Positions 1 to 64,000 of a stretch of 64,000 bases of DNA are shown in pieces. Source of the stretch: Microthyrium microscopicum (Eukaryota > Ascomycota > Dothideomycetes > Microthyriales > Microthyriaceae); the NCBI GenBank assembly GCA_010405405.1, contig MU004239.1:484713-548712 (forward strand). The letters are read 5' to 3'. A program made the position numbers and the translations under genes. Positions within the stretch are counted from its first letter, which is position 1, and each line of letters opens with the position of its first letter. The notes beneath the pieces are model-generated. The model was not told where the DNA came from, did not search any database, and worked only from the letters and a program-made list of their open reading frames with translations.

Positions 1-360
1 TATTTTACTTAATACTAGACTATATAATTAACTTTAATACTAAAATAATATTAAAAAAATACTAAATTTAAACTTTATCCTAGAATGGTTAGTCTAAGAA
101 GAAAACTAAGACTAGTATTAGAATCTACGTAACTAGCTAATTCAAATGCTATAGTTTTTATTAGATTTAAAAAACTAGTATTAAATAATAGTAAATACTA
201 GTTATTATAATAATATTATTACTAGTTAGTAACTAGTATTAGAAAATACTAGTCTATTAATTAACTATTCCTAGAGTATACTAATACTATTTAGTACTAG
301 TATTGAAAATAAAAAACTAGTCTAGTACTAGTATTGGCTGATAATAGAGTAGACTAAATA
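1..360. repeat. AT-rich, probably RIP-decayed block
   Basis: Almost only A and T, with the hexamer ACTAGT or close variants (ACTAGTA, TACTAGT) recurring many times in both orientations, separated by TTA/TAA runs. No reading frame is seen. Such TpA-rich, C-poor DNA is what repeat-induced point mutation leaves of old repeats in ascomycetes. The block ends sharply near 360, where ordinary base composition begins. The parent element cannot be recognised. It could also be the edge of an AT-rich isochore. Confidence 0.6.
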
Positions 361-2368
361 GTTTACTAACCCTGTCTGGTAGTGTGCATGTTTCGGGCCT
401 TTTCGCATTCAACACAAGAAAGAGTCACATTCAATCACAATCACATTACAATCACATTTCACATAAAAGCAAAGAAAGATATTCTTCAAGTTAAGGCTCA
501 AACAGCCTACCTTGAGTCACAATTCACATAAAAGTCATATCTCCTCATTCTCAATCGCTTTAAACCGCAACACCCATTCAGATACATCCTTATCGCCAAT
601 CAATTTTAATATCGATAATCGACATCATGGATTCAGATTCCACGTTACACAACTTAGAAGAGTTCATGTCCTTCCGTGCAGACCACCTTGTCAGGCACCA
701 CAAATAATCCTTGTGAAAAGCTCAACGTGTGGAAATACTCCGAGCCAACTATTATTGATTCAAGCCAGCATATTGTGTCATGTTGCATACATTCTTTGCA
801 AGGTTGGTATAATAACAAGGTCTACATGGTTCGTCCTGAAAGGTTAGACTTGGCTTATGTTTGATGTTCCTTACGAATTCTTTCTGTTCTTCGTGTCTAA
901 AGCTTGGAAGTATCTTTTAGCATTTTTATACCAAGTAGCGTCGTTCTCTAATGCAACATAAAAAAAGCAACGACCGTGCTATCCATTGATATCTGCAGCC
1001 CAAGCGTGCATACATGAAGATTTACTGCACTCTGCATGCACATTCGAGGGGGTCTTGCTCCCAATCTTCCATCTTTCCCCTTTTTATACCCTCTCTCCAC
1101 ATCAAATGCAAGCTCCATCCAACGGTTCGCATAACATCTGCATACCTTCACAACCAACAAATCCCACGAAGCCTATGCAGTAATCCATCTCAAGTAACAC
1201 AAGAATCAATATCACATTCAAGGCGATATCCATCTCCGCAATCATGTGCAACGCGCCTCACTGGCCCGCCCCACGTCTTCATCTGTGCTCTGCAGGCTCT
1301 GAACCCGTCACTCGGATCCGGAGAATAAAAATGATATTTCCCGCGCGGCCAATAGTTTGCGTTGCGCGTTCGAACGATAGCGCCGCACGTTCCATCATCT
1401 CGCATCGTCTTCACCACTTGTATCGTATGTTGTCACAACTGTCAGCAACCATATTTGTTGATGGTTGTTCTACCGTTTTCTTCACTACCTGGAGAGCGGC
1501 TCGTCATCTGATGTAACGTCCCGCTCCACTTAGCATCCAACAGACCGATGACGGTTCATCATTGGATGCGGTGTTTTCTAGAAGAATTAAGAATGTTGCA
1601 GGTGCGGATAAGGGGAGAACGGCGCGGCTGGCGCGGCGCGGAATTATAGATTGCGCGATCTTGGCTGCATGTAGGTTAGATGGGAGATCTGATGTGTGCT
1701 TATTCCTCCTAAGGTTTTTTAGGTTACGCTGGTGCGAGGCAAGGGATGATGTTGGGGTTGAAGGTTGGGGGTCGCGGTGGTGGTTTAACGCGTGTGTGTT
1801 ATCTTATCTCTCTGGTGGTCTGTCTCCGGTGGGGATGGAAGACGGTTTAATGGCTGAGATATAGGTAGCGTGAAAAGGTATCTGTGTAGATTTGAGTACA
1901 AGGCTGATGGACATATGATGGGATTCGCGGTGGTCGTTTTGCTTGTTTTCTGCTTGATGTCGTTTGGATCAAGTCCACATGTTGCCAGACTATACTTCGC
2001 TTATGGAGCATTAGGTGGCATATTCTAGGCGTGGACTCCTAGCCTCTCATCGACTTGACTATTAGAGGTCGTGTGTATATTAGAGCGTAGTGACACGACT
2101 GGCCATTTATGGTGCTAGCCGGAATCTATACGGTCAATGGGTTGCAAGAAGTGACTGTGCGAACTATCACAACTACGGGCGTTAAAAAGGATACCCAGGA
2201 TTGAACAAATGTAATGTAATATAACAATAAGGGTAGAAACGGACAATCTATGCCTGTCTTCAAATACCAATACCATATGTCTCGCTTTCATGGTAAAATA
2301 TGCAGGCTGAAATACTCAAAAGCCAATAGCGTTGCTACTGTTTAGATATAGAATATGCCATTCCACGT
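361..2368. other. Intergenic stretch without a supported gene
   Basis: Several frames of 60-110 codons are open on both strands, but none shows a recognisable motif or a convincing splice pattern. Bases 510-870 carry overlapping short frames that could be the remains of a small gene. The rest is unremarkable except for a G/T-rich patch near 1730-1830. Confidence 0.4.
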
Positions 2369-5104
2369 TCATAAAGGAGGGTCATACGTCCATATCATCT
2401 CATGGCTATGATCAACATCCTCGCTGCTGGTCGCATATCGTCCTTGCTCGACGTATGTACTAAATGTATTGCTCATGTGGAGAGACTGGCCAGCTTCATC
2501 TTTCTTTCCATAAACTTGCTCCCGAAGATGATTGAGCCTAGCTTCAGCTCGCTGTACTGTGTCCTTCACCTTCATACGTCGCAGCGTGCGCCGCAGCAAA
2601 ATAGATTCCTCGCCAGTCTGAATATACTGCAAAATATCTGGCAAGTGCACAACGGTTGCGTTTGAATAGACGTCGGTTCCCTGATTCATCTCTTTCTGGA
2701 GCGTTGCTTCCTGGGAGGGCGCTTCTCTCGTCGTCTTTGCCATCTCTGCCATCTCCTGGGCAAGATATTCCCATGCAATCATGTCTATCGCCATTCGGTC
2801 TTTTGCCATCTGCTCTATTTCCATCTGTTCCTCTGCCAATTGTCTCTGAGCCATAGGCCCTTCTGCTGTTTGTCCCGCAAACACCAGATCGCGTTCTAGT
2901 AAATCCTCTTCAATCCATTCCAGATCAGTTGACTCCTCATCTGACAAGTCTTCGTCGAAGGGTTCCTGCGCCAGTTGGTCCTGCTCCATCTGTTGTTGCT
3001 CTTGGGCCTGCTCCATCTGTTGCTTTGATTGATCTTGCTCCATTTGTTGTTTTATTTGATCCTGCTCTATCTGTGCTTTAAGTTGGTCCTGCTCGATCTG
3101 TTGTTTAAGTTGATCCTGCTCAACCTGTTGTCTTATACGGTCCTGTTCTATCTGTTGCTTTCTTTGTTCCTGCTCCATCTGCTCACCCTCGATCTTTTCT
3201 TTCCCCACAAGCACTAGCTGGAGTAGCTGGTCTTGTTTCTGCAGTCTTCTCTGTCTGCGCTCGAATCTCTGAGCCTCCGCAGTCTGCATGTGCGGAGACA
3301 ACGACTTCGTCATATCTTCCAATATCTCGTTTGACTCTCGCATCGTTATTCCTTGTTGCTGATCAAGAATCCTGTCGATAAGTCTGTCTGCCTGAACATT
3401 ATCTGAGTTTGTGACCAGTCGCATTGTAACGGCGCCAAGTTCCGGTGAGCATCCCAGGTTTGCTGCCCTTTGAATCAGGTCTCGGTTTGCGATTAGATCT
3501 ATCGTAAAGTTATCCCAGCTATTGGTCAATGCCCTCGCTTTCCAGTCTTTCCAATACTTGGCAACGTATTCAGAACTCGACAGTATGAGTGTCTGAGATG
3601 CGCGATCTAACGATGATTCTTTCCGGCAAAATTCGATTGCGAGCTCAAGGCCTAAAACCAGAGCTTCAATTTTGGCACGTATGGTTGTGAGCCCCGAGTG
3701 GTTGGGAAGAACTCGTACAGATCCAAAGGGATTTGAGCCTTGAGATTTGAGAATAGCCGCAGCGGCTCCTATCTTTTGGCCATCGTCAGTGTTCCTACAG
3801 TCTCCATTGATATGAAGGACTAAGGGACCAATCGGTTTTGCCGCTTTCTGCGCAAGTTGGGTAAGTTGCTCTTTTGCTCTTTGTTCTTTCACTCGCTTCT
3901 CTTCTGCTATCCTTTTTCTAGCCATCTGCACTTGAATCTTTAGCTTCTTAGCCACTTCGTCTTGTCCCGGCAACGGTGATTCCTTCAACTTGGGCTCGGT
4001 CAAATTCTTTCTTGGTATTTCGTCTTCGGACGGTTCATCTTCAGATGATTCATCCTCAGTCAAATCAACCTCCGTCGAATCACTTTCTATCAATCCACCT
4101 GTTGGTTTCCCCTCTGTCGATTTACCCGTCACAGGTTCAACCTCTGTCATTTCACCCTCGGTCGATTCACTTGCTGTCGACTCGTCATCTGTTGATTCAT
4201 CGTCTGTCGATTCACTTTCCGTGGATACATCGTCCATGTGATCTGGTCGTCTCCGTTCTTGATCCAGGCGCTCTTGCTCTAGTCGCTCTTGTTCAAGTCG
4301 CTCTTGTTCAAGCCGCTCCTGCTTAAGTCGCTCCTGTTCCAGTTCCTCTCGCTCCCGTTCTCGCTCCATCTTTTTCATTAGCTTACGTTGCCGTTTGCTC
4401 TGCCTTTTGCTTTCGGGGCGATCTATCTGTTCTTGACACATTTCCTCCACATTCTCCATCTGTTCCGCCAGCTTACGTTTTCTCTGTCTATTGCTCTCCG
4501 GCTCCTTCGTCTTCTCTGGCTTCTTTCCTCCATTCTGGTCTTTGAGCTTACGGTTTCTTTCCCCTTTTGTTTGCTTAACTGTGACCATGATCGTCTCTAG
4601 TGTCTCCAAGGGCATCCTGTTTTTTCTCCGAAGGTTACGCGCTTTTCGCAGCTGTGTCTGGTAAATTATAGTCGCCCTCATCACCGCCCTTTCTGAGGTG
4701 CATCGGAGCTCCAGCTCGCCAAGTTCTTCAGAGCGTGCAAGAGTTGCAGCCTTTTCAAGAAGATCCTGATCTTCAAATGGACCTTTCGTTGAACTTGACG
4801 GTTGTCTTAGCCAGGAAATCAAGTCTTTTATCACATCGCCATCGGCTGAGTAAAGGTTGGTTCCAGAAGTCTGATCCGGAGATTGTTTTTTGTAGTAGTC
4901 CAGCGCGAATTCTAGGCCGAGAATGATAGCTTCAAGTTCAGCACGACGGGCCGTAAGCTCTGGATGCTGGCCTAGCAATCGCATGCAGCCCGTTGAACCT
5001 TGTTTAGAGGGTGCTCGCAGATGAGCCGCAGCAGCTCCTGATGCAATGGGATGACGATCATTAAGGCAGGAACCGCTGACCCGAACGGCGACGTTCCCTA
5101 TCAT
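2369..5104 (-). CDS. Two-domain RNase H-like protein with long repeat-rich coils (911 aa)
   Basis: A single open frame with no intron needed. Residues about 5-155 form an RNase H type I-like fold: a start strand (VRVSGSC), the AELEAIILGLE helix and a YSADGD strand. Residues about 160-290 are Lys/Arg/Glu-rich and end in LEQER-type repeats. Residues 290-370 are acidic Ser/Thr-Asp/Glu repeats. A second RNase H-like domain spans about 425-580 (LHINGDC, AKIEALVLGLE, NVQAD), followed by eight 9-residue Gln/Glu/Lys repeats (about 640-715), an acidic patch and a C-terminal coil. Catalytic acids are largely lost: Ser10 replaces the first Asp in domain 1 and Asn replaces it in domain 2, and the third Asp of domain 2 is Ser. 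Both domains are therefore probably non-catalytic and may bind nucleic acid or act as scaffolds (inference). The C terminus shares a motif with the 324-residue neighbour at 7488-8462. No function is known to me. Confidence 0.7.
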   Translation of the reverse strand: MIGNVAVRVSGSCLNDRHPIASGAAAAHLRAPSKQGSTGCMRLLGQHPELTARRAELEAIILGLEFALDYYKKQSPDQTSGTNLYSADGDVIKDLISWLRQPSSSTKGPFEDQDLLEKAATLARSEELGELELRCTSERAVMRATIIYQTQLRKARNLRRKNRMPLETLETIMVTVKQTKGERNRKLKDQNGGKKPEKTKEPESNRQRKRKLAEQMENVEEMCQEQIDRPESKRQSKRQRKLMKKMEREREREELEQERLKQERLEQERLEQERLEQERLDQERRRPDHMDDVSTESESTDDESTDDESTASESTEGEMTEVEPVTGKSTEGKPTGGLIESDSTEVDLTEDESSEDEPSEDEIPRKNLTEPKLKESPLPGQDEVAKKLKIQVQMARKRIAEEKRVKEQRAKEQLTQLAQKAAKPIGPLVLHINGDCRNTDDGQKIGAAAAILKSQGSNPFGSVRVLPNHSGLTTIRAKIEALVLGLELAIEFCRKESSLDRASQTLILSSSEYVAKYWKDWKARALTNSWDNFTIDLIANRDLIQRAANLGCSPELGAVTMRLVTNSDNVQADRLIDRILDQQQGITMRESNEILEDMTKSLSPHMQTAEAQRFERRQRRLQKQDQLLQLVLVGKEKIEGEQMEQEQRKQQIEQDRIRQQVEQDQLKQQIEQDQLKAQIEQDQIKQQMEQDQSKQQMEQAQEQQQMEQDQLAQEPFDEDLSDEESTDLEWIEEDLLERDLVFAGQTAEGPMAQRQLAEEQMEIEQMAKDRMAIDMIAWEYLAQEMAEMAKTTREAPSQEATLQKEMNQGTDVYSNATVVHLPDILQYIQTGEESILLRRTLRRMKVKDTVQRAEARLNHLREQVYGKKDEAGQSLHMSNTFSTYVEQGRYATSSEDVDHSHEMIWTYDPPL
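2970..3185 (-). repeat. 27-base tandem repeat coding for EQDQLKQQI-type units
   Basis: About eight in-frame units of nine codons lie in the 911-residue protein. The consensus is E-Q-D-Q-L-K-Q-Q-I/M. Units differ by a few bases and copies towards the end are more diverged. The translated stretch should form a long Gln/Glu/Lys helix. Length differences between strains would be expected here. Confidence 0.85.
3990..4345 (-). repeat. Acidic ST/DE repeats followed by 15-base LEQER repeats
   Basis: Two adjoining low-complexity tracts are encoded in frame. At 3990-4235 there are Ser-Thr-(Asp/Glu) units such as STDDE, ESTDD and ESTEGE. At about 4255-4345 there are five to seven copies of a five-codon unit (LEQER, with LKQER and LDQER variants). 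Both look like in-frame satellite growth inside the gene. Confidence 0.8.
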
Positions 5105-5860
5105 CTTGGCCGGGATAGATGATGCGAAGGTGATGGCTGAAGTTCAAGGTATCAGTCGAAGTGGAATATGATCGGATCCATGTGCTTCATCTCCGGTGAT
5201 GCTTGGAAAGTGGCTTGGATTGTCTCACACCCCCTGGATAGAAAGGAAAAGATATTGTCTGAACTCTCGGACATTAAAGCTCTGCCCTATGTCTACTGGC
5301 AAGAAGTCAGAACGATGGGAAGCTACGCGAACAGTGAGGTTGAACCACGCGATGATATATGCACGGGCTAGTACGAATCGGGATTGGTGGCTGAAGGAGC
5401 AAGGCCTCAACGAAGCATGGAGATTGAGGATATATAACGGAGAGTTGAAATGTTGAGACATCTCATGAATTTCAGAGATGTCAGCGTAACCGAAAGTTCC
5501 AAATATGTATTAGAGCTAAAATTGAAAGGCAGTTCTGGTACACACCACAGTGTGGTCGATCTTATCACCACCTCATTCTCGGGAAGCAACAAGGCAGGGA
5601 GATTGGCTACTTTCTCTATAACGATACTGTCTACTTCAACGTAGAGCGCAGATGAGGATATGACTTAGCTTTTATTAGTCTTGAGATAGCTGATCTCAAC
5701 TATTTGGTTGGAATTAACCATATTTCCAAGCTGACAGGTATCACATTCGCTTGAAGACGCAAATCAAGATCAAAAGATTGAATCCACATTGACTAGTACC
5801 AACATCAATAACAATACAGATGACTCCGGTAGTCAAGTAGCGAACCCGAGCTCTCCATGT
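5105..5860. other. Spacer between RNase H-like loci
   Basis: No convincing gene. Short frames near 5196-5640 have no motif. A small perfect inverted repeat (TTGAGAT, five-base loop, ATCTCAA) lies near 5682-5700. Confidence 0.4.
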
Positions 5861-6385
5861 CTATCCCTGTTCATTCAAAGCGCAGCTGCAATATTCGTAG
5901 GCGCGGCCATTGTACAATGGTAATATGAAGATATATCGCACCTTCCCAAGGCTACACATCTTGTCATGAAGAACCTTTGCATATCGAAGCAGATCATGGT
6001 TTGCCATCGGCAGGCCAGAAGAATCGACCCAGCCGTCACGGTGCCACGTGTGAATACCTCTCTTCATGCAGTGGATTGCGTCCTGAGAGGACGAGTATAT
6101 GGAAAGATCGAGCGGAGGGCCCCATTTCAACTTATGCTATTTGGTCCAGGCGGCTTCCAGCGCCATGATGATCGCCGCGAGTTCGGCTCGAATTTTTGTA
6201 GGCCTTGAAAGTTTTGGTAAGTGACCCGTCCAAACTACATGGTCCCTAGTTGAGCGCAAGTCTTGCACAACCGCTGCTGCACCGGCCCATGGAGTACGTC
6301 CGTTGTTTCTGCAGAGACCATAGACTTCAAAGCGCATAATGAACCCCATTGTTGACTCTGGATGTAGATACAGGAGTGGTGTCAC
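5861..6385 (-). pseudogene. Interrupted third RNase H-like copy
   Basis: Reading on the minus strand from about 6349 (MGFIMRFEVYG), the translation follows the RNase H type I layout: a first strand with the CRNNG turn, the AELAAIIMALEAAW helix, then after one in-frame TAG near the middle the same frame goes on with a DLSIYSSSQDAI strand, a GWVDSSG turn and a NHDLLRYAKVL helix. The order matches the neighbour at 7488-8462 (VDGGCRGNG, AELEATILAL, HADSRYAV, GWLNAKG, NRDLIF). Catalytic Asp residues are replaced (Tyr in strand 1, Ser in strand 4), and no final Asp is visible. There is no coil or C-terminal extension. It is probably a dead duplicate, although stop readthrough or an unrecognised intron is possible. 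Its order with the other two loci points to tandem duplication. Confidence 0.6.
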
Positions 6386-7487
6386 AACAACTCGTGTCTG
6401 TCATGAGTTTATCGAGTCAGCTTCTTGGCTATCATGAGCGTGGAACATCCTTCTTACAATGCAAGTAGCTCAGTACTATTTCGCCAACCGGAGAATGAGT
6501 TCGGATACTGTCTGACGGGGGATGGAGATAAGTGATGCATAAGACGATGGCGGCCAGTGAAAGGTGAGGTGTTTGGAGCAATGATGGTTTACGCTGTGAG
6601 TATAGCATATGACGAGAGATAGAGAAGCGAGGAGAAGTCCAGGTCGGAGACACTTTGAGTGCTGTGCGTCCGGTCCTGTCAACAATAAGAAAGCTGAAGG
6701 AAGCGACGTCCACGACTCGACATCTGGGCCTCCACCCGAAGGATAGAGGCAAGTGTAATGGATAGAGTCCGTAGCTTCCGTGAAACAAAAATGGGTCTTG
6801 GACATCTGCAAAGACTCACAAGAAGGACCATGCCGGAGCAATTCGACCTATTCTGAGCCTATGTGTTCCTTCTTGTATCCTTAAGTTCTTGGCCAGTGAG
6901 GTATTCCGGAATTGCCATCATCGTTGCTTGTTGAAATGATCAGGTCTCGAGAAGAATCCAATACAATTATCCAGATGGAACAATCAGACGAGGGAGATAT
7001 GTACCTGGGTAAGTAGTGAGTAGTTCCCAAGGGTCAAAGCCCCACAATCAGTAGGTACTTGACCAATTACCGTGCATAAGGCTGAAAGTGTCAATCAGCC
7101 TTATCTTATCCTCGCCTTTCTAAGCGATCAAAGAGAGGCATTTCCCGCCCAAGTTTTGTGCAAACATGCTGGCTGCACCTGAGGATTCGGGTTTTTTGAA
7201 TGATGTTCTTTCATGCTGAGTTTCGAAATGCTCAAATCATTGCACAAGCACAGCCCAAGCTTCGCTTAAGAGCACAAGTACGAGGGCAGAACAAAGGAAG
7301 AGAGATATTAAGCTGTCATCCGAGGAGAGGTCCAAGATTATAGAAGAGCACTCGGCAAATATTCGAGAATACCAGACTGTCAGACAGCTCATCATGAGAA
7401 GGCTGGATTGAGTACTTCCAAGTTCGCAGCAACAAGCAATTCCCTAGAAGTAATCCATATATCTAATTCCAATCACTGAATTTGGAG
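6386..7487. other. Intergenic stretch between RNase H-like loci
   Basis: Open frames of 120 codons or fewer on the minus strand (6432-6841) have no recognisable motif and overlap each other in different frames. Nothing else is supported. Confidence 0.4.
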
Positions 7488-8462
7488 TTAGCGTATGCCT
7501 TGGTAATTACAGAGCACCACATTTGGCCAGTTGGGAGCTTGATGTAGATCTTGCTGACACTTACGTGTATTGGTTCGCTCGGGGGATCTTAACCCCATTG
7601 CTCGCTCAGCTTTAAGCTGACTGGTTTTAATAGCTTCTTGACGCAGCTTTTCCTGGTTCGATTTATCTCTTTCCATGAGACGGCGGAGCACCGTAGCTTC
7701 CTCCTGCGACTGGATGTCCTGGATTATTCGAAGGACGAGAGTGCCTTCTTTGCTGGGTTTGTAGGTGTTCCACTCTGGTCGCTCCCCATACTCCTTACAT
7801 GCGAGCTCCACCCACAAAGTCTTCGTAGCTGATATTTGCCTTTGCCGAGCTTCTTCTTGCTTCATTCTTTGCACTCTAGCTATTTGCTCGGCCTGCTCCT
7901 TCGCCCTCTGCTTTTCTCTTTCCAGTTCTTGTTCTGCCCTTTGTCGTTCTAATATACGGTTTTGCTTATTCCTCGCGTTCCGTTCTTGTCGATCTAGCTG
8001 ATCATTGCAAAGTGCGTCCGCTTCTACGTTCCTCTCTCGTGGGATCCAAATGACTTCGAGACCTCCTTGTGCTCTCAACTGGTCCCTGAGCTGTGCAGCT
8101 TCAAATATGAGATCCCTGTTGACAACAAGTTCCCCCTTTGCATTAAGCCAGCCGCACTGAGACCATTTGTCACACCAGAGGTTCATGCAGTCAACTGCAT
8201 ATCGAGAATCGGCATGTATCTTCGTTCTGCGAGGCCTGCCTACCCGTACCCTAGTGTATATCTCGCGTGTTCGCTTCAAGGCAAGAATGGTAGCTTCTAG
8301 TTCAGCGCGTTGACTGGTGGGCTTGCGGGAAGGGGGGATTGCCTGCTTGAGACACAAATGTTCGCGGCCAGAGGAAAGCACGACTCCTATGGCTCCTATG
8401 GCCTGAGGAGTGCCATTGCCTCTACAGCCACCATCTACAAAGATGGACAAGCTGTATTCCAT
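7488..8462 (-). CDS. RNase H type I domain protein with coiled-coil tail (324 aa)
   Basis: Residues 1-160 form a complete RNase HI-like domain. The four metal-binding acids are in place: Asp10 in FVDGGCRGNG, Glu54 in AELEAT, Asp85 in HADSRYAV and Asp149 in ERNVEADAL. It should therefore be able to cut the RNA strand of RNA-DNA hybrids. Residues 160-215 are a Glu/Arg/Gln-rich coil (ERQRAEQELEREKQ) and the remainder is charged and helical. Near residue 245 is IQSQEEATVLRR, resembling IQTGEESILLRR near the end of the 911-residue protein at 2369-5104. Start chosen: the first Met directly before the first strand. The stop is at the low edge. It has no mitochondrial leader and no hybrid-binding domain of eukaryotic RNase H1, so it is not the usual housekeeping enzyme. 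An origin from a mobile element's RNase H is possible but nothing else of such an element is present beside it. Confidence 0.75.
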   Translation of the reverse strand: MEYSLSIFVDGGCRGNGTPQAIGAIGVVLSSGREHLCLKQAIPPSRKPTSQRAELEATILALKRTREIYTRVRVGRPRRTKIHADSRYAVDCMNLWCDKWSQCGWLNAKGELVVNRDLIFEAAQLRDQLRAQGGLEVIWIPRERNVEADALCNDQLDRQERNARNKQNRILERQRAEQELEREKQRAKEQAEQIARVQRMKQEEARQRQISATKTLWVELACKEYGERPEWNTYKPSKEGTLVLRIIQDIQSQEEATVLRRLMERDKSNQEKLRQEAIKTSQLKAERAMGLRSPERTNTRKCQQDLHQAPNWPNVVLCNYQGIR

Positions 8463-9272
8463 TATGCGACGTAATTGATGGCAAACGACTAGTGCTTTGC
8501 GTTAGAGGCTAAGTGTTGTGCTGGACTGTGCAGTTTCGCGTCCTCACAGTAAATAGAAGTCGGGTACTTCGAGGTCAACGTGAATGAAGCAACGTGTGAT
8601 TGTTTAATGTTGAGGTTGGTAGGTAGCAGTACTCTATGAGAACGGAAGTGGATAGAGAAGCACCTCAAAGGTACGAATTCAGTGGTAGCGAATGGGTGCA
8701 CATTGAAAAGATGCTGACGTGAAGGCGATGATGATTGCTCACTTCTAGGCGTCTGCATGCATGATAAAGCCAAACACGATCATTGGTAGACCATTGGTGT
8801 TCTAGATCAGCAATCGAAAGTAACTATCCAATCGGAGGATTTCCATACTGCGCAAGGACTTAAGGAGACATGGTGGTGGATCTTACCCCAGTTCTAGCAA
8901 GGATTTGAGATGATGTGAACACGGCAATTATTGCTGCCGTTTAGCTTTCAACTCCTTGTCGAGTCCTCCCGTTACAGTCATTCCGAAAGACTATTTTGAA
9001 ATGGTCATATATAAAACTTTCAGCGACTTGAACAGCAAGGAATCTTGATTTATGACTCTTTGAATTTCGCCAGAAGAACTGATCAAGATGGCTCAAACAG
9101 GTGTTGTTAAAGCAAGCTCTTAAACTTTAAGGTGATAGGAGAAACCTGCTTCAATTTGCTATCAAGAAGATCTTGCTACGCACACCACATTAGAGCGTAT
9201 ACAAAACGACACCAAAGATAAGATCGATCGTGTTATACAGTCAAAATCTGTGTAAAAAATCCAAAGATGAAA
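8463..9272. other. Intergenic stretch without a supported gene
   Basis: Only short motif-free frames. A TATA-like run (CATATATAAAAC) occurs near 9006-9017 but no gene can be tied to it. Confidence 0.4.
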
Positions 9273-9717
9273 TCAAGTCTCCTCGAAAGGGTTCATTCCT
9301 GCACTTGAACAGGCAGAACAGGCGGGTAGATCATTGACATTCAATTTCGAAAAGTCGACGTCCATGCCAGTCGAATGTTGTGGCAATTCCTTCACGGCAT
9401 GATAATTCATGTGTCCCATTCTTCGGTGCCATAGCATCGCCGCTTCAATAACCTTGGGATCGGTGGTATTTCTCTCTAGAGCAAATATGTTAGTCATTAA
9501 TAACGAATATGATGAACGTGGCATTACTGTATTTAGCTTCAAATTCAGCTTGCTGTTCTTCGCGGAACCCATCAATCAGTTTCTTGGCTTCATCAATGTC
9601 CTCAGGGAATTTCAGGCCGTAGGAAATCATGAATTGTGGCATGCCATCATAACCGGCGTCTTTCAACCATTTCGAATCGGACTTGTATTTGGGTTCGATC
9701 ACCTCTAGAACAACCAT
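9273..9717 (-). mobile_element. Fossil fragment resembling Ty1/copia gag-pre-integrase
   Basis: The downstream half encodes a stretch with the gag-pre-integrase signature of Ty1/copia retroelements (WHRRMGHMNY, followed by a CSACSS pair of cysteines). The upstream half (VIEPKYKSDSKWLKDAGYDG and beyond) does not look like a copia protein and may be host sequence. No reverse transcriptase, integrase core or long terminal repeats are seen nearby, so this is a small isolated remnant, with about one break in the frame. It might be a captured piece within a small host gene. Age cannot be judged. Confidence 0.45.
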
Positions 9718-10125
9718 GATGAGACACGAGAAGCGCTGCAGGAGAACTGTATAGTCTTGCTTGAGAAATAATTACAGAAATACGAAGGAGAGAGTATTGA
9801 TTCTGAGAGGTGGAGTAGTGGGTATATAACTTCAAGTTAGTAAAGAAGATATCGAGCAATGCGGGGAAAGTTAAGTACAAGTACGGTACATTTGCGTCAA
9901 CTGCATTTCTACCCCTTACTCTCCCCTGTCCTGCCTTGTCAGCGGAAACAAATACCTTGCGCACGGTATGTATTATATGCCAGCAACGTAAACCCCTGAC
10001 TTGTATACACTCGAATGCTGGCTCCACATTCAATATCGCACTTGTCATAGACTCATAGTCTGTGGTTTTGAGAAGTCGCTTTCATTTACCTACCGTAAAC
10101 TGCTATCGCTAAGGTCAACCTCCAA
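9718..10125. other. Short intergenic region
   Basis: It lies between the fossil fragment on the minus strand and the plus-strand gene that starts at 10126, so it may act as a two-way promoter region. No specific site is recognised. Confidence 0.35.
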
Positions 10126-11938
10126 ATGGGATCCAGCAACTCGGTAGAAGAAACGCTGCAAGCTGAGCCCAGGCAAGCAGGGCCATTTGGCGTGGATCTT
10201 TCTGACCTTCCACCGGCAGCGCCTAGGACTCTTGACTGGGAAAAATGTGCTCATTTACACAACACGATTTTGGGAATGGCATGGGCCACATTAGGTGAGA
10301 ATAGAAAACCACGGTCGTGGTGGGACCACTATTTTGGCGTTCGAGATGCTGGTAAGCTTTCATATTCCAGGTGTAGGAGATCACCATCTATTAACATATT
10401 TAAAGGTAGTGCACCGTTGATGGATGATTATAATTCAGCCACCGCCAACGAACTGGAGGAGCGTTTGCCAGATGCTCTGATCTGTTTCTTGAAATCAGCT
10501 GGCCACGAGTACCCACAATCAAATGACGATTCACACTTCTTTTACTACCTTAAAGAACTTTGTAGTCCCACTACTATTTTGGCGTCTTTGAAAGGAGAAT
10601 GGGAGCATTGTTGGGAGATAAAAGATCGCTACATATGCTTATACGATAACATTTATGAAGGCTTTGTCGTGTAAGTCATCCGTCAACTCACTAATACTCT
10701 AGGTGTATGCTCACGTTAAGGTATATTGAGTTTGGACATAATAGAGATGAAAGCACGGCAGTCAGATGATTATGACCACGAATACCGTGAGGTAGTGTTG
10801 GAAGAAATTGGAGAGGGAGCCGCGACATGGCCAACTTTCGAGTCGATGCTTGAAGCATTTGTCGATATGGTGGCTCAGGGTCGGATCACAGCGCTCGACA
10901 AAGACCCTGAACTTCCAGCACAAGAACACCCTCAAGATGACTGGATAATGAATCTGCAAATGGACGTACCGTGGTATCTGGAAACAATGCACGACGAGAA
11001 AGTTGTCGATAGAGCAGTCTCAGCATGGCACGACTTGCTATCAGTTATCAGCTCTCGTCTACCTACACCCGCCGTTATGACTGAACCTCAGTATTATGGT
11101 AAGCAGTGCATCAACGAATGCAACGTTCCAGGTCTGTTCATCAGAAAGTTCTTGCGAAGAATTGCTCTCCCTTCCTTCACATATATCGCCCCAGGGCTAC
11201 GAGTGCCATCTCCCGACGAACTGTCCAAACAACCTTTCAAAGACAAAACTCACGCGGATTTCCCAAAATGTCCTGGCATCAAGTGGAGAAAACCTCGCCA
11301 GTTTTTATACTACCCGTTTATCTTGCTTCGCACGGGAAAAATGCTTTCGCAGGAGAAAAACCAACCTGTAAGTGTTCTAGGGAAGAACATCCTCCTATCG
11401 CCCTGTCACTGCTCAGCCCATTATGCCTTTGAAATATAGCTAGTGATCAGTTAGGTAGCACCGCTCCGGCTCTCTTGATCTTTCAAATAACCATTTCTAG
11501 GTTAGCACTGACATCATACTCCATGGCGATCCATGGCAATACAGCTCAACGTTTGAAGCTGGGCTCTATCTTCTACCTTCTGCGGCAATGGAGCGACCAG
11601 ATGGCTGCAGACTATTGCTTCCATATCCACTCACGCCTCAAAAGTGGGTCAAGTACGGCTCTGGTGATTTGCTTCACAAAGAGGATAGATTTGATGGTCT
11701 ATATCAGGGCCAACGTCAAAGTCGAGGCATGCGGCACTACCTTCTTCTTGGTGAACCACAAGATCCGTGCTCGGAATGGTGCCTGCGTCTAGAGCTTTTG
11801 CTACAAAATTGGAAAGATATGGTTGAGAAGGGTCATTGGAAAGTTGATGCAGATGGAGTGGCAGGAGGAATCGATATGTTCAAAGAAGCTGATTCGGAAG
11901 ACAAGTGGGACTTGTATCATGTCCCGAAAACTTGGTGA
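10126..11938 (+). CDS. Unrecognised fungal protein, three exons (about 539 aa)
   Basis: Three coding blocks fit together in phase: 10126-10670, 10731-11367 and 11501-11938, with introns of 60 and 133 bases (GTAAGT donors, AG acceptors, a CTAAT branch-like site in the first and a TTTCTAG acceptor in the second). A further optional 54-base intron near 10353-10406 is open in frame and cannot be ruled out. The product is acidic, rich in Trp and Glu, and seems soluble; no signal peptide or membrane span is seen. Notable stretches are WWDHYFGV, EEIGEGAATWPTFESML and YVHVPW-like VPWYLETMHDE. I recognise no domain. It reads divergently from the fossil fragment to its left. The first-exon acceptor is the weakest call. 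Confidence 0.6.
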
Positions 11939-12902
11939 GCTAGTGCCTACAATGAGTGTACTCGATATGTTTCTGCTCAACCAGCAGTAACCTAAAGATA
12001 TCAAAGAAACACAATCTGCTTGCCTGCTAAGATGTAGGTGTTGCTCTCGTCATTGCACACTAACTTGATATAATCTACCTGTCAAAGTCTTTGTCGAATT
12101 TGAACCATGTATTCTTTTGTGAATATCCCCATTACTTACGGATTATCATTCCAAGTTCATGAGAGCTGTTTACGTCTCTGGTGACATAGGTAATCTCCCA
12201 ACCAGGTAAATAAAGAGTACAATGGTGCCCTATTTGAGCCTCTGATGATCGCGAGTACCGTTAGATTTACAGGACGTAACTGCACAGATCTGTGAATTGT
12301 GGCGAGTCAAGAGAATATCAGGGTTGATGTTATATCATAGAGTGATGTGTTATATGATCAAGCTTTCGGATCAGTCCATGATCTACGAACGATCTAACTA
12401 ACACACATTTCTTAACATGACTTCCAAGCAAGTATTACACTTACACTATAGCATACATTGAAGGCATACGTCAAGGACATTCTAAAGTACTGTTTATGAA
12501 AGCGGGCCAAATCACGCGGGCCGCGCAACGAGTCGGATGTTCCGATTGTAGGGGAATGGCAAGGTTAGGTTACGATCTCCAGATTTATGAAGCGACTTTG
12601 TGCGGCTCAAATCTATAGGTCGACTTTATCCAAAACCAGAAAAATGGATTACATCGTCTAGCCAGCTAACCTGGCTCCCCCGCAATGTTCTTTATATGTT
12701 ATTCAGTACTAATGACGGGTATCCCGAAACGAGAGGCCAACAGTAGTTCATGAAAGTAGTGAAATTAGTGAGAACAATATCAACCCTAGATGACCTTTAG
12801 AGATGACATATAATAGAGACAAAGACCCTTTCCGCCTTGTCTTTGAAAAGCTATCCCAACAACTAATCGCAAAGTCACTCCTTTTCAAAGTCAGATATCA
12901 TC
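11939..12902. other. Intergenic region upstream of the secreted hydrolase
   Basis: No gene supported. The last 200 bases probably carry the promoter and leader of the hydrolase gene starting at 12903. No clear TATA element was picked. Confidence 0.4.
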
Positions 12903-13750
12903 ATGCGTTCGTCAATTGCAGCAATTCAGGTCCTCGCGGCCGTCACAGCGGTTGTAGAAGCTCAAGCAGCTGGAGGAAGTGGAAAATACAAGGCTACATA
13001 TACCACGGTTCCCGGATTTGCGAAGCATACTATCTACGCACCAGCAACTCCTCCCGCTGAGAAGCTTCCTATGATCACTTGGGGTAACTCTGGATGCGCC
13101 GGAGACGGAGTGGGATTCGCTACTTTCCTCACCGAGCTCGCTAGCCACGGATACGTTGTTGTCGTCAGTGGATCTGGAAGCAACTTCAACTCTCAGTCAA
13201 CGAATAAAGATATGCAAGACTCCATTACTTGGGCCTCATCGCCAGGTGCGGCCAAGTACAACATCGATACTTCCAAGATTGCCACTTCCGGCCAGTCTTG
13301 TGGAGGTATCCAAGCCCTTCACGTTGGTCAGGGAAATCCTAAGGTCAAGTTGATTACGTTATTCAACAGTGGGTCTCTGGGTGCCCAAGATTCTGTTGTC
13401 GCTGCCAAGGTCAACGTTCCAATCGGCTTCTTCCTTGGTGGATCTTCTGACATCGCCTTTGCCAATGTAAATGCAATCATTGCATCTATAGAATTATGGG
13501 CTAACTTCTTCGCCAGGGTGAGAAGGATTATAACAACAACATCCCCAAGACTATCCCAGCATTGAAGGCTAGTTACAACTCTGGACATATGGGAACATAT
13601 TTCGCTGCCAACGGTGGTACATACGGAAAGGCTGCCGTAAACTGGTTCAACTGGCAACTCAAGAACGATACCACCGGCAAGGCCGCTTTCCAACCTGGTG
13701 GACTTCTCACCCAAGAGAAGTGGACTATCACATCCCGAAACATGGCTTAG
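12903..13750 (+). CDS. Secreted alpha/beta-hydrolase (265 aa)
   Basis: Two exons, 12903-13466 and 13517-13750, with a 50-base intron (GTAAAT donor, GGCTAAC branch, GCCAG acceptor). The N terminus MRSSIAAIQVLAAVTAVVEA is a signal peptide. The nucleophile elbow GQSCGG (Ser near residue 142) fits GxSxG, the acid is likely the Asp in GGSSD, and the base is the His in SGHMGTY close to the C terminus. The GNSGCAGDG loop after the second strand resembles an oxyanion-hole region. This is a small serine hydrolase of the fungal family near cutinase- and PET-hydrolase-like/chlorophyllase-type proteins; substrate unknown. The exon junction restores FANGEKDYNNNIP, which gives confidence in the splice. Confidence 0.8.
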
Positions 13751-14280
13751 ATAGTTTAGTTCAGCTCAAGTCTCGTTTTGATGTCCAAAACAAATTCATG
13801 AAAGGAAGACTATCTTCTAGAAGATCGGGTTTATAGTACTTGTAGCTACAGAGCCTTACAATAGCATAATACAAAATTTATGACAATCTAGTTTTCGTAA
13901 TTATTTGAGCAAGAAAAATGTCAAACTTTGCGTACTTGAGTATTGGTTGATGCTCCAGTTGTACATACAGATGATATATCTTGTGAGGCGAACTGGAGAA
14001 TTTATGGTTCATTTCATGACTTTCCCGACTCCTCTACCATATGAGGAGAGCAATTTCTGCAGGGTCTCGCACAAAGATGAAGCTAATGCCAAAGGTGACT
14101 AGTAGCGAATCAATGTTGCAGCCGAACAAATCTAGAAGCTCTTTGTAGGTTGCCACGATGCTTTCATGCAACTCCTAATCAATTGCCCGCGAATACTCAA
14201 GTCGAAGAATATCCATCTTCCTATTCGAATAAACCAGTTTTGTTTTACACATCCTTGTTGAAACCAACAACACTATCAGA
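13751..14280. other. Intergenic region
   Basis: Holds the 3' region of the hydrolase and the leader of the acetyltransferase at 14281. No gene is supported; a 65-codon frame near 13905-14102 has no motif. Confidence 0.4.
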
Positions 14281-15294
14281 ATGTCGCTCCGCCCAACCTA
14301 CACTGATGAGGAAATCACTCAATATCTAGAACACATCTACGGAGCGTCCCATAAGTTGTCTACTGCGGCAGCACTCCGAGAAGGATTCACCAACGACCCC
14401 GTTGAGACGTTGACATCGCTTCAATTGCACCACCAAGGAACAATCCCATGGGGCGATGTAGCGTTACACTATTCGAAAACAAAGACTGTATCTCTAGAAC
14501 CAGATGCTCTCTTCCAAAAGCTCGTCATCCGTAAGCTAGGCGGTTATTGCATGGAAGTCAACACCTTCTTAGCGACTGTTCTGCATAGCGTAGGAGTCAA
14601 ACTGTATCGTACAGGAGGACGTATTTCAAACGCTGTTGAACCGCACGGAAGAGATCCCGAAGGATTCTCTGGATTGTAAGCCAACGCTTAAAAATTGACG
14701 AGTTGTCCAGGTTTAACTCTCGCTAGTGAACATATGGTTATATTAGCCACGCTTAACGGTAAGATATACCACGTTGATGTGGGCTTCGCGAACCATGGAC
14801 CCATTGGACCAATTCCATTGGAAGACGGAGCCATGGTAGCTGGAGTACCTGGCATACAAGTGAGACTTGTTCGCAAAATCATTAAAGGAAGTGTAAGTGG
14901 TCAGAAGTTGTGGGTGCTGGAGACGAAGGATGCGACGAGTAATGCGTGGAAAAACGCGTATTGTTTTGGTGAGCAGGAGTTTTTGCCGCAGGATTTTGTC
15001 TCGATGAATTATCGGACTATGACGGATCCGACTAGTTGGTTCACGTACACACTTATTATGGCGCGGGTGTTTTTGAAGGAGGGAGCGAATGGCGAGAAGG
15101 AGGCTGAAGGGACTTTGACGCTGGTGGGCGATACAGTGACTCAGAGGATTGGCGCTGGAGAGTCGAAGGTTGTTGTGAAGTGCGAGTCTGAGCAGGATCG
15201 GGTGGATGCATTGAAGAAATATTTCGGTATTGTGTTGAATCAAGAGGGGGTGAAAGGAATTGTGGGCGCAAAGTCTGAGATCAAGTCAAGGTAG
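14281..15294 (+). CDS. Arylamine N-acetyltransferase (320 aa)
   Basis: Two exons, 14281-14675 and 14727-15294, with a 51-base intron (GTAAGC donor, TTTAAC branch, TCGCTAG acceptor). The product follows the NAT fold: the catalytic Cys in KLGGYCMEVN (the family's RGGxC motif, here with LGG), His in FEHMVIL and Asp in YHVDVGF. Enzymes of this family move the acetyl or malonyl group of a CoA thioester to arylamines and hydroxylamines; in fungi they detoxify aromatic amines such as aniline pollutants or plant benzoxazinoid breakdown products (family knowledge). Splicing at the nearer acceptor would leave a 27-base intron, too short, so the chosen acceptor is preferred. A second member lies at 42378-43387. 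Convergent with msh4, whose stop codon is only 91 bases away. Confidence 0.88.
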
Positions 15295-15385
15295 ACATTT
15301 GAAGCAAGTCAATTCTACACTATAGTACAGTGCTTCAGAATGAGTCTAGAAGAGAAGTATGACATCCTCTGGTATCATCTCAGTA

Positions 15386-18370
15386 TCAGTTATCGACATC
15401 CATAACCGAGTCCTGGGTATCAGCCTCATCTTCCGAGTATACCTCAGCTTGCTTGGCCTCCGCAATTACCGCATCCATTCGAAGAAGAAATTCCTGCTGC
15501 AACTTGATCAACCACTGTCTCAACGGCTCGCCTTCTAAGGTACCATCTCTAGCCTGCTCCAGCTGCTCTTTGAGATGCAACATGATCTTTCGCTTGCGTG
15601 AGGTGACCACAGCACTAGAGGTATTTTTGCTTCGACGAACTTGAGTTTCCAGAACATCGGAAACATGTTCTGCGTACTGAATGACATCTTGTGGGAAAGG
15701 ATACACTCGTGCAAGTGCAAGACCATAATGGCTATTTGGCACAAGACCTTCGGCTACTTGATACAGCATAGTCATCTCACTCATGGAATCGTCGATTTTG
15801 ACGCCCATGTGCAGTGAGATAACACCGGGTCGTTCGGCCAAGATCTTGACAAGATCTTTGAAGTGAGTGGCGAACCAGACGAAAGCTTTGCTTTCAATGA
15901 GAGCTTCGGCTATAGCAATGGCGATTGCTAGACCATCTCGGGTTGATGTTCCACGGCCAAGTTCGTCTACGATGACGAGAGAGTGAGGATCGATATTGCG
16001 TAGAATGAACGCCATTTCTCGCATCTCAAGCGCAAACGTGCTGGCATTTGCTTCGATCGAGTCGTCAATACTTGTTCTAGCAAACAGTTGATGTATGATG
16101 GGAAGACAGGCATGCGTTGCTGGGACAAATGCGCCAATCTGCATCATCAAATTGATCAAGGCAATGCTGCGAATGTAAGTGGACTTTCCAGACATGTTGG
16201 CTCCTGTAATGATTTGGAATCGACTTTGGCGAGCTGCGTATGCATCATTGGGTATGTATTTTTGTGCCTGGAACTTCTCGCGAATGGGATGTCGACCTTG
16301 CCGAATTGCGAGTGTACCGGCAATGTCAGGTCGGGCTATCACGATTGTCAGGGTTGTATTTTGAGTGGAGATACGAAACTCACTGTAATCATTGGCAATA
16401 GTTGCGTTCGCAAAGGAAGCAAGCTACCAAATCAGCAAAAGCATGATAATTGAAAGCCGACTTACCATATCAAGTAAAGCGATAGATTCGCAACATTTGT
16501 AGAGACTCGACATGTGTTGTCGGATTTGATCCATTAGTTCGTTAACAGCTTTCTCACCTAAAAACGGTCAGAGGTTTAGATAACAATGTAATGTCAACTT
16601 ACATTGCTGCATGATCTCTAGCTCGCAGTCTCTGATCTGTACAGTAAGTTAGCACTGGACCAGTCGTATCAGAGAAGTAGCGTACCTTTTGATTCAGCTT
16701 CAAGAGCTCAAGAGACTGACATTCAAGATTGTCCTTTCTCTTCACGACGTTGATGAAAACATCAGGTAAGAAGCGCTCCGTAAGATCGCCTTTTGGGAAC
16801 CGAATGTAGAATTGTCGGCCAACTTCGAATTTGATCTCCACTGGCAACCCAGTCTCATCTAAGCTGGATGTAAGGATTTATTCGACAACGTCTGGTGTGG
16901 TCTTACTTTGAATGGCTTGGATGTGTTCGTAGGCATCATCTTGTGCCTCTCTAAAAGCCTGGCGAGCGATATCCAGCATACCATCGGAGCCAGACTGATA
17001 TATCAGTGGCTGTTCAAAGGTCAGACATTACTTCATACCTTGATAGCATAGTTTCGTTGGTTGCGAATCTCCAGCGGAGCTTTAGCAAACATGGCATCTT
17101 CGTTGACAGTGTCATTGATCAAGGCGATGACCGGTTCAATGTTTGATGTAGCACAATAAGATTGGATGCGGCACAATAGCTCACATTGGCAGCCAGCTAG
17201 TGCGTGAAAGACTGGTTCAACTGCCAAAACGAATTGTTTGAGCATGATCAATCGGTTGACTGCTTGCTCGCGATACCAAGGGGAAGGGTTATTGGGTATG
17301 ATGATGATCTGATGGCCAATTAGTCAATCACGGTATTGCAGTTTCACTTGTCTCACGTCTGTCAGCACTTTCTCGGCATCAACAAATGTCTTCAAGGCTA
17401 TCACAACGTTAGCTCGGCCGAAAGAACCCAGGACATGTACAAGCCTTGTCGAACGGCCATAAACATTTCTTGGTTCGCGGATAGCTCTCCCACAGCATCG
17501 AGACGGGAATTGATTTTGTTGACATCGGTGGATGGCTGTAAGATGTTGGTTCTCAAGTATCGGGCACCCATAGGAGTCGTAGTATCATTCAACAAGCCAA
17601 AGAAACATTGCTTGGACTTGGGGTTCTCAAGGTTTTGGATGAGCTCTAGGGAGTTGATAGTGGATACATCGATAACCACAGATCCCTCGGCAGAGGAGTA
17701 GGTCACTCGTAAGGAATGAAAGGGGAATTTGGTATGGTGCTTCACATCGACATGTTTGATGACCTATGAGAATTGAGTTATCACGACGAGTCAAAACGGA
17801 AAACGATGTTCTCACGGCAGCAAAGCAGCAGACTGCAAAGTAGTTACCACCAATGGAGACCTTGAGGGCTTCCACGTCTTCAGAAAAGGCAAGGCGGTTG
17901 AGATACTCGAGTCCAGCTGTCTCTGCGAAGAACGCTCGGTCAACGGCTCGGATGGTACTGATGTCACCCAGATTCTCCTCTAGACAGAGGTTGAGTTTCG
18001 AAATGTAAGTGGCTGCAAATTGTGGCACAAGGATTTCAGATGGTTCATAGACAGACAGTTTCTGAATAGTGCGAACATATGATTGATTGTCGCTAATCTG
18101 ACAGAGAAAGGCTTCGCCAGAGTGCAAGTTCAACATAGCGATTCCAACTGTAGGAGAAACGCCTCGGGATTCAGTGATCGCACAGATGATTTGCTGGTTG
18201 TTGATGGTTGATACTCCAGTTCGAGGACGCGCTGTACTTGGACGACCACTGCTGTGTCCTGTTCGTGGACGAGACGTGGTAGTCGTATTGTACGGAAAGG
18301 AACGCGAACGCGAGTTCGACGCGTACGACGCGTACGACGTGGATGTGCGCGACATGCTCGCCATTTCCAT
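15386..18370 (-). CDS. msh4: Meiotic MutS homologue MSH4 (853 aa, 10 exons)
   Basis: Exons: 18370-17816, 17763-17445, 17397-17357, 17308-17039, 16994-16907, 16858-16686, 16636-16603, 16557-16466, 16423-16384 and 16335-15386; all phases agree. A Ser/Arg-rich leader of about 50 residues precedes the MutS connector and core domains (TINNQQIICAITESRG onward), and there is no mismatch-recognition domain I, as in MSH4. The C-terminal ATPase has Walker A GANMSGKST, VDELGRGTST (Walker B and signature) and the ATHF motif. MSH4 pairs with MSH5 to stabilise Holliday junctions and promote crossovers in meiosis. Intron 2 (17398-17444) has a GC donor instead of GT; splicing at the nearby GT would hit a stop. 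Start at 18370 is the first Met in frame; the Met at 18355 is also possible. The gene shares a 356-base divergent region with xylulokinase. Confidence 0.92.
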
Positions 18371-18726
18371 CGCAAAAGACTTTGTATCCGACCCAGATGA
18401 GCAAGAGATGAAGTTGAGAGAAACTCAAGTTCCAAACGCGAAAGGAGGCAACAACGTTGGGCGCTTGGACCACCTTCATCTCTACGACCGTCGTCGGGTT
18501 GAGACTGGACGGCTCCGATGCCGCCTCTCAAGCATGTATCAGATAATTTGGAAAAATACAGAGACTGGGCGTGATCTGTATTAATCTTTGACTGCGCTCG
18601 GTTTCTTGAAATTCGAGCCTGACAAGCCGACGAAGTGCATTTGACCAGTGACTGTCAACTGACCACCATTCAGTTTCTCCAAGCTCACGATCTTACGCAT
18701 ATATCAGGCTCAACTTGTGTGACAAG
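18371..18726. promoter_or_regulatory. Divergent promoter region of msh4 and xylulokinase
   Basis: Head-to-head spacing between the two start codons. It must hold the transcription starts of both genes. No sharp TATA box is visible; the msh4 side carries a repeated ACGACG/ACGCGA-rich patch that continues into its first codons. Confidence 0.5.
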
Positions 18727-20541
18727 ATGGCTTCTTCAACTTACATGGGATTTGATCTAAGCACTCAGCAGCTCAAAGGCATGCTCCAAAGCCAGTGTCA
18801 TGACGAAGACTGACCAAATCCAGCGATCGTTGTCGACTCGGGATTGAAGCTTCTGCAAGAAGCCAAAGTCGATTTTGACGCTGATTTCCCTCACTATGGC
18901 ACTTCAAAAGGAGTTCTCACAAATGATGCCGAGCATGAGATATTTGCTCCTGTGGCAATGTGGCTCGAGGCCCTGAATCTGGTCCTCGATAGACTAAAGT
19001 CTCTAGGAGTTGATTTCACCAGTATCAAAGCTATTTCTGGAGCTGGTATGCAACATGGAGTCGTGTTCTGGACCAAAGAGGCCGAGGATATCATGAGAAC
19101 TCTTGATGCTTCGGAGACTCTAGTCAAGCAATTGCTGCTTGTGAAGGACAGCTCTGAAGGAACCTTTAGCCATGAGTTTAGTCCTAATTGGCAGGATGCG
19201 AGTACTCAGGCACAATGCGATCAATTCAATGCTGTTCTTGGTGGACCTGAAAAGTTGGCTGAAGTCACTGGAAGCAGTGCTCACCATCGATTCAGTGGAC
19301 CTCAAATCATGAGCTTTCGGGAGAAATATCCTGAGAAGTATGCCAACACAGCGAGGATATCACTTGTCTCTTCATGGCTGGCATCTATTCTTCTAGGCAA
19401 AGTGGCACCAATCGATAGATCAGATGTCGGAGGAATGAATCTCCAAGATCTCCAAAGCGGAACCTGGAATCAAGACCTTCTCACTCTCGTAGCAGGCAGC
19501 AAAGAAGGAGCAGCAGACCTACACAAAAAGCTAGGAGACGTTCCCACCGATGGAGGAGCCAGTTTCGGCAACATATCTCCCTACTTCACAACCCGCTACG
19601 GTTTTCCTGAAACTTGCCAAATCATCCCCTTCACCGGCGACAACCCATCCACCATCATCGCCCTCCCCATGCGCGAAAACGAAGCAATCGTCAGTCTCGG
19701 CACATCCACCACCTTCTTAATGTCCACATCCCACTACAAGCCCCATCCCTCCTACCACTTCATGCCCCACCCCACCACCCCCGGCCTCTACATGTTCATG
19801 CTCTGCTACAAAAACGGCGGTCTAGCCCGCGAACAAATCCGCGACACCCTCAACCTCAACCGCAACTTCCTCCAACCCACCACATCAACCTCCTGGACCA
19901 CCTTCAACGATCTCGCCCTCTCGACACCACCTCTCGGCCAATCTACCCCATCTGATCCCATGCGTTTAGGCCTCTACTTCCCACGCCCAGAAATCGTGCC
20001 CGCCGTACACGCCGGTCTCTGGCGCACACATTACTCGCCCTTGCAAAACACTCTCACGACCGCACCGCAGGGTAATCCGGATAACTGGACCCTCCCCGAC
20101 AACGACGCGCGCGCGATCCTAGAATCACAATTCCTCTCCATCCGTCTACGCTCCGCACCACTCGTTACTACACCATCATCTCATCCGGACTTACCACCAC
20201 AGCCAAGCCGGATCTACCTCGTTGGCGGCGGCGCACTAAACCACGCGATTACGAATATTTGTGGCCAAGTACTTGGTTCCGCAGAAGGTGTGTATAGACT
20301 CGACGTAGGCAGTAACGCATGTGCGCTGGGCGCTGCGTATAAAGCTGTCTGGGGCGCGGGGCGGAGGGACGGAGAGACTTTCGAGGCGTTTGTGGGCGCG
20401 CGGTGGCGGGAAGATGGGTTTGTGCAGCGGGTAGCGGATGGGTATGAGGAGGGTGTGTGGGAGCGATATGGGCAGGCGGTGGGTGGGTTGGAGATGTTGG
20501 AGCAGGAAGTTGTTAGGTTGGCAGGCGTGGGTGGGCAGTAG
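18727..20541 (+). CDS. D-xylulose kinase (589 aa)
   Basis: Two exons, 18727-18778 and 18824-20541. The 45-base intron starts with GC (AAAG|GCATGC) and ends ATCCAG after a CTGAC branch site; no GT donor gives an open frame of sensible intron length. The protein is an FGGY kinase: N-terminal phosphate motif MGFDLSTQQLK, GAGMQHGVVFW, DVGGMNLQDL, the adenosine-side VSLGTSTTF and LVGGGALNHAI. The FDLSTQQLK form is typical of fungal xylulokinases. It phosphorylates D-xylulose to xylulose 5-phosphate with ATP, feeding xylose and arabinose use into the pentose phosphate pathway in the cytosol. Length agrees with fungal members (about 570-600). The codon use becomes markedly C-ending from 19600 on. 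Confidence 0.92.
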
Positions 20542-21029
20542 GAAGGATTGGCGGGTTGGATGACGGATGCGGCAGGACCTTGCAGGAGATGGCATCAAGA
20601 GCGGTCGAATAGTAGGTCTTGTTGGTGGCTCAGGGGGGGCTTGGTGGTTGGGTTTAGTTGGGCGCTTGCACGATGGACGATCTGTTCAAGTCAGGGGAAA
20701 TCAGGTTCCTGAGATGAGATTGTCACGAACGAGAAGTAAGAAATATTTGCAAATTGCCAGGTTTGTAATGATTCGTGGTATATTAGTATTTAAAAATCAA
20801 CAAAGGAAAAGCCTATTCATCCTCCCCGATTTTTGCCCAAAAAGCAAAGCATGCGTAGTGGTATATATAAAAAGACTTGGGCCGTTAAAGATCTCGCTAG
20901 AAACCAACGAGGCCAGCCGATCCCAGCAACACCGGCCCAAGAAAAGATATGATTTGTCCTTGAAAAAGCGCTGAACAATCATCCAAATGCAAAATATTCA
21001 TCAAAACACAATCGCATTATCCAACATCA
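20542..21029. other. Region between two convergent genes
   Basis: 3' flanks of xylulokinase (plus) and the four-span membrane protein (minus). No gene seen; a 135-codon frame at 20567-20974 lacks motifs. Confidence 0.45.
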
Positions 21030-22564
21030 TCACCGAGCACCATAAGCGCCGGGAATTGCCACCTCGCCATACTGGACTTCGCCAGGAGCAACAGGTGCCA
21101 CATATTCGGTTGGCGTTGATGCTTCTGACTTGTTGGCCTTGGGAGCCTTTGATGGTGGTGCTTGAAGAGCGAATGGTGCAGGCTCGGTGAACTTGCGCTC
21201 ATTAATGGTGACAAAGCGGCCGTTGTCGAATTTCTCGTCATAGCCGGCCTCGCCGTCTTCCATCTGTCGTTCCTGGTTGTAGCTCTCGTAGCCCTGTGGT
21301 GGTTGCCATCCTCCGTCGCGGGGTGATAGTAGACCACCTGGGAGACCGGGTGTGTTTGGTGCAGATTGGAATTTGAGTTGGGCGAGATAGAGATCAGAGC
21401 GAGCGCGGTCACGGGCGGCCATTGTCTTCCGTAAGCGACGCTTGGAGTAGTAGCGATAAAATGTGATGCCGTAGATGATGATTGTGATGACTTCAATGAC
21501 GATTTCAATGATGGCGCAAATCAGGGACCAGTTCTGATAGCAAGTTAGTTGTGATCGCATAAAAAAGGGGCAGTGTTGCTTACTTGAAGACGGCAGATGA
21601 GTGCGTATGGAACATCATCTTGAAAGACGTGCTTGCGAGGATTCTCCTTGCAGCTCCATCCCCAAATGTCTGTACCATTGTTGTTGTTTTTGGCAGTGTT
21701 TAAAACAAGAGCTCCGACAAACCACATTACAATACTGAAGACAAAGAATGCAACAGTGAATGTAGTGTAGTAGACTGCGACCTTCTCTGCTCGTCTGTGA
21801 CCTCCCTTCCAGTACTGGTAGAAGATGAACATGCAGAGAACGAGAGAAACGCAGGCGATACTGAGGAGAACTATTTGAGGCCAGACTGGAGTTTGTGGTG
21901 CCCAAGCTGGAAGGTTATTTCGGGGAGGTAGGCTCTTCGTTGCCCGGAAAATACTGAATGTGGTTGCAAGCATAGAAAGAACGATAAGACTGCAGCCGAA
22001 ATTGACTCCACGCATGATAAACTTGGCCCATCTTACGCGAACCTTTGATTTCTGCGATGGTTGTTAGCAAGTGCATGATATAAAAGCCTGGGTCATACAT
22101 ACGATATCTTTCTTCTGCTCCACTTCTGTTTGTTGCTCACTCTTCTCTAGCACCTGCTCTTCCCGGAAGGTTGGACTGAGTATGGTGTCCATGTTTCTTG
22201 GAGCAGCACCAGGACTTTTAAGCGCCGACTTCAGAGGAAGATCGATTCTAGGTTTTGCAGACATTGGGGCGAGATATCTCTCGTCGGTTTCTTCCATTTC
22301 GACAGTCATAGCGGAAGCGCGCTGGTTTACAAAGCCAAATCCAAGATCAGAAACCTGCGGTTGGGGAGCGTAGTGGTTTGTTGGAGGATCCTTGAATGGG
22401 TTCTTGGGAGCGTCTATTGGAGAATATACTGCGGTCGCCTCGGCGAACCGAGCAGTCCTTGGAGATTTGAGAGGAGCAGATGCGGTCGAGTCTGATCGAT
22501 CCCGACTGATGGTTACTTGAGGAATGTTTTTGGAGTATTGTGGAGGCGGAGGAGTAGCTGACAT
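21030..22564 (-). CDS. Four-span fungal membrane protein (477 aa)
   Basis: Exons 22564-22103, 22051-21584 and 21533-21030, with introns of 51 and 50 bases in phase 0. The first 154 residues are polar, rich in Pro and Ser, and probably cytosolic (MSATPPPPQYSKNIPQ). Transmembrane segments fall near residues 169-190 (NFGCSLIVLSMLATTFSIF), 213-234 (QIVLLSIACVSLVLCMFIFY), 246-272 and 312-339 (LICAIIEIVIEVITIIIYGI). A loop with two or three Cys (WSCKENPRK, ALICRLQ) lies between spans 3 and 4. The tail is basic (YYSKRRLRKTM) and then Pro/Ala-rich. It resembles a conserved Pezizomycotina membrane family without assigned function; I give no name. Nothing suggests transport activity. Confidence 0.8.
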
Positions 22565-25110
22565 CCTTTAACTTGGAGTTGGTCAACAGGCCTCGTCAGA
22601 TCCGGGGGCGAAGCGCAGGGAATGGGAGAATATCAGAAAATGAGATTCACTGAGGCCAGCCCAGAGATATACTCGGCGTATGCAAGTTGAAAATGTATAA
22701 CAGGATAGAGGAAGACGAATATGAATAGACCAGCTTTAGAGAGAAGAAAGGAAACAGGAAGTACGTACAAGGTGCAGCTGGGGAAGTTGGAGGGTTTTCT
22801 TCAGCGAGCAGCAATGTGCAGCAAGAGGAGTCTAGTGGAGCACTGGTGACTGGACACTGGAGAGAAAGGCGGCGGCTGTGAGTTTTGGGATATTGGCAGG
22901 TCGCGATGAGGAGATGTGATATTTGATAGGCTGAGCTATTCTCGGGGCAGATGCAGTGTGAGCACTGACCGTGCCACTGGCCTGTTCCTAGCCGCCAGCC
23001 AATTCATACCCTTGCTGCAGCTTCCAATCGCCCAATAATGAGAGGGAGAGAGGTCTCTCTTTGATGGTGGTGGGCTTCGTGTGGTGATAAAGGTCAGGCT
23101 GGTTGACCTGGCAGACCAGGCTTGATCTGCTGCTTACGCTGATCACGACTTTCCCTAGGGCATCTGTCTCTCTTTGCCATACCAGTCGGTAAAGATATGC
23201 TCCATGAGTCGCACACATTACAGCATCGATGCTGAAAATAGGAAAGCTCCCAAGATCAAGGCCCAAAACCAAGGTGTCCGCAGTTCACAAGTCCCCATTA
23301 CGGGACCTGATGCCAGTCTGCCAGTACCAGCATGAACATTGTCTCCACTATCAATCCCCAGCATGCCGGTTGAAGCCAGAGAGCAGCTCGAGTTGTTGAG
23401 CCAGCTGCCAGCCGAAGTTGGAAGCACATCAACCGCAAAGGCAAAATGGAGAGAGCCTCGAACACCATCGAATTGGGCAGTGTGCTGAGCATGTTGGTTG
23501 GCTGTGCATAAAGCCACGGCCGTCACAAGCTTGCAACTCAAATCGGGTCTTTATCGGTTTGATTGGTGAAGAAACTGAGAGAAGAAGGACTGGCGTCCCC
23601 TGGTACGTCCTCGAGCCGAAAGTCCACGCGCACGTCGCAGTTGTGTGGAGCCAACCGCTGGCCACTCAGCGTTTCTTCCCTCGGCGGCAACCAACGACAG
23701 CCCATCCAAGAAAAAAGCCATCACTCTGGTTTTGCGTAAATTCACACCACTGTTTCCAACCTCTCTTTTCTCGCTTTTTTCCCAATATTTGCCATCAAAC
23801 CGCATCTTGATATTGTACAATTGCAATTTCTCCCGCCTTCAACCTGATGCAATGCAGTGATACCGCACTTTGCCTGTCGCAAAAGTCCCCCACTGCACTC
23901 TTACCGCATACGGCATCTCACATCAGCGCGGAAATATTCGCCGCCTCATCTTTATTAACCTGGAAACTTGATAGACCTCCCAAGGTTTTTGCGCAATCAA
24001 GCAGCCCTTGGCATATTCTGGCAGCCACTCCGCCCGGCTCTGGTTCGGGGCAAGCCGTAGTGTCTCGTGTCGGCGAATTAGCGTGGAGCTACCCAAAAGA
24101 AATAGTTCAAGATTAAATGCTTCCACTTCAGGGATAATTAGCTGCAGATTCTGTGACAACCCGTTGCCTGTTTTGTGGTATTTTACCGGCTTTTTGATCG
24201 ACTGTCTATTTTTAGACCTGTCAATCGCTCATTGCCACAGCGCTTAGCAACCAACCTGTTCGGCGCCTGCAAGTTCTGGATATTGATTCATATTATTCCA
24301 CCTTTCTCTTCATGACGATGAATTCGAATCGCTAATGATTTTCATATGTATGAGGCTGCCGATTATCACATTTCTCGAAACACAAATTTTTCGGATAATA
24401 TGTGACTCCTTTTCAAGCAATGCTTTCAAGCGCTCGAGCAAGTACCGGAAATGCACAAAGCATGATGAAAATAGAACAAGTTGAAGCATTTTTCTTCATG
24501 ACTCTTGAGATCAGGGGTGAGGGACAAAAAATCATGGTTCAAAATCAGATAGTTGCTGATCGAACGCCCTGGTATCAAGTGAGTAGAACAATGAGCAAAA
24601 TATAGCAAAGAATCCTTGAAACTGCATCATTATGCAGTGTTTCTTTATACTCGAGACCTTGTTCGAGTCCATGGTGTGGAGTTACAACAGGTAGGCTATG
24701 CTTTGTTTAACAGTGCTAGTCTCACTACAGGTCTCACAGAATACCTAATTACCGTACGAACTAGTAGTAAGCTTCTCCACTTAATTGAAGAACCAGCCTT
24801 TCCAGCTAAATATATCGTCAACTGTAGCACGCATAGCTTTGCAGGCACCAAGCCAATGTCAGTCCAATGGAAGATTTTGGAGATTCATCTGGTGCGCTTC
24901 CGAGTTCTTTTGGAAATTAAAAGACTCAAGATTTTTGGATGCGAGGAATCTTAAGAACCAAAAAGTCGTTTGTAGTTCGAGTTAGTAAGCCGTGATGCTT
25001 GGCATCAAGATAGGCACATGGAGATCTCCAACCTCCTCTCATCAACCCCCACTACCTTAAAAGCGCTACATCTTTCGATCCATATTAATCGTTCGTGATG
25101 AACATACACT
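22565..25110. other. 2.5 kb intergenic region
   Basis: No gene is supported. Short frames at 23218-24250 overlap on both strands without motifs. It would contain the promoter of the four-span protein (minus) and of the dipeptidase (plus). A pyrimidine-rich patch lies near 23740-23800. Confidence 0.45.
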
Positions 25111-26578
25111 ATGGATATTCATGAAAATCAAAAGAGCTTGGATCAGAGTCGACCACTGGAGCGACGCCAGCGGTATAAATCTCCGTTAAGGTTCTCACGT
25201 CATCTTTTCATCCTTGTGACGCTCGTGGCTATTTGGCTACTGTACGGAGGCGGCTCAAGTGTGCTGTCAAACGTCCAAGATGCTGTAGTCAGCGCCCTAG
25301 ATGATGCCGCCTATGCTTCAGCAAGTCCGGAGAAAAAGGCTCGGCACATCTTACGGAAGAACCCGTTGATTGGTTTGTTCATATCCCTTGTATAAGGCAT
25401 ACAATACTAAGATTCTAAAAGATGGCCATAATGATCTGTTGATCAGAATCAGGGGCTTATACCTCAATCAGATCAACCAAGCAGGCTTTACAGAGCCATT
25501 TGAAGAGGGTGGAATGAGCGGACATGTCGATATTCCTCGAATTCAAGAGGGCCTGATGGGCGGTGCTTTTTGGAGCGCGTTTGTACCATGTCCAGCTAAT
25601 GGATCTGATTACTCGGACGACAATTATGCTTACATCGTTCGTGCAACTCTGCAGCAACTCGATTTGTACGATCGGTTGCATTCCCGGTATCCAGATTACT
25701 TCACGCCATCACCGACCAGCGCAAAAGCAGAGAGTGCTTTCAAGGATAAGAAACTGATATCTCCTATCGGTATTGAAGGCTTGCATCAAATTGGAAACTC
25801 ACCGTCAACGCTGCGTCTCTATCATTCACTTGGAGTCCGCTATGCCACGCTCACATGGAACTGCCATAACATCTACGCCGATGCCGCAATAACTCGAGAT
25901 GAATCCGGTTCCTTCGGCCCCTCCAAGCCTCTATGGCACGGCATCAGCGAACAAGGCCGCGAACTAGTCTACGAAATGAACAGGCTAGGCATGCTAATTG
26001 ACCTCTCGCACGTCAGCAAAAACACCATGATAGACGCTCTCGTCGGATCAGACAAATGGGGCGGCTGGAAAGGAAGCATTGCACCGCCCATCTTCTCACA
26101 CTCCTCCGCGTACTCCATTTGCCCGCATCCAAGAAACGTGCCTGACGATGTGTTGAGGCTAGTCAAGCAGCGAAATAGCGTGGTCATGATAAACTTTAGC
26201 CCAGATTTCATCTCTTGCAAGGCGAGTGAGGAGGATAATGGATTGCCGGTTTTTGTGCCGGAGAATAATACGCTGGGCCAGGTGGTGAGACATATTCGTC
26301 ATATTGGCGAACTTGTTGGTTATGATCATGTTGGTATTGGGACTGATTACGATGGTATTGAGTCTACGCCGAAAGGTTTGGATGATGTTTCCAAGTTTCC
26401 GGATTTGGTCGCGGAGCTTTTGCGTCAAGATATTTCTAGGAAAGATGTCATTAAGATTATTGGCGGCAATGTTCTGAGAGTTTGGCGAGAGGCTGATGCT
26501 GTTTCTGATATGATGAAGTTGGTTCGCAAACCTTTGGAAGAACGCATTGAGCGAGGATGGATCGAAGATTTCGAATAG
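25111..26578 (+). CDS. Membrane-anchored dipeptidase, peptidase family M19 (472 aa)
   Basis: Exons 25111-25372 and 25422-26578; the 49-base intron has a GTTTGT donor and joins PLI to DGHNDLL, the family's first zinc motif. Residues about 30-48 (HLFILVTLVAIWLLYGG) form a single N-terminal membrane span, so the catalytic part likely faces the secretory lumen or outside. Metal ligands seen: His and Asp in DGHND, Glu in GIEGLHQIGNS, His in DLSHVS and in FSHSSAYSICPHPRN, and Asp in GIGTDYDGI. M19 enzymes cut dipeptides, including Cys-Gly from glutathione breakdown, and some act inside secondary-metabolite pathways; no biosynthetic cluster is seen around this one. Length fits the family. Confidence 0.9.
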
Positions 26579-28064
26579 ACCTTCATGTCCGCTTGCAAAT
26601 GCCTGAGCTGATTAAAGGCTTATAGCTGCCAGATCTTGTTTACATAAACATAACCACTATCATAGACATATTCTGAACTGGGACTACCTTGGAGGCTCGG
26701 CTCGGCTGGAATAAACCCCATTGAACAGGTACTTGGCTCAGTGATTGAAGGGTTCGGCCTCTTTGCGGTTTCATGTTCAGCGAATTACTCATTCAGTGCT
26801 AGTCGCTGCAGAATTCTTCCAGAAGCATTTCAAGGGAATATCCTTGAAACTTGGTGGAGGCTCTGCTCATGAGAATAACACTACTAGTACTAGGCAAATA
26901 TGCTGCCTGATTTGGTGTCGCGCGTCGCATTGGATACACGATGATCCAAAGCGTATAACTTTATATCGGTATTGGTACTTGTCAATTTCCGTTGGCTATT
27001 CATGGACTAACGTATTTTTCCGCACTAGATTTGTGTCCCCTTCCACAAAATGACGGTTTTTCTCGCTGCGGCTAAAGGGCGGTCGAAATGGAGAGCGAAT
27101 TTTACGACGACAGATTGCTTTACATTGTTGGACGCATACATGTGATGCATAAAAGAATCACATTGACATGAACCCTACCTGCAGCCTCCAGGTATTTCAT
27201 GACCTAACAGTTTGTACAGGTACAGTCGGTGTCCTGAATGGCTTTTCTCCGAAAAATCCATCGGTACATTGACTCGAACGGCGGTAAAAAGCTTCCCCGG
27301 CCTTTTGGTTTGCATTATACAACCTTCTCTTCCAGTCTGAACAGAAGTGCAAAACATGGGAGCAAATATTTTCAAAATAGATTTTAAGTCTGGCCCTCCA
27401 CTCAAAGGATAATATACATTTCATCTCCCCAGTGGATCAAAAAGGTCTGTGACTTTCTTCTATACTCAGACCAGAACATGGAAACGACCGAATCACTGGG
27501 CTTAGCAAGGTTCCCCATTTCAAGCATTTGTATATTGATCGAGTTAAAATATGGGCATCACGAGGGCACGGCCTACCCGCGGATCCTATCTTTTTACTAG
27601 GGCATCTACTTTCTCTTCGTCACAGAGAGAATGATATTCTCTTATTACGTATCGAAATTCTAACTACTGGCTGTCAGTGGCTCCACTAAATGGTTTATAC
27701 ATGAAATCCAGATCGATTCGCAAGAAGCGAATTGAGTGGATGGAACGTCCGTTATTGCTCAAGGATTGCCAACAATGGCTCGTCGGCTTGTCACAACTAT
27801 AGGTGACGACTACTCTGCTATATTCTGCTCCTCACGAGATATACCGTTCCTGGCAAGCATAACGTAGGCCTACAATTAATATGTGTGCTAGTTTAATGGT
27901 ACATTGGCGATGCTGCCAATGTTCCCTCGAAATTTCGCGACCTGGTGGTTTGTTTCTTTAGCTTTTGGTGCTTCTGTCAAGATTTGCTACTCCAGCCTGA
28001 CAAGTAGCTAATGAGGTGATCAAACTCTAGTCAACGGAAAATCGAAAATCAAAAGACGGAAAAG
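26579..28064. other. Intergenic region
   Basis: About 1.5 kb with no supported gene. Small frames on the minus strand near 27175-27424 and on the plus strand near 26745-27053 have no motif. Confidence 0.45.
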
Positions 28065-30579
28065 ATGGGCCAGGTTGGGTTTCTTTCGCTGCTGTTGGCT
28101 GGCAAGGCGCTTGCTGCACAACATCACCTCTTCACATCGTCGTTCTCTACACCTAACCTTTACGCCCTGGAATTTGACGACGAGACAAACACTCTCATAA
28201 ACGTTGCGAACATTACTGCAAACTCGGGGCACCCATGGCTATCCTTTTCGTACGACAAGGCTAACCTGTATGCTGAAGAGGCTGGCGCATTCACATCATA
28301 CACAGTCGAGAACAGCACATCGCTCACAAGTCCCAAAAACCTCAAAGTCGGCGCTCAATGCGGACCAGCAGCTGCCGGGGACAATGGCGCTGGAGTAGTC
28401 ATCTCAGAACAACGTAGACCATTCAGTGTCTATGGCGCACCAACAGGCTCATGCGGTACGGTAGTGAGCGTGTCGACTGACGGCCGTCTGGACAAAGTCG
28501 CACAATCCTTCAAATACAGAGATGGAAGCTCCATCAAAGGATTCGTTCTGGACCCGGACAATAGGTTTTTGTATTCGGCAGACTCGGGTGCCAATGGTAT
28601 CTGGACACATGGAATCAATGAAGCTGGAACTACTGAAAATCCGGTATTCACTGCGCTTCCTTGGGCCAATGCTGGACCTAGGAAGCTTGTTGTACATCCT
28701 AATGGAAAGTATCTATATGTTGTGCTGTCCCGCCGAAATCAGGTCGCTGTCTTTGCTATCAATAGCGACGCGTCGTCAATCAGGACTCCGCTAACATCTA
28801 CTGGAGTCACTTACTCCATACTCCCTGGTGGTATGTGATGACTCCATATACTTCTGGCGCACGCTAATGCAGAGTCTAGATGTCAATCCTAGCGCATACT
28901 CCGCCGACGACGTTTTCATCTCAGCAGATGCCAATATCCTATTTGCGAGTTCGCGCTACCGCATCGAACAGCAACCCAACGGCGCGCGAGACGACGAGGG
29001 CAGGAAAGGCTACCTTCGAGCTATCCTACTCACCAGTCTAGTCGAGGCCGATAATCCTATTGCAGGTCGCCAGGTCGCCGCTGGATTCCCACTGAAGTCA
29101 CTCTTCCATATGGAACTTCGCACCGGTGGTGGCTACTCGAATGCTATCAGCCCAGCCCCTTGGGCCAACGACTACTTCGCCATGGCAGATAGCGAATACG
29201 GCATCATCGATGTCTGGAAGATTGACGGCATGGAGTCTGTTGAATACACTGGCGATCTGGCTCGAGATGCTGCAAGCAGACCTCAAGGCGGCTGGATCAG
29301 CAATGCGTGGAGTCCACGCGGGACTATCAGTACTGTTGACATTGCGCCTGCCCCAGTCAAGACAACGCCAGCGAAACCATTTGGCAATCGCCCGCCTGTC
29401 AAGACTACGCCTGTGCCTGCATCAGTGCCTTCGATTGTTCCATGGGGCGGCGCAAACAACCCACGTCCCATAACTCCCCGTCCCGCAATGTCCACTGCTG
29501 CTCCTCCCAGTTCCAGCGCTGGATGGGGTGAGTGGCTCGGAAGCATAATTGGAGGATTGGGAGGAGGAGGACAGTATACAACTGGAGGGACCTGGGGAGG
29601 TGATCGAGGAAGTGATCGAGGAGGTGACCGAGGAGGCGATCAAGAAGGATATGACTGGAACAGAGGAGGCGAATGGAACAGTCGTGGAGGAAGCGGAGGT
29701 CGTGGAGGAGACGACGACGATGATGATCGCCGATATAACACACGTTTCCCAGGCCGAGCTGTCGCAACAGGTCTGGTCAAGCGTCAGCTACATCTCGCTC
29801 CTCCAGTGGCCAAGACCACCAGTCCAGTCCCAGCAGCTCCTCAGCCATCAACATCTACTGCTGCGCCGCCAGCTTCTGCGACTATTGCTCCTATCCCGAA
29901 GGCTTCACCTGCACCGACGACTCAAGTACCCATTCCACCACCAAGTCAAGCACCCGCACCTTCGAACCCAGCTCCAAAGCCAGTGTCCATCGCCTCTCCA
30001 CCTGCTCCTCCACCAGCAGCGCCAGCACCTCCTCCTCCGCCTGCTCCACCAGCAGCACCGCCAGCAGCACCACCAGCATCAAGATCAACCACCCTCCCCA
30101 TTCAGACACCCAAACCCATTTCCGGCCCACCACCACCACCAAAGGCCATCCCAGGCCCACCCCGTCAAGAACCACCACCCGCCTCACAAGCCGTTCCACC
30201 ACCGCGACCCATCTCCGGTCCACCAGCAATCCCACCACCACCACCCTCCCCATTCAGCAAAACCACGCCCGCGGCTGCACCAGCGCCAACCAACAAACCA
30301 GGCGTAGTAACAGCACGCATTATCGCAAGCTGGCAAGCACCGGCGGACGGCGGCGTAGCAGGAAGACGATATGAAAGTGAACAAACGGAGGGTATGGGAC
30401 CAGCACGAGCACGAGTGGTACCGCATGGTGGACTACAAGTGAAACCATGGACAGGTAGTAAGAATAGGAGGCGACAAGTAGAGGAGACTCCAGAGATGGG
30501 ACCTGCGGTAAAGGGGCAGTATCAAGCAGCGCAAGCGGTTGGGAAGGGATGTTGTGCGAATGCGGTGTGGTTTGATTGA
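28065..30579 (+). CDS. Secreted lactonase-type beta-propeller with long Pro-rich tail (821 aa)
   Basis: Exons 28065-28830 and 28880-30579, intron 49 bases with a GCTAAT branch site. Signal peptide MGQVGFLSLLLAGKALA. Residues about 20-410 look like the seven-bladed propeller of 3-carboxy-cis,cis-muconate cyclase and fungal lactonases (NLYALEFD, GHPWLSFSYD, SIKGFVLDPDNRFLYSAD, PRKLVVHPNGKYLYVV, DVFISADANILFASSR, NDYFAMADSEYGIIDVW). In the cytosolic relatives this opens or forms lactones in aromatic-acid breakdown; a secreted form with this tail could instead have a wall or binding role (inference). The tail adds about 400 residues: Pro/Thr-rich, then GGDRGSDRGGDRGGD repeats, an acidic patch, and a long Pro/Ala low-complexity stretch (about 600-750). 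Such tails are uncommon in the family. Confidence 0.8.
29540..29700 (+). repeat. Gly/Asp/Arg-coding repeat GGDRGSDRGGD
   Basis: In-frame repeats of GGAGGTGATCGAGGA-like 12-15 base units inside the propeller protein's tail, surrounded by GGNG-rich sequence. Confidence 0.7.
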
Positions 30580-31630
30580 GAGCACGATGTTTAATGTGTA
30601 TTGTATGGATTGACATGGCGTATTTATTTGTTGTGTATATAAAATTTGAGATATATATGAATTGACCTGAATCATCCATTGACCTGATTGTTGACTTCTC
30701 AGGGGTAAAAGATGGCCTTCCATCTCTGAGTATCTGTAAATGAATTACTTTTTATTTGATATTTTGGACAACTTCGAAAGGTTTGGCATGCTCATAGTAC
30801 ATAATATAATTTATTTATCGGCGTTCTGAGCGTTCATGGAAAGAGGGCGGCTGCTTCCAGTCTTCACCTTGTTTTAGCATTGCACGATATATACACAAAC
30901 AGCAGAATATTTCTTTCACTAACCAACAGGACGGTCCAGTTTGTCCAATTAATTGAGCTGAAATTCTTCACCATCTTTGTCAGCAAGCTGGACCAAATAC
31001 CTGCTTACTCACCACACCTATGGGAGGGGACAATGTGGCTGACTAATGCAGATGCCTCGGTATCTCACCACAATTATGTGGATGAGTAACCCTGATGCCT
31101 GGTAATATAGTTTCCCCCGAGGGTTTAAGAGGGGGGAACTAGACAGAGGTAATCCCCTAGTGGGGTTAGTGGGAGAGAGGAGGTCTCTCCTGATTTGTTA
31201 AAAAGCCGGGCGAGGCTTTCATTACACTGTCTTTCCTCCACAGCGCATAATACCATGGGTATGGAGGGTGTATTTTTTGTCTTTTTTATTACATCGTGAA
31301 TTCAGAATTTCCTCTTTTAGACAGCTAGCAATCCAAAGGTCACACGTTCAAAAGTGCACCCTTTTTTTTTGCAACTTTGTTTTTACTTTTCATTTTTGCT
31401 TCTCTTTTACTTCTCTGGCACTATGCAATGATCGTAGCTTAGATATCGGTTTAGCTATAGAAAGAATCTTGCGGAACTGCTCTGTATTTAACTCTTCTTA
31501 GAGGCTAAGTATTTTTAGATTATGCGTGACCCCGTCATTTTCTTAACTAGAACACTACGTTTCAATAATCTGAGTCTCTAAGTACTCTATCTCTTAGCAA
31601 CACTATCTCTTTATAAGTAGCTAGACTCAA
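30580..31630. other. Intergenic region with hairpin row and T-rich tract
   Basis: No gene supported. Bases 31109-31219 hold a row of short hairpins (separate entry). Bases 31270-31400 are T-rich with a run of nine or more T. Confidence 0.5.
31109..31219. other. Row of four hairpins
   Basis: Four stem-loops in about 110 bases: AGTTTCCCCC (31109-31118) with GGGGGGAACT (31131-31140), one G-T wobble; CCCC-TAGT-GGGG (31154-31165); GGAGAGA (31172-31178) with TCTCTCC (31184-31190); AAAGCC (31202-31207) with GGCTTT (31214-31219). The row could be a structured RNA, the end of a small mobile element, or chance in G/C-tract DNA. No match to a known RNA is recognised. Confidence 0.5.
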
Positions 31631-32404
31631 ATGTATCTAAACGCCCAAACTAGTACGCCCATAGCCTCATACCTAAAGCAAACCTTACTAACTAGTCCTT
31701 CTAGCCATATCTCATTCTCACGTAAAGCTCATCCCTTATCTCCCCCAACACGTCAAGACTTACCACTCCTGGATGCAAAATGAAGTAAGCAGTCCACCTC
31801 CGTCCGCCGCCATGCACTACCAGCAGCCAACTAACATTTTCACTAGCAACTTCGCCAACTCACAGCCTCCGACCTCCTCTCCTACGAAGAAGAACTATCC
31901 AACTGTCACTCCTGGCGCACCGATAACACCAAGCTAACGTTTCTGTCTGCCAACGTTGCTTCTCGCGATAAACGGGCTGAATTGCTGGGTGATATCAATC
32001 TGTTTCTTAGCACGGAGGAACCTGATGACGATGACGTTGGGGGAGAGACGGTTGTTGGGGAGATTAACATGATGATCGCTTCTTCCTCCACGCGAGGCCA
32101 GGGACATGGGACGAGGGTATTGGCAATGTTTGTGTGGTGGGTGGGCGCGCAGCGGGAGGCGGTGGTGAAGGAGTATCTGGGCGAGACCGATGGAAATCAG
32201 AAGTTGGAAGTGCTGGTAGCCAAGATCGATGGAGGGAATGTGACGAGTATAGGACTCTTTGGCAAGCTGGGCTTTACGAAGGTCAGGGAAGAAGTGAACT
32301 ACTTTGGCGAGGTGGAGATGCGGGTGCGGTTGGATAAAGCAGTTAAAATTGCGCGGTCGTTGCTTGGGGGAACGGAGCCGGTGGTTGAGATCTATGATGA
32401 GTAA
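31631..32404 (+). CDS. NAT9-like GNAT acetyltransferase (219 aa)
   Basis: Three exons: 31631-31652 (only 22 bases), 31705-31784 and 31847-32404; phases agree. The assembled start reads MYLNAQTTISHSHVKLIPY, and then QHVKTYHSWM, LTASDLLSYEEELSNCHSW, VGEINMMIASSSTRGQGHG (acetyl-CoA loop) and IGLFGKLGF, the layout of the N-acetyltransferase 9 family (family knowledge). Acetyl-CoA binding is expected from RGQGHGT. Substrate in fungi is unknown; the animal relative acts on microtubule-related processes. The product is cytosolic by appearance. It is convergent with rpt4, whose stop codon is 111 bases away. Confidence 0.85.
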
Positions 32405-32515
32405 CGATGTGTATGATCCATTTGGCAGGACGAATGAGTAGGGGAAGCTTAGATGTATGATATGCTACAGTTGCCCGCTAATGCAATTGTTATTAGATAC
32501 TAGTACAGAGACTAT

Positions 32516-33857
32516 CTATAGTTTTTGGTAGTCGAGCTTGCTTTCTAGCTTCTTCGTCTCGGCCATTTTGCGGACTGCCTTGTTGAAATCATCTTGATTT
32601 ATGGCATCTCGGTAGTCCTTGATGGCGAAGAGACCACTGGAATAAGTTAGTATTGATGGTTCGATCAGAGGAGGGTCTTCTTACGCTTCTGTGACCACGT
32701 TTCGCAAATCAGCACCGTTGAAACCATCGCTCATCTTCACTATACTCTCAAAATCAATCTCGCCCTCCGTCGCCACGCCTGCTGCATGAATCTTCATAAT
32801 CTCGAGCCGGCCTACTTCATTGGGAAGCGCAATTTCGATCTTTCGATCTAGACGACCGGCACGAAGTAGCGCAGGGTCAAGTGTATCCGGGCGATTCGTA
32901 GCCATGATGATTTTTGTCTTGCCGAGATAGTCGAAACCATCCAATTGATTGAGAAGCTCCATGAGTGTACGTTGGATTTCTCGATCAGCCGATGTACCTT
33001 CACTGAATCGACGACCACCGATGGCGTCAATTTCGTCCATGAATATGATACAGGGTTCATGCTCTTTGGCATAGCCGAACATTTCGCGAATGAGCCGCGC
33101 CGACTCACCAATATACTTGTCGACAATGGCTGACGATACGACTGGATCATGTTAGTGCCTGCCTAGTATCAACATCGTGTGGGAACTGCCAACCTTTGAG
33201 GAAGTTTGTTTCCAAACTGCTTGCAACCGCTCTCGCCAGCAGCGTCTTTCCAGTTCCTGGAGGTCCATAGAGCAGTACACCCTTTGGTGGTTTAATACCG
33301 ACCCGGAGGAAGAGTTCGGGGTTCTTGAGGGGCAATTCGATAACCTCTCGGAGTTCGCGAATCTGTTCATTCAAACCACCAATACCACCAAAGCTGACCT
33401 GACCTGGATCTTCCAGCGACATGTTGTATACCAATGGATCGACTTCTCGCGGTAGCATTCGCATAATGGTGAGAGTGGTCATGTCAAGCGCCACTCGCGT
33501 GCCTTGCTTTAATTTCTTTTTATCGACCTTGGAACGACATCCTACGACATAGCGGGGACCAGAGGAGGCTTTGACGATAACTGACAGTAGAGGTTAGCGA
33601 GAATTTTTGGCCACTGCTTGGGGATTAACAAGCTTACATCTCTCATCATCCAGTTGTTTCAAGACCTCTCCTATTATTTGTCCGACACTTTGTAATGCTT
33701 TGATGTTGTCTTCCGATACATCATAATCGTGTTGTAGGCCCTTGATATCTAGTCGTAGAGCTTTGAGTCTTGCCTCCATTTCTCTTGATTCCAGGAGCTT
33801 AACTCTGAAATCGCCGAGCGCATGATCACGCTCGGGGTCGGAGTTTGAGGAGCTCAT
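32516..33857 (-). CDS. rpt4: 26S proteasome ATPase Rpt4 (394 aa)
   Basis: Exons 33857-33638, 33580-33194, 33141-32685 and 32636-32516, all introns 48-57 bases and phases consistent. Residues 20-75 form the N-terminal coil ([17 protein letters not shown]), followed by the OB-fold ([39 protein letters not shown]). The AAA module has Walker A GPPGTGKT, Walker [13 protein letters not shown], the Arg-finger region [11 protein letters not shown] and sensor motif [14 protein letters not shown]. The [19 protein letters not shown] phrase and the length point to Rpt4 rather than the other five Rpt subunits. It forms part of the hexameric base that unfolds and feeds ubiquitinated proteins into the 20S core. 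Confidence 0.92.
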
Positions 33858-35125
33858 TGTGGTTGTAACGCGATGATGGCAGGAGGTGTAAGGTTCGAGA
33901 GAGCGAAGGTTCAAGGGGTAGATGACGCTGAAAGATGAAGGGTTGAGGGTTGGCGGATGATTCTTGTTTTGTTCAGACTGAGTTCACTTGAAGCTCAAGG
34001 CAGTTGAAGCTTCGCAAGTCGTGCACGGAGCAGGCGCCATACGCCAAGACCGTATCCCTGTCGTTTCTGCCCGCTACGGCCAAACTTCGGATGCCTTTTG
34101 TTGCCAAGCGTTTGGACCTTGACTTTATTTTCTTTCCAAACTTTTTGCTCCAACTTCTTTTCCACCACAACATTCACCACCAGCCTTCATCATGCTGAGC
34201 ATCATGGCTATCTTTGTCGCTACATATTCTGAGAGCTTCTAGCGATGCCTTGTCAATCTGTGATGAGTACAGAATTGCTCAGCATGTTGCCGCTGGTGGT
34301 TCACAGCTCCTGTAAGTTTCAACTTTTTCTTCAAGCACATTTCCACCCCATTTTGAATGATGACACAACAAGAATGTCTTCTTTCCCAGGCAGAATCGAC
34401 CATGAAGAGACTGCTTTCGGGTTGCGTCGCAGCAAACCTGTTACTTGCCAGTATACTTTGTCTGACACTATTTCAACTTGCTTGAAATCTCACTTTGTCT
34501 GCGAAAAATCTCGCTAACATGACTACAGATCTGTAGTATTCACTTGTTTATTTACTGGATGCCTGCTCTTGAGCCTCGGTCATGGCACTGAGGCTTCAGT
34601 TCTTCCTTCTGGTATAGATTGGTGACTTGAGCCCGCTGTTACCAGTCATTTAGCGTAAGGTCAGCATTATCTCCCTTGCACAACTCACATCTCCTTCTAC
34701 ATGACGAAAACTTTTCCACATTCGCAGTTTCCACGTTAGCATCAAACGAACCTATTTCGATGCCACATGAACGAATAACTACGCCTTTCTTGGATGTCGG
34801 ACCCTTGAACTTCACATTTGAACTTTGCATGATTTACAAAGACAATGAGCTAACACTATTGTGTATTAGATTTACATTCCGTCCACCGACGTAGAGCGTG
34901 ATGCCAGTGAGGCTTGGAGTTTTGTTGTACGCTGGAACTAGATAGGTCTGGATAAGGTTGACGAGAGATTTGGTTCTGTAGCGGAGTCTACTTCAGGTTG
35001 CATTAGTAGCGCATGATGGTAGCATGAATTCATATTATAATAACGCTCATCACTTTTATCTATCTTAGCGCTTGAGTGCAACGTGAAACAGTCCAATAAT
35101 CTACTCTTTCTCTCGCCCGACCTAA
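33858..35125. other. Intergenic region between rpt4 and arg4
   Basis: No gene is supported; short frames at 34245-34894 on both strands lack motifs. It includes the rpt4 promoter side. Confidence 0.45.
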
Positions 35126-36649
35126 TCACTCCAATAGCTTCTTCAGTACCTCGATCTGCTTCATGACCGCACTCTTACTGCATCCACCAGTCGCCGTCCT
35201 CTGCTCCACGCTTCGTTGATAGTCAAAGATGCTCTTGATATCATCCCCAAATCTCGCATCAACCTCCTGCAGCTCTTTGACACTCAATTGATCCATCGGC
35301 CGTCCTTGTTTCTCCGCCAACGCCACAACCTGCCCACTAATATGATGCGTATCTCTAAATGGAACGCCCTTGCGCACTAAATACTCGGCCAAATCCGTCG
35401 CGAGCATATCTGGACTTAGCGCTGCCTGCATCTTTGCAGGGAAAATGGTGAGTGTGGAGAGAACGCCTGTTGCGATCTGAATAGAGTCGCCGACGGTCCG
35501 GACGGTGTCGAGCATAGCTTCCCAAGATTCTTGTAGATCTTTGTTATATGTGGATGGCGTGCCTTTGACGCTCATCATTAGACCGGCCATGTGTCCAAAC
35601 GTACGTCCCGCTTTTCCTCTGAGCAGCTCAAGGGAATCTGGGTTTTTCTTTTGTGGCATCAGACTTGATCCGGTGCTGTAGGCGTCTGCGAGTCGGACGA
35701 AGGCGAATTCCGCGGTGGAATAGATTATCAGGTCTTCTGCTAGTCTGCTCATGTGCAGCATGAGAAGGGACCCCCATTGCAAAGTCTCGATGATAAAGTC
35801 CCGGTCCGCAATGCCGGCCATGCTGTTGGGAAGCACGGATTCGAAACCTAGTTCGGTGGCCATGGCTTCGCGATCGATACCGAAAGGGTTTCCGGCGAGG
35901 GCGCCGAAGCCGAGAGGGGAGCGGTTTACGCGGGCGTGGACTTGGGAGAGACGTTCGTAGTCTTGGGAGAATGCGGTTGCGTGGGACATTAGTAGGTGGG
36001 ACCAGCGGACTGGTTGACTGTGAAACTGTTAGAGACTGACAGTCTGGGAAACTGGTAAGGGTGGTGCTTACGCGCGCTGTAAATGGGTGTAGCCTGGCAT
36101 AACGTGTTCGATTTCAGCCTCCGCTCTGCTAGCAATCGTCTTTAAGAGTGTGGCCAAGTATCCATTCATATCAGTCAGACGGTCACGAAGCCAGAGACGC
36201 ATGTCTGTTGCGACCTGGTCATTGCGGCTACGGCCAGTATGTAGTTTGCCAGCGACATCTTTGCCAATGATCTCGCCGAGACGGCGCTCATTGGCGGTGT
36301 GAATGTCTTCGTCTTGGCCAGGCACGATCACGAACTTGTCGGCTTCCCATTCTGCTTTGACAGCGAGGAGACCTTTCTCGATCTTGGCGAACTCTTCTTC
36401 CGTAAGGATGCCGGTTTTTATGTTGGCGCGGGCAAAAGCTATGGAGCCGGCGATATCTTGGGCGTAGAGGGCGCGGTCAAAGTGGATGGACTCGTTGTAT
36501 GAGACCATAAGAGGATCGAGACCACCTGTGAGAGAGTTAGTGACGAACAGCTTTGTGTATCTAGAAATAGACTCTATACCGGTGAAACGACCTCCCCAGA
36601 GCATGTTCTCCTTGGGGGCAGAGCCATCTTTTTGTGTATTGGAAGCCAT
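35126..36649 (-). CDS. arg4: Argininosuccinate lyase (489 aa)
   Basis: Exons 36649-36072 and 36017-35126, with a 54-base intron that rebuilds [14 protein letters not shown]. Signature motifs: WGGRFTG near the start, [17 protein letters not shown], and the fumarase-family signature [19 protein letters not shown]. The enzyme splits argininosuccinate into arginine and fumarate, the last step of arginine synthesis, as a homotetramer; in fungi it is cytosolic. The Met of MASNTQ was chosen; the frame is open upstream to another Met (MFIHHILSQ), but that leader is unlike the family. Length is slightly above yeast (about 463). Confidence 0.93.
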
Positions 36650-38116
36650 TGATGTTGTTGTAGTAGTATATTGGTTTGACTGACTCAGAATGTGGTGTAT
36701 GAACAAAGGTCAAGAGTAGAATTGAGTGTAGATAGTGTACTGGAAGAGCGAGAGACCGATACTAGTACTTAGTAGTGTCAATTGTTCAACCTGGTTGAAA
36801 ATTTAGGAAATTTTCTTCAATGGTCATCCACACAATCAAAACAGCGTTGAGGGGGAAAAAGTTCATCATCATCCTTGTTCAACTTTTGACGCTATCTAAA
36901 CTTTCTCCATATGGTGGGTGTGGCTCAAGCTCCAGAAAAACACCAGCCACCTTTTCATTACCATGTGAACGTCCTCCAACTCTCGTAGAGATCAATACTC
37001 TCTCTAGGATACTCACTTTACTTCATCTCAGGGATCTCAGGCCTGTCAGCGAGGTACATCGATGGCACCAGAAGCCCGCATCTGGTATTGATGAAGAAGA
37101 GCCAAAGACGAGATGGCATCATTGTGCTCTAACGAGCTTCTGCCTATCGCCCCTTTTCCATTGTTGTTTGTATGCTGAAGTCATTCACTCTACATCCTCC
37201 GAATATACTACCTGTATCGGAGCTCTCAATTGAAGACATTCTCGATCCTGAAAAGGCATTTGTTGAGCTGCCAGGTTGCTTTTTGCTACCAAGAGCTTCA
37301 CTATGACCTGGATCTTCTGCATATAGCAAATACCCCAAGTCGATACTTGCATCAGACACACTATATTCACTGTCAAGTACTACTGATCTTTCAAGTCATA
37401 ACAGGCCGCGTGGAAACGCTCTCAAACGCTACTTTCAGTCACCTTCAATCATAATACCGTACTTTAGAGTGTCAATTGTCAACCACAAATAATTTGCAGT
37501 ACCAGTTCTACACGGAAAACTCCTTTTCTCGTTTACGTATTTCTGTCTAAAAACTATTGACAACGCGGATCACTGCGGAATTAATAGTGTCTCTTGTCTC
37601 GGAAAGGCCGAACTCTTCACTTCAAGGGTTCCATCCAATGACAAAATCCACAATGAGAGAGATGTTTCGGGTCGAAGCCGACCCTATACGTAAAGACCAG
37701 TACCAGGGCAGTAATAGACAAGACAAATCTCGGGTCGATGGGCCTGATTAGGGTTCTAATTGGTAGGAATGTTGATGAGCAGTTATTATCAAGCTATGAA
37801 CTACCTCACCTCGACTTGTTGGCTTCAACACTACACACGAAACACGATCTGATCATGGCGCTTATACCCCACACTCACCAGTCTCTCGTTTTTAGATGCC
37901 AAGGAAGATGAGGGAATATATCGACTGATGCCTTGAATCTATCGCCAGTCCTCTTTAAACCTGTCATGAACCTACCAGGAACAGAATCGTTCGCTTCACA
38001 ATCCCTCTTCCCTGTTTGCTAATATATTGTATTGCCACCTTACGTTCTTTTAACCTACAGTCTTCGATGTGTTGTGGATGAGAAGATTGATCTGTTCGGC
38101 GTGAAGCTTTGTTGTT
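36650..38116. other. Intergenic region
   Basis: No gene supported. Divergent promoters of arg4 (minus) and the Zn2Cys6 regulator (plus) must lie here. A 138-codon frame near 36820-37233 has no motif. Confidence 0.45.
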
Positions 38117-40439
38117 ATGGCTCCACCAAAGCGAGAACGGAGTGATACTCCACCCCTTCATTATGAATCAAGTGGAATTACCAAGGATATGAGGAAGGGA
38201 ACACACAGCTGTACTGAATGTACGTTATATTGCGATTCCAATGGCCCAGGACTAACATTTTGATAGGTAGAAGGAGAAAGACTAGATGTACTCCATTGCC
38301 ATCTTACCCGCAAATGTGCGTCGAGTGTTTTTCTAGAGGACTGAGATGGTATGTGTCAAATTGCATGAAGGACAGTGTCTGACATCCTTCAGTACTGATC
38401 AGTCACCGGGTCCCCGTAAGCCTGCACCGGAGCAAAAGACCAATTTAAGGGATCGAGTGAGTCGCCTGGAGCATCTAGTCCAACAAATACAGGAGACAAA
38501 GGATGACAAGCCAATACCTTGCGCTCGAGATACGAAAACGATATATACACGACTAATGGACGACGTAACGATCACAATACCCACTAGCTCCAAATACCAA
38601 GAGCGCAATGGCCATGCAGCATTGCAGTCGAATGCTAAACAGTTTGGTCATCCATATGGATATCTTGGTCTAGGTGCACCCACACTCCACTCAAGGCCGA
38701 AAGACTACAAAATTCGATCTATATTTAAAGCTTCTCTACCTCCCCTTGAAGTAACTGAGCATGCACTAGAGGCCAACGCTTTCTGGTGGAATTCAATCAT
38801 GGCTACAGTTGTCGACACTGATAAACTACAGCTCAAGAAAATGACCATCAAAGAGTTTGCATCCTGGGCAATGAACTATGGGTCGCCAATGTCATGCGCG
38901 CATGTACTTCACATCATCTTGACTCAATCACCCGAATCGGAAATGGAACGACTTCTCGACCTTGTGGAGCGGTACATTCTTTCCGACGAAGAATACATGT
39001 CCACTCTGGAAGGATGTGAAGTAGCCCTATTCCACGTGAAAATGTTAGGCGATATGGGAGAGCCACAGAAAGCCTGGCAGATAACTCGAAGAGCTATTGG
39101 TTTTGCGCAAAAACTTGGATTTGACAAGGCTCGGGGCAAATTACGTCAAGACCTTATGTGGTACGGCCTATTTCACAGCGAACGCTTTGCCAGTTTGATT
39201 CTTGGAGTTCCATACGACGTTTACGATGGGCATTACAGAGTCTCCTTCTCTAATGGACCGGATGCGTACAAGAACAGAGACTTCACCTCCCGACTGGCGC
39301 AAATCGCTGGCAAAGTCGCCGACAAAATCCATGGTCTTAGTCTTACTCCTCTCTCCTTGACCGAAATTGAACAAGAGTTGGCAGCCTTGAGTGCCAGGAT
39401 GCCAGAAGGCTTTTGGCAGATACCGTATTATGCGCCTTCCAATTTCCAGGAGGCCTTCCAATGGCAGGAAAAGGTGGTCGGCCAAATCTACTACTGGCAA
39501 ACCCGTCTGATGCTGCACATGCCGTACATGCTGAAGAGTATGACTGAAGCCGGCTACGAAGACAGTCGAACTCTCTGCTTCGATTGCGCTCGTCAAATCC
39601 TCCGTCTCTGGTTCACTCTACGAGACCCTGCGAATGTTTTCATCTATAAAACAAAATCTATCGACTTTGTCGCATTCGTGGCAGCTGCTACAATAGTCTT
39701 CGGTCTCTTGACCTCTCCACATCGACTTAGTGAACAGCAGCAATCAGATGATTGGGACAGCATGGAATGTGCCACTGAGATATTCCACCGCGCCTCAAAA
39801 GCACCATTTGGTCGCTTCGCAAAGCAAGGCTATCAAGAGCTTTCGCGCATCATCAGATATCGGGGCTATGTTCCAGAAGTCGAGAAGGACGAGTTGGCGA
39901 CATACATTCCCTTCTTTGGCACTGTCACTATCCATTTCCGCGAGCAGATCACCCACATTCAACGAACAGCGCCAGCGGTGCCACCGTCTCATATTCTACC
40001 TTCCCAAACCGAACCAACAGAACTAATACCACAACAACCAATCCAGAGGCAGGACATCCCAGCTCAAAGCATGCCATCACAGCTTCAGCCCCCTCCCCTC
40101 CCCTCCCAGCCAGTTCGTGGTCCTAGACTCAGTCTCAACATCCCGCAGTACTTCAACACCAAACGAGGAGGTATTACTTCAGCGCCAGTAGTCAACAACT
40201 ATTTGTCTCCAGCTACGCCAACTGCACACCAGCCCTATCATAGTGCTATGTCTCGGAGTGCCATGCCTCGCACCATTGACCCGTCGCTATTGGAGGGCGT
40301 GACGACAGCTTTCTCGCCACAGATTGTTTCCCCGTTTCAATCTTCTGCTCATGATAATTCTGCGCTTGATCGCGATTTGCATGCTTGGGATTGGCCGGCT
40401 GCGGAGCCAAGATTGTCTGCTGAAGTTGGGTTCAAATGA
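38117..40439 (+). CDS. Zn(II)2Cys6 transcription factor (743 aa)
   Basis: Exons 38117-38219, 38267-38348 and 38393-40439. The binuclear zinc cluster is itself split by both introns and is complete only after splicing: C-x2-C-x6-C (CTECRRRKTRC), then CVECFSRGLRC. Next is a linker and a coiled-coil dimerisation helix (LRDRVSRLEHLVQQIQ). Residues about 200-500 look like the fungal-specific middle regulatory region (QKLGFDKARGKLRQDLMWYGLFHSERFASLILGVPYDV). The tail from about residue 540 is rich in Pro, Gln and Ser. It should bind DNA as a dimer at CGG-type half sites in the nucleus (family knowledge). Target genes cannot be told; no metabolic cluster adjoins. The second intron uses a donor that turns a Trp codon into the sixth Cys, which supports the model. 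Confidence 0.87.
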
Positions 40440-40725
40440 GGCATCCATCCACTTCCCTGTTGCAGTATGGAAGCCGCACATATGGAAACATTCACAATTG
40501 GAGGTTGTAGTATATGGAATCATTCGCGAGTACCACGAGCTCCAGCATGAACATCCAATAACCTGATCCGGGACTACGGGAGTATTCAATCTGGCAGTGA
40601 AGACGTCAGCTTTCAACCGGGCTGGTGGTCAGACACAGCGGACGATTTTTTGTCCATATGAAAACGCCTGGGCCACTCCATCACGTCAACTGCTAAGAAC
40701 GTAAAGGGCAGACAGAGACCACCCC

Positions 40726-40806
40726 CTTATCTGGCAGCTATAAGCCCTGAAGGGGCGGAAGGAATGGTCCCCCTGGAAATGGTGGGATTGAAAGCCCACC
40801 GATAAG
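40726..40806. other. Possible multi-stem structure
   Basis: An outer pair CTTATC (40726-40731) with GATAAG (40801-40806) encloses GCCC-TGAAG-GGGC (40744-40756) and GGTGGG (40781-40786) with CCCACC (40795-40800). The inner hairpins abut the outer stem. It may be a structured RNA, or chance. Confidence 0.35.
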
Positions 40807-41636
40807 TTGCCTCAAGCAAGAGTTACGGTTAAGCAAGATGAGACAGATGACAAAACAAGATCAAGACCATAGCTTCCAAGCTTAGATATGGGGCGGTATA
40901 ATATCATTTGAACAATATCAGTCTTGCCCATCACAATTCAAGTACTTTGATGTCGCTACTATAGCCTTTCTGAACTTGATCTTCTGATAGAAAGGACTTG
41001 GCATCACGACTTCATGAGATTCCTACTGTCGGGTCTTCCGGAAAGCTCTGAGAAGGTCGCGTCACTTGATGATATACTACAGGGGTCGTTTCTGTGTATA
41101 TGATTCACTAGCAGGTTCTGGGACCTTGCCTGTATGGTAAGGGGATGTCATATATTCTCTACTTCAGTTTCTCTACCTTGGCTTTTACAAAGGTACTTTG
41201 ACATGAGCGGTTGCCATTATTAGACTTATTGTGGTTCATGCACATCACCATCTGGTTTGCCATATGCCAGATATTGTGATCATCATGTTGTGACTTGTCA
41301 AACAGAGTCACTTTGTCAACAGAAGTATTGCTTGCTAAAATCAGATCAAGATAGCCATACAAAATGGCCGACTCAGCTAAAGTTCCTGAATCAGAATTTG
41401 CTAACAATAGATCCCATAAAATTCTATGCCCTTTGGCCAAAAATTGCTGTCCCTTCAGCAAAGAGCAAAGTGGTTTCTCGTAAGAGTTGACCCCAAATCA
41501 ATATCAAGATAAGGCAGTAATCCGACTCTCACAATTTCAGACATAATGACCTCAAAAGTAAAAAAAGACTTCTTAGACAATGAATAATAGCACAAAAAGC
41601 CGTACCTGATCAGCAGTAGGCACAAGGAAAAAAAAT

Positions 41637-41748
41637 TGCGCAAACTGGGATTCGAACCCAGGCGGGATAAATCCCATTGCAAGATTCAAAGCAACTTGGA
41701 AAGCTAACCGCTTGAGTGCAACGCCTTAGACCGCTCGGCTGATTAATC
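41637..41748 (-). tRNA. tRNA-Leu(CAA)-like gene with intron, probably decayed
   Basis: On the minus strand: D arm GCCGAGCGGTCTAAGGC (A-box-like), anticodon stem TTGCA/TGCAA with loop CTCAAG and a 28-base insertion directly 3' of the anticodon region (usual intron place), a long variable arm (TGGGATTTATCCCG), and a TPsiC arm CTGGG-TTCGAAT-CCCAG with B box GGTTCGAATCC. A T run follows, fitting Pol III termination. The 3' acceptor strand TTTGCGC does not pair with the bases before the D arm (GATTAAT), so the acceptor stem is missing on the 5' side. Leu(CAA) identity follows from the CAA anticodon, the intron and the long variable arm. It is likely a pseudogene or a rearranged copy. Confidence 0.7.
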
Positions 41749-42377
41749 ATTAGTAAGAAGATAGATAATTTTGACATGAAAAACATACCCATCTGCGCGA
41801 GAATAGAAACATAATTTTGCATTTTTTGCAATATAGCTACAGTCTGAAAATGGGACTTTAGCAACCTTCTACACTCAACGTCTGAAACACTTCCGCTAAT
41901 CATTCGTAGTCAGTATTTTATGCATCTCGGTTTTTTCGACTATTATAAAGATGCTTACCGCTTAATTTTGTCTCTTCTACACAAGATTTCAGACCTAGAA
42001 AGCAAAGTGCGAACCGGTTCAACTTCAGTTCCCGTATGAATCTTTTCACCCCTTTTCAGATTTGGTACCTTGGAACTCAACGTAAACATCACACATTACT
42101 CCCAAATGCTATTGCTTCACTTGAAGGAGCATGTCTTCTAATCTTATGTCGTGATGATAGTCGCACTTGTGCAAATCAACTAGGGAAAAAAATGAGCAGC
42201 GGGGCTAAACCATATATGGGAAAAAGAGCTGAGTACTTTTAATGTCGCCTTTCGATGACTGTTTTGGGTATGACTGTAAAGGATGTTATGGACCTTCCTA
42301 AGCTTATAAGTCTCTGAGACCGAACGAAAGATTCAGAACCCTATATTCTCCACAAACAGCGCTCTAGTTGCAGCATA

Positions 42378-43387
42378 ATGGCCGACAAAACAGAATCATA
42401 TGTTGATCCGAACCACAGTGCTCCCCCAACCATTGTTTTCACTCAATCCGAAATCAACGACTATCTGAACTTTCTGGAACTACCACAATACTGTAATCTC
42501 AGTCCCGAAGCACCTCGCGATGTCAAACTGCTCACTGCGCTCCATCAAATGCAAATCACCAAAGTTCCATATGAAAATCTAGCTCTCCACTATTCTAGCC
42601 ATCACAGCACAAATCTGGATCCCAAGTTCATACATAACAAGATCCTCACTCAAAAAGGTCGCGGTGGGTATTGCATGGAGATATCAATTTTCTTCTGTGC
42701 ATTGCTGCGAGCTATCGGGTTCAACGTGTACCATACAGGCGTGCGAGGACGGAATCGAAAGAATGGAGTTCCTGAGGGTCCTTTCATGGAGGTGTAAGAT
42801 TTGGTCTCTTCATTATTGTTGTTATATACTAACAGGTCCTTAGAGCTCATATAATCAACATTGTCACGTTTCCTAGTGGAGAGAAATACGGAGTCGATGT
42901 TGCGTTTGGCGGCGATGGAATGACTAAACCTATGCGTCTGGTTGCTCATGAGGTGTCGCTAAACATGGGCACGCAGGAAGTGCGATATGAGCTTGCTCCA
43001 ATTGCACAGTTTGCAAGCGACCATAAGTTGTGGATCTACCAGTATCGCAATCAGAAAGATCGACCGTGGGTGTCGTTCTATTGCTTTGCAGAGGTGCCAT
43101 ATTTGCACGGGGACTTTGTACTCATGAGCGAGTGGGTCAACAGAAATTCCCCTTTTCAGGTCGATTTCGTGCTTATGATCAAGTTTTTGTGGGATGGAAA
43201 AAGTGTGTATGGGAAGAAGATGTTTATACAGGATGTGTTGAAGCAGAATGACGGAGGAAAGACCAGAGTTGTGAGAGAATGTCGGACTGAACAAGAAAGG
43301 ATTCAGCTTTTGCAAGAAGAGTTCGGTATTGAGTTGAGCGAGGAGGAAATCAACGGTATCAAAGGAACAAAAACCGAGTTGCGCTAG
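42378..43387 (+). CDS. Arylamine N-acetyltransferase, second paralogue (319 aa)
   Basis: Exons 42378-42793 and 42844-43387; the 50-base intron has a GTAAGA donor and ends at CCTTAG, giving VAHIINIV. Catalytic residues: Cys in GRGGYCMEIS (the canonical RGGxC), His in AHIINIV, Asp in YGVDVAFGG. The N-terminal region (TKVPYENLALHYS) matches the family's ...PFENL motif. It differs strongly from the member at 14281-15294, so the two are old paralogues and may use different CoA donors or amines (inference). Convergent with the lipase on its right. Confidence 0.9.
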
Positions 43388-43696
43388 TATTGTATTCGCA
43401 CTCAATATGGCTGGTTAGAACGGTATTTATAGAGCTTAGAAGCATATTTGGACCTGTGAAACATATTAGCATTCTCTTTTCTTGGAGGTAGATGCTTGAC
43501 AACAATGGTGACTAGGTCATATGAGAGATGTTTCGACTGCTTTCTATTTTAGTAGTACATGTCTATCCGGAACGTCTATGAAGGTATTATAATTAGATAA
43601 ATGTATAGTAAAGTTCCTGAGCTCCACTCTATCATTATGTTCGTAATGTCGTAAGTTCATACCTGTCCTTTGAAATCTTCATCACAGGCGATGGGC

Positions 43697-44893
43697 TCAA
43701 GGAGGAGCAGTTGAGACAGATCCTGGGGACGGATTCAAGTCAGGTGGAAGAGTAAAATCCGTTGACCGCCATCCGCTGTCTGTCACAATGGAGCCAGGTC
43801 CATAGCCTTTCAGGTTTCCTAGGCCCATCGGGAATGGATACGCAGCACCGTCCGAGCAGGCAGTGATGTTGCCAAAATACCACCCATGATCAGCAGTTGC
43901 CATTCGGAACCACTGTCGATTGCCAGACCAGCTCTCCCCAGACTTGAGTTCTGTTATGTCAGCGGCTTTGACTGTTTGGTTGGTCGGTGAAGAAATGTAG
44001 TACTCTGGAGAGATATGCTCGTAGCCGATTATGGTGCTAGGGTATTGAGGAACTGGATCAGACATATGTGTGAATCTGTATGACTTGCCCAGTGACGGAG
44101 GAAGAGATGTCATCCAATTAGCGAATGCTGAGTTCCCAACTCTTGGACTTCCAAAGGTGTACTGAGAGTGAGGTTAGAGTGCGAGACAAACGGAGGGACA
44201 AGTTTTCTTACCATATCGACAGACACATTGTTTTTTCGTAGTTCAGCAGTTGCTAGAGTTGCCAAAGCTCCTCCAAGAGAATGGCCAGTCACGATTATCT
44301 TGCTTAAAGGGTATTTGGTCTTCGTCTGATTGAGAATAGACATGACCAGAACACGAGACTCGTTCCATGCCGAAGAGAATCCTGACGCAACGCCGCATGA
44401 TTCACAGAGGCTTGAATTGGTAATGAAAAAATCAATGTCTGTCATCGCATTCTTGTATGAGTCGGTACCTCGAAATGCGAGGACAATTTGGTTGTTTGTT
44501 TGGTCTGTGGCTAGGAAACCTGTTACCCCAGATTTTCCAGCTCTAAAACAGGTCAATCGAGGAATGACTCGATGTTCATTAGAAGACCTACTCTGAAAGG
44601 CCAAGGACTGTCCTCGTTTGTGCCGTTTCGACAGTCGGACAGGATTCATTGTCGCAACGTATTTTGCGATCTGCGTGCTCGGTATTGTTTGGACAGTATG
44701 CAGCAGCAGAGTATTGTTCGAAAATTGAAAATGCCTTCAGATCCTCAGCTAGATGTAGCAATTAGCACTGGTTGTTCTGATATCACAGAGACTAACCTGA
44801 AACTGGTGCCTGAAGAAGCGGCAGCGCTGCCAAAGGTTTTGCTTGGAGAAGAAAGAGAAGAGCAAATGCGAAATGGCTCATCGATGAGAGCAT
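43697..44893 (-). CDS. Secreted class 3 lipase (349 aa)
   Basis: Exons 44893-44797, 44748-44592, 44542-44212 and 44161-43697, with introns of 48-50 bases. The N terminus MLSSMSHFAFALLFLLQAKPLAA is a signal peptide. The nucleophile elbow GHSLGG, the VLAFRGT oxyanion strand, the YTFGSPRVGN acid region and a C-terminal His (HISPEYY, with YPSTIIGYEH) are typical of Rhizomucor/feruloyl-esterase-type alpha/beta hydrolases of Lipase_3. Paired Cys in YCPNNTEHADRKIRC and CDNESC suggest disulfides. It should hydrolyse glycerides or related esters outside the cell. The second-exon acceptor choice is supported by phase and by the resulting EAGKSGVTGF. Confidence 0.88.
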
Positions 44894-45570
44894 GATGTCA
44901 AGACGCAATTGAACCAATACAAGTGGGAGGCTTATAGGAAGCCGCAAGTAAGACTAGAATGCGATTGGGAAGAAACAATTGACGCTCGAGCATTGATATC
45001 TCAACGAACTTGTCACAGGTATTTGAATAGCACTTGATATCAACAACGTCTAACTTTTTACGTCGGATCAACGACTTGACGTCACGGTATAACGATGCGG
45101 ATCTGATAATTCGTGCAAGCTCTCGCTGGATCACGAAATACCGAAGCGACTTTCCGGTACTGACCTTAAGTGAACTATAATCGAAAGCCTAAAACTAGAC
45201 CTTGAAGACCAGCCCCATCCGAGCCAAGAGAACTCGATGGGACAAGATGACATCGAGTCATAAGAGTGTTTGATAAGTTTCTTCCTAAACGCTAGGAGGC
45301 TGGGTACCACCTGGTATTGTGGGACATCAATTCCCCACACCATACGTCAAAGACCAAATGGCCGTATCTGCCCGTCTAGGAAAACGGAACGGCCGTTAAT
45401 GTGATGATAAGGCTGGACTGACGGGTTGTATGATTGTATCAGGCTATACTTCGCCTAGTTTCCTAGGACACGGGCTGATCGCAAAATCCTCTTACATGCT
45501 AGTACCAAGAGTTGATGAATGACACGATAGGTGTGCTGCCAGACTCACAATCATACACCAATCTATTCGT
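44894..45570. other. Intergenic region
   Basis: Lipase promoter side and the 3' flank of the unrecognised gene at 45571-46300. No further gene supported. Confidence 0.4.
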
Positions 45571-46300
45571 TCAAATGCCCCCGAATATGGATGTCTTTGA
45601 GATAGGAAGACCTTGTAGCGGATCTGTTGGCGCTCTAAATTCAGTGTAGTAGACCTCTGCCTCTGCTTCAAAGCAACCACAATCGACGTCATTTAAAGTT
45701 TTAAACTTCACGTACGAACCTAGAGATGTGTGAATCTGAGACGCTGAAAGTGGAACTTGGGAGTTGAATAAGTAGCCAGCCCTACGAGCCTCCCATGGTG
45801 CAGATCCAGGATTTAAGGTTTCGTCCTCGCGTGGTCCTGTCATTGTAGGGTCAGTAGTTGCCTATGAGAGTACATGCACGGAATCTGCTTGGAAAGGGTT
45901 CCAAAAATAGTGGGTTCGCGTTGGAAGACTTCATAGATCTACCTCTTCAAGCACAATCGACGGATCGCTGGAGTGGTTGCCTGGAAGTCTGTCTAGTGCG
46001 ACTGTCTGTTCGATCGTGTCGCCATGCTCTAAAGTCCCGAATCCATGCAAACTTACCGAATTTGAATCGAAATTGGAACCGTGGAAGAATTTGTATATAT
46101 TCGACTCCACGGATTGCCCTCAGGATACCCAGATGCCAGAATCGGGATGGTGAGTGCAATGGACTTATGGCTCTGACATGTGCCACGACCTCAGATGGCT
46201 TCTCACCGCTTTCTACTATGATTGTAGTGAAGTTGCCTGTGACACTGAGCCATCTTGTGTTCGGCTCATAGGTCAAAGAAACCTGTGTATTGCTATCCAC
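45571..46300 (-). CDS. Unrecognised small gene, partial exon model
   Basis: Coding-like blocks: an N-terminal block from about 46300 (MDSNTQVSLTYEPNTRWLSV), a middle block (about 46120-45935; NIYKFFHGSNFDSNSVSLHG, GTLEHGDTIEQTV) and a last block 45867-45571 (ATTDPTM, AGYLFNSQVPLSAS, CFEAEAEVYYTEFRAP). The join between the middle and last blocks is convincing: GAG|GTAGAT ... CATAG|GCA, phase 0. The join between the first two is uncertain (candidate intron of about 46 bases with a weak GTCCAT donor). There may be an upstream exon. No signal peptide or known domain seen. Function not recognised. Confidence 0.4.
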
Positions 46301-47263
46301 GGCTCTGTTTCGTTTTGTGTTTCGTGTTCGTCAAATGCTCACCCATCTTCTATTACAATCATAAATGTAGGTAGACAAGCTGCCGATTGTCTAGTTTATG
46401 CCTCCTGTCAGTTGCAAGGTCCATGTATGAGTTAACTCCCGAGTGCTGGGGTCAAGTTCAACATGATTCCTCAAACTGCTAGAGAAGTCAAATAGATAGC
46501 TAGTTAAAAAAATTCAAGGGAAACGGTCTATCGTAGAAGTACACTTTTGAAGCGATAACTTGCTTGTCAATCACAGCCACTTGCTGACTGATCGATGCTA
46601 ACCAACACAATTTATAGGAGGTAGAAATTCACTCTACCAAATCTGTAAAGAGTAACGAACTGAAGAAACATCGATATTTGTTCATAATAAAGTTTGCTCG
46701 AAAACAAATTTCAGAAAACATATGACCAACGCCATCAAATGCTCGCGATGTACCGTACATTGGCATAGACCGAAAATGAAAAGGAGCAAAGCACTTGTGT
46801 ACTGTATGGGGGCCGACATATCACTGCCTCGAAAAGGAATTCATTCTAATCGTTGCAGGGATCTGTTCAATGGTAAATAAGCTTAAAGCCATTCTACCAA
46901 TCACTGTCCGGTTATCAAGCCATAAGCTGATTCTAAACACCAAATTCCAGCCTCATTCAGCCGAATATGGACTGCTGAAAATCCTCCTTCTTTCAATGGC
47001 GGCAAATATTTCCTGGTGGCGTATCTCAGCTCACAAGCTCGTCTTAGTTAAGCGAGTTGCAAATGAGATTCGATTTTTCTGGTGGTGGTTGTTCAACGTC
47101 TTCAAACTCAACTTCATTCAGTCCCTCATTTTCAAGATTCACGCAGAAATCAGTCACTCGTTTGTGTTACAATCTAATATCGACTGTTGCGGTGCCTTCC
47201 GATCATCTCGCAAGCGAGGAGAATACACGACTCCTTCAGTTCGACTTGTATGAGTAATCTATA
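46301..47263. other. Intergenic region
   Basis: A 152-codon frame at 46795-47253 is rich in hydrophobic residues but lacks motifs and sits in the expected promoter of the Kelch-type gene; I do not call it. Confidence 0.4.
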
Positions 47264-49226
47264 ATGCAACCCTCAACTCCACAGCAATGGGCCAGTGTCC
47301 TCCAGTTTCTGCTCTTCGTACAAACCGCCCAAGCGCAATATGACCCGGTTGTCAACTTCTGTAAACGGCTCGACCACCAATGTACATTGCTCTATGGTTC
47401 AATATCATGCCCGTCACTGACATGTCCCAGCGACCGTAGTGAACGGCAAACTCTACATCGATGGCGGCCGTCAAGTATACACCAACTATGCGCCAAACGG
47501 CTCTGATATCGGCCCTCATACCATCGGACCAAGTACACACCATACCTAAGTATTGCAAGCATCACCGTACTAACCATAGAATAGACGAATACCTTCTCTC
47601 CATCGACCTCACACGCGGCTGGGACGCGAACGAAGGCCTCCCCATAACCAAAACCCCCAAGAATCTCACAACACCCTACCTAACCCGCGGCGCCCTCTTT
47701 CCCAGCAGCACGAATCCAGATGGCTTCTACCTTTTTGGCGGCACCGTCGCAAGCGATAACACGAGTTTCGTCAACTACCAATCTCCCCAGACCGAGGGCA
47801 AACCCATCTGGGGATATGCAGGTAGCACTAGTGGAATATGGAACAGCATAGATGGATCCTTCCCACGACCGTGTTCCGGCGCAAATGCAGTGCTGAACGA
47901 TAAATCCAAAGCATTCTGGTTCAACGGCGAGCAAGATAATGGATCTAGTACGACAGCGCAGAGTCTAGCGGACACGACGAAGTTTCTTGATGGGATGTTG
48001 GTCATGGATCTGAAAGATGCTAGTGTCAAGAGCGTGAGCACAAAGGCTGTGAGCAGTAATGCGAGGGTTAGAGCTGGCATGGTGCATGTCCCACTTGAAA
48101 AAACGGCAGGAGTGTTGGTGTTGTTGGCTGGTGGGGAGAAACCGTCCAGTGATAACGCACATGATTGGAAAGGCACACTGGTGAATCTGAACTCGGTAGA
48201 TGTCTTTGATGCTGGCTCGATATCAGACAGCAATCCGGACGGTCAGTGGTACAGCCAACCTACGACAGGGACAACACCGAGTCCACGAGTTGATCCTTGT
48301 GTCGTCGCGATGGCGGCACCAGATATTTCCAGCTATAACATGTAAGTCCCTGTCCATAACAGCCCATTCGCGAATCCTTAAACTCACATTCTTCCTCAAG
48401 ATATATGTACGGCGGCCGCGATGGTCTTAACGCTTATTACGACGAGCTCTGGATCCTCTCCCTCCCATCCTTCCAATGGGTGCGCGCCTACTCCGGCTCT
48501 TCCCCACGCTACTCCATGACCTGCCACGCCATCGGTCGCCAAATGATCGTCGTTGGTGGTTCAAATACCTCACACGTCACGGACAACTGCGACGCGGCCA
48601 CACAGGGCGTCAAAGTGCTGGACCTCACCGCACTCACCTGGAGCACGGTATTCGACCCACGCGCAGCGGCGTACCAAGTGCCGAGCCAATTGGTCAAGTT
48701 GATCGGCGGCACAGGAACTGGCGGTGCAAATATCAATGCTCCAGCAGCAGGATTTGCACAGAAAGGATTGCAAGCGCTGTTTTATCCGCCGTCGAGTAAC
48801 AGTACTATGACGCCGGCTGCTGGCTCTGGTGCCACAAAGGACGACAAGACTAAGACACCTGTCGGAGTGATTGTTGGGATTGTGATTGCCGTGCTTGTGA
48901 TCCTGGGCCTCATTGGCGCGCTCGTCTTCTTGTGTATGCGCAGACGACGGCAACAGGCGTTTTGCCTGAAAGATGATCAAAAGGTTGGAGGAAGTGAGAG
49001 CCATTTGATGTCAGGGAGCGAGTTGCATGAGATCCCAGGGAGCACACCACCGGCATACGCCAAGTTTGCAGAAGTGGAAGTGCTAGAACTGCCAGGGAGC
49101 GATGGCGTAAAGAATGAGCTTCCAGGTAGTGAAGGTTTCAAGAATGAGTTGGCGGGAAGTTCGCCGGTTTTGGTAGAGCTGGAGGCTGAGAAGGTCTCCA
49201 GACCTACAGAACACAGCAGGACGTAG
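47264..49226 (+). CDS. Kelch-type single-span cell-surface protein (593 aa)
   Basis: Exons 47264-47360, 47431-47532, 47585-48341 and 48401-49226. A signal peptide (QWASVLQFLLFVQTAQAQ), then Kelch-like propeller blades (KLYIDGGRQVYTNYA, EYLLSIDLTRGWD, GFYLFGGTVASDN, GVLVLLAGGEKPSS, MYGGRDGLNAYYDELWILSLPSFQW, RQMIVVGGSN). One membrane span near residues 473-497 (VGVIVGIVIAVLVILGLIGALVFLCM) is followed by RRRRQ, which is the stop-transfer signal. The cytosolic tail repeats ELPGS-like units. It resembles fungal Kelch-repeat membrane proteins with suggested wall or polarity roles, but the function is not known. Type I topology is inferred. Confidence 0.85.
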
Positions 49227-49563
49227 GAGGGTCCGATTTGGTTGATGATTGAGCGAATCAAGTATGGTACTGTGTTCAAGATATGTTGGATAGGCATTGC
49301 GTAGGAGCATTTGGGTACTTGGTTATGTTATATATTAATCTGTGGTAGTTATATTAGTGAAGTCAACTATGTCAGCATTCTAAATTTCAATCTGCCGTAC
49401 AGATTTAAAACCACTCCGTAGCTTAGAATTCTATAAATCTGGTTAGCCGAGATTTATGCTTTGATGCACACGCAGTGTATGAACTCGAATTCATTAGTAT
49501 TGATTCGATGACCGTTGATCGAAGTATACATTTGTATTAGCTGTTTCGTAATCCTGAACTCGT
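49227..49563. other. Short region between convergent genes
   Basis: 3' flanks of the Kelch gene (plus) and pre1 (minus). Nothing further seen. Confidence 0.4.
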
Positions 49564-50224
49564 CTATGCGGGCAGAACTTGTCCTTCATCCTCGAACACA
49601 TGTTCTTTGATGCCTTCTTTGCTCACAATCTTCACATACAGTCCCTTTGAATCAATGGGTAACCGTCTCTTCAGCTCATCCGAACACATGCGAAGAATGG
49701 TGAGTCCACGTGCCAGGTCGATATCTGGGTGGTGGTGCTTGTCGAGTAGCGACAAGCAGTAGTACTGGGCATAGCCATGTGCGGCATATGGTATCTTGGC
49801 CTCTGTGCCTAAGTAGTCGAGCCAGTGGAGACTGGGCTCGCCAGTTTTGGGATCAACGCCGCCAAGCAGGAGATTGACGTTGTAGGGTCGCTTGGAGCGG
49901 ATGGATTTGGCCAGCTCTGAGCGTACGAATGATGAGACGGCGGGGGGTGAAAGGGCGACACCGTTACGCATTGAGTAGAGCTGCACGTTGGCTTGGATGA
50001 GTTCGGCAAATTGAACTGGTCGGGTTAGTATGAGTTAGTAGAAGCTTGTTGGAGGCCAAAATACCTGTGTCTCCGGATTCACCACTGTATGCCATGACGC
50101 TGTTCTTGTTGAGGTTGCGGGTCTTGTTGTCGGTTGCTTTGAGAACGGTAGGACCACGCATGGCAGCCTTTGAGCTGGCTATGATGACATAGTCTTTACC
50201 GGTGATTCCTAGGAGAACTTCCAT
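49564..50224 (-). CDS. pre1: 20S proteasome subunit beta 4 (203 aa)
   Basis: Exons 50224-50065 and 50015-49564; the 49-base intron restores SGESGDTVQFAELIQANVQLYS. The sequence aligns with PRE1/PSMB2: MEVLLGITGKDYVIIASSK at the start with no propeptide, AVSSFVRSELAKSIRSKRPY, YLGTEAKIPYAAHGY, and a C-terminal KIVSKEGIKEH. As in the family, the N-terminal Thr used by the active beta subunits is missing, so it is a structural, non-catalytic subunit. With rpt4 it makes two proteasome genes in the window. Divergent from utp13. Confidence 0.92.
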
Positions 50225-50630
50225 AATGGATGTAGAATGGAGAGCTTGGGGTGTTTTTTGAAGACGATGTTGGAGGAGCTGAGGATGAAGCTTCGGTAAG
50301 AGGTAGCTGAAGAGGTGGGAGTCGAAAAGAGATGTCGCAAACAAATTCGCTACGCTAGAATTTATGATAGAAGCTCTTCTCGAAAATTGAAAGGGTGATT
50401 GATGAGGTGGCGTTTAATTCTGGTGATTGTTCTTGTGGTGGGAGAGCCTTGGGATTGAGGATGGGGGTGGTGTTGAGACGCGGCTCTGAAGCCTAGCAAA
50501 AGCTTAGACTCGGCTTTAAGCCCCCCAGCCCTCCGGCGTTAACATTTTTTTGACTTTACTCCTCTGTGCTTCAAAATTTCTAGACTTCGAAATTCAGAGA
50601 CACACCTTCGAGGTGTTGCGACTGCGAATC
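50225..50630. promoter_or_regulatory. Divergent promoter region of pre1 and utp13
   Basis: 406 bases between start codons. A G-rich patch on the pre1 side (GTGGTGGGAGAGCC, GGATGGGGGTGGTG) and a CCCCCCAGCCC patch near 50520 stand out. No TATA box and no full proteasome control element (GGTGGCAAA) were found. Confidence 0.5.
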
Positions 50631-53428
50631 ATGGCTCATCAAATCCAAATCAAGACTACCTACGATCCCGCCAAGGTCATTCAACCAATTTTCACTCGAG
50701 GCAATGTCGCAATCACGAGTGATGGACGACTCCTGGCCAGTTGTGTCGAAGAAGATGTGCTCATAACTGATCTGAAGACTGGCGAAGAACTCGCCAGTAT
50801 AGAAGGAGTGAGTTTCCCATATATTCAATTGCGGTCTGACATTTCTAACTTTAGGTCTTAGGACGGCGAAATAGTAACTAGTTTAGCCAGTAAGTGTTTC
50901 AATTGCGCATCGCTAATGTACATATCTCATCATTCATAGTAACACCATCCGGCTCACATATCATCCTTTGTTCCCGATCCCTTTCTATGCGCATATACTC
51001 CCTCAAAACCCCTCAACAAGACGACAACAGCCTCGAAGCTGAGCTTGTCCGCTCCATCAAACCTCACGACACCCCCGTAGTCAGCAGCACTGTCGATCGC
51101 AGTGGAACATTACTTGCGACTGGAGGTGCAGATGGCGTGGTCAAAGTCTGGGATATCAAAAGAGGATTCATCACACATACTTTTCATGGGCATAGTGGGC
51201 TGATATCTTCCTTGTGCTTTTTCGAGGTCGATGTGTCGGCTGTTGCTGATGATGTGAAAAAGTCCAAGAAACGTAAAAAGTCAGGAGAGATTAATGTCGA
51301 AGACATCACAAATGCAGACAAAACTGGATGGCGCCTGGCTTCGGGAGGTGATGATGGAAAAGTTCGGATATGGAATTTACACAAGAAAACAGCTGCTGCG
51401 GTACTTGAATCGCACGTATCGGTAGTGCGCGCAATTGACTTCTCTGTCGAAGAGAATGCGCTTCTTACAGCAAGCCGGGACAAAACCGTAATGGTGTGGG
51501 ACTGCAAGACGTGGAAAAACCGAATGACAGCACCTGTCCTGGAAGGGGTGGAAGCTGCTGGCTTTCTAGCAAAAGGCTCAATAGTCTACACTGGTGGAGA
51601 AACCGGACGACTAAGACTTTGGGAAATTGATACTCGTCGGGAAATAACGCAAGATCAAGCCGCAAAGTCGGAGATGGAAGGTATACAAGATGCCATTTAT
51701 CTGTCCGAACCTGAAATACTTGTCACTGTACTTGCCGACCAAACACTGGTGTTACAAAAGACAGATGGCCTGAGAAATCTCACCAGAGGCACAAAGATAC
51801 CCCAGCTTCCTATTTCGAGACGGATATGTGGAACCCATGACCAGGTGGTTGATCTGGCGTACGTTGCGAGAGACAAATCATTACTTGCTGTGGCAACGAA
51901 CTCGGACGATGTACGAATCGTATCTGTACGCGATAAATCTTCAGACACAGACGCGGGTTATTTTGGCTCTGAAGTTGGAATCCTCAAAGGACATGAAGAT
52001 CTCATCATATCTATGGACGTTGATTGGTCTGGACATTGGCTAGCAACAGGAGCAAAAGATAACACAGCGAGGATATGGCGACTCGATCCAGAAACCAACA
52101 CCTTCGAATGCTATGGAGTCCTGACTGGCCACGCAGAATCCGTTGGGGCTGTCACCCTACCACATAAAGCTCCGGCTGAAGACACTCCGGCATATCAAAA
52201 TCCGCTCGAACATCCTCCAGCATTCCTCATTACAGGAGCGCAAGACAAGACCATCAAAAGATGGGAGATCCCCAAACCCAGCTCCGCAAAAGATGGCAAA
52301 CTACCCAAACCTCGAGCACTATACACTCGCAAAGCCCACGACAAAGACATCAACGCCCTCGCCACTCATCCCAGCTCCAACCTGTTCGCTTCAGCCTCAC
52401 AAGATCGCCTCGTCAAGATATGGGCAGTCGAAGACGGCTCCACCATCGGCGTCCTGCGCGGCCATCGTCGCGGCGTCTGGACACTCGCATTCTCACCCGC
52501 CGGTACCCAACTTAGTATTGCCGGCGCACCCGCCACCTCCTCCAGTCGAGGCTACCTCCTCACCGGCTCTGGCGACAAGACCGTCCGCATCTGGAGTTTG
52601 ACTGACTACACCTGTCTCCTTACCCTTGAAGGCCACACAAACTCCGTCCTCAAAGTCCTCTGGCTGCCAGCCCCCTCAACCCGCCTACCCCACGACAAGC
52701 GCGGCCCACTCGTCGCCAGCGCCGCCGCAGACACCCTCGTAAAGATATGGGACGCCAATAGCGGCGAATGCGCAACCACACTCGACAACCACTCCGACCG
52801 CGTCTGGGCCCTGGCCGCACCCGATGCTTCCACACTCGTATCTGGCGCAGCAGACGGCGTCCTCACCTTCTGGGCCGACACCACAACCTCCACAGCCGCA
52901 AGCGCTCGCGAACGCCAAGCCCAAGCCGTCGAAGCAGACCAAACCCTCAGCAATCTAATCCACGACTCCTCCTTCCGCGAAGCCATCGTCCTCGCTCTCC
53001 AGCTTGACCAGCCAGCGCGCCTCCTCTCCTTGTTCAAGCGCGTTTCCGAGAACGCCGAAGATCCGACTTCCTTTACTGGCTCGCTAGCTGTCGATGCGGC
53101 GCTAGGATCTCTCGCTGATGCGCAACTATACCGTCTCCTGTTGCGGTGTCGAGACTGGAATGCAAATGCGCGCAGCGCAATTGTAGCCCAGCGCGTGATT
53201 CGTGCTGTCGTGGAGTCTGTCGGATTGGAGCGGTTGGCGAGTTTGAAGGCGGGAAGGACGGAGAAAGGGGCTAGTTGGGTGGAGGTTCTAAAGGGATTGC
53301 GTGTGTATGGCGAACGGCATTATGGGCGGATTTGTGATCTGTGGGATGAGAGTTTTATGGTGGAGTTTACGCTAAGGGAGATGGATGGGCTTCTAGCCTT
53401 GGATGACGAAGTTATGGTCGATGCCTAA
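50631..53428 (+). CDS. utp13: U3 snoRNP WD40 protein Utp13 (897 aa)
   Basis: Exons 50631-50807, 50862-50889 (28 bases) and 50940-53428. At least nine WD-type blades are visible by their ends (GGADGVVKVWD, GGDDGKVRIW, ASRDKTVMVWD, GAKDNTARIW, GAQDKTIKRW, ASQDRLVKIW, GSGDKTVRIW, AAADTLVKIWD, GAADGVLTFW), consistent with two propellers, and the C terminus has the Utp13 helical domain (REAIVLALQLDQPARLLSLFKRV). It belongs to the UTP-B complex of the small-subunit processome and is needed for 18S rRNA maturation in the nucleolus. An upstream in-frame Met exists near 50550 but the chosen Met follows the family start. The tiny middle exon joins to LAITPSG. Confidence 0.92.
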
Positions 53429-53582
53429 AGTGTTCCATACAGGAAGAGAAATGGCGTTAATGTTGCGATACCCAGACGATCAGGATCTATTATGAAATAC
53501 CAAAAGCTATCATGTCCAACCTATATCGCTACTCGCTACCAATGATCGCTAATGAATAACTCTACTCCTTCGTCCCTATCTT

Positions 53583-56500
53583 CTAGACTTTAACTTTCGA
53601 TAGACCATCCAACGCATCGACTGCACTCTCTACAATATCCTTGACAACGCCATCTACACTCCACCCACCGACTTCACTAAACAACTCACCAATCTCCTCG
53701 CCCGTCGCTCCAGCGCCCACGAGTTCCTGGACGACCTTCTTCCCCTCCCTCTTCACGCTATCTCGCCACGAACTGCCTGCCTCCCGTAGAACTCTGCTAG
53801 CAGCATCTACAGCGCTTGTGACGCTTTTGAGGGCTGCTATAGGTACTGATTTCGCAATCGGCGACTTTCCCTTCGTTGCAAGCGTCGCTGCGTCGACAAA
53901 GGTGCGTGCTGCTAGAAGGATGTCGTAGCGTAGATAGAAGGCATGTACGGCCTCACTGCTCGGCAACACATCATGCTCCGGAGCTTTTTCCAGTGCGGAC
54001 AGGAGACCAGCAAAGGCGGTGATATCCTTGGCGATATTCTTACTGGCGCGTGTGTCGCTGGGTCCGAGGATAAGCCAGGCGACGAGCGGGAGGAGTGCGT
54101 CCCAGGCTGGTGCGATGGCTAGCTCGGCGGGTGTGAGCTGGTATGAGATGTCAGAGATGTTGGACTCTAGATAGGAGACGCTGGTGTCCAAGAGGGGTAG
54201 GAGGTATGGTTCGTGGGGTGGTTTGGTGGTTAGTAAGTGGATGAGGAGGGTGTTGGTGGTTTGGCGGGCCAGCCAGTATCGCTGGAAATAATTAGAATTG
54301 GGGCTACAGGGAGGGTTGAAAGTAACGTACGCTTGGTTTGGGTGTGCTTAGGACAAAGGAGTCGAAGGTTTGGGTGCTGGGATACTCATAGCTGGGTATT
54401 GTGGCAAAGTCGCGATTATCTTGAATCATCTTGTCAAAGTCAGGCGGGAGGACGGTATTGGCGGTTGATGCGCCGGTCAGGCGGTTTAGACGGTGTAGTT
54501 CGAGAATGTAGAGCGCGCGGGAGAAACTGTTCTCGATGTTGTGGCGAAACGCGTTGAACTCGGCGAATTTGTCGAAGGGGACGATGTCGAGTATGTCAGA
54601 CATGAAGGTCATGGTTCTGTCTGAGGCATTTTCGAACCACTGGGCAGCGTTTGCGAGACCAACGGCTGGGGTTGAGTAATCAGCTCCCTTTTGGCTTCGA
54701 TGTGATAACGATTTGGAGCAATCGAATGGGTGAGAGATTGATATTCGAGACCAGAATAGATGGCCAGTCGTATCATGTTGTACTTCCTTGACGTTTAACG
54801 GAGAAATGGCGGCGCATGCCATAGAAGTGAGGTTTAGCATTTGGCTGATGGCAATCGATAGGAGAGAAGCCGAGTAATTATGCGGCGAGTTTGAGTGGAG
54901 GAGTTGTAGAAGTGATATTGCCTGTACAAGATAGCATTGGGGAGAGACCTTCTTCGCTGGAGTACCGCCAGGTGATCTATTTGTGGGATCGTTCTCGTCT
55001 AGTTCGTGGTCGCGAGAAAAGTGATGTAGTTTAACAAGTGCCATTACAACCAGAAGGCAGGCTTCGTCTCCGCACTCTCTGTCGATTCCAAGTGATATCT
55101 TGTACATACGCAAGGCATCGGATACGAATGCTTCTAGTGAGTCCTTTGTAGGCAGTGGAGCCTTGGATATGCATAGCAAGTATTCGAATTTGAGAGCATT
55201 GACATTGATCATCACCCAGTCCTTTGCTTTAGACTGTGAAAGATTAGACATGAAGGTAATGTATACATATCTTCTAAACTTACCAGATCAACATCAGACT
55301 GACCAGATTCGCTCCATGGTGTATGCGATTTTGCTTCCTCGTCGATATGATTGAGAAATTTCTCTTCTTCTGGATGAGATAAGTCTTTGAGAAACTGTCT
55401 CAAGTCGCCAAAGCAAGCCCGTCGAGAACATTGCGTCGTGAAAGTCTCAATCAGAACTGCTAATAGATTTTGTCGGTTATGCGCCGTTATCCACATAAGG
55501 TACGCTCGAGTTGCATTTCTATCCGTGGAATTGGCGCTTAGGAAATCCTGGATCAGCGATGAGATCTCCTCTGCTGCTCTGTTCTGATGTTAGATGAGAT
55601 GACCACCAAAAAGTCAGAAAACATACTCAGGACTTGTTGGCTCTTTCTTTTGAGAATCAATCATGGCCTGCCATATGTGCCAATCATCGGCCCAACTCAG
55701 AGCCGTTATTCTGTTGTCCTGTCCTTTCTCCATATCTTCTGCCTTTCGTTTCGGAGAGCCTGATGCTTTCGCCTGTAACAATGCTTTGAGACTGCCATAC
55801 GCAAAATCAAATAGCTCTTTCTGTCTGTCCAGTTTCTGCAGAACTTCAACCTTGGCCCGAATGAATTCTATATTATTAGCGCCTATTGTTGGTATTGCAT
55901 CCAAAGTGGTGTTTATGTAGACCCCGAGTAAATCGCTGTATTCATTTTGCGCCGAATATATGGTATCAATTAGTCGGAGATGATGTGAGTCGGAAAGCTT
56001 TCTTTGTGTATCCTTTTTGGCGATAGTGTTATCCACAATGGCCTTAAGACTCCTGAAAGCGAGTAGTTTTAAATTTTGGGCCATTTTGTCGTCTTTTGGC
56101 ATCATAGTCGCCTGCATTTGCGAGCATGCTATCCAAGCAAAATGATATTGCACCTGATTTGGGTTCTCCTTTTGGAGTCGGGCAAAAAGTTGCTGAGCCA
56201 GATCCCAGTATTCGTCTCGCCAGGCTGCTCTGAAAAGAGCCTTTCTCACAATCCTTAAATCTTGGGAATGAGCGTTATCCTGTGCTTGCTTCCAGAGTGC
56301 AGATAATGCAGGATTGAGCGTGTGGTTGAATGTCAAAGTAGCTTTTTGACACTGTGCGACCAAATATTGAATTTCCGAAAGCAATTCTGGATCCAGAGGA
56401 TCTGTAGGTGCGAATTTGAGGCTCCATATGCTCTTAAGGGCTTCATCAAAGCGTCTTAGTCGCCATAAAAATTCGGCTTGTGCCAGCTGTTTCGTGCCTG

Positions 56501-56707
56501 CGTTAGCGGGAATCAACTTGAAGTAGTCGCGATCACAACAGCGGGTGTAAGAGTACGAAACAGGAAAAAAGGAATGGTAACACGCACTAAAAATTGGGTA
56601 TTTGAGGGCTCTTTTTTTAGCCGCTTTTCGGACGCTTTGAGGCCTTGGTCTGGATGTTTTTGATAGCCTTCGACAAAATTCCGATACGGTAAAAGTCGAA
56701 ATGCCAT
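53583..56707 (-). CDS. mdm20: NatB auxiliary subunit Mdm20/Naa25 (968 aa)
   Basis: Exons 56707-56588, 56516-55627, 55578-55284, 55233-54331 and 54281-53583; introns 48-71 bases and all phases agree. The middle of the protein is a chain of helical tetratricopeptide-like repeats (QLAQAEFLWRLRRFDEALKS, AAWRDEYWDLAQQLFARLQK, QYHFAWIACSQMQ), and the length fits fungal Naa25 (family knowledge). The subunit holds the Nat3 catalytic partner near the ribosome, so NatB acetylates N-terminal Met-Asp/Glu/Asn/Gln; in yeast loss disturbs actin and mitochondrial inheritance. Start at the Met of MAFRLLPYRNF; the frame is open upstream but without support. Stop codons of this gene and utp13 are 154 bases apart, convergent. 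Confidence 0.85.
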
Positions 56708-59104
56708 TATGGTTGGTGTTGATATTGCTGCTGGCAGGCCTAATAAGGCAGAAGGTCCAGGCGGAAGGGCAAGATGTTGGATTTTCTGAATGTTCGATGG
56801 TTCAAGGCTGAAGAACTTTTTACACTTGCAAACCAAGAGGATGTTGAGCGAGTGTGGTGGTGAGACAAGTGCAGCTTTACTATGAGGATAATTTTACGAG
56901 TCGACGGACATGGTTTCGCCGTGAACTAGTAGTTTGATGGGAAAGAAATGGGCTGGCTCGCTTGATAGGATCGCATAGGCTGGTCTGGTAGTCCGGCGTT
57001 TCAACGTCATTGACGGTGATTTGGGCAAGAGAAAACTGGCGCTATAACAAGAATAAAGCGGTTGATCTTGTAGGGCGCGCGGTGGAGGAAGCTGGAGCCT
57101 GGAGAGATGAAGATAAAATAATAAGGGACGTAAGGTTTTGGCATAAAGTTGATGCAGGAGTAGGAGTGAGAGGCGAGGTCCTTCCAGGCACGCCAGGTTA
57201 GATCAAGATGCTGGTAGAAATCGCGGCCAGTTGGTGGGTGGTGCTGGGGAATCAGGATACCTACAGTACGCAGCATCAAAGCTCTGTGTGGGAGACCATT
57301 CCTATTTTGAACAGTGTGATGTGTTGGGTAAGAGTCTTAGGCGGAAAACAGGCCCGGAACAAGCGTTGGAGAAGGAGTATAAGTGCGAGGTTATGGTCGT
57401 TGAGAAAAGACATGTACAGCTTATGGTAGAGGTACCTTCATCAGCAAGTAGTAAGTACAAGCTAGTACTTAGCGAGGCACGCGATAAAACGGAATAAGCA
57501 GTCAGTTCTAAAGATTAGTGCCCGCACTTTGATATAAAAGCTTGATATGCTCTCGATTATCCACCTATTCTCATTCTAACCACCAGACCTGTACCACCAA
57601 AATTGACCAACAGGTTGTGGAGATAGACAGATATTTCCTCTTTCTCTGTGGAATACATGATGATATGTACCTCAGCGGGTCAGGTACCTGATGCAAACTC
57701 TTGTTCCATGCAACAATTACCTAGTTCGTCTAGATCCTCCCAGTTTTGTATGCATAAGCCTGACGGGTTCCGGCAGCCACGGTCTCCAATTGCGAGGCCA
57801 GACAGACAGCCGGTAGTAGATACATGCATAAAAATGTTGCTTTTTGCTGCTATACTCCAATCCCCCAGGAGGACCCGCAAATCGTCTCAAAGATCCTCGG
57901 CTTTGCATCTCATGCCCAGCATACTGCATGCACGAAATTATAGATATTGCCCGCAATTATGCTAATTCTACATGGTTCTAGCCTACTAAGCTAACTAGTC
58001 ATATCCCTAAATACTCGTATCTCCATTCAATTCTGATGCCTCTCTTTTCGGTTCGTACTGTCTACCTAACTCAGTCTGTGCTTTTCGCCGCTGGCTAAGT
58101 TTAGTACTTTGTAGTACTCTAGACTGACTATCTGTAGCCGAACCCCCTGTGCAATCTGAGCAAAAAATCCAGGGCATATAATTTCCATCAGATAATCACT
58201 ATCCTAGACAATATGTCGGCTGCCACCGTGTTATCAGCCGGCGATAGATCGATTGATTGCCCTTGGAAGATCAAGCACTTCACTCCCATCTCATTGCATC
58301 TTTTCTCATTCTTGGATTCTCTGATCGTGGTCCATCCTAGAACTCGAGACGTTTCCGAACATCGGCCTATTCTGTGGCCAAAAAAGAGAGGTACTTTGTA
58401 GGACCCGCCATGCATTGCAGATGCGGTGCACACGGTGCTTGATCGCTTCGTGGTCATGTACGACACAAAAATCCGAGATTGGTGACCAACACATTCAGGC
58501 AAATGTCCTAATTGTCGCGCAATTGCAATAGGCTCTATATCACCCGCCGCCGTAGCGCAGTCCAGTGTGAACTTGGCCTTGCCTGTCAATTTGCTTAGAC
58601 TCGGTTTAGCATTGCAGATTGATCTTCAAGTCCATAGTAATTCGAACCCTAATAGTACATTGCTATGCATTCTCAAAGTCTGTTGGTACAAATGATCATT
58701 AGCGCAATGAGAAGATGAAGAACACGAAATGTGCTTCATAACGCTATAGTGAGACATGCGCGATGCTTAGCATAAATCCATCAGATTGCCCATGAGTCAA
58801 GCTATGATCTCCTCATCTCAGACGTTCGCTTCTGCCATGCACTAGCCGAAGCTGGTGTAGAGTGATAATGGTAGGCCCGGACAAAATAAATACACAGCTG
58901 ATTTTAGATGAACGGTGAGGAGAGAGTTCCAAATGCATTATCCATCGCAGGTAAGGCAAAGTGTGGGATCAAACCACATACCTGGTTGGATTATGGGGCC
59001 AGATGTATGGAGCACATTGATTTGCCCAAGGTGATGAAAGGGGTTATATGGGGTGAAAGTGGCGAGGATAAAACATCAGTCGATGAGATGTATTTCTGGT
59101 CTCA
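56708..59104. other. Intergenic region between mdm20 and cox23
   Basis: About 2.4 kb with no supported gene. The frames at 57007-57279 (minus), 57208-57497 (plus) and 58188-58589 (minus) have no recognised motif; the last is 134 codons long and could be examined. It contains both 5' flanks. Confidence 0.4.
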
Positions 59105-59548
59105 TTACGACCAGTTGAAGAAGTTTTTGGCTTTCTCTTCTCGCCATTTTGCCGTCTAGAAACCGCGTGTTAGTCTGGGACTTTGACTGATGTTGTTGAG
59201 TATAGGTTTTTTACTGACCCATTGCTTTTTACAATCTCGGTATTGTCTACGAGTAGTTAGTTTGGACTGCGTGAATCTTTGACATGGTATACGTGTGATT
59301 GACGGAGTGGTCATACTCAAAATAGTCCCTGCAGAATTCTCGATCCCCATCGTTGCGTGTCAAACAGCGATATGTCCGCTCTGCCGCTTCTTGGCACGGG
59401 TCGTAGTATTTGCTGACATCTTTTCTGTTGGCGGTGACCTTCAGTATGGTGGTGGCGATTGAGATGATGGTGATACATACGCCTCGAAGGCTTTAGAGTT
59501 TTCCTTCGTCCAGGGGTCCTTCTCCTTCTTTGGGTCACTGGGTTCCAT
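59105..59548 (-). CDS. cox23: Mitochondrial twin-CX9C protein Cox23 (84 aa)
   Basis: Four exons: 59548-59481, 59424-59317, 59246-59219 (28 bases) and 59155-59105, phases consistent. The result begins MEPSDPKKEKDPWTKENSK and has the twin CX9C motif: CQEAAERTYRC and CRDYFEQYRDC, with KKQW following. It is a small intermembrane-space protein imported by the Mia40 disulfide relay and needed for cytochrome oxidase assembly and copper handling (family knowledge). It was found by matching the KYYDPCQEAAER phrase rather than by frame length. Introns 56-70 bases, the last with a CTAAC branch site and a GTCAGT donor that is weaker than the others. Confidence 0.88.
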
Positions 59549-60707
59549 AATAGGTGATAACGAGGTTGGCTCTGGGTTAGAGGTCAGCAATGCAGCTGGA
59601 GGAATGTGTTGAGGCTCGAGAAGATCAAATGCTCCGCAGAACTCTAACTTGATCGACTTTGCCCATTTTCCATGGCCCCTGCCAGACAGTCCAATGCAAC
59701 CCCCTCAACAATTCTGTGAATGGGACAATTATTTCTGCTTATTTCTTCTTAGAAAAGATCTCTATCTTATCCAATCATGAGATTTCAACGTCCATTCGTC
59801 TCGGGTTCTGTACGTCTCGCTGGTTGCTCCCACCGCGAATGGATATGATTCTATTGCCAACTCAAGGAACATAATGATATTGATGGGCACTAACCAAATT
59901 TCAGAACATGATAAAGTGAATACATCTCTGCTAGATCCTAAATACAACTAGTTTAGTCAACTGGATACTCTTGAGCTCCGTCGAACTAATTCACAAAACG
60001 GCTCCGAGCATATTGCTGCATACAACTACCATCCCTCTCACATTGGGCCATAGAGAATAACTCGACTAAATCAAGACTTATGTGGTCGTTAATGGTATGT
60101 TTCAACCCAAGGTCTGTTTGATCTTGATATGAGATGGTGAAAAAGTTATCTGCAAAGATGTTGTCATTTGTCCGAACACAGGACTCAGGAGTAACGACCG
60201 CTGATATAGTCACTGCAATAGTTGTGGCTGTTAGTTTCTTTGTGTATGTCAGTGTCTCTGAAGTGAGATTCAGGATCTATGGGGTAAAAACAAAGATGTT
60301 GAATTGAATTTGTCAGCTTCTTGAAGGAATAGTGAACTTGTTTCTAGCGGCACACTTCTACGGCCGTGGAAGCTGACCCGTCCCGGTTTGGTAGCCAATA
60401 ACCACCACAATGGCCTTATGTTTACAGCCTTTTGAGTGCTTGATCCAAAGAAAGCCAGGGATCATGATCGCGAAGGTAACGAATCCCTGAATTTTGTATG
60501 CTATCGTAGTTTGAAAAATGGCTGTAATGGCTTAGCTTAGACAAGCCTCAAGAACTTGACTTCAATGTTCACAAATCGTGAACAGTCAAAACCATGTTAG
60601 AGGATTATTGTATATAAAGGTGGTAGTTCTCAGTTGTAAATCATGATTGTATCCAAGCATCAAGCACAATATCTCAACTTATCAATACCGCTGACCATCA
60701 ATTCATA
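59549..60707. other. Intergenic region with coding-like minus-strand stretch
   Basis: The minus-strand frame at about 60285-59986 is open, begins after a CCATAG acceptor-like site and reads KHTINDHISLDLVELFSM near its end; no start codon is found upstream and I cannot complete a gene. The promoter of the dehydrogenase at 60708 fills the right end. Confidence 0.4.
60567..60620 (+). promoter_or_regulatory. TATA box and inverted repeat before the dehydrogenase
   Basis: A perfect inverted repeat GTTCAC-AAATC-GTGAAC (60567-60583) lies 27 bases before TATATAAAGG (60611-60620), and the start codon is at 60708. The arrangement looks like a regulator site next to a TATA box. Confidence 0.5.
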
Positions 60708-61630
60708 ATGGCTGCTCCCTTACCATCTGCAACCACCAAGTGGCATACGGACACCTACGAGGCTCTGTCCCCCAGACGTCCTGAACTCTCTGCTAAGGGG
60801 AAGACCGTTCTAATAACAGGTGGAGGAACGGGCATTGGCGCAGAGACCGCTCTCTACTTTGCCGAAGCAGGAGCAGCTCGAATAGCTCTCCTTGGCCGCC
60901 GAGAGCAACCCCTTCTCGACACGAAAGCCAAGATCGAGAAGAAGTTCGCCGGTATCGAGGTCTTCGTAGCCTCGACAGACATCACCAACCAGAGCGCCGT
61001 TAACGACGCCTTTGCAAAGTTTGCCGGCGCCTCCAAAATCGACGTTTTTGTCAGCAACGCAGCTCTGCTTGGACCTCCAGAATCCGTCAATGATGTCGAA
61101 GCCGACAAGCTCATCGACGCTGTCCAGGCAAATCTCAAAGGAGCAATGTACGTCGCGCAAGCATTTCTGCGATATGCATCGCCAGATGCTGTGGCTATCA
61201 ATGTAACTACAGCTATGGCACATTTGAATATGGTTCCAGGGTTTCAATCATACAACGTGTCCAAATTGGCCGTCTTTCGACTTTGGGATTCTCTGGCCTT
61301 TGTGAACCCAAAGCTGCGCGTTTTTCACATGCATCCTGGGGTAGTGGACACTGCGCTGAGTAGGGAAGCTGGTGGTGTCGAGTCTTTTGGCATGGATGAT
61401 AAAGGTATGTAATCCTCCAGGCGCCTGATCGGGATTCTGACGGTGAATTAGTTGCTCTGCCTGCAAGCTTTGCTGTTTGGCTTTCGAGCGATGAAGCACG
61501 CTTCTTGAAGGGCAAGTTCTGCTGGGCTAATTGGGACGTCGATGAGCTCAAGGCAAAGGCGAAGGCAATTGAGGCGAGCCCACAGCTCAGCATTCAACTC
61601 GTGGGATGGCCATTTGAGAAAGGCAGTTGA
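60708..61630 (+). CDS. Short-chain dehydrogenase/reductase (291 aa)
   Basis: Exons 60708-61404 and 61452-61630, intron 47 bases; the join gives FGMDDKVALPASFAVWLSS. The Rossmann motif is ITGGGTGIGAE, the catalytic Tyr-Lys pair is in SYNVSKLA, Asn-Ala of the SNAALLG motif is present, and MHPGVVDTAL follows. This is a classical SDR using NAD(P)H; the Arg after LLG (LLGRRE) favours NADP. Substrate unknown. It is preceded by a TATA box and inverted repeat. No leader or membrane span, so likely cytosolic. Confidence 0.88.
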
Positions 61631-62370
61631 ACAGCTCAGGTTTCACTGTTCAGAGTGCTCTCAGCGCTGGTATTGCTTTCGAAAATACTGGCTGAGAGCT
61701 GCAAGTCTCGCAGTTGAGAATGGACGATGCCAACCGATAGCAAACGTTCTTGAGCATGGTAATGGCCGCAACAGGTAAATAGATAGAAAATCAATACGAC
61801 TCGACGCGCTCACTATTTCAGTTGATGTTGCAGACAAGAGTTCCAAAGATCAATACATCTTGATTAAATGTGTAGATGGATTTCGATATGCCCGAGTATC
61901 CGATCGATAGCCTGGTGGGTCGTGCCTTCCTCAACATGTCTCAAGGTCTCTTCCGGCAGGTGCATCCCAGCACTGTCCCAACTCCTCCAAAACTCTCCAC
62001 CACCCCAACACCACATCTATATCGACTTCGTCTACCCCATAATCACCTTCTATTCTCTCCCTCCTCCTGCTCGCAATTCATTGCACTTTTCCAAAGCGTG
62101 TTCTGGCATATCCCGCACTTTTTCTCATCGAGCACGTGCACTCAGTCTCCTCACCCTCTATTGGCTGCTCGACGCGCAGCTGTACGCCGCTTTAGTCGCT
62201 TTGCCTACTCCAACCCGAATTGGACTGCACTTCTCCACTTCTGCCACTCGTCTGCTCACCTCTCACTATCCGTGCTAATCTTCAATCTACACTGGACCCA
62301 AAGCCTTCCGTATCTTCTCCCTCTTCTCCGCCGCACAGTCATGGTGCAAGTTCTCATATAAGCTCTTCAA
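61631..62370. other. Intergenic region upstream of the RING gene
   Basis: Bases 61960-62350 are C/T-rich and open in several frames (up to 161 codons at 61876-62361), which I read as a pyrimidine-rich promoter or leader rather than coding. Confidence 0.45.
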
Positions 62371-64000
62371 ATGGACCGCCCAGCCACATCTGGCGGCCCA
62401 CCAACTCGTAGATCCCCACGCACCTCCGCTCTCTCACTATCTTCAGCCTCTTCAGTCAATTCCGGATCGCAAAATGGCAGCTCCCCCTCTCCAGCTCCGT
62501 CTAGGACGCGCCCCAAGACCTCATCCGGTGAAACGACAAGTCGTCAGGCTTCCATTGTGCCTGATCGATCATCAGCCCGTGGCAGCAAAGATAGCCTAAA
62601 AGCAAGACTCGAAAATACCTCCGCTACTCCAAGTCCATCGGGAAATGTCAAGGTAAGCCCATGGCTTTGTGTCAATGTTTTCTAGCTTACACGTTTCTAG
62701 TTGCTTGAAACCCTTCAAGACGAATTTAAGAATATTCGAGACCTCATCACCTGTCAGATTTGTTACAGCCTTCTGTACGAGCCTTACACCACAGCATGTG
62801 GACACACTTTTTGCTACAATTGCTTTTGCAAAACGTTCGAACCGCATAGGGAGAAGAAGTGCCCAGAATGTCGAACAGAACTACGATATCCTCCTGCACC
62901 TGCGTTCCTCCTTCGACAAATTACCCACCAAATCGCCAAGCAACCCGACCTTCTACCCGAAGGAGAGCTGTTAGATACCCACCTAGCACTACTCAAGGAA
63001 CAAGAACAGCTTGTGAAGAAGGATAAAGAAGGTCCTCACGGTCTATTCAAGGGATTGTTTGCCGTACCCCGACTCTGTCCTTTATGCTCCTGTGAGCTAG
63101 ACCATAACATGTGCCCGCAATGTGGCATCCCAGTTCCTCAGGATGCAAACCCCAACGATCCGCACATGTTTGATGATTGGTCAGAAAACACTGCATCTGA
63201 TGAGCAAGAAGATTTTGATATGACAGATCTGGACTTGGAAGGTGACTTCGGCGAGGGCGGAGAAAGTGTTTACGATGAGTGGAGTGAGCCAAGCTTCCCT
63301 TATGACGATGATGATGCTATGCCTCATATTCCATTTCACTATAGACAAGATTTCGATGAATATTTGGCGGATTCAGCCAACTACGGAGACTTTGCTGCCA
63401 TGTCTCGTGCCCCAGCATCACACAGTCTCGCTGCGAGCACCCGACGGAGATCTTATGCCGAGAGCTCCTTGTCCAGCTACGGGGATACCGAAATGAACGC
63501 CATTGAGGAAGAAGATGACGACGAGGGCTCAGTTGCTGGTGATTCAGTATCAGGTGCACCCGATGGATATACAAGCGGGGAACAGCCTATTGGCGCAACG
63601 TCAATTAGCAGCAGTAACTCGACCCCTCCACAACTCAGAGCCACGGCGACCTCAACAGCTGGTCGTCGTCGGCAGAGAGAGTCAAACACTCCCACCTCTA
63701 GCATGGGTGGACCACGCCAAAGACGTAGAATTGGCAGCGTTGTCAACCTCTCGGCCGCGGCTATGGAGACAATTGAATCGCCTCATGCATCTGAACCGGC
63801 TACCCAAGCTTCATCAGAGACTTCCAGTCAAGCAGATACTGGTTCAACGTCTTCTGGCGAGGATGATACTTCAGGACCATCAAACACTTCAGGCCAAATG
63901 AATGGATATGTTTCACTCGAAAATGGAATAGAAGATGATAGTGATGGAGCAGAAACAACTGTTGGTTGGGGAGAACCTTCCTCACAGAATCCTAGATCCA
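62371..64000 (+). CDS. RING-finger E3-like protein, cut by the window edge
   Basis: Exon 1 62371-62652 and exon 2 62701 onward, intron 48 bases, phase 0; the frame is open to the end of the window, so the stop is missing. The first 94 residues are Ser/Pro/Arg-rich and disordered. The RING domain follows at once: CQICY, CGHTFCYNCF, CPECR in a C3HC4-like spacing, then a Leu-rich helix (LLETLQDEFKNIRDL precedes the RING). About 110 residues further is a small zinc-ribbon-like CPLCSCELDHNMCPQC. The rest is acidic and Ser-rich. RING proteins of this kind transfer ubiquitin with an E2. Partner and targets are unknown. Confidence 0.85.

Follow-up and report, generated by a model that had tools for sequence, protein, structure and literature searches.

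A divergent cluster of RNase H-fold genes in Microthyrium microscopicum, with one probably active enzyme and a doubled, degenerate relative

Three adjoining RNase H loci

Here we describe, in a 64,000-nucleotide stretch of DNA from Microthyrium microscopicum (the window), three adjoining minus-strand loci of RNase H fold within positions 2369-8462. Together they carry four homologous type 1 RNase H domains: one in a 324-aa protein, one in a broken copy and two in a 911-aa protein. This arrangement of three same-strand loci and four RNase H-like domains had been proposed from a sequence-only reading and is confirmed by open reading frames, Pfam, tblastn and shuffle tests.

The 324-aa protein (7488..8462, minus strand) consists of an N-terminal type 1 RNase H domain (approximately residues 4-160; 7983..8462), a charged tail rich in Gln, Glu and Arg, and a 32-residue C-terminal motif (residues 246-277; 7632..7727). 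It matches PF00075 above the cut-off (E 4.4e-15, 56.5 bits versus 25.8) and PHROG 531, Rnase H (E 1.3e-27), and phmmer relates it to human RNase H1 (E 2.9e-6) and E. coli RNase HI (E 9.2e-5); its 56 bits against the NCBIfam ribonuclease HI model fall below the 160-bit cut-off. Among solved structures, phmmer places cellular RNases H1/HI nearest to the domain and retroviral ones further down; two of the latter either carry a loop added from E. coli or match with poor E-values. As the earlier reading had stated, all four catalytic acids are present in the alignments (D10, E54, D85 and D149), and a segment resembling the basic protrusion is retained (W96-N116). Where the GH motif would stand, the aligned catalytic loop reads IPRERN, and none of the four domains of the cluster has, by alignment, the loop histidine of classical RNase HI. 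An N-terminal hybrid-binding domain is likewise absent: the RNase H domain begins at residue 4, and Pfam gave no match to the family that we take to represent that domain. The four metal-binding acids, the substrate-binding protrusion and a loop that lacks histidine, as it does in some archaeal RNases HI, make it most likely that the 324-aa protein works as an RNase H and would cleave RNA paired with DNA. Its charged helical tail and C-terminal motif probably serve self-association.

The second locus (5861..6349, minus strand) is the interrupted one. The open reading frames 6137-6385 and 5861-6130 share one frame and are split by a single in-frame stop (6137-6139), which bears out the interruption noticed earlier. 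Its first piece scores just under the Pfam cut-off for RVT_3 (E 2.6e-4, 21.3 bits versus 21.6), its second matches PF00075 at E 0.026, and its catalytic sites align as Y, E, S and Y, leaving one of the four acids. No homology to the tail was found downstream in any of three frames, and the copy ends with the domain. A spliced reading that skips the stop was rejected because the copy aligns in protein with the 324-aa protein straight across the stop, with no gap.

The 911-aa protein (2369..5104, minus strand) contains two degenerate RNase H domains separated by a repeat linker and followed by a repeat tail. Domain 1 (residues 1-165; 4610..5104) was recognized by its homology to domain 2, and domain 2 (residues 416-590; 3335..3859) by its homology to the 324-aa protein and by PHROG 3265; a structural model and Foldseek support both. 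The linker (3860..4609) is 56% K/R/D/E/Q and carries 5-residue repeats, with 15-nt units encoding LEQER-like repeats at 4257-4343 and Ser/Thr/acid-rich (Ser/Thr/Glu) units at 4020-4225. The tail holds about 7.7 copies of a 9-residue QxEQDQxKQ-like repeat in 27-nt units (2975..3181; autocorrelation at 9 residues 0.61), as well as its own version of the 32-residue motif (residues 824-855; 2540..2635). The 15-nt and 27-nt units agree with the growth of repeats suggested beforehand, and the description of two degenerate domains joined by repeats holds for the domains and the linker but has to be extended, since repeats also occupy the C-terminal tail.

The longest stop-free run in 300 simulated 6-kb sequences of the same dinucleotide composition was 260 codons, versus 911 observed. 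Codon usage gives no sign of coding: the synonymous codon scores of the 911-aa and 324-aa frames (-0.026 and 0.008) are indistinguishable from those of random 600-mers (-0.018, sd 0.042), nine comparison open reading frames ranging from -0.010 to 0.076. The coding status of both frames therefore rests on the open frames and on homology. Rfam gave no match in positions 1-12000. Repeat-induced point mutation (RIP) was considered and rejected, as the cluster's indices (TpA/ApT of 0.51-0.82 for pieces spanning 2251 to 9000) do not resemble those of RIP by the thresholds in use.

Kinship and fold of the four domains

By tblastn within the window, the 324-aa protein matches the broken copy at E 2.7e-17 and domain 2 at E ~2.2e-11 to 2.9e-11, while domain 1 matches domain 2 at E 1.2e-15 and the broken copy at E 1.9e-4; the remaining pairs are weak (324-aa protein and domain 1, E 0.010; domain 2 and broken copy, E 0.022). 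For all six pairs the observed score was never reached in 500 shuffles per pair, the slimmest margin being that of the broken copy and domain 2 (61 versus 53). In a tree, a 100/98 branch separates the four copies from 18 other RNases HI; the bootstrap of this tree had not settled and it carries a long-branch warning. The branch of the intact copy measures 0.32 and those of the degenerate copies 2.5-5.3. Homology, the tree and the loss of acids in three of the four domains uphold the earlier idea of one family with loss of catalysis.

The C-terminal motif common to the two intact proteins scored 55, reached in 2 of 5000 shuffles, and 56 in another run, reached in none of 1000; it forms part of a charged helical stretch, and the statistics in its favour are modest. 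Its occurrence in both proteins suggests that a whole-gene duplication lies behind their genes. Of the local duplication proposed earlier, the part concerning the two domains of the 911-aa protein stands as the simplest reading, and for the separate genes it is plausible, although members of a dispersed family that came to be adjacent by chance would look alike.

The full 911-aa protein gave nothing above the Pfam cut-off (RVT_3, E 0.016), domain 1 alone gave RVT_3 at E 0.15, and domain 2 alone matched no Pfam family and, in a PDB sequence search, no RNase H at E up to 10. PHROG 3265, annotated 'ribonuclease', matches residues 472-549 in domain 2 (E 7.5e-5). In the alignments the catalytic sites are S10, E56, A87 and T145 in domain 1 and N433, K478, S510 and D573 in domain 2, so that each keeps one of four acids and neither has the four expected of an active RNase H.

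The absence of an RNase H fold from the 911-aa protein had been named beforehand as a possible refutation. Both domains model as that fold (pLDDT 85.1 for domain 1 and 86.9 for domain 2), from alignments that included true RNases H and so favour this outcome. The predicted order beta1-beta2-beta3-alpha-beta4-alphas-beta5-alpha was found in the 911-aa domains, again with true RNases H in the input alignments. Against the PDB, Foldseek gave best E-values of 1.4e-7 and 2.3e-8 for domains 1 and 2, and all 50 of the 50 matches listed for each domain are RNases H.

Possible origin and retention of the copies

The cluster is at present a divergent gene family with putative functions. We place about half of our confidence in its being a local RNase H paralogue family of a filamentous ascomycete, in which one enzyme is probably active and another member, a retained pseudoenzyme, would bind nucleic acid or act as a scaffold. 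The 911-aa protein would be a paralogue that follows the plan of the 324-aa protein with a duplicated RNase H domain; both halves would have lost catalysis stepwise while repeats enlarged the charged segments, and the broken copy would be a third, dying member. Kept as a pseudoenzyme, the 911-aa protein might hold on to RNA-DNA hybrid or to duplex RNA and leave it uncut or, alternatively, pair with and restrain its active paralogue through the common C-terminal motif. A more specific version, which we regard as a long shot, is an enzyme-pseudoenzyme pair in which the double dead RNase H would be a two-headed, non-cutting reader of hybrid or duplex RNA, assembled through charged repeats and coupled by the motif to the active 324-aa protein, forming a switchable hybrid-processing system undescribed so far.

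Decay without function is rather unlikely but the most serious alternative. Here an RNase H gene was duplicated and the extra copies lost catalysis and now drift, the 911-aa frame staying open just because replication slippage in multiples of three bases added in-frame repeats and little time has passed. One of the three loci already has a stop, codon usage is uninformative, the repeat units measure 15 and 27 nt, and three of the four domains have lost three of their four acids, all of which suits drift. However, domains 1 and 2 have only 52% of aligned nucleotides in common and both frames are open, whereas in neutral simulation at four divergences, with 2000 runs each, no run left both copies stop-free. 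Protein divergence between the two domains is also lower than expected of neutral copies: pN is 0.41 and pS 0.68, and the difference of -0.27 is more negative than any that 300 neutral runs produced at d 0.6 (lowest -0.15) or at d 0.8 (lowest -0.24), runs at d 1.0 spreading widely (2.5% point -0.42). Earlier constraint could account for part of this signal, which may predate the catalytic loss. The corresponding difference for the 324-aa protein and domain 2 (-0.24) is not clearly distinct from what neutral change would give.

A retroelement origin, in which the domains are descendants or remnants of the RNase H carried by a LINE (Tad1-like) or LTR element, is unlikely. A Ty1/copia gag-pre-integrase piece detected by Pfam (9273-9575) does lie upstream on the same strand, at a distance of 0.8 kb, and PF00075 is classed with transposons in the available text of the Sclerotinia and Botrytis genome papers. 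Yet apart from this piece, no reverse transcriptase, integrase, endonuclease or gag match was found in the 26 of 43 stop-to-stop open reading frames scanned (at least 70 aa, positions 1-10100), and the idea that the loci are fragments of one retroelement, the other refutation named beforehand, gains no support. An integrase plus a reverse transcriptase, at their usual sizes, would not fit into the 810 bp that separate the copia piece from the 324-aa gene, and both the cellular affinity of the 324-aa domain and its retained protrusion segment argue the same way. The best reading is that the cluster is not a retroelement in its present form; a retroelement RNase H might still be its more distant ancestor.

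The earlier suggestion of hybrid surveillance or genome defence, by which the proteins would sense RNA-DNA hybrids belonging to invading elements or destroy them, is highly improbable: fast divergence, clustering, active and dead members and retroelement remains nearby would suit an arms race, but PADLOC-DB, which covers anti-phage systems only, matched neither protein with any family, and no linked immune or silencing gene appeared among the open reading frames examined.

Comparison with known systems

No described family of this layout was found in the portions available of the literature searched. If expressed and kept, the 911-aa protein would be a natural non-cutting, two-domain RNase H, a possible hybrid reader, beside a probably active paralogue. 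A fungal precedent for a nuclease fold kept without cutting is Ssd1, a member of the RNase II family that is not an enzyme and, in the text available, binds RNA without cleavage (PMC8934651); its fold and family are different and the likeness is one of analogy only. HIV pol joins a dead RNase H-like connection domain to an RNase H domain in one chain, as given in the excerpt available (PMC3985635), whereas the 911-aa protein has no polymerase and both of its domains are degenerate. Zymoseptoria genes annotated 'Ribonuclease H-like domain', which the available text lists under DTA or uncategorised elements, were judged unrelated. Stand-alone fungal RNase H genes are easily overlooked, as at least two genome papers, in the text available, class PF00075 with transposons.

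The 324-aa protein resembles RNase HI/RNase H1 (PF00075; E. coli, human) in fold, four acids and protrusion-like segment, and differs in lacking the loop histidine and the hybrid-binding domain and in adding the charged tail and C-terminal motif. Stand-alone RNase H proteins that start with a DGGCRGNG-like motif seem to occur in many Pezizomycotina; if they do, the 324-aa protein would be an ordinary member. Its histidine-less loop is shared with archaeal-type RNase HI (Halobacterium, Sulfolobus tokodaii). According to the partial text available, the Halobacterium enzyme is active without the loop histidine and has no basic protrusion, unlike the 324-aa protein, which retains the segment (PMC9719913).

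In collections made up of sequences other than fungal ones, a search of viral contigs with the 324-aa protein gave one stretch and no relative, and a search of prokaryote genomes with its RNase H domain gave 46 stretches and no relative. The motif pattern found 18 loci in viral contigs; tblastn related six of them to the 324-aa protein (E 0.01 or below), and these are RNase HI-like. Among the matches listed (10 each) from plasmids (641 records) and phages (635 records), tblastn gave RNase HI-like sequences below 60% identity and 80% query coverage. The nearest sequences found, among the loci fetched, are phage RNases HI (such as IMG/VR loci L034 and L047; 31% identity over 159 columns, E 4e-18). 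They share the DGGCRGNG motif with the 324-aa protein but keep the GH loop, and none has the tail.

RNase H domains in three loci

The account with the most support takes the cluster to be a family of RNase H paralogues, of which one is probably active and another a pseudoenzyme. An ORF check confirms the three minus-strand loci at the positions of the sequence-only reading: a 911-aa ORF (2369-5104), a broken copy with one in-frame stop (5861-6349) and a 324-aa ORF (7488-8462). The 324-aa protein matches PF00075 in Pfam (E 4.4e-15), PHROG 531 'Rnase H' (E 1.3e-27) and, among PDB sequences, human RNase H1 (E 2.9e-6). Sequence comparison inside the window connects it to the broken copy (E 2.7e-17) and to domain 2 of the 911-aa protein (residues 416-590; E 2.9e-11), and connects domain 1 of the latter (residues 1-165) to domain 2 (E 1.2e-15) and to the broken copy (E 1.9e-4). 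The two other pairs, the 324-aa protein with domain 1 (E 0.010) and domain 2 with the broken copy (E 0.022), are weak if taken singly; for each of the six domain pairs, 0 of 500 shuffles attained the observed score. Domain 2 also matches PHROG 3265 'ribonuclease' (E 7.5e-5); searched by itself, it hit neither a Pfam family nor, among PDB sequences, any chain of an RNase H.

We ran AlphaFold2 on alignments of 21 sequences, namely three window domains and 18 RNase HI-like proteins. The RNase H fold anticipated for the 911-aa protein was modelled for both domains (pLDDT 86.9 for domain 2, 85.1 for domain 1), and Foldseek found RNases H in every one of the best 50 of 83 rows with E <= 0.001 for domain 2 (best E 2.3e-8) and of the best 50 of 79 for domain 1 (best E 1.4e-7). 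Because the input alignments favour that fold, the models say that both sequences are compatible with it.

Outside the domains, K, R, D, E and Q make up 48-56% of the 911-aa and 324-aa proteins. In the former, the stretch joining the two domains contains 5-residue repeats and the tail has 9-residue repeats, whose period is at odds with a simple heptad coiled coil. Near their C-termini both proteins share a 32-residue ungapped stretch (score 55, attained in 2 of 5000 shuffles; 56, attained in 0 of 1000, in an earlier comparison of longer segments), the top control score among 185 open 75-aa window pieces being 35. This stretch suggests a common ancestor gene, with a plan of RNase H, charged tail and C-terminal motif. 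No such tail was found after the broken copy.

Catalytic residues and constraint

In the alignment, the 324-aa protein keeps the four catalytic acids already read from the sequence (D10, E54, D85, D149). The sole acid left is the glutamate in the broken copy and in domain 1 (E56), and the last aspartate, D573, in domain 2; with different acids lost in domains 1 and 2, at least two losses would postdate the internal duplication. None of the four domains has the GH motif that classical RNase HI carries; the 324-aa protein has IPRERN in its place. PMC9719913 describes Halobacterium RNase HI as active without the catalytic-loop histidine and also without the basic protrusion; the 324-aa protein likewise misses the histidine but retains a protrusion-like segment. 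Thus, RNase H activity of the 324-aa protein is plausible.

Five of the six pairs were tested, and in each pN was below pS, the whole bootstrap interval lying under zero. Since protein-score alignment biases this comparison, neutral control simulations were run. For domain 1 against domain 2, the difference of -0.27 lay beyond 300 of 300 neutral runs at both d 0.6 and d 0.8, the distances matching the pN of this pair, with a wide neutral spread at d 1.0; the -0.24 of the 324-aa protein against domain 2 is not clearly outside neutral expectation. Neutral copies at the observed divergence kept both frames open in 0 of 2000 runs. On the other side, synonymous codon use adds nothing in favour of coding, the ORFs being indistinguishable by it from random pieces. 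Constraint on the domains may predate the loss of catalysis.

Possible role and origin

In Pezizomycotina, stand-alone RNase H proteins occur commonly; against that background the 324-aa protein would be ordinary, the unusual part being the 911-aa protein with its two dead domains. Searches of the open-access literature found no account of such a layout. The duplicated fold, lost acids and kept frame of the 911-aa protein point to a binding or scaffolding role, for which Ssd1 would be a precedent by analogy, as fungi retain dead nucleases as RNA binders (PMC8934651).

The cluster may descend from a retroelement. A Ty1/copia gag-pre-integrase fragment (PF13976, E 1.7e-9) lies at 9273-9575 (-), with no further copia domain matched around it in the ORFs scanned. 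Among the 43 stop-to-stop ORFs that reach 70 aa within positions 1-10100, 26 were scanned with Pfam and showed no other retroelement family, so no retroelement is visible at present; most of the remaining 17 lie over the three loci in a different frame. In a 22-row tree, a 100/98 branch parts the four window copies from 18 others, all bacterial or viral, and branch lengths are 0.32 for the intact copy and 2.53, 3.35 and 5.27 for the degenerate ones, values that carry program warnings of long branches and unsettled bootstrap. The defence role raised by the sequence-only reading is a guess without support here.

Surroundings of the cluster

The gene content looks like that of a filamentous ascomycete: Utp13 and MutS-family protein genes lie further along, other genes appear exon-split, and the window has neither tRNA nor bacterial layout. 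Beside the cluster, two ORFs without a Pfam match (10099-10674 and 10726-11439, +) are perhaps pieces of one gene. At 28065-30579 (+), a lactonase-type beta-propeller ORF (PF10282) precedes and overlaps a second ORF, which carries long proline-/glycine-rich repeats; the two are possibly one intron-split gene. Positions 1-750 are AT-rich (GC 0.30) with diverged TA-rich repeats, direct and inverted, and have TpA/ApT of 1.30 and (CpA+TpG)/(ApC+GpT) of 0.78, values that we take to be RIP-like.
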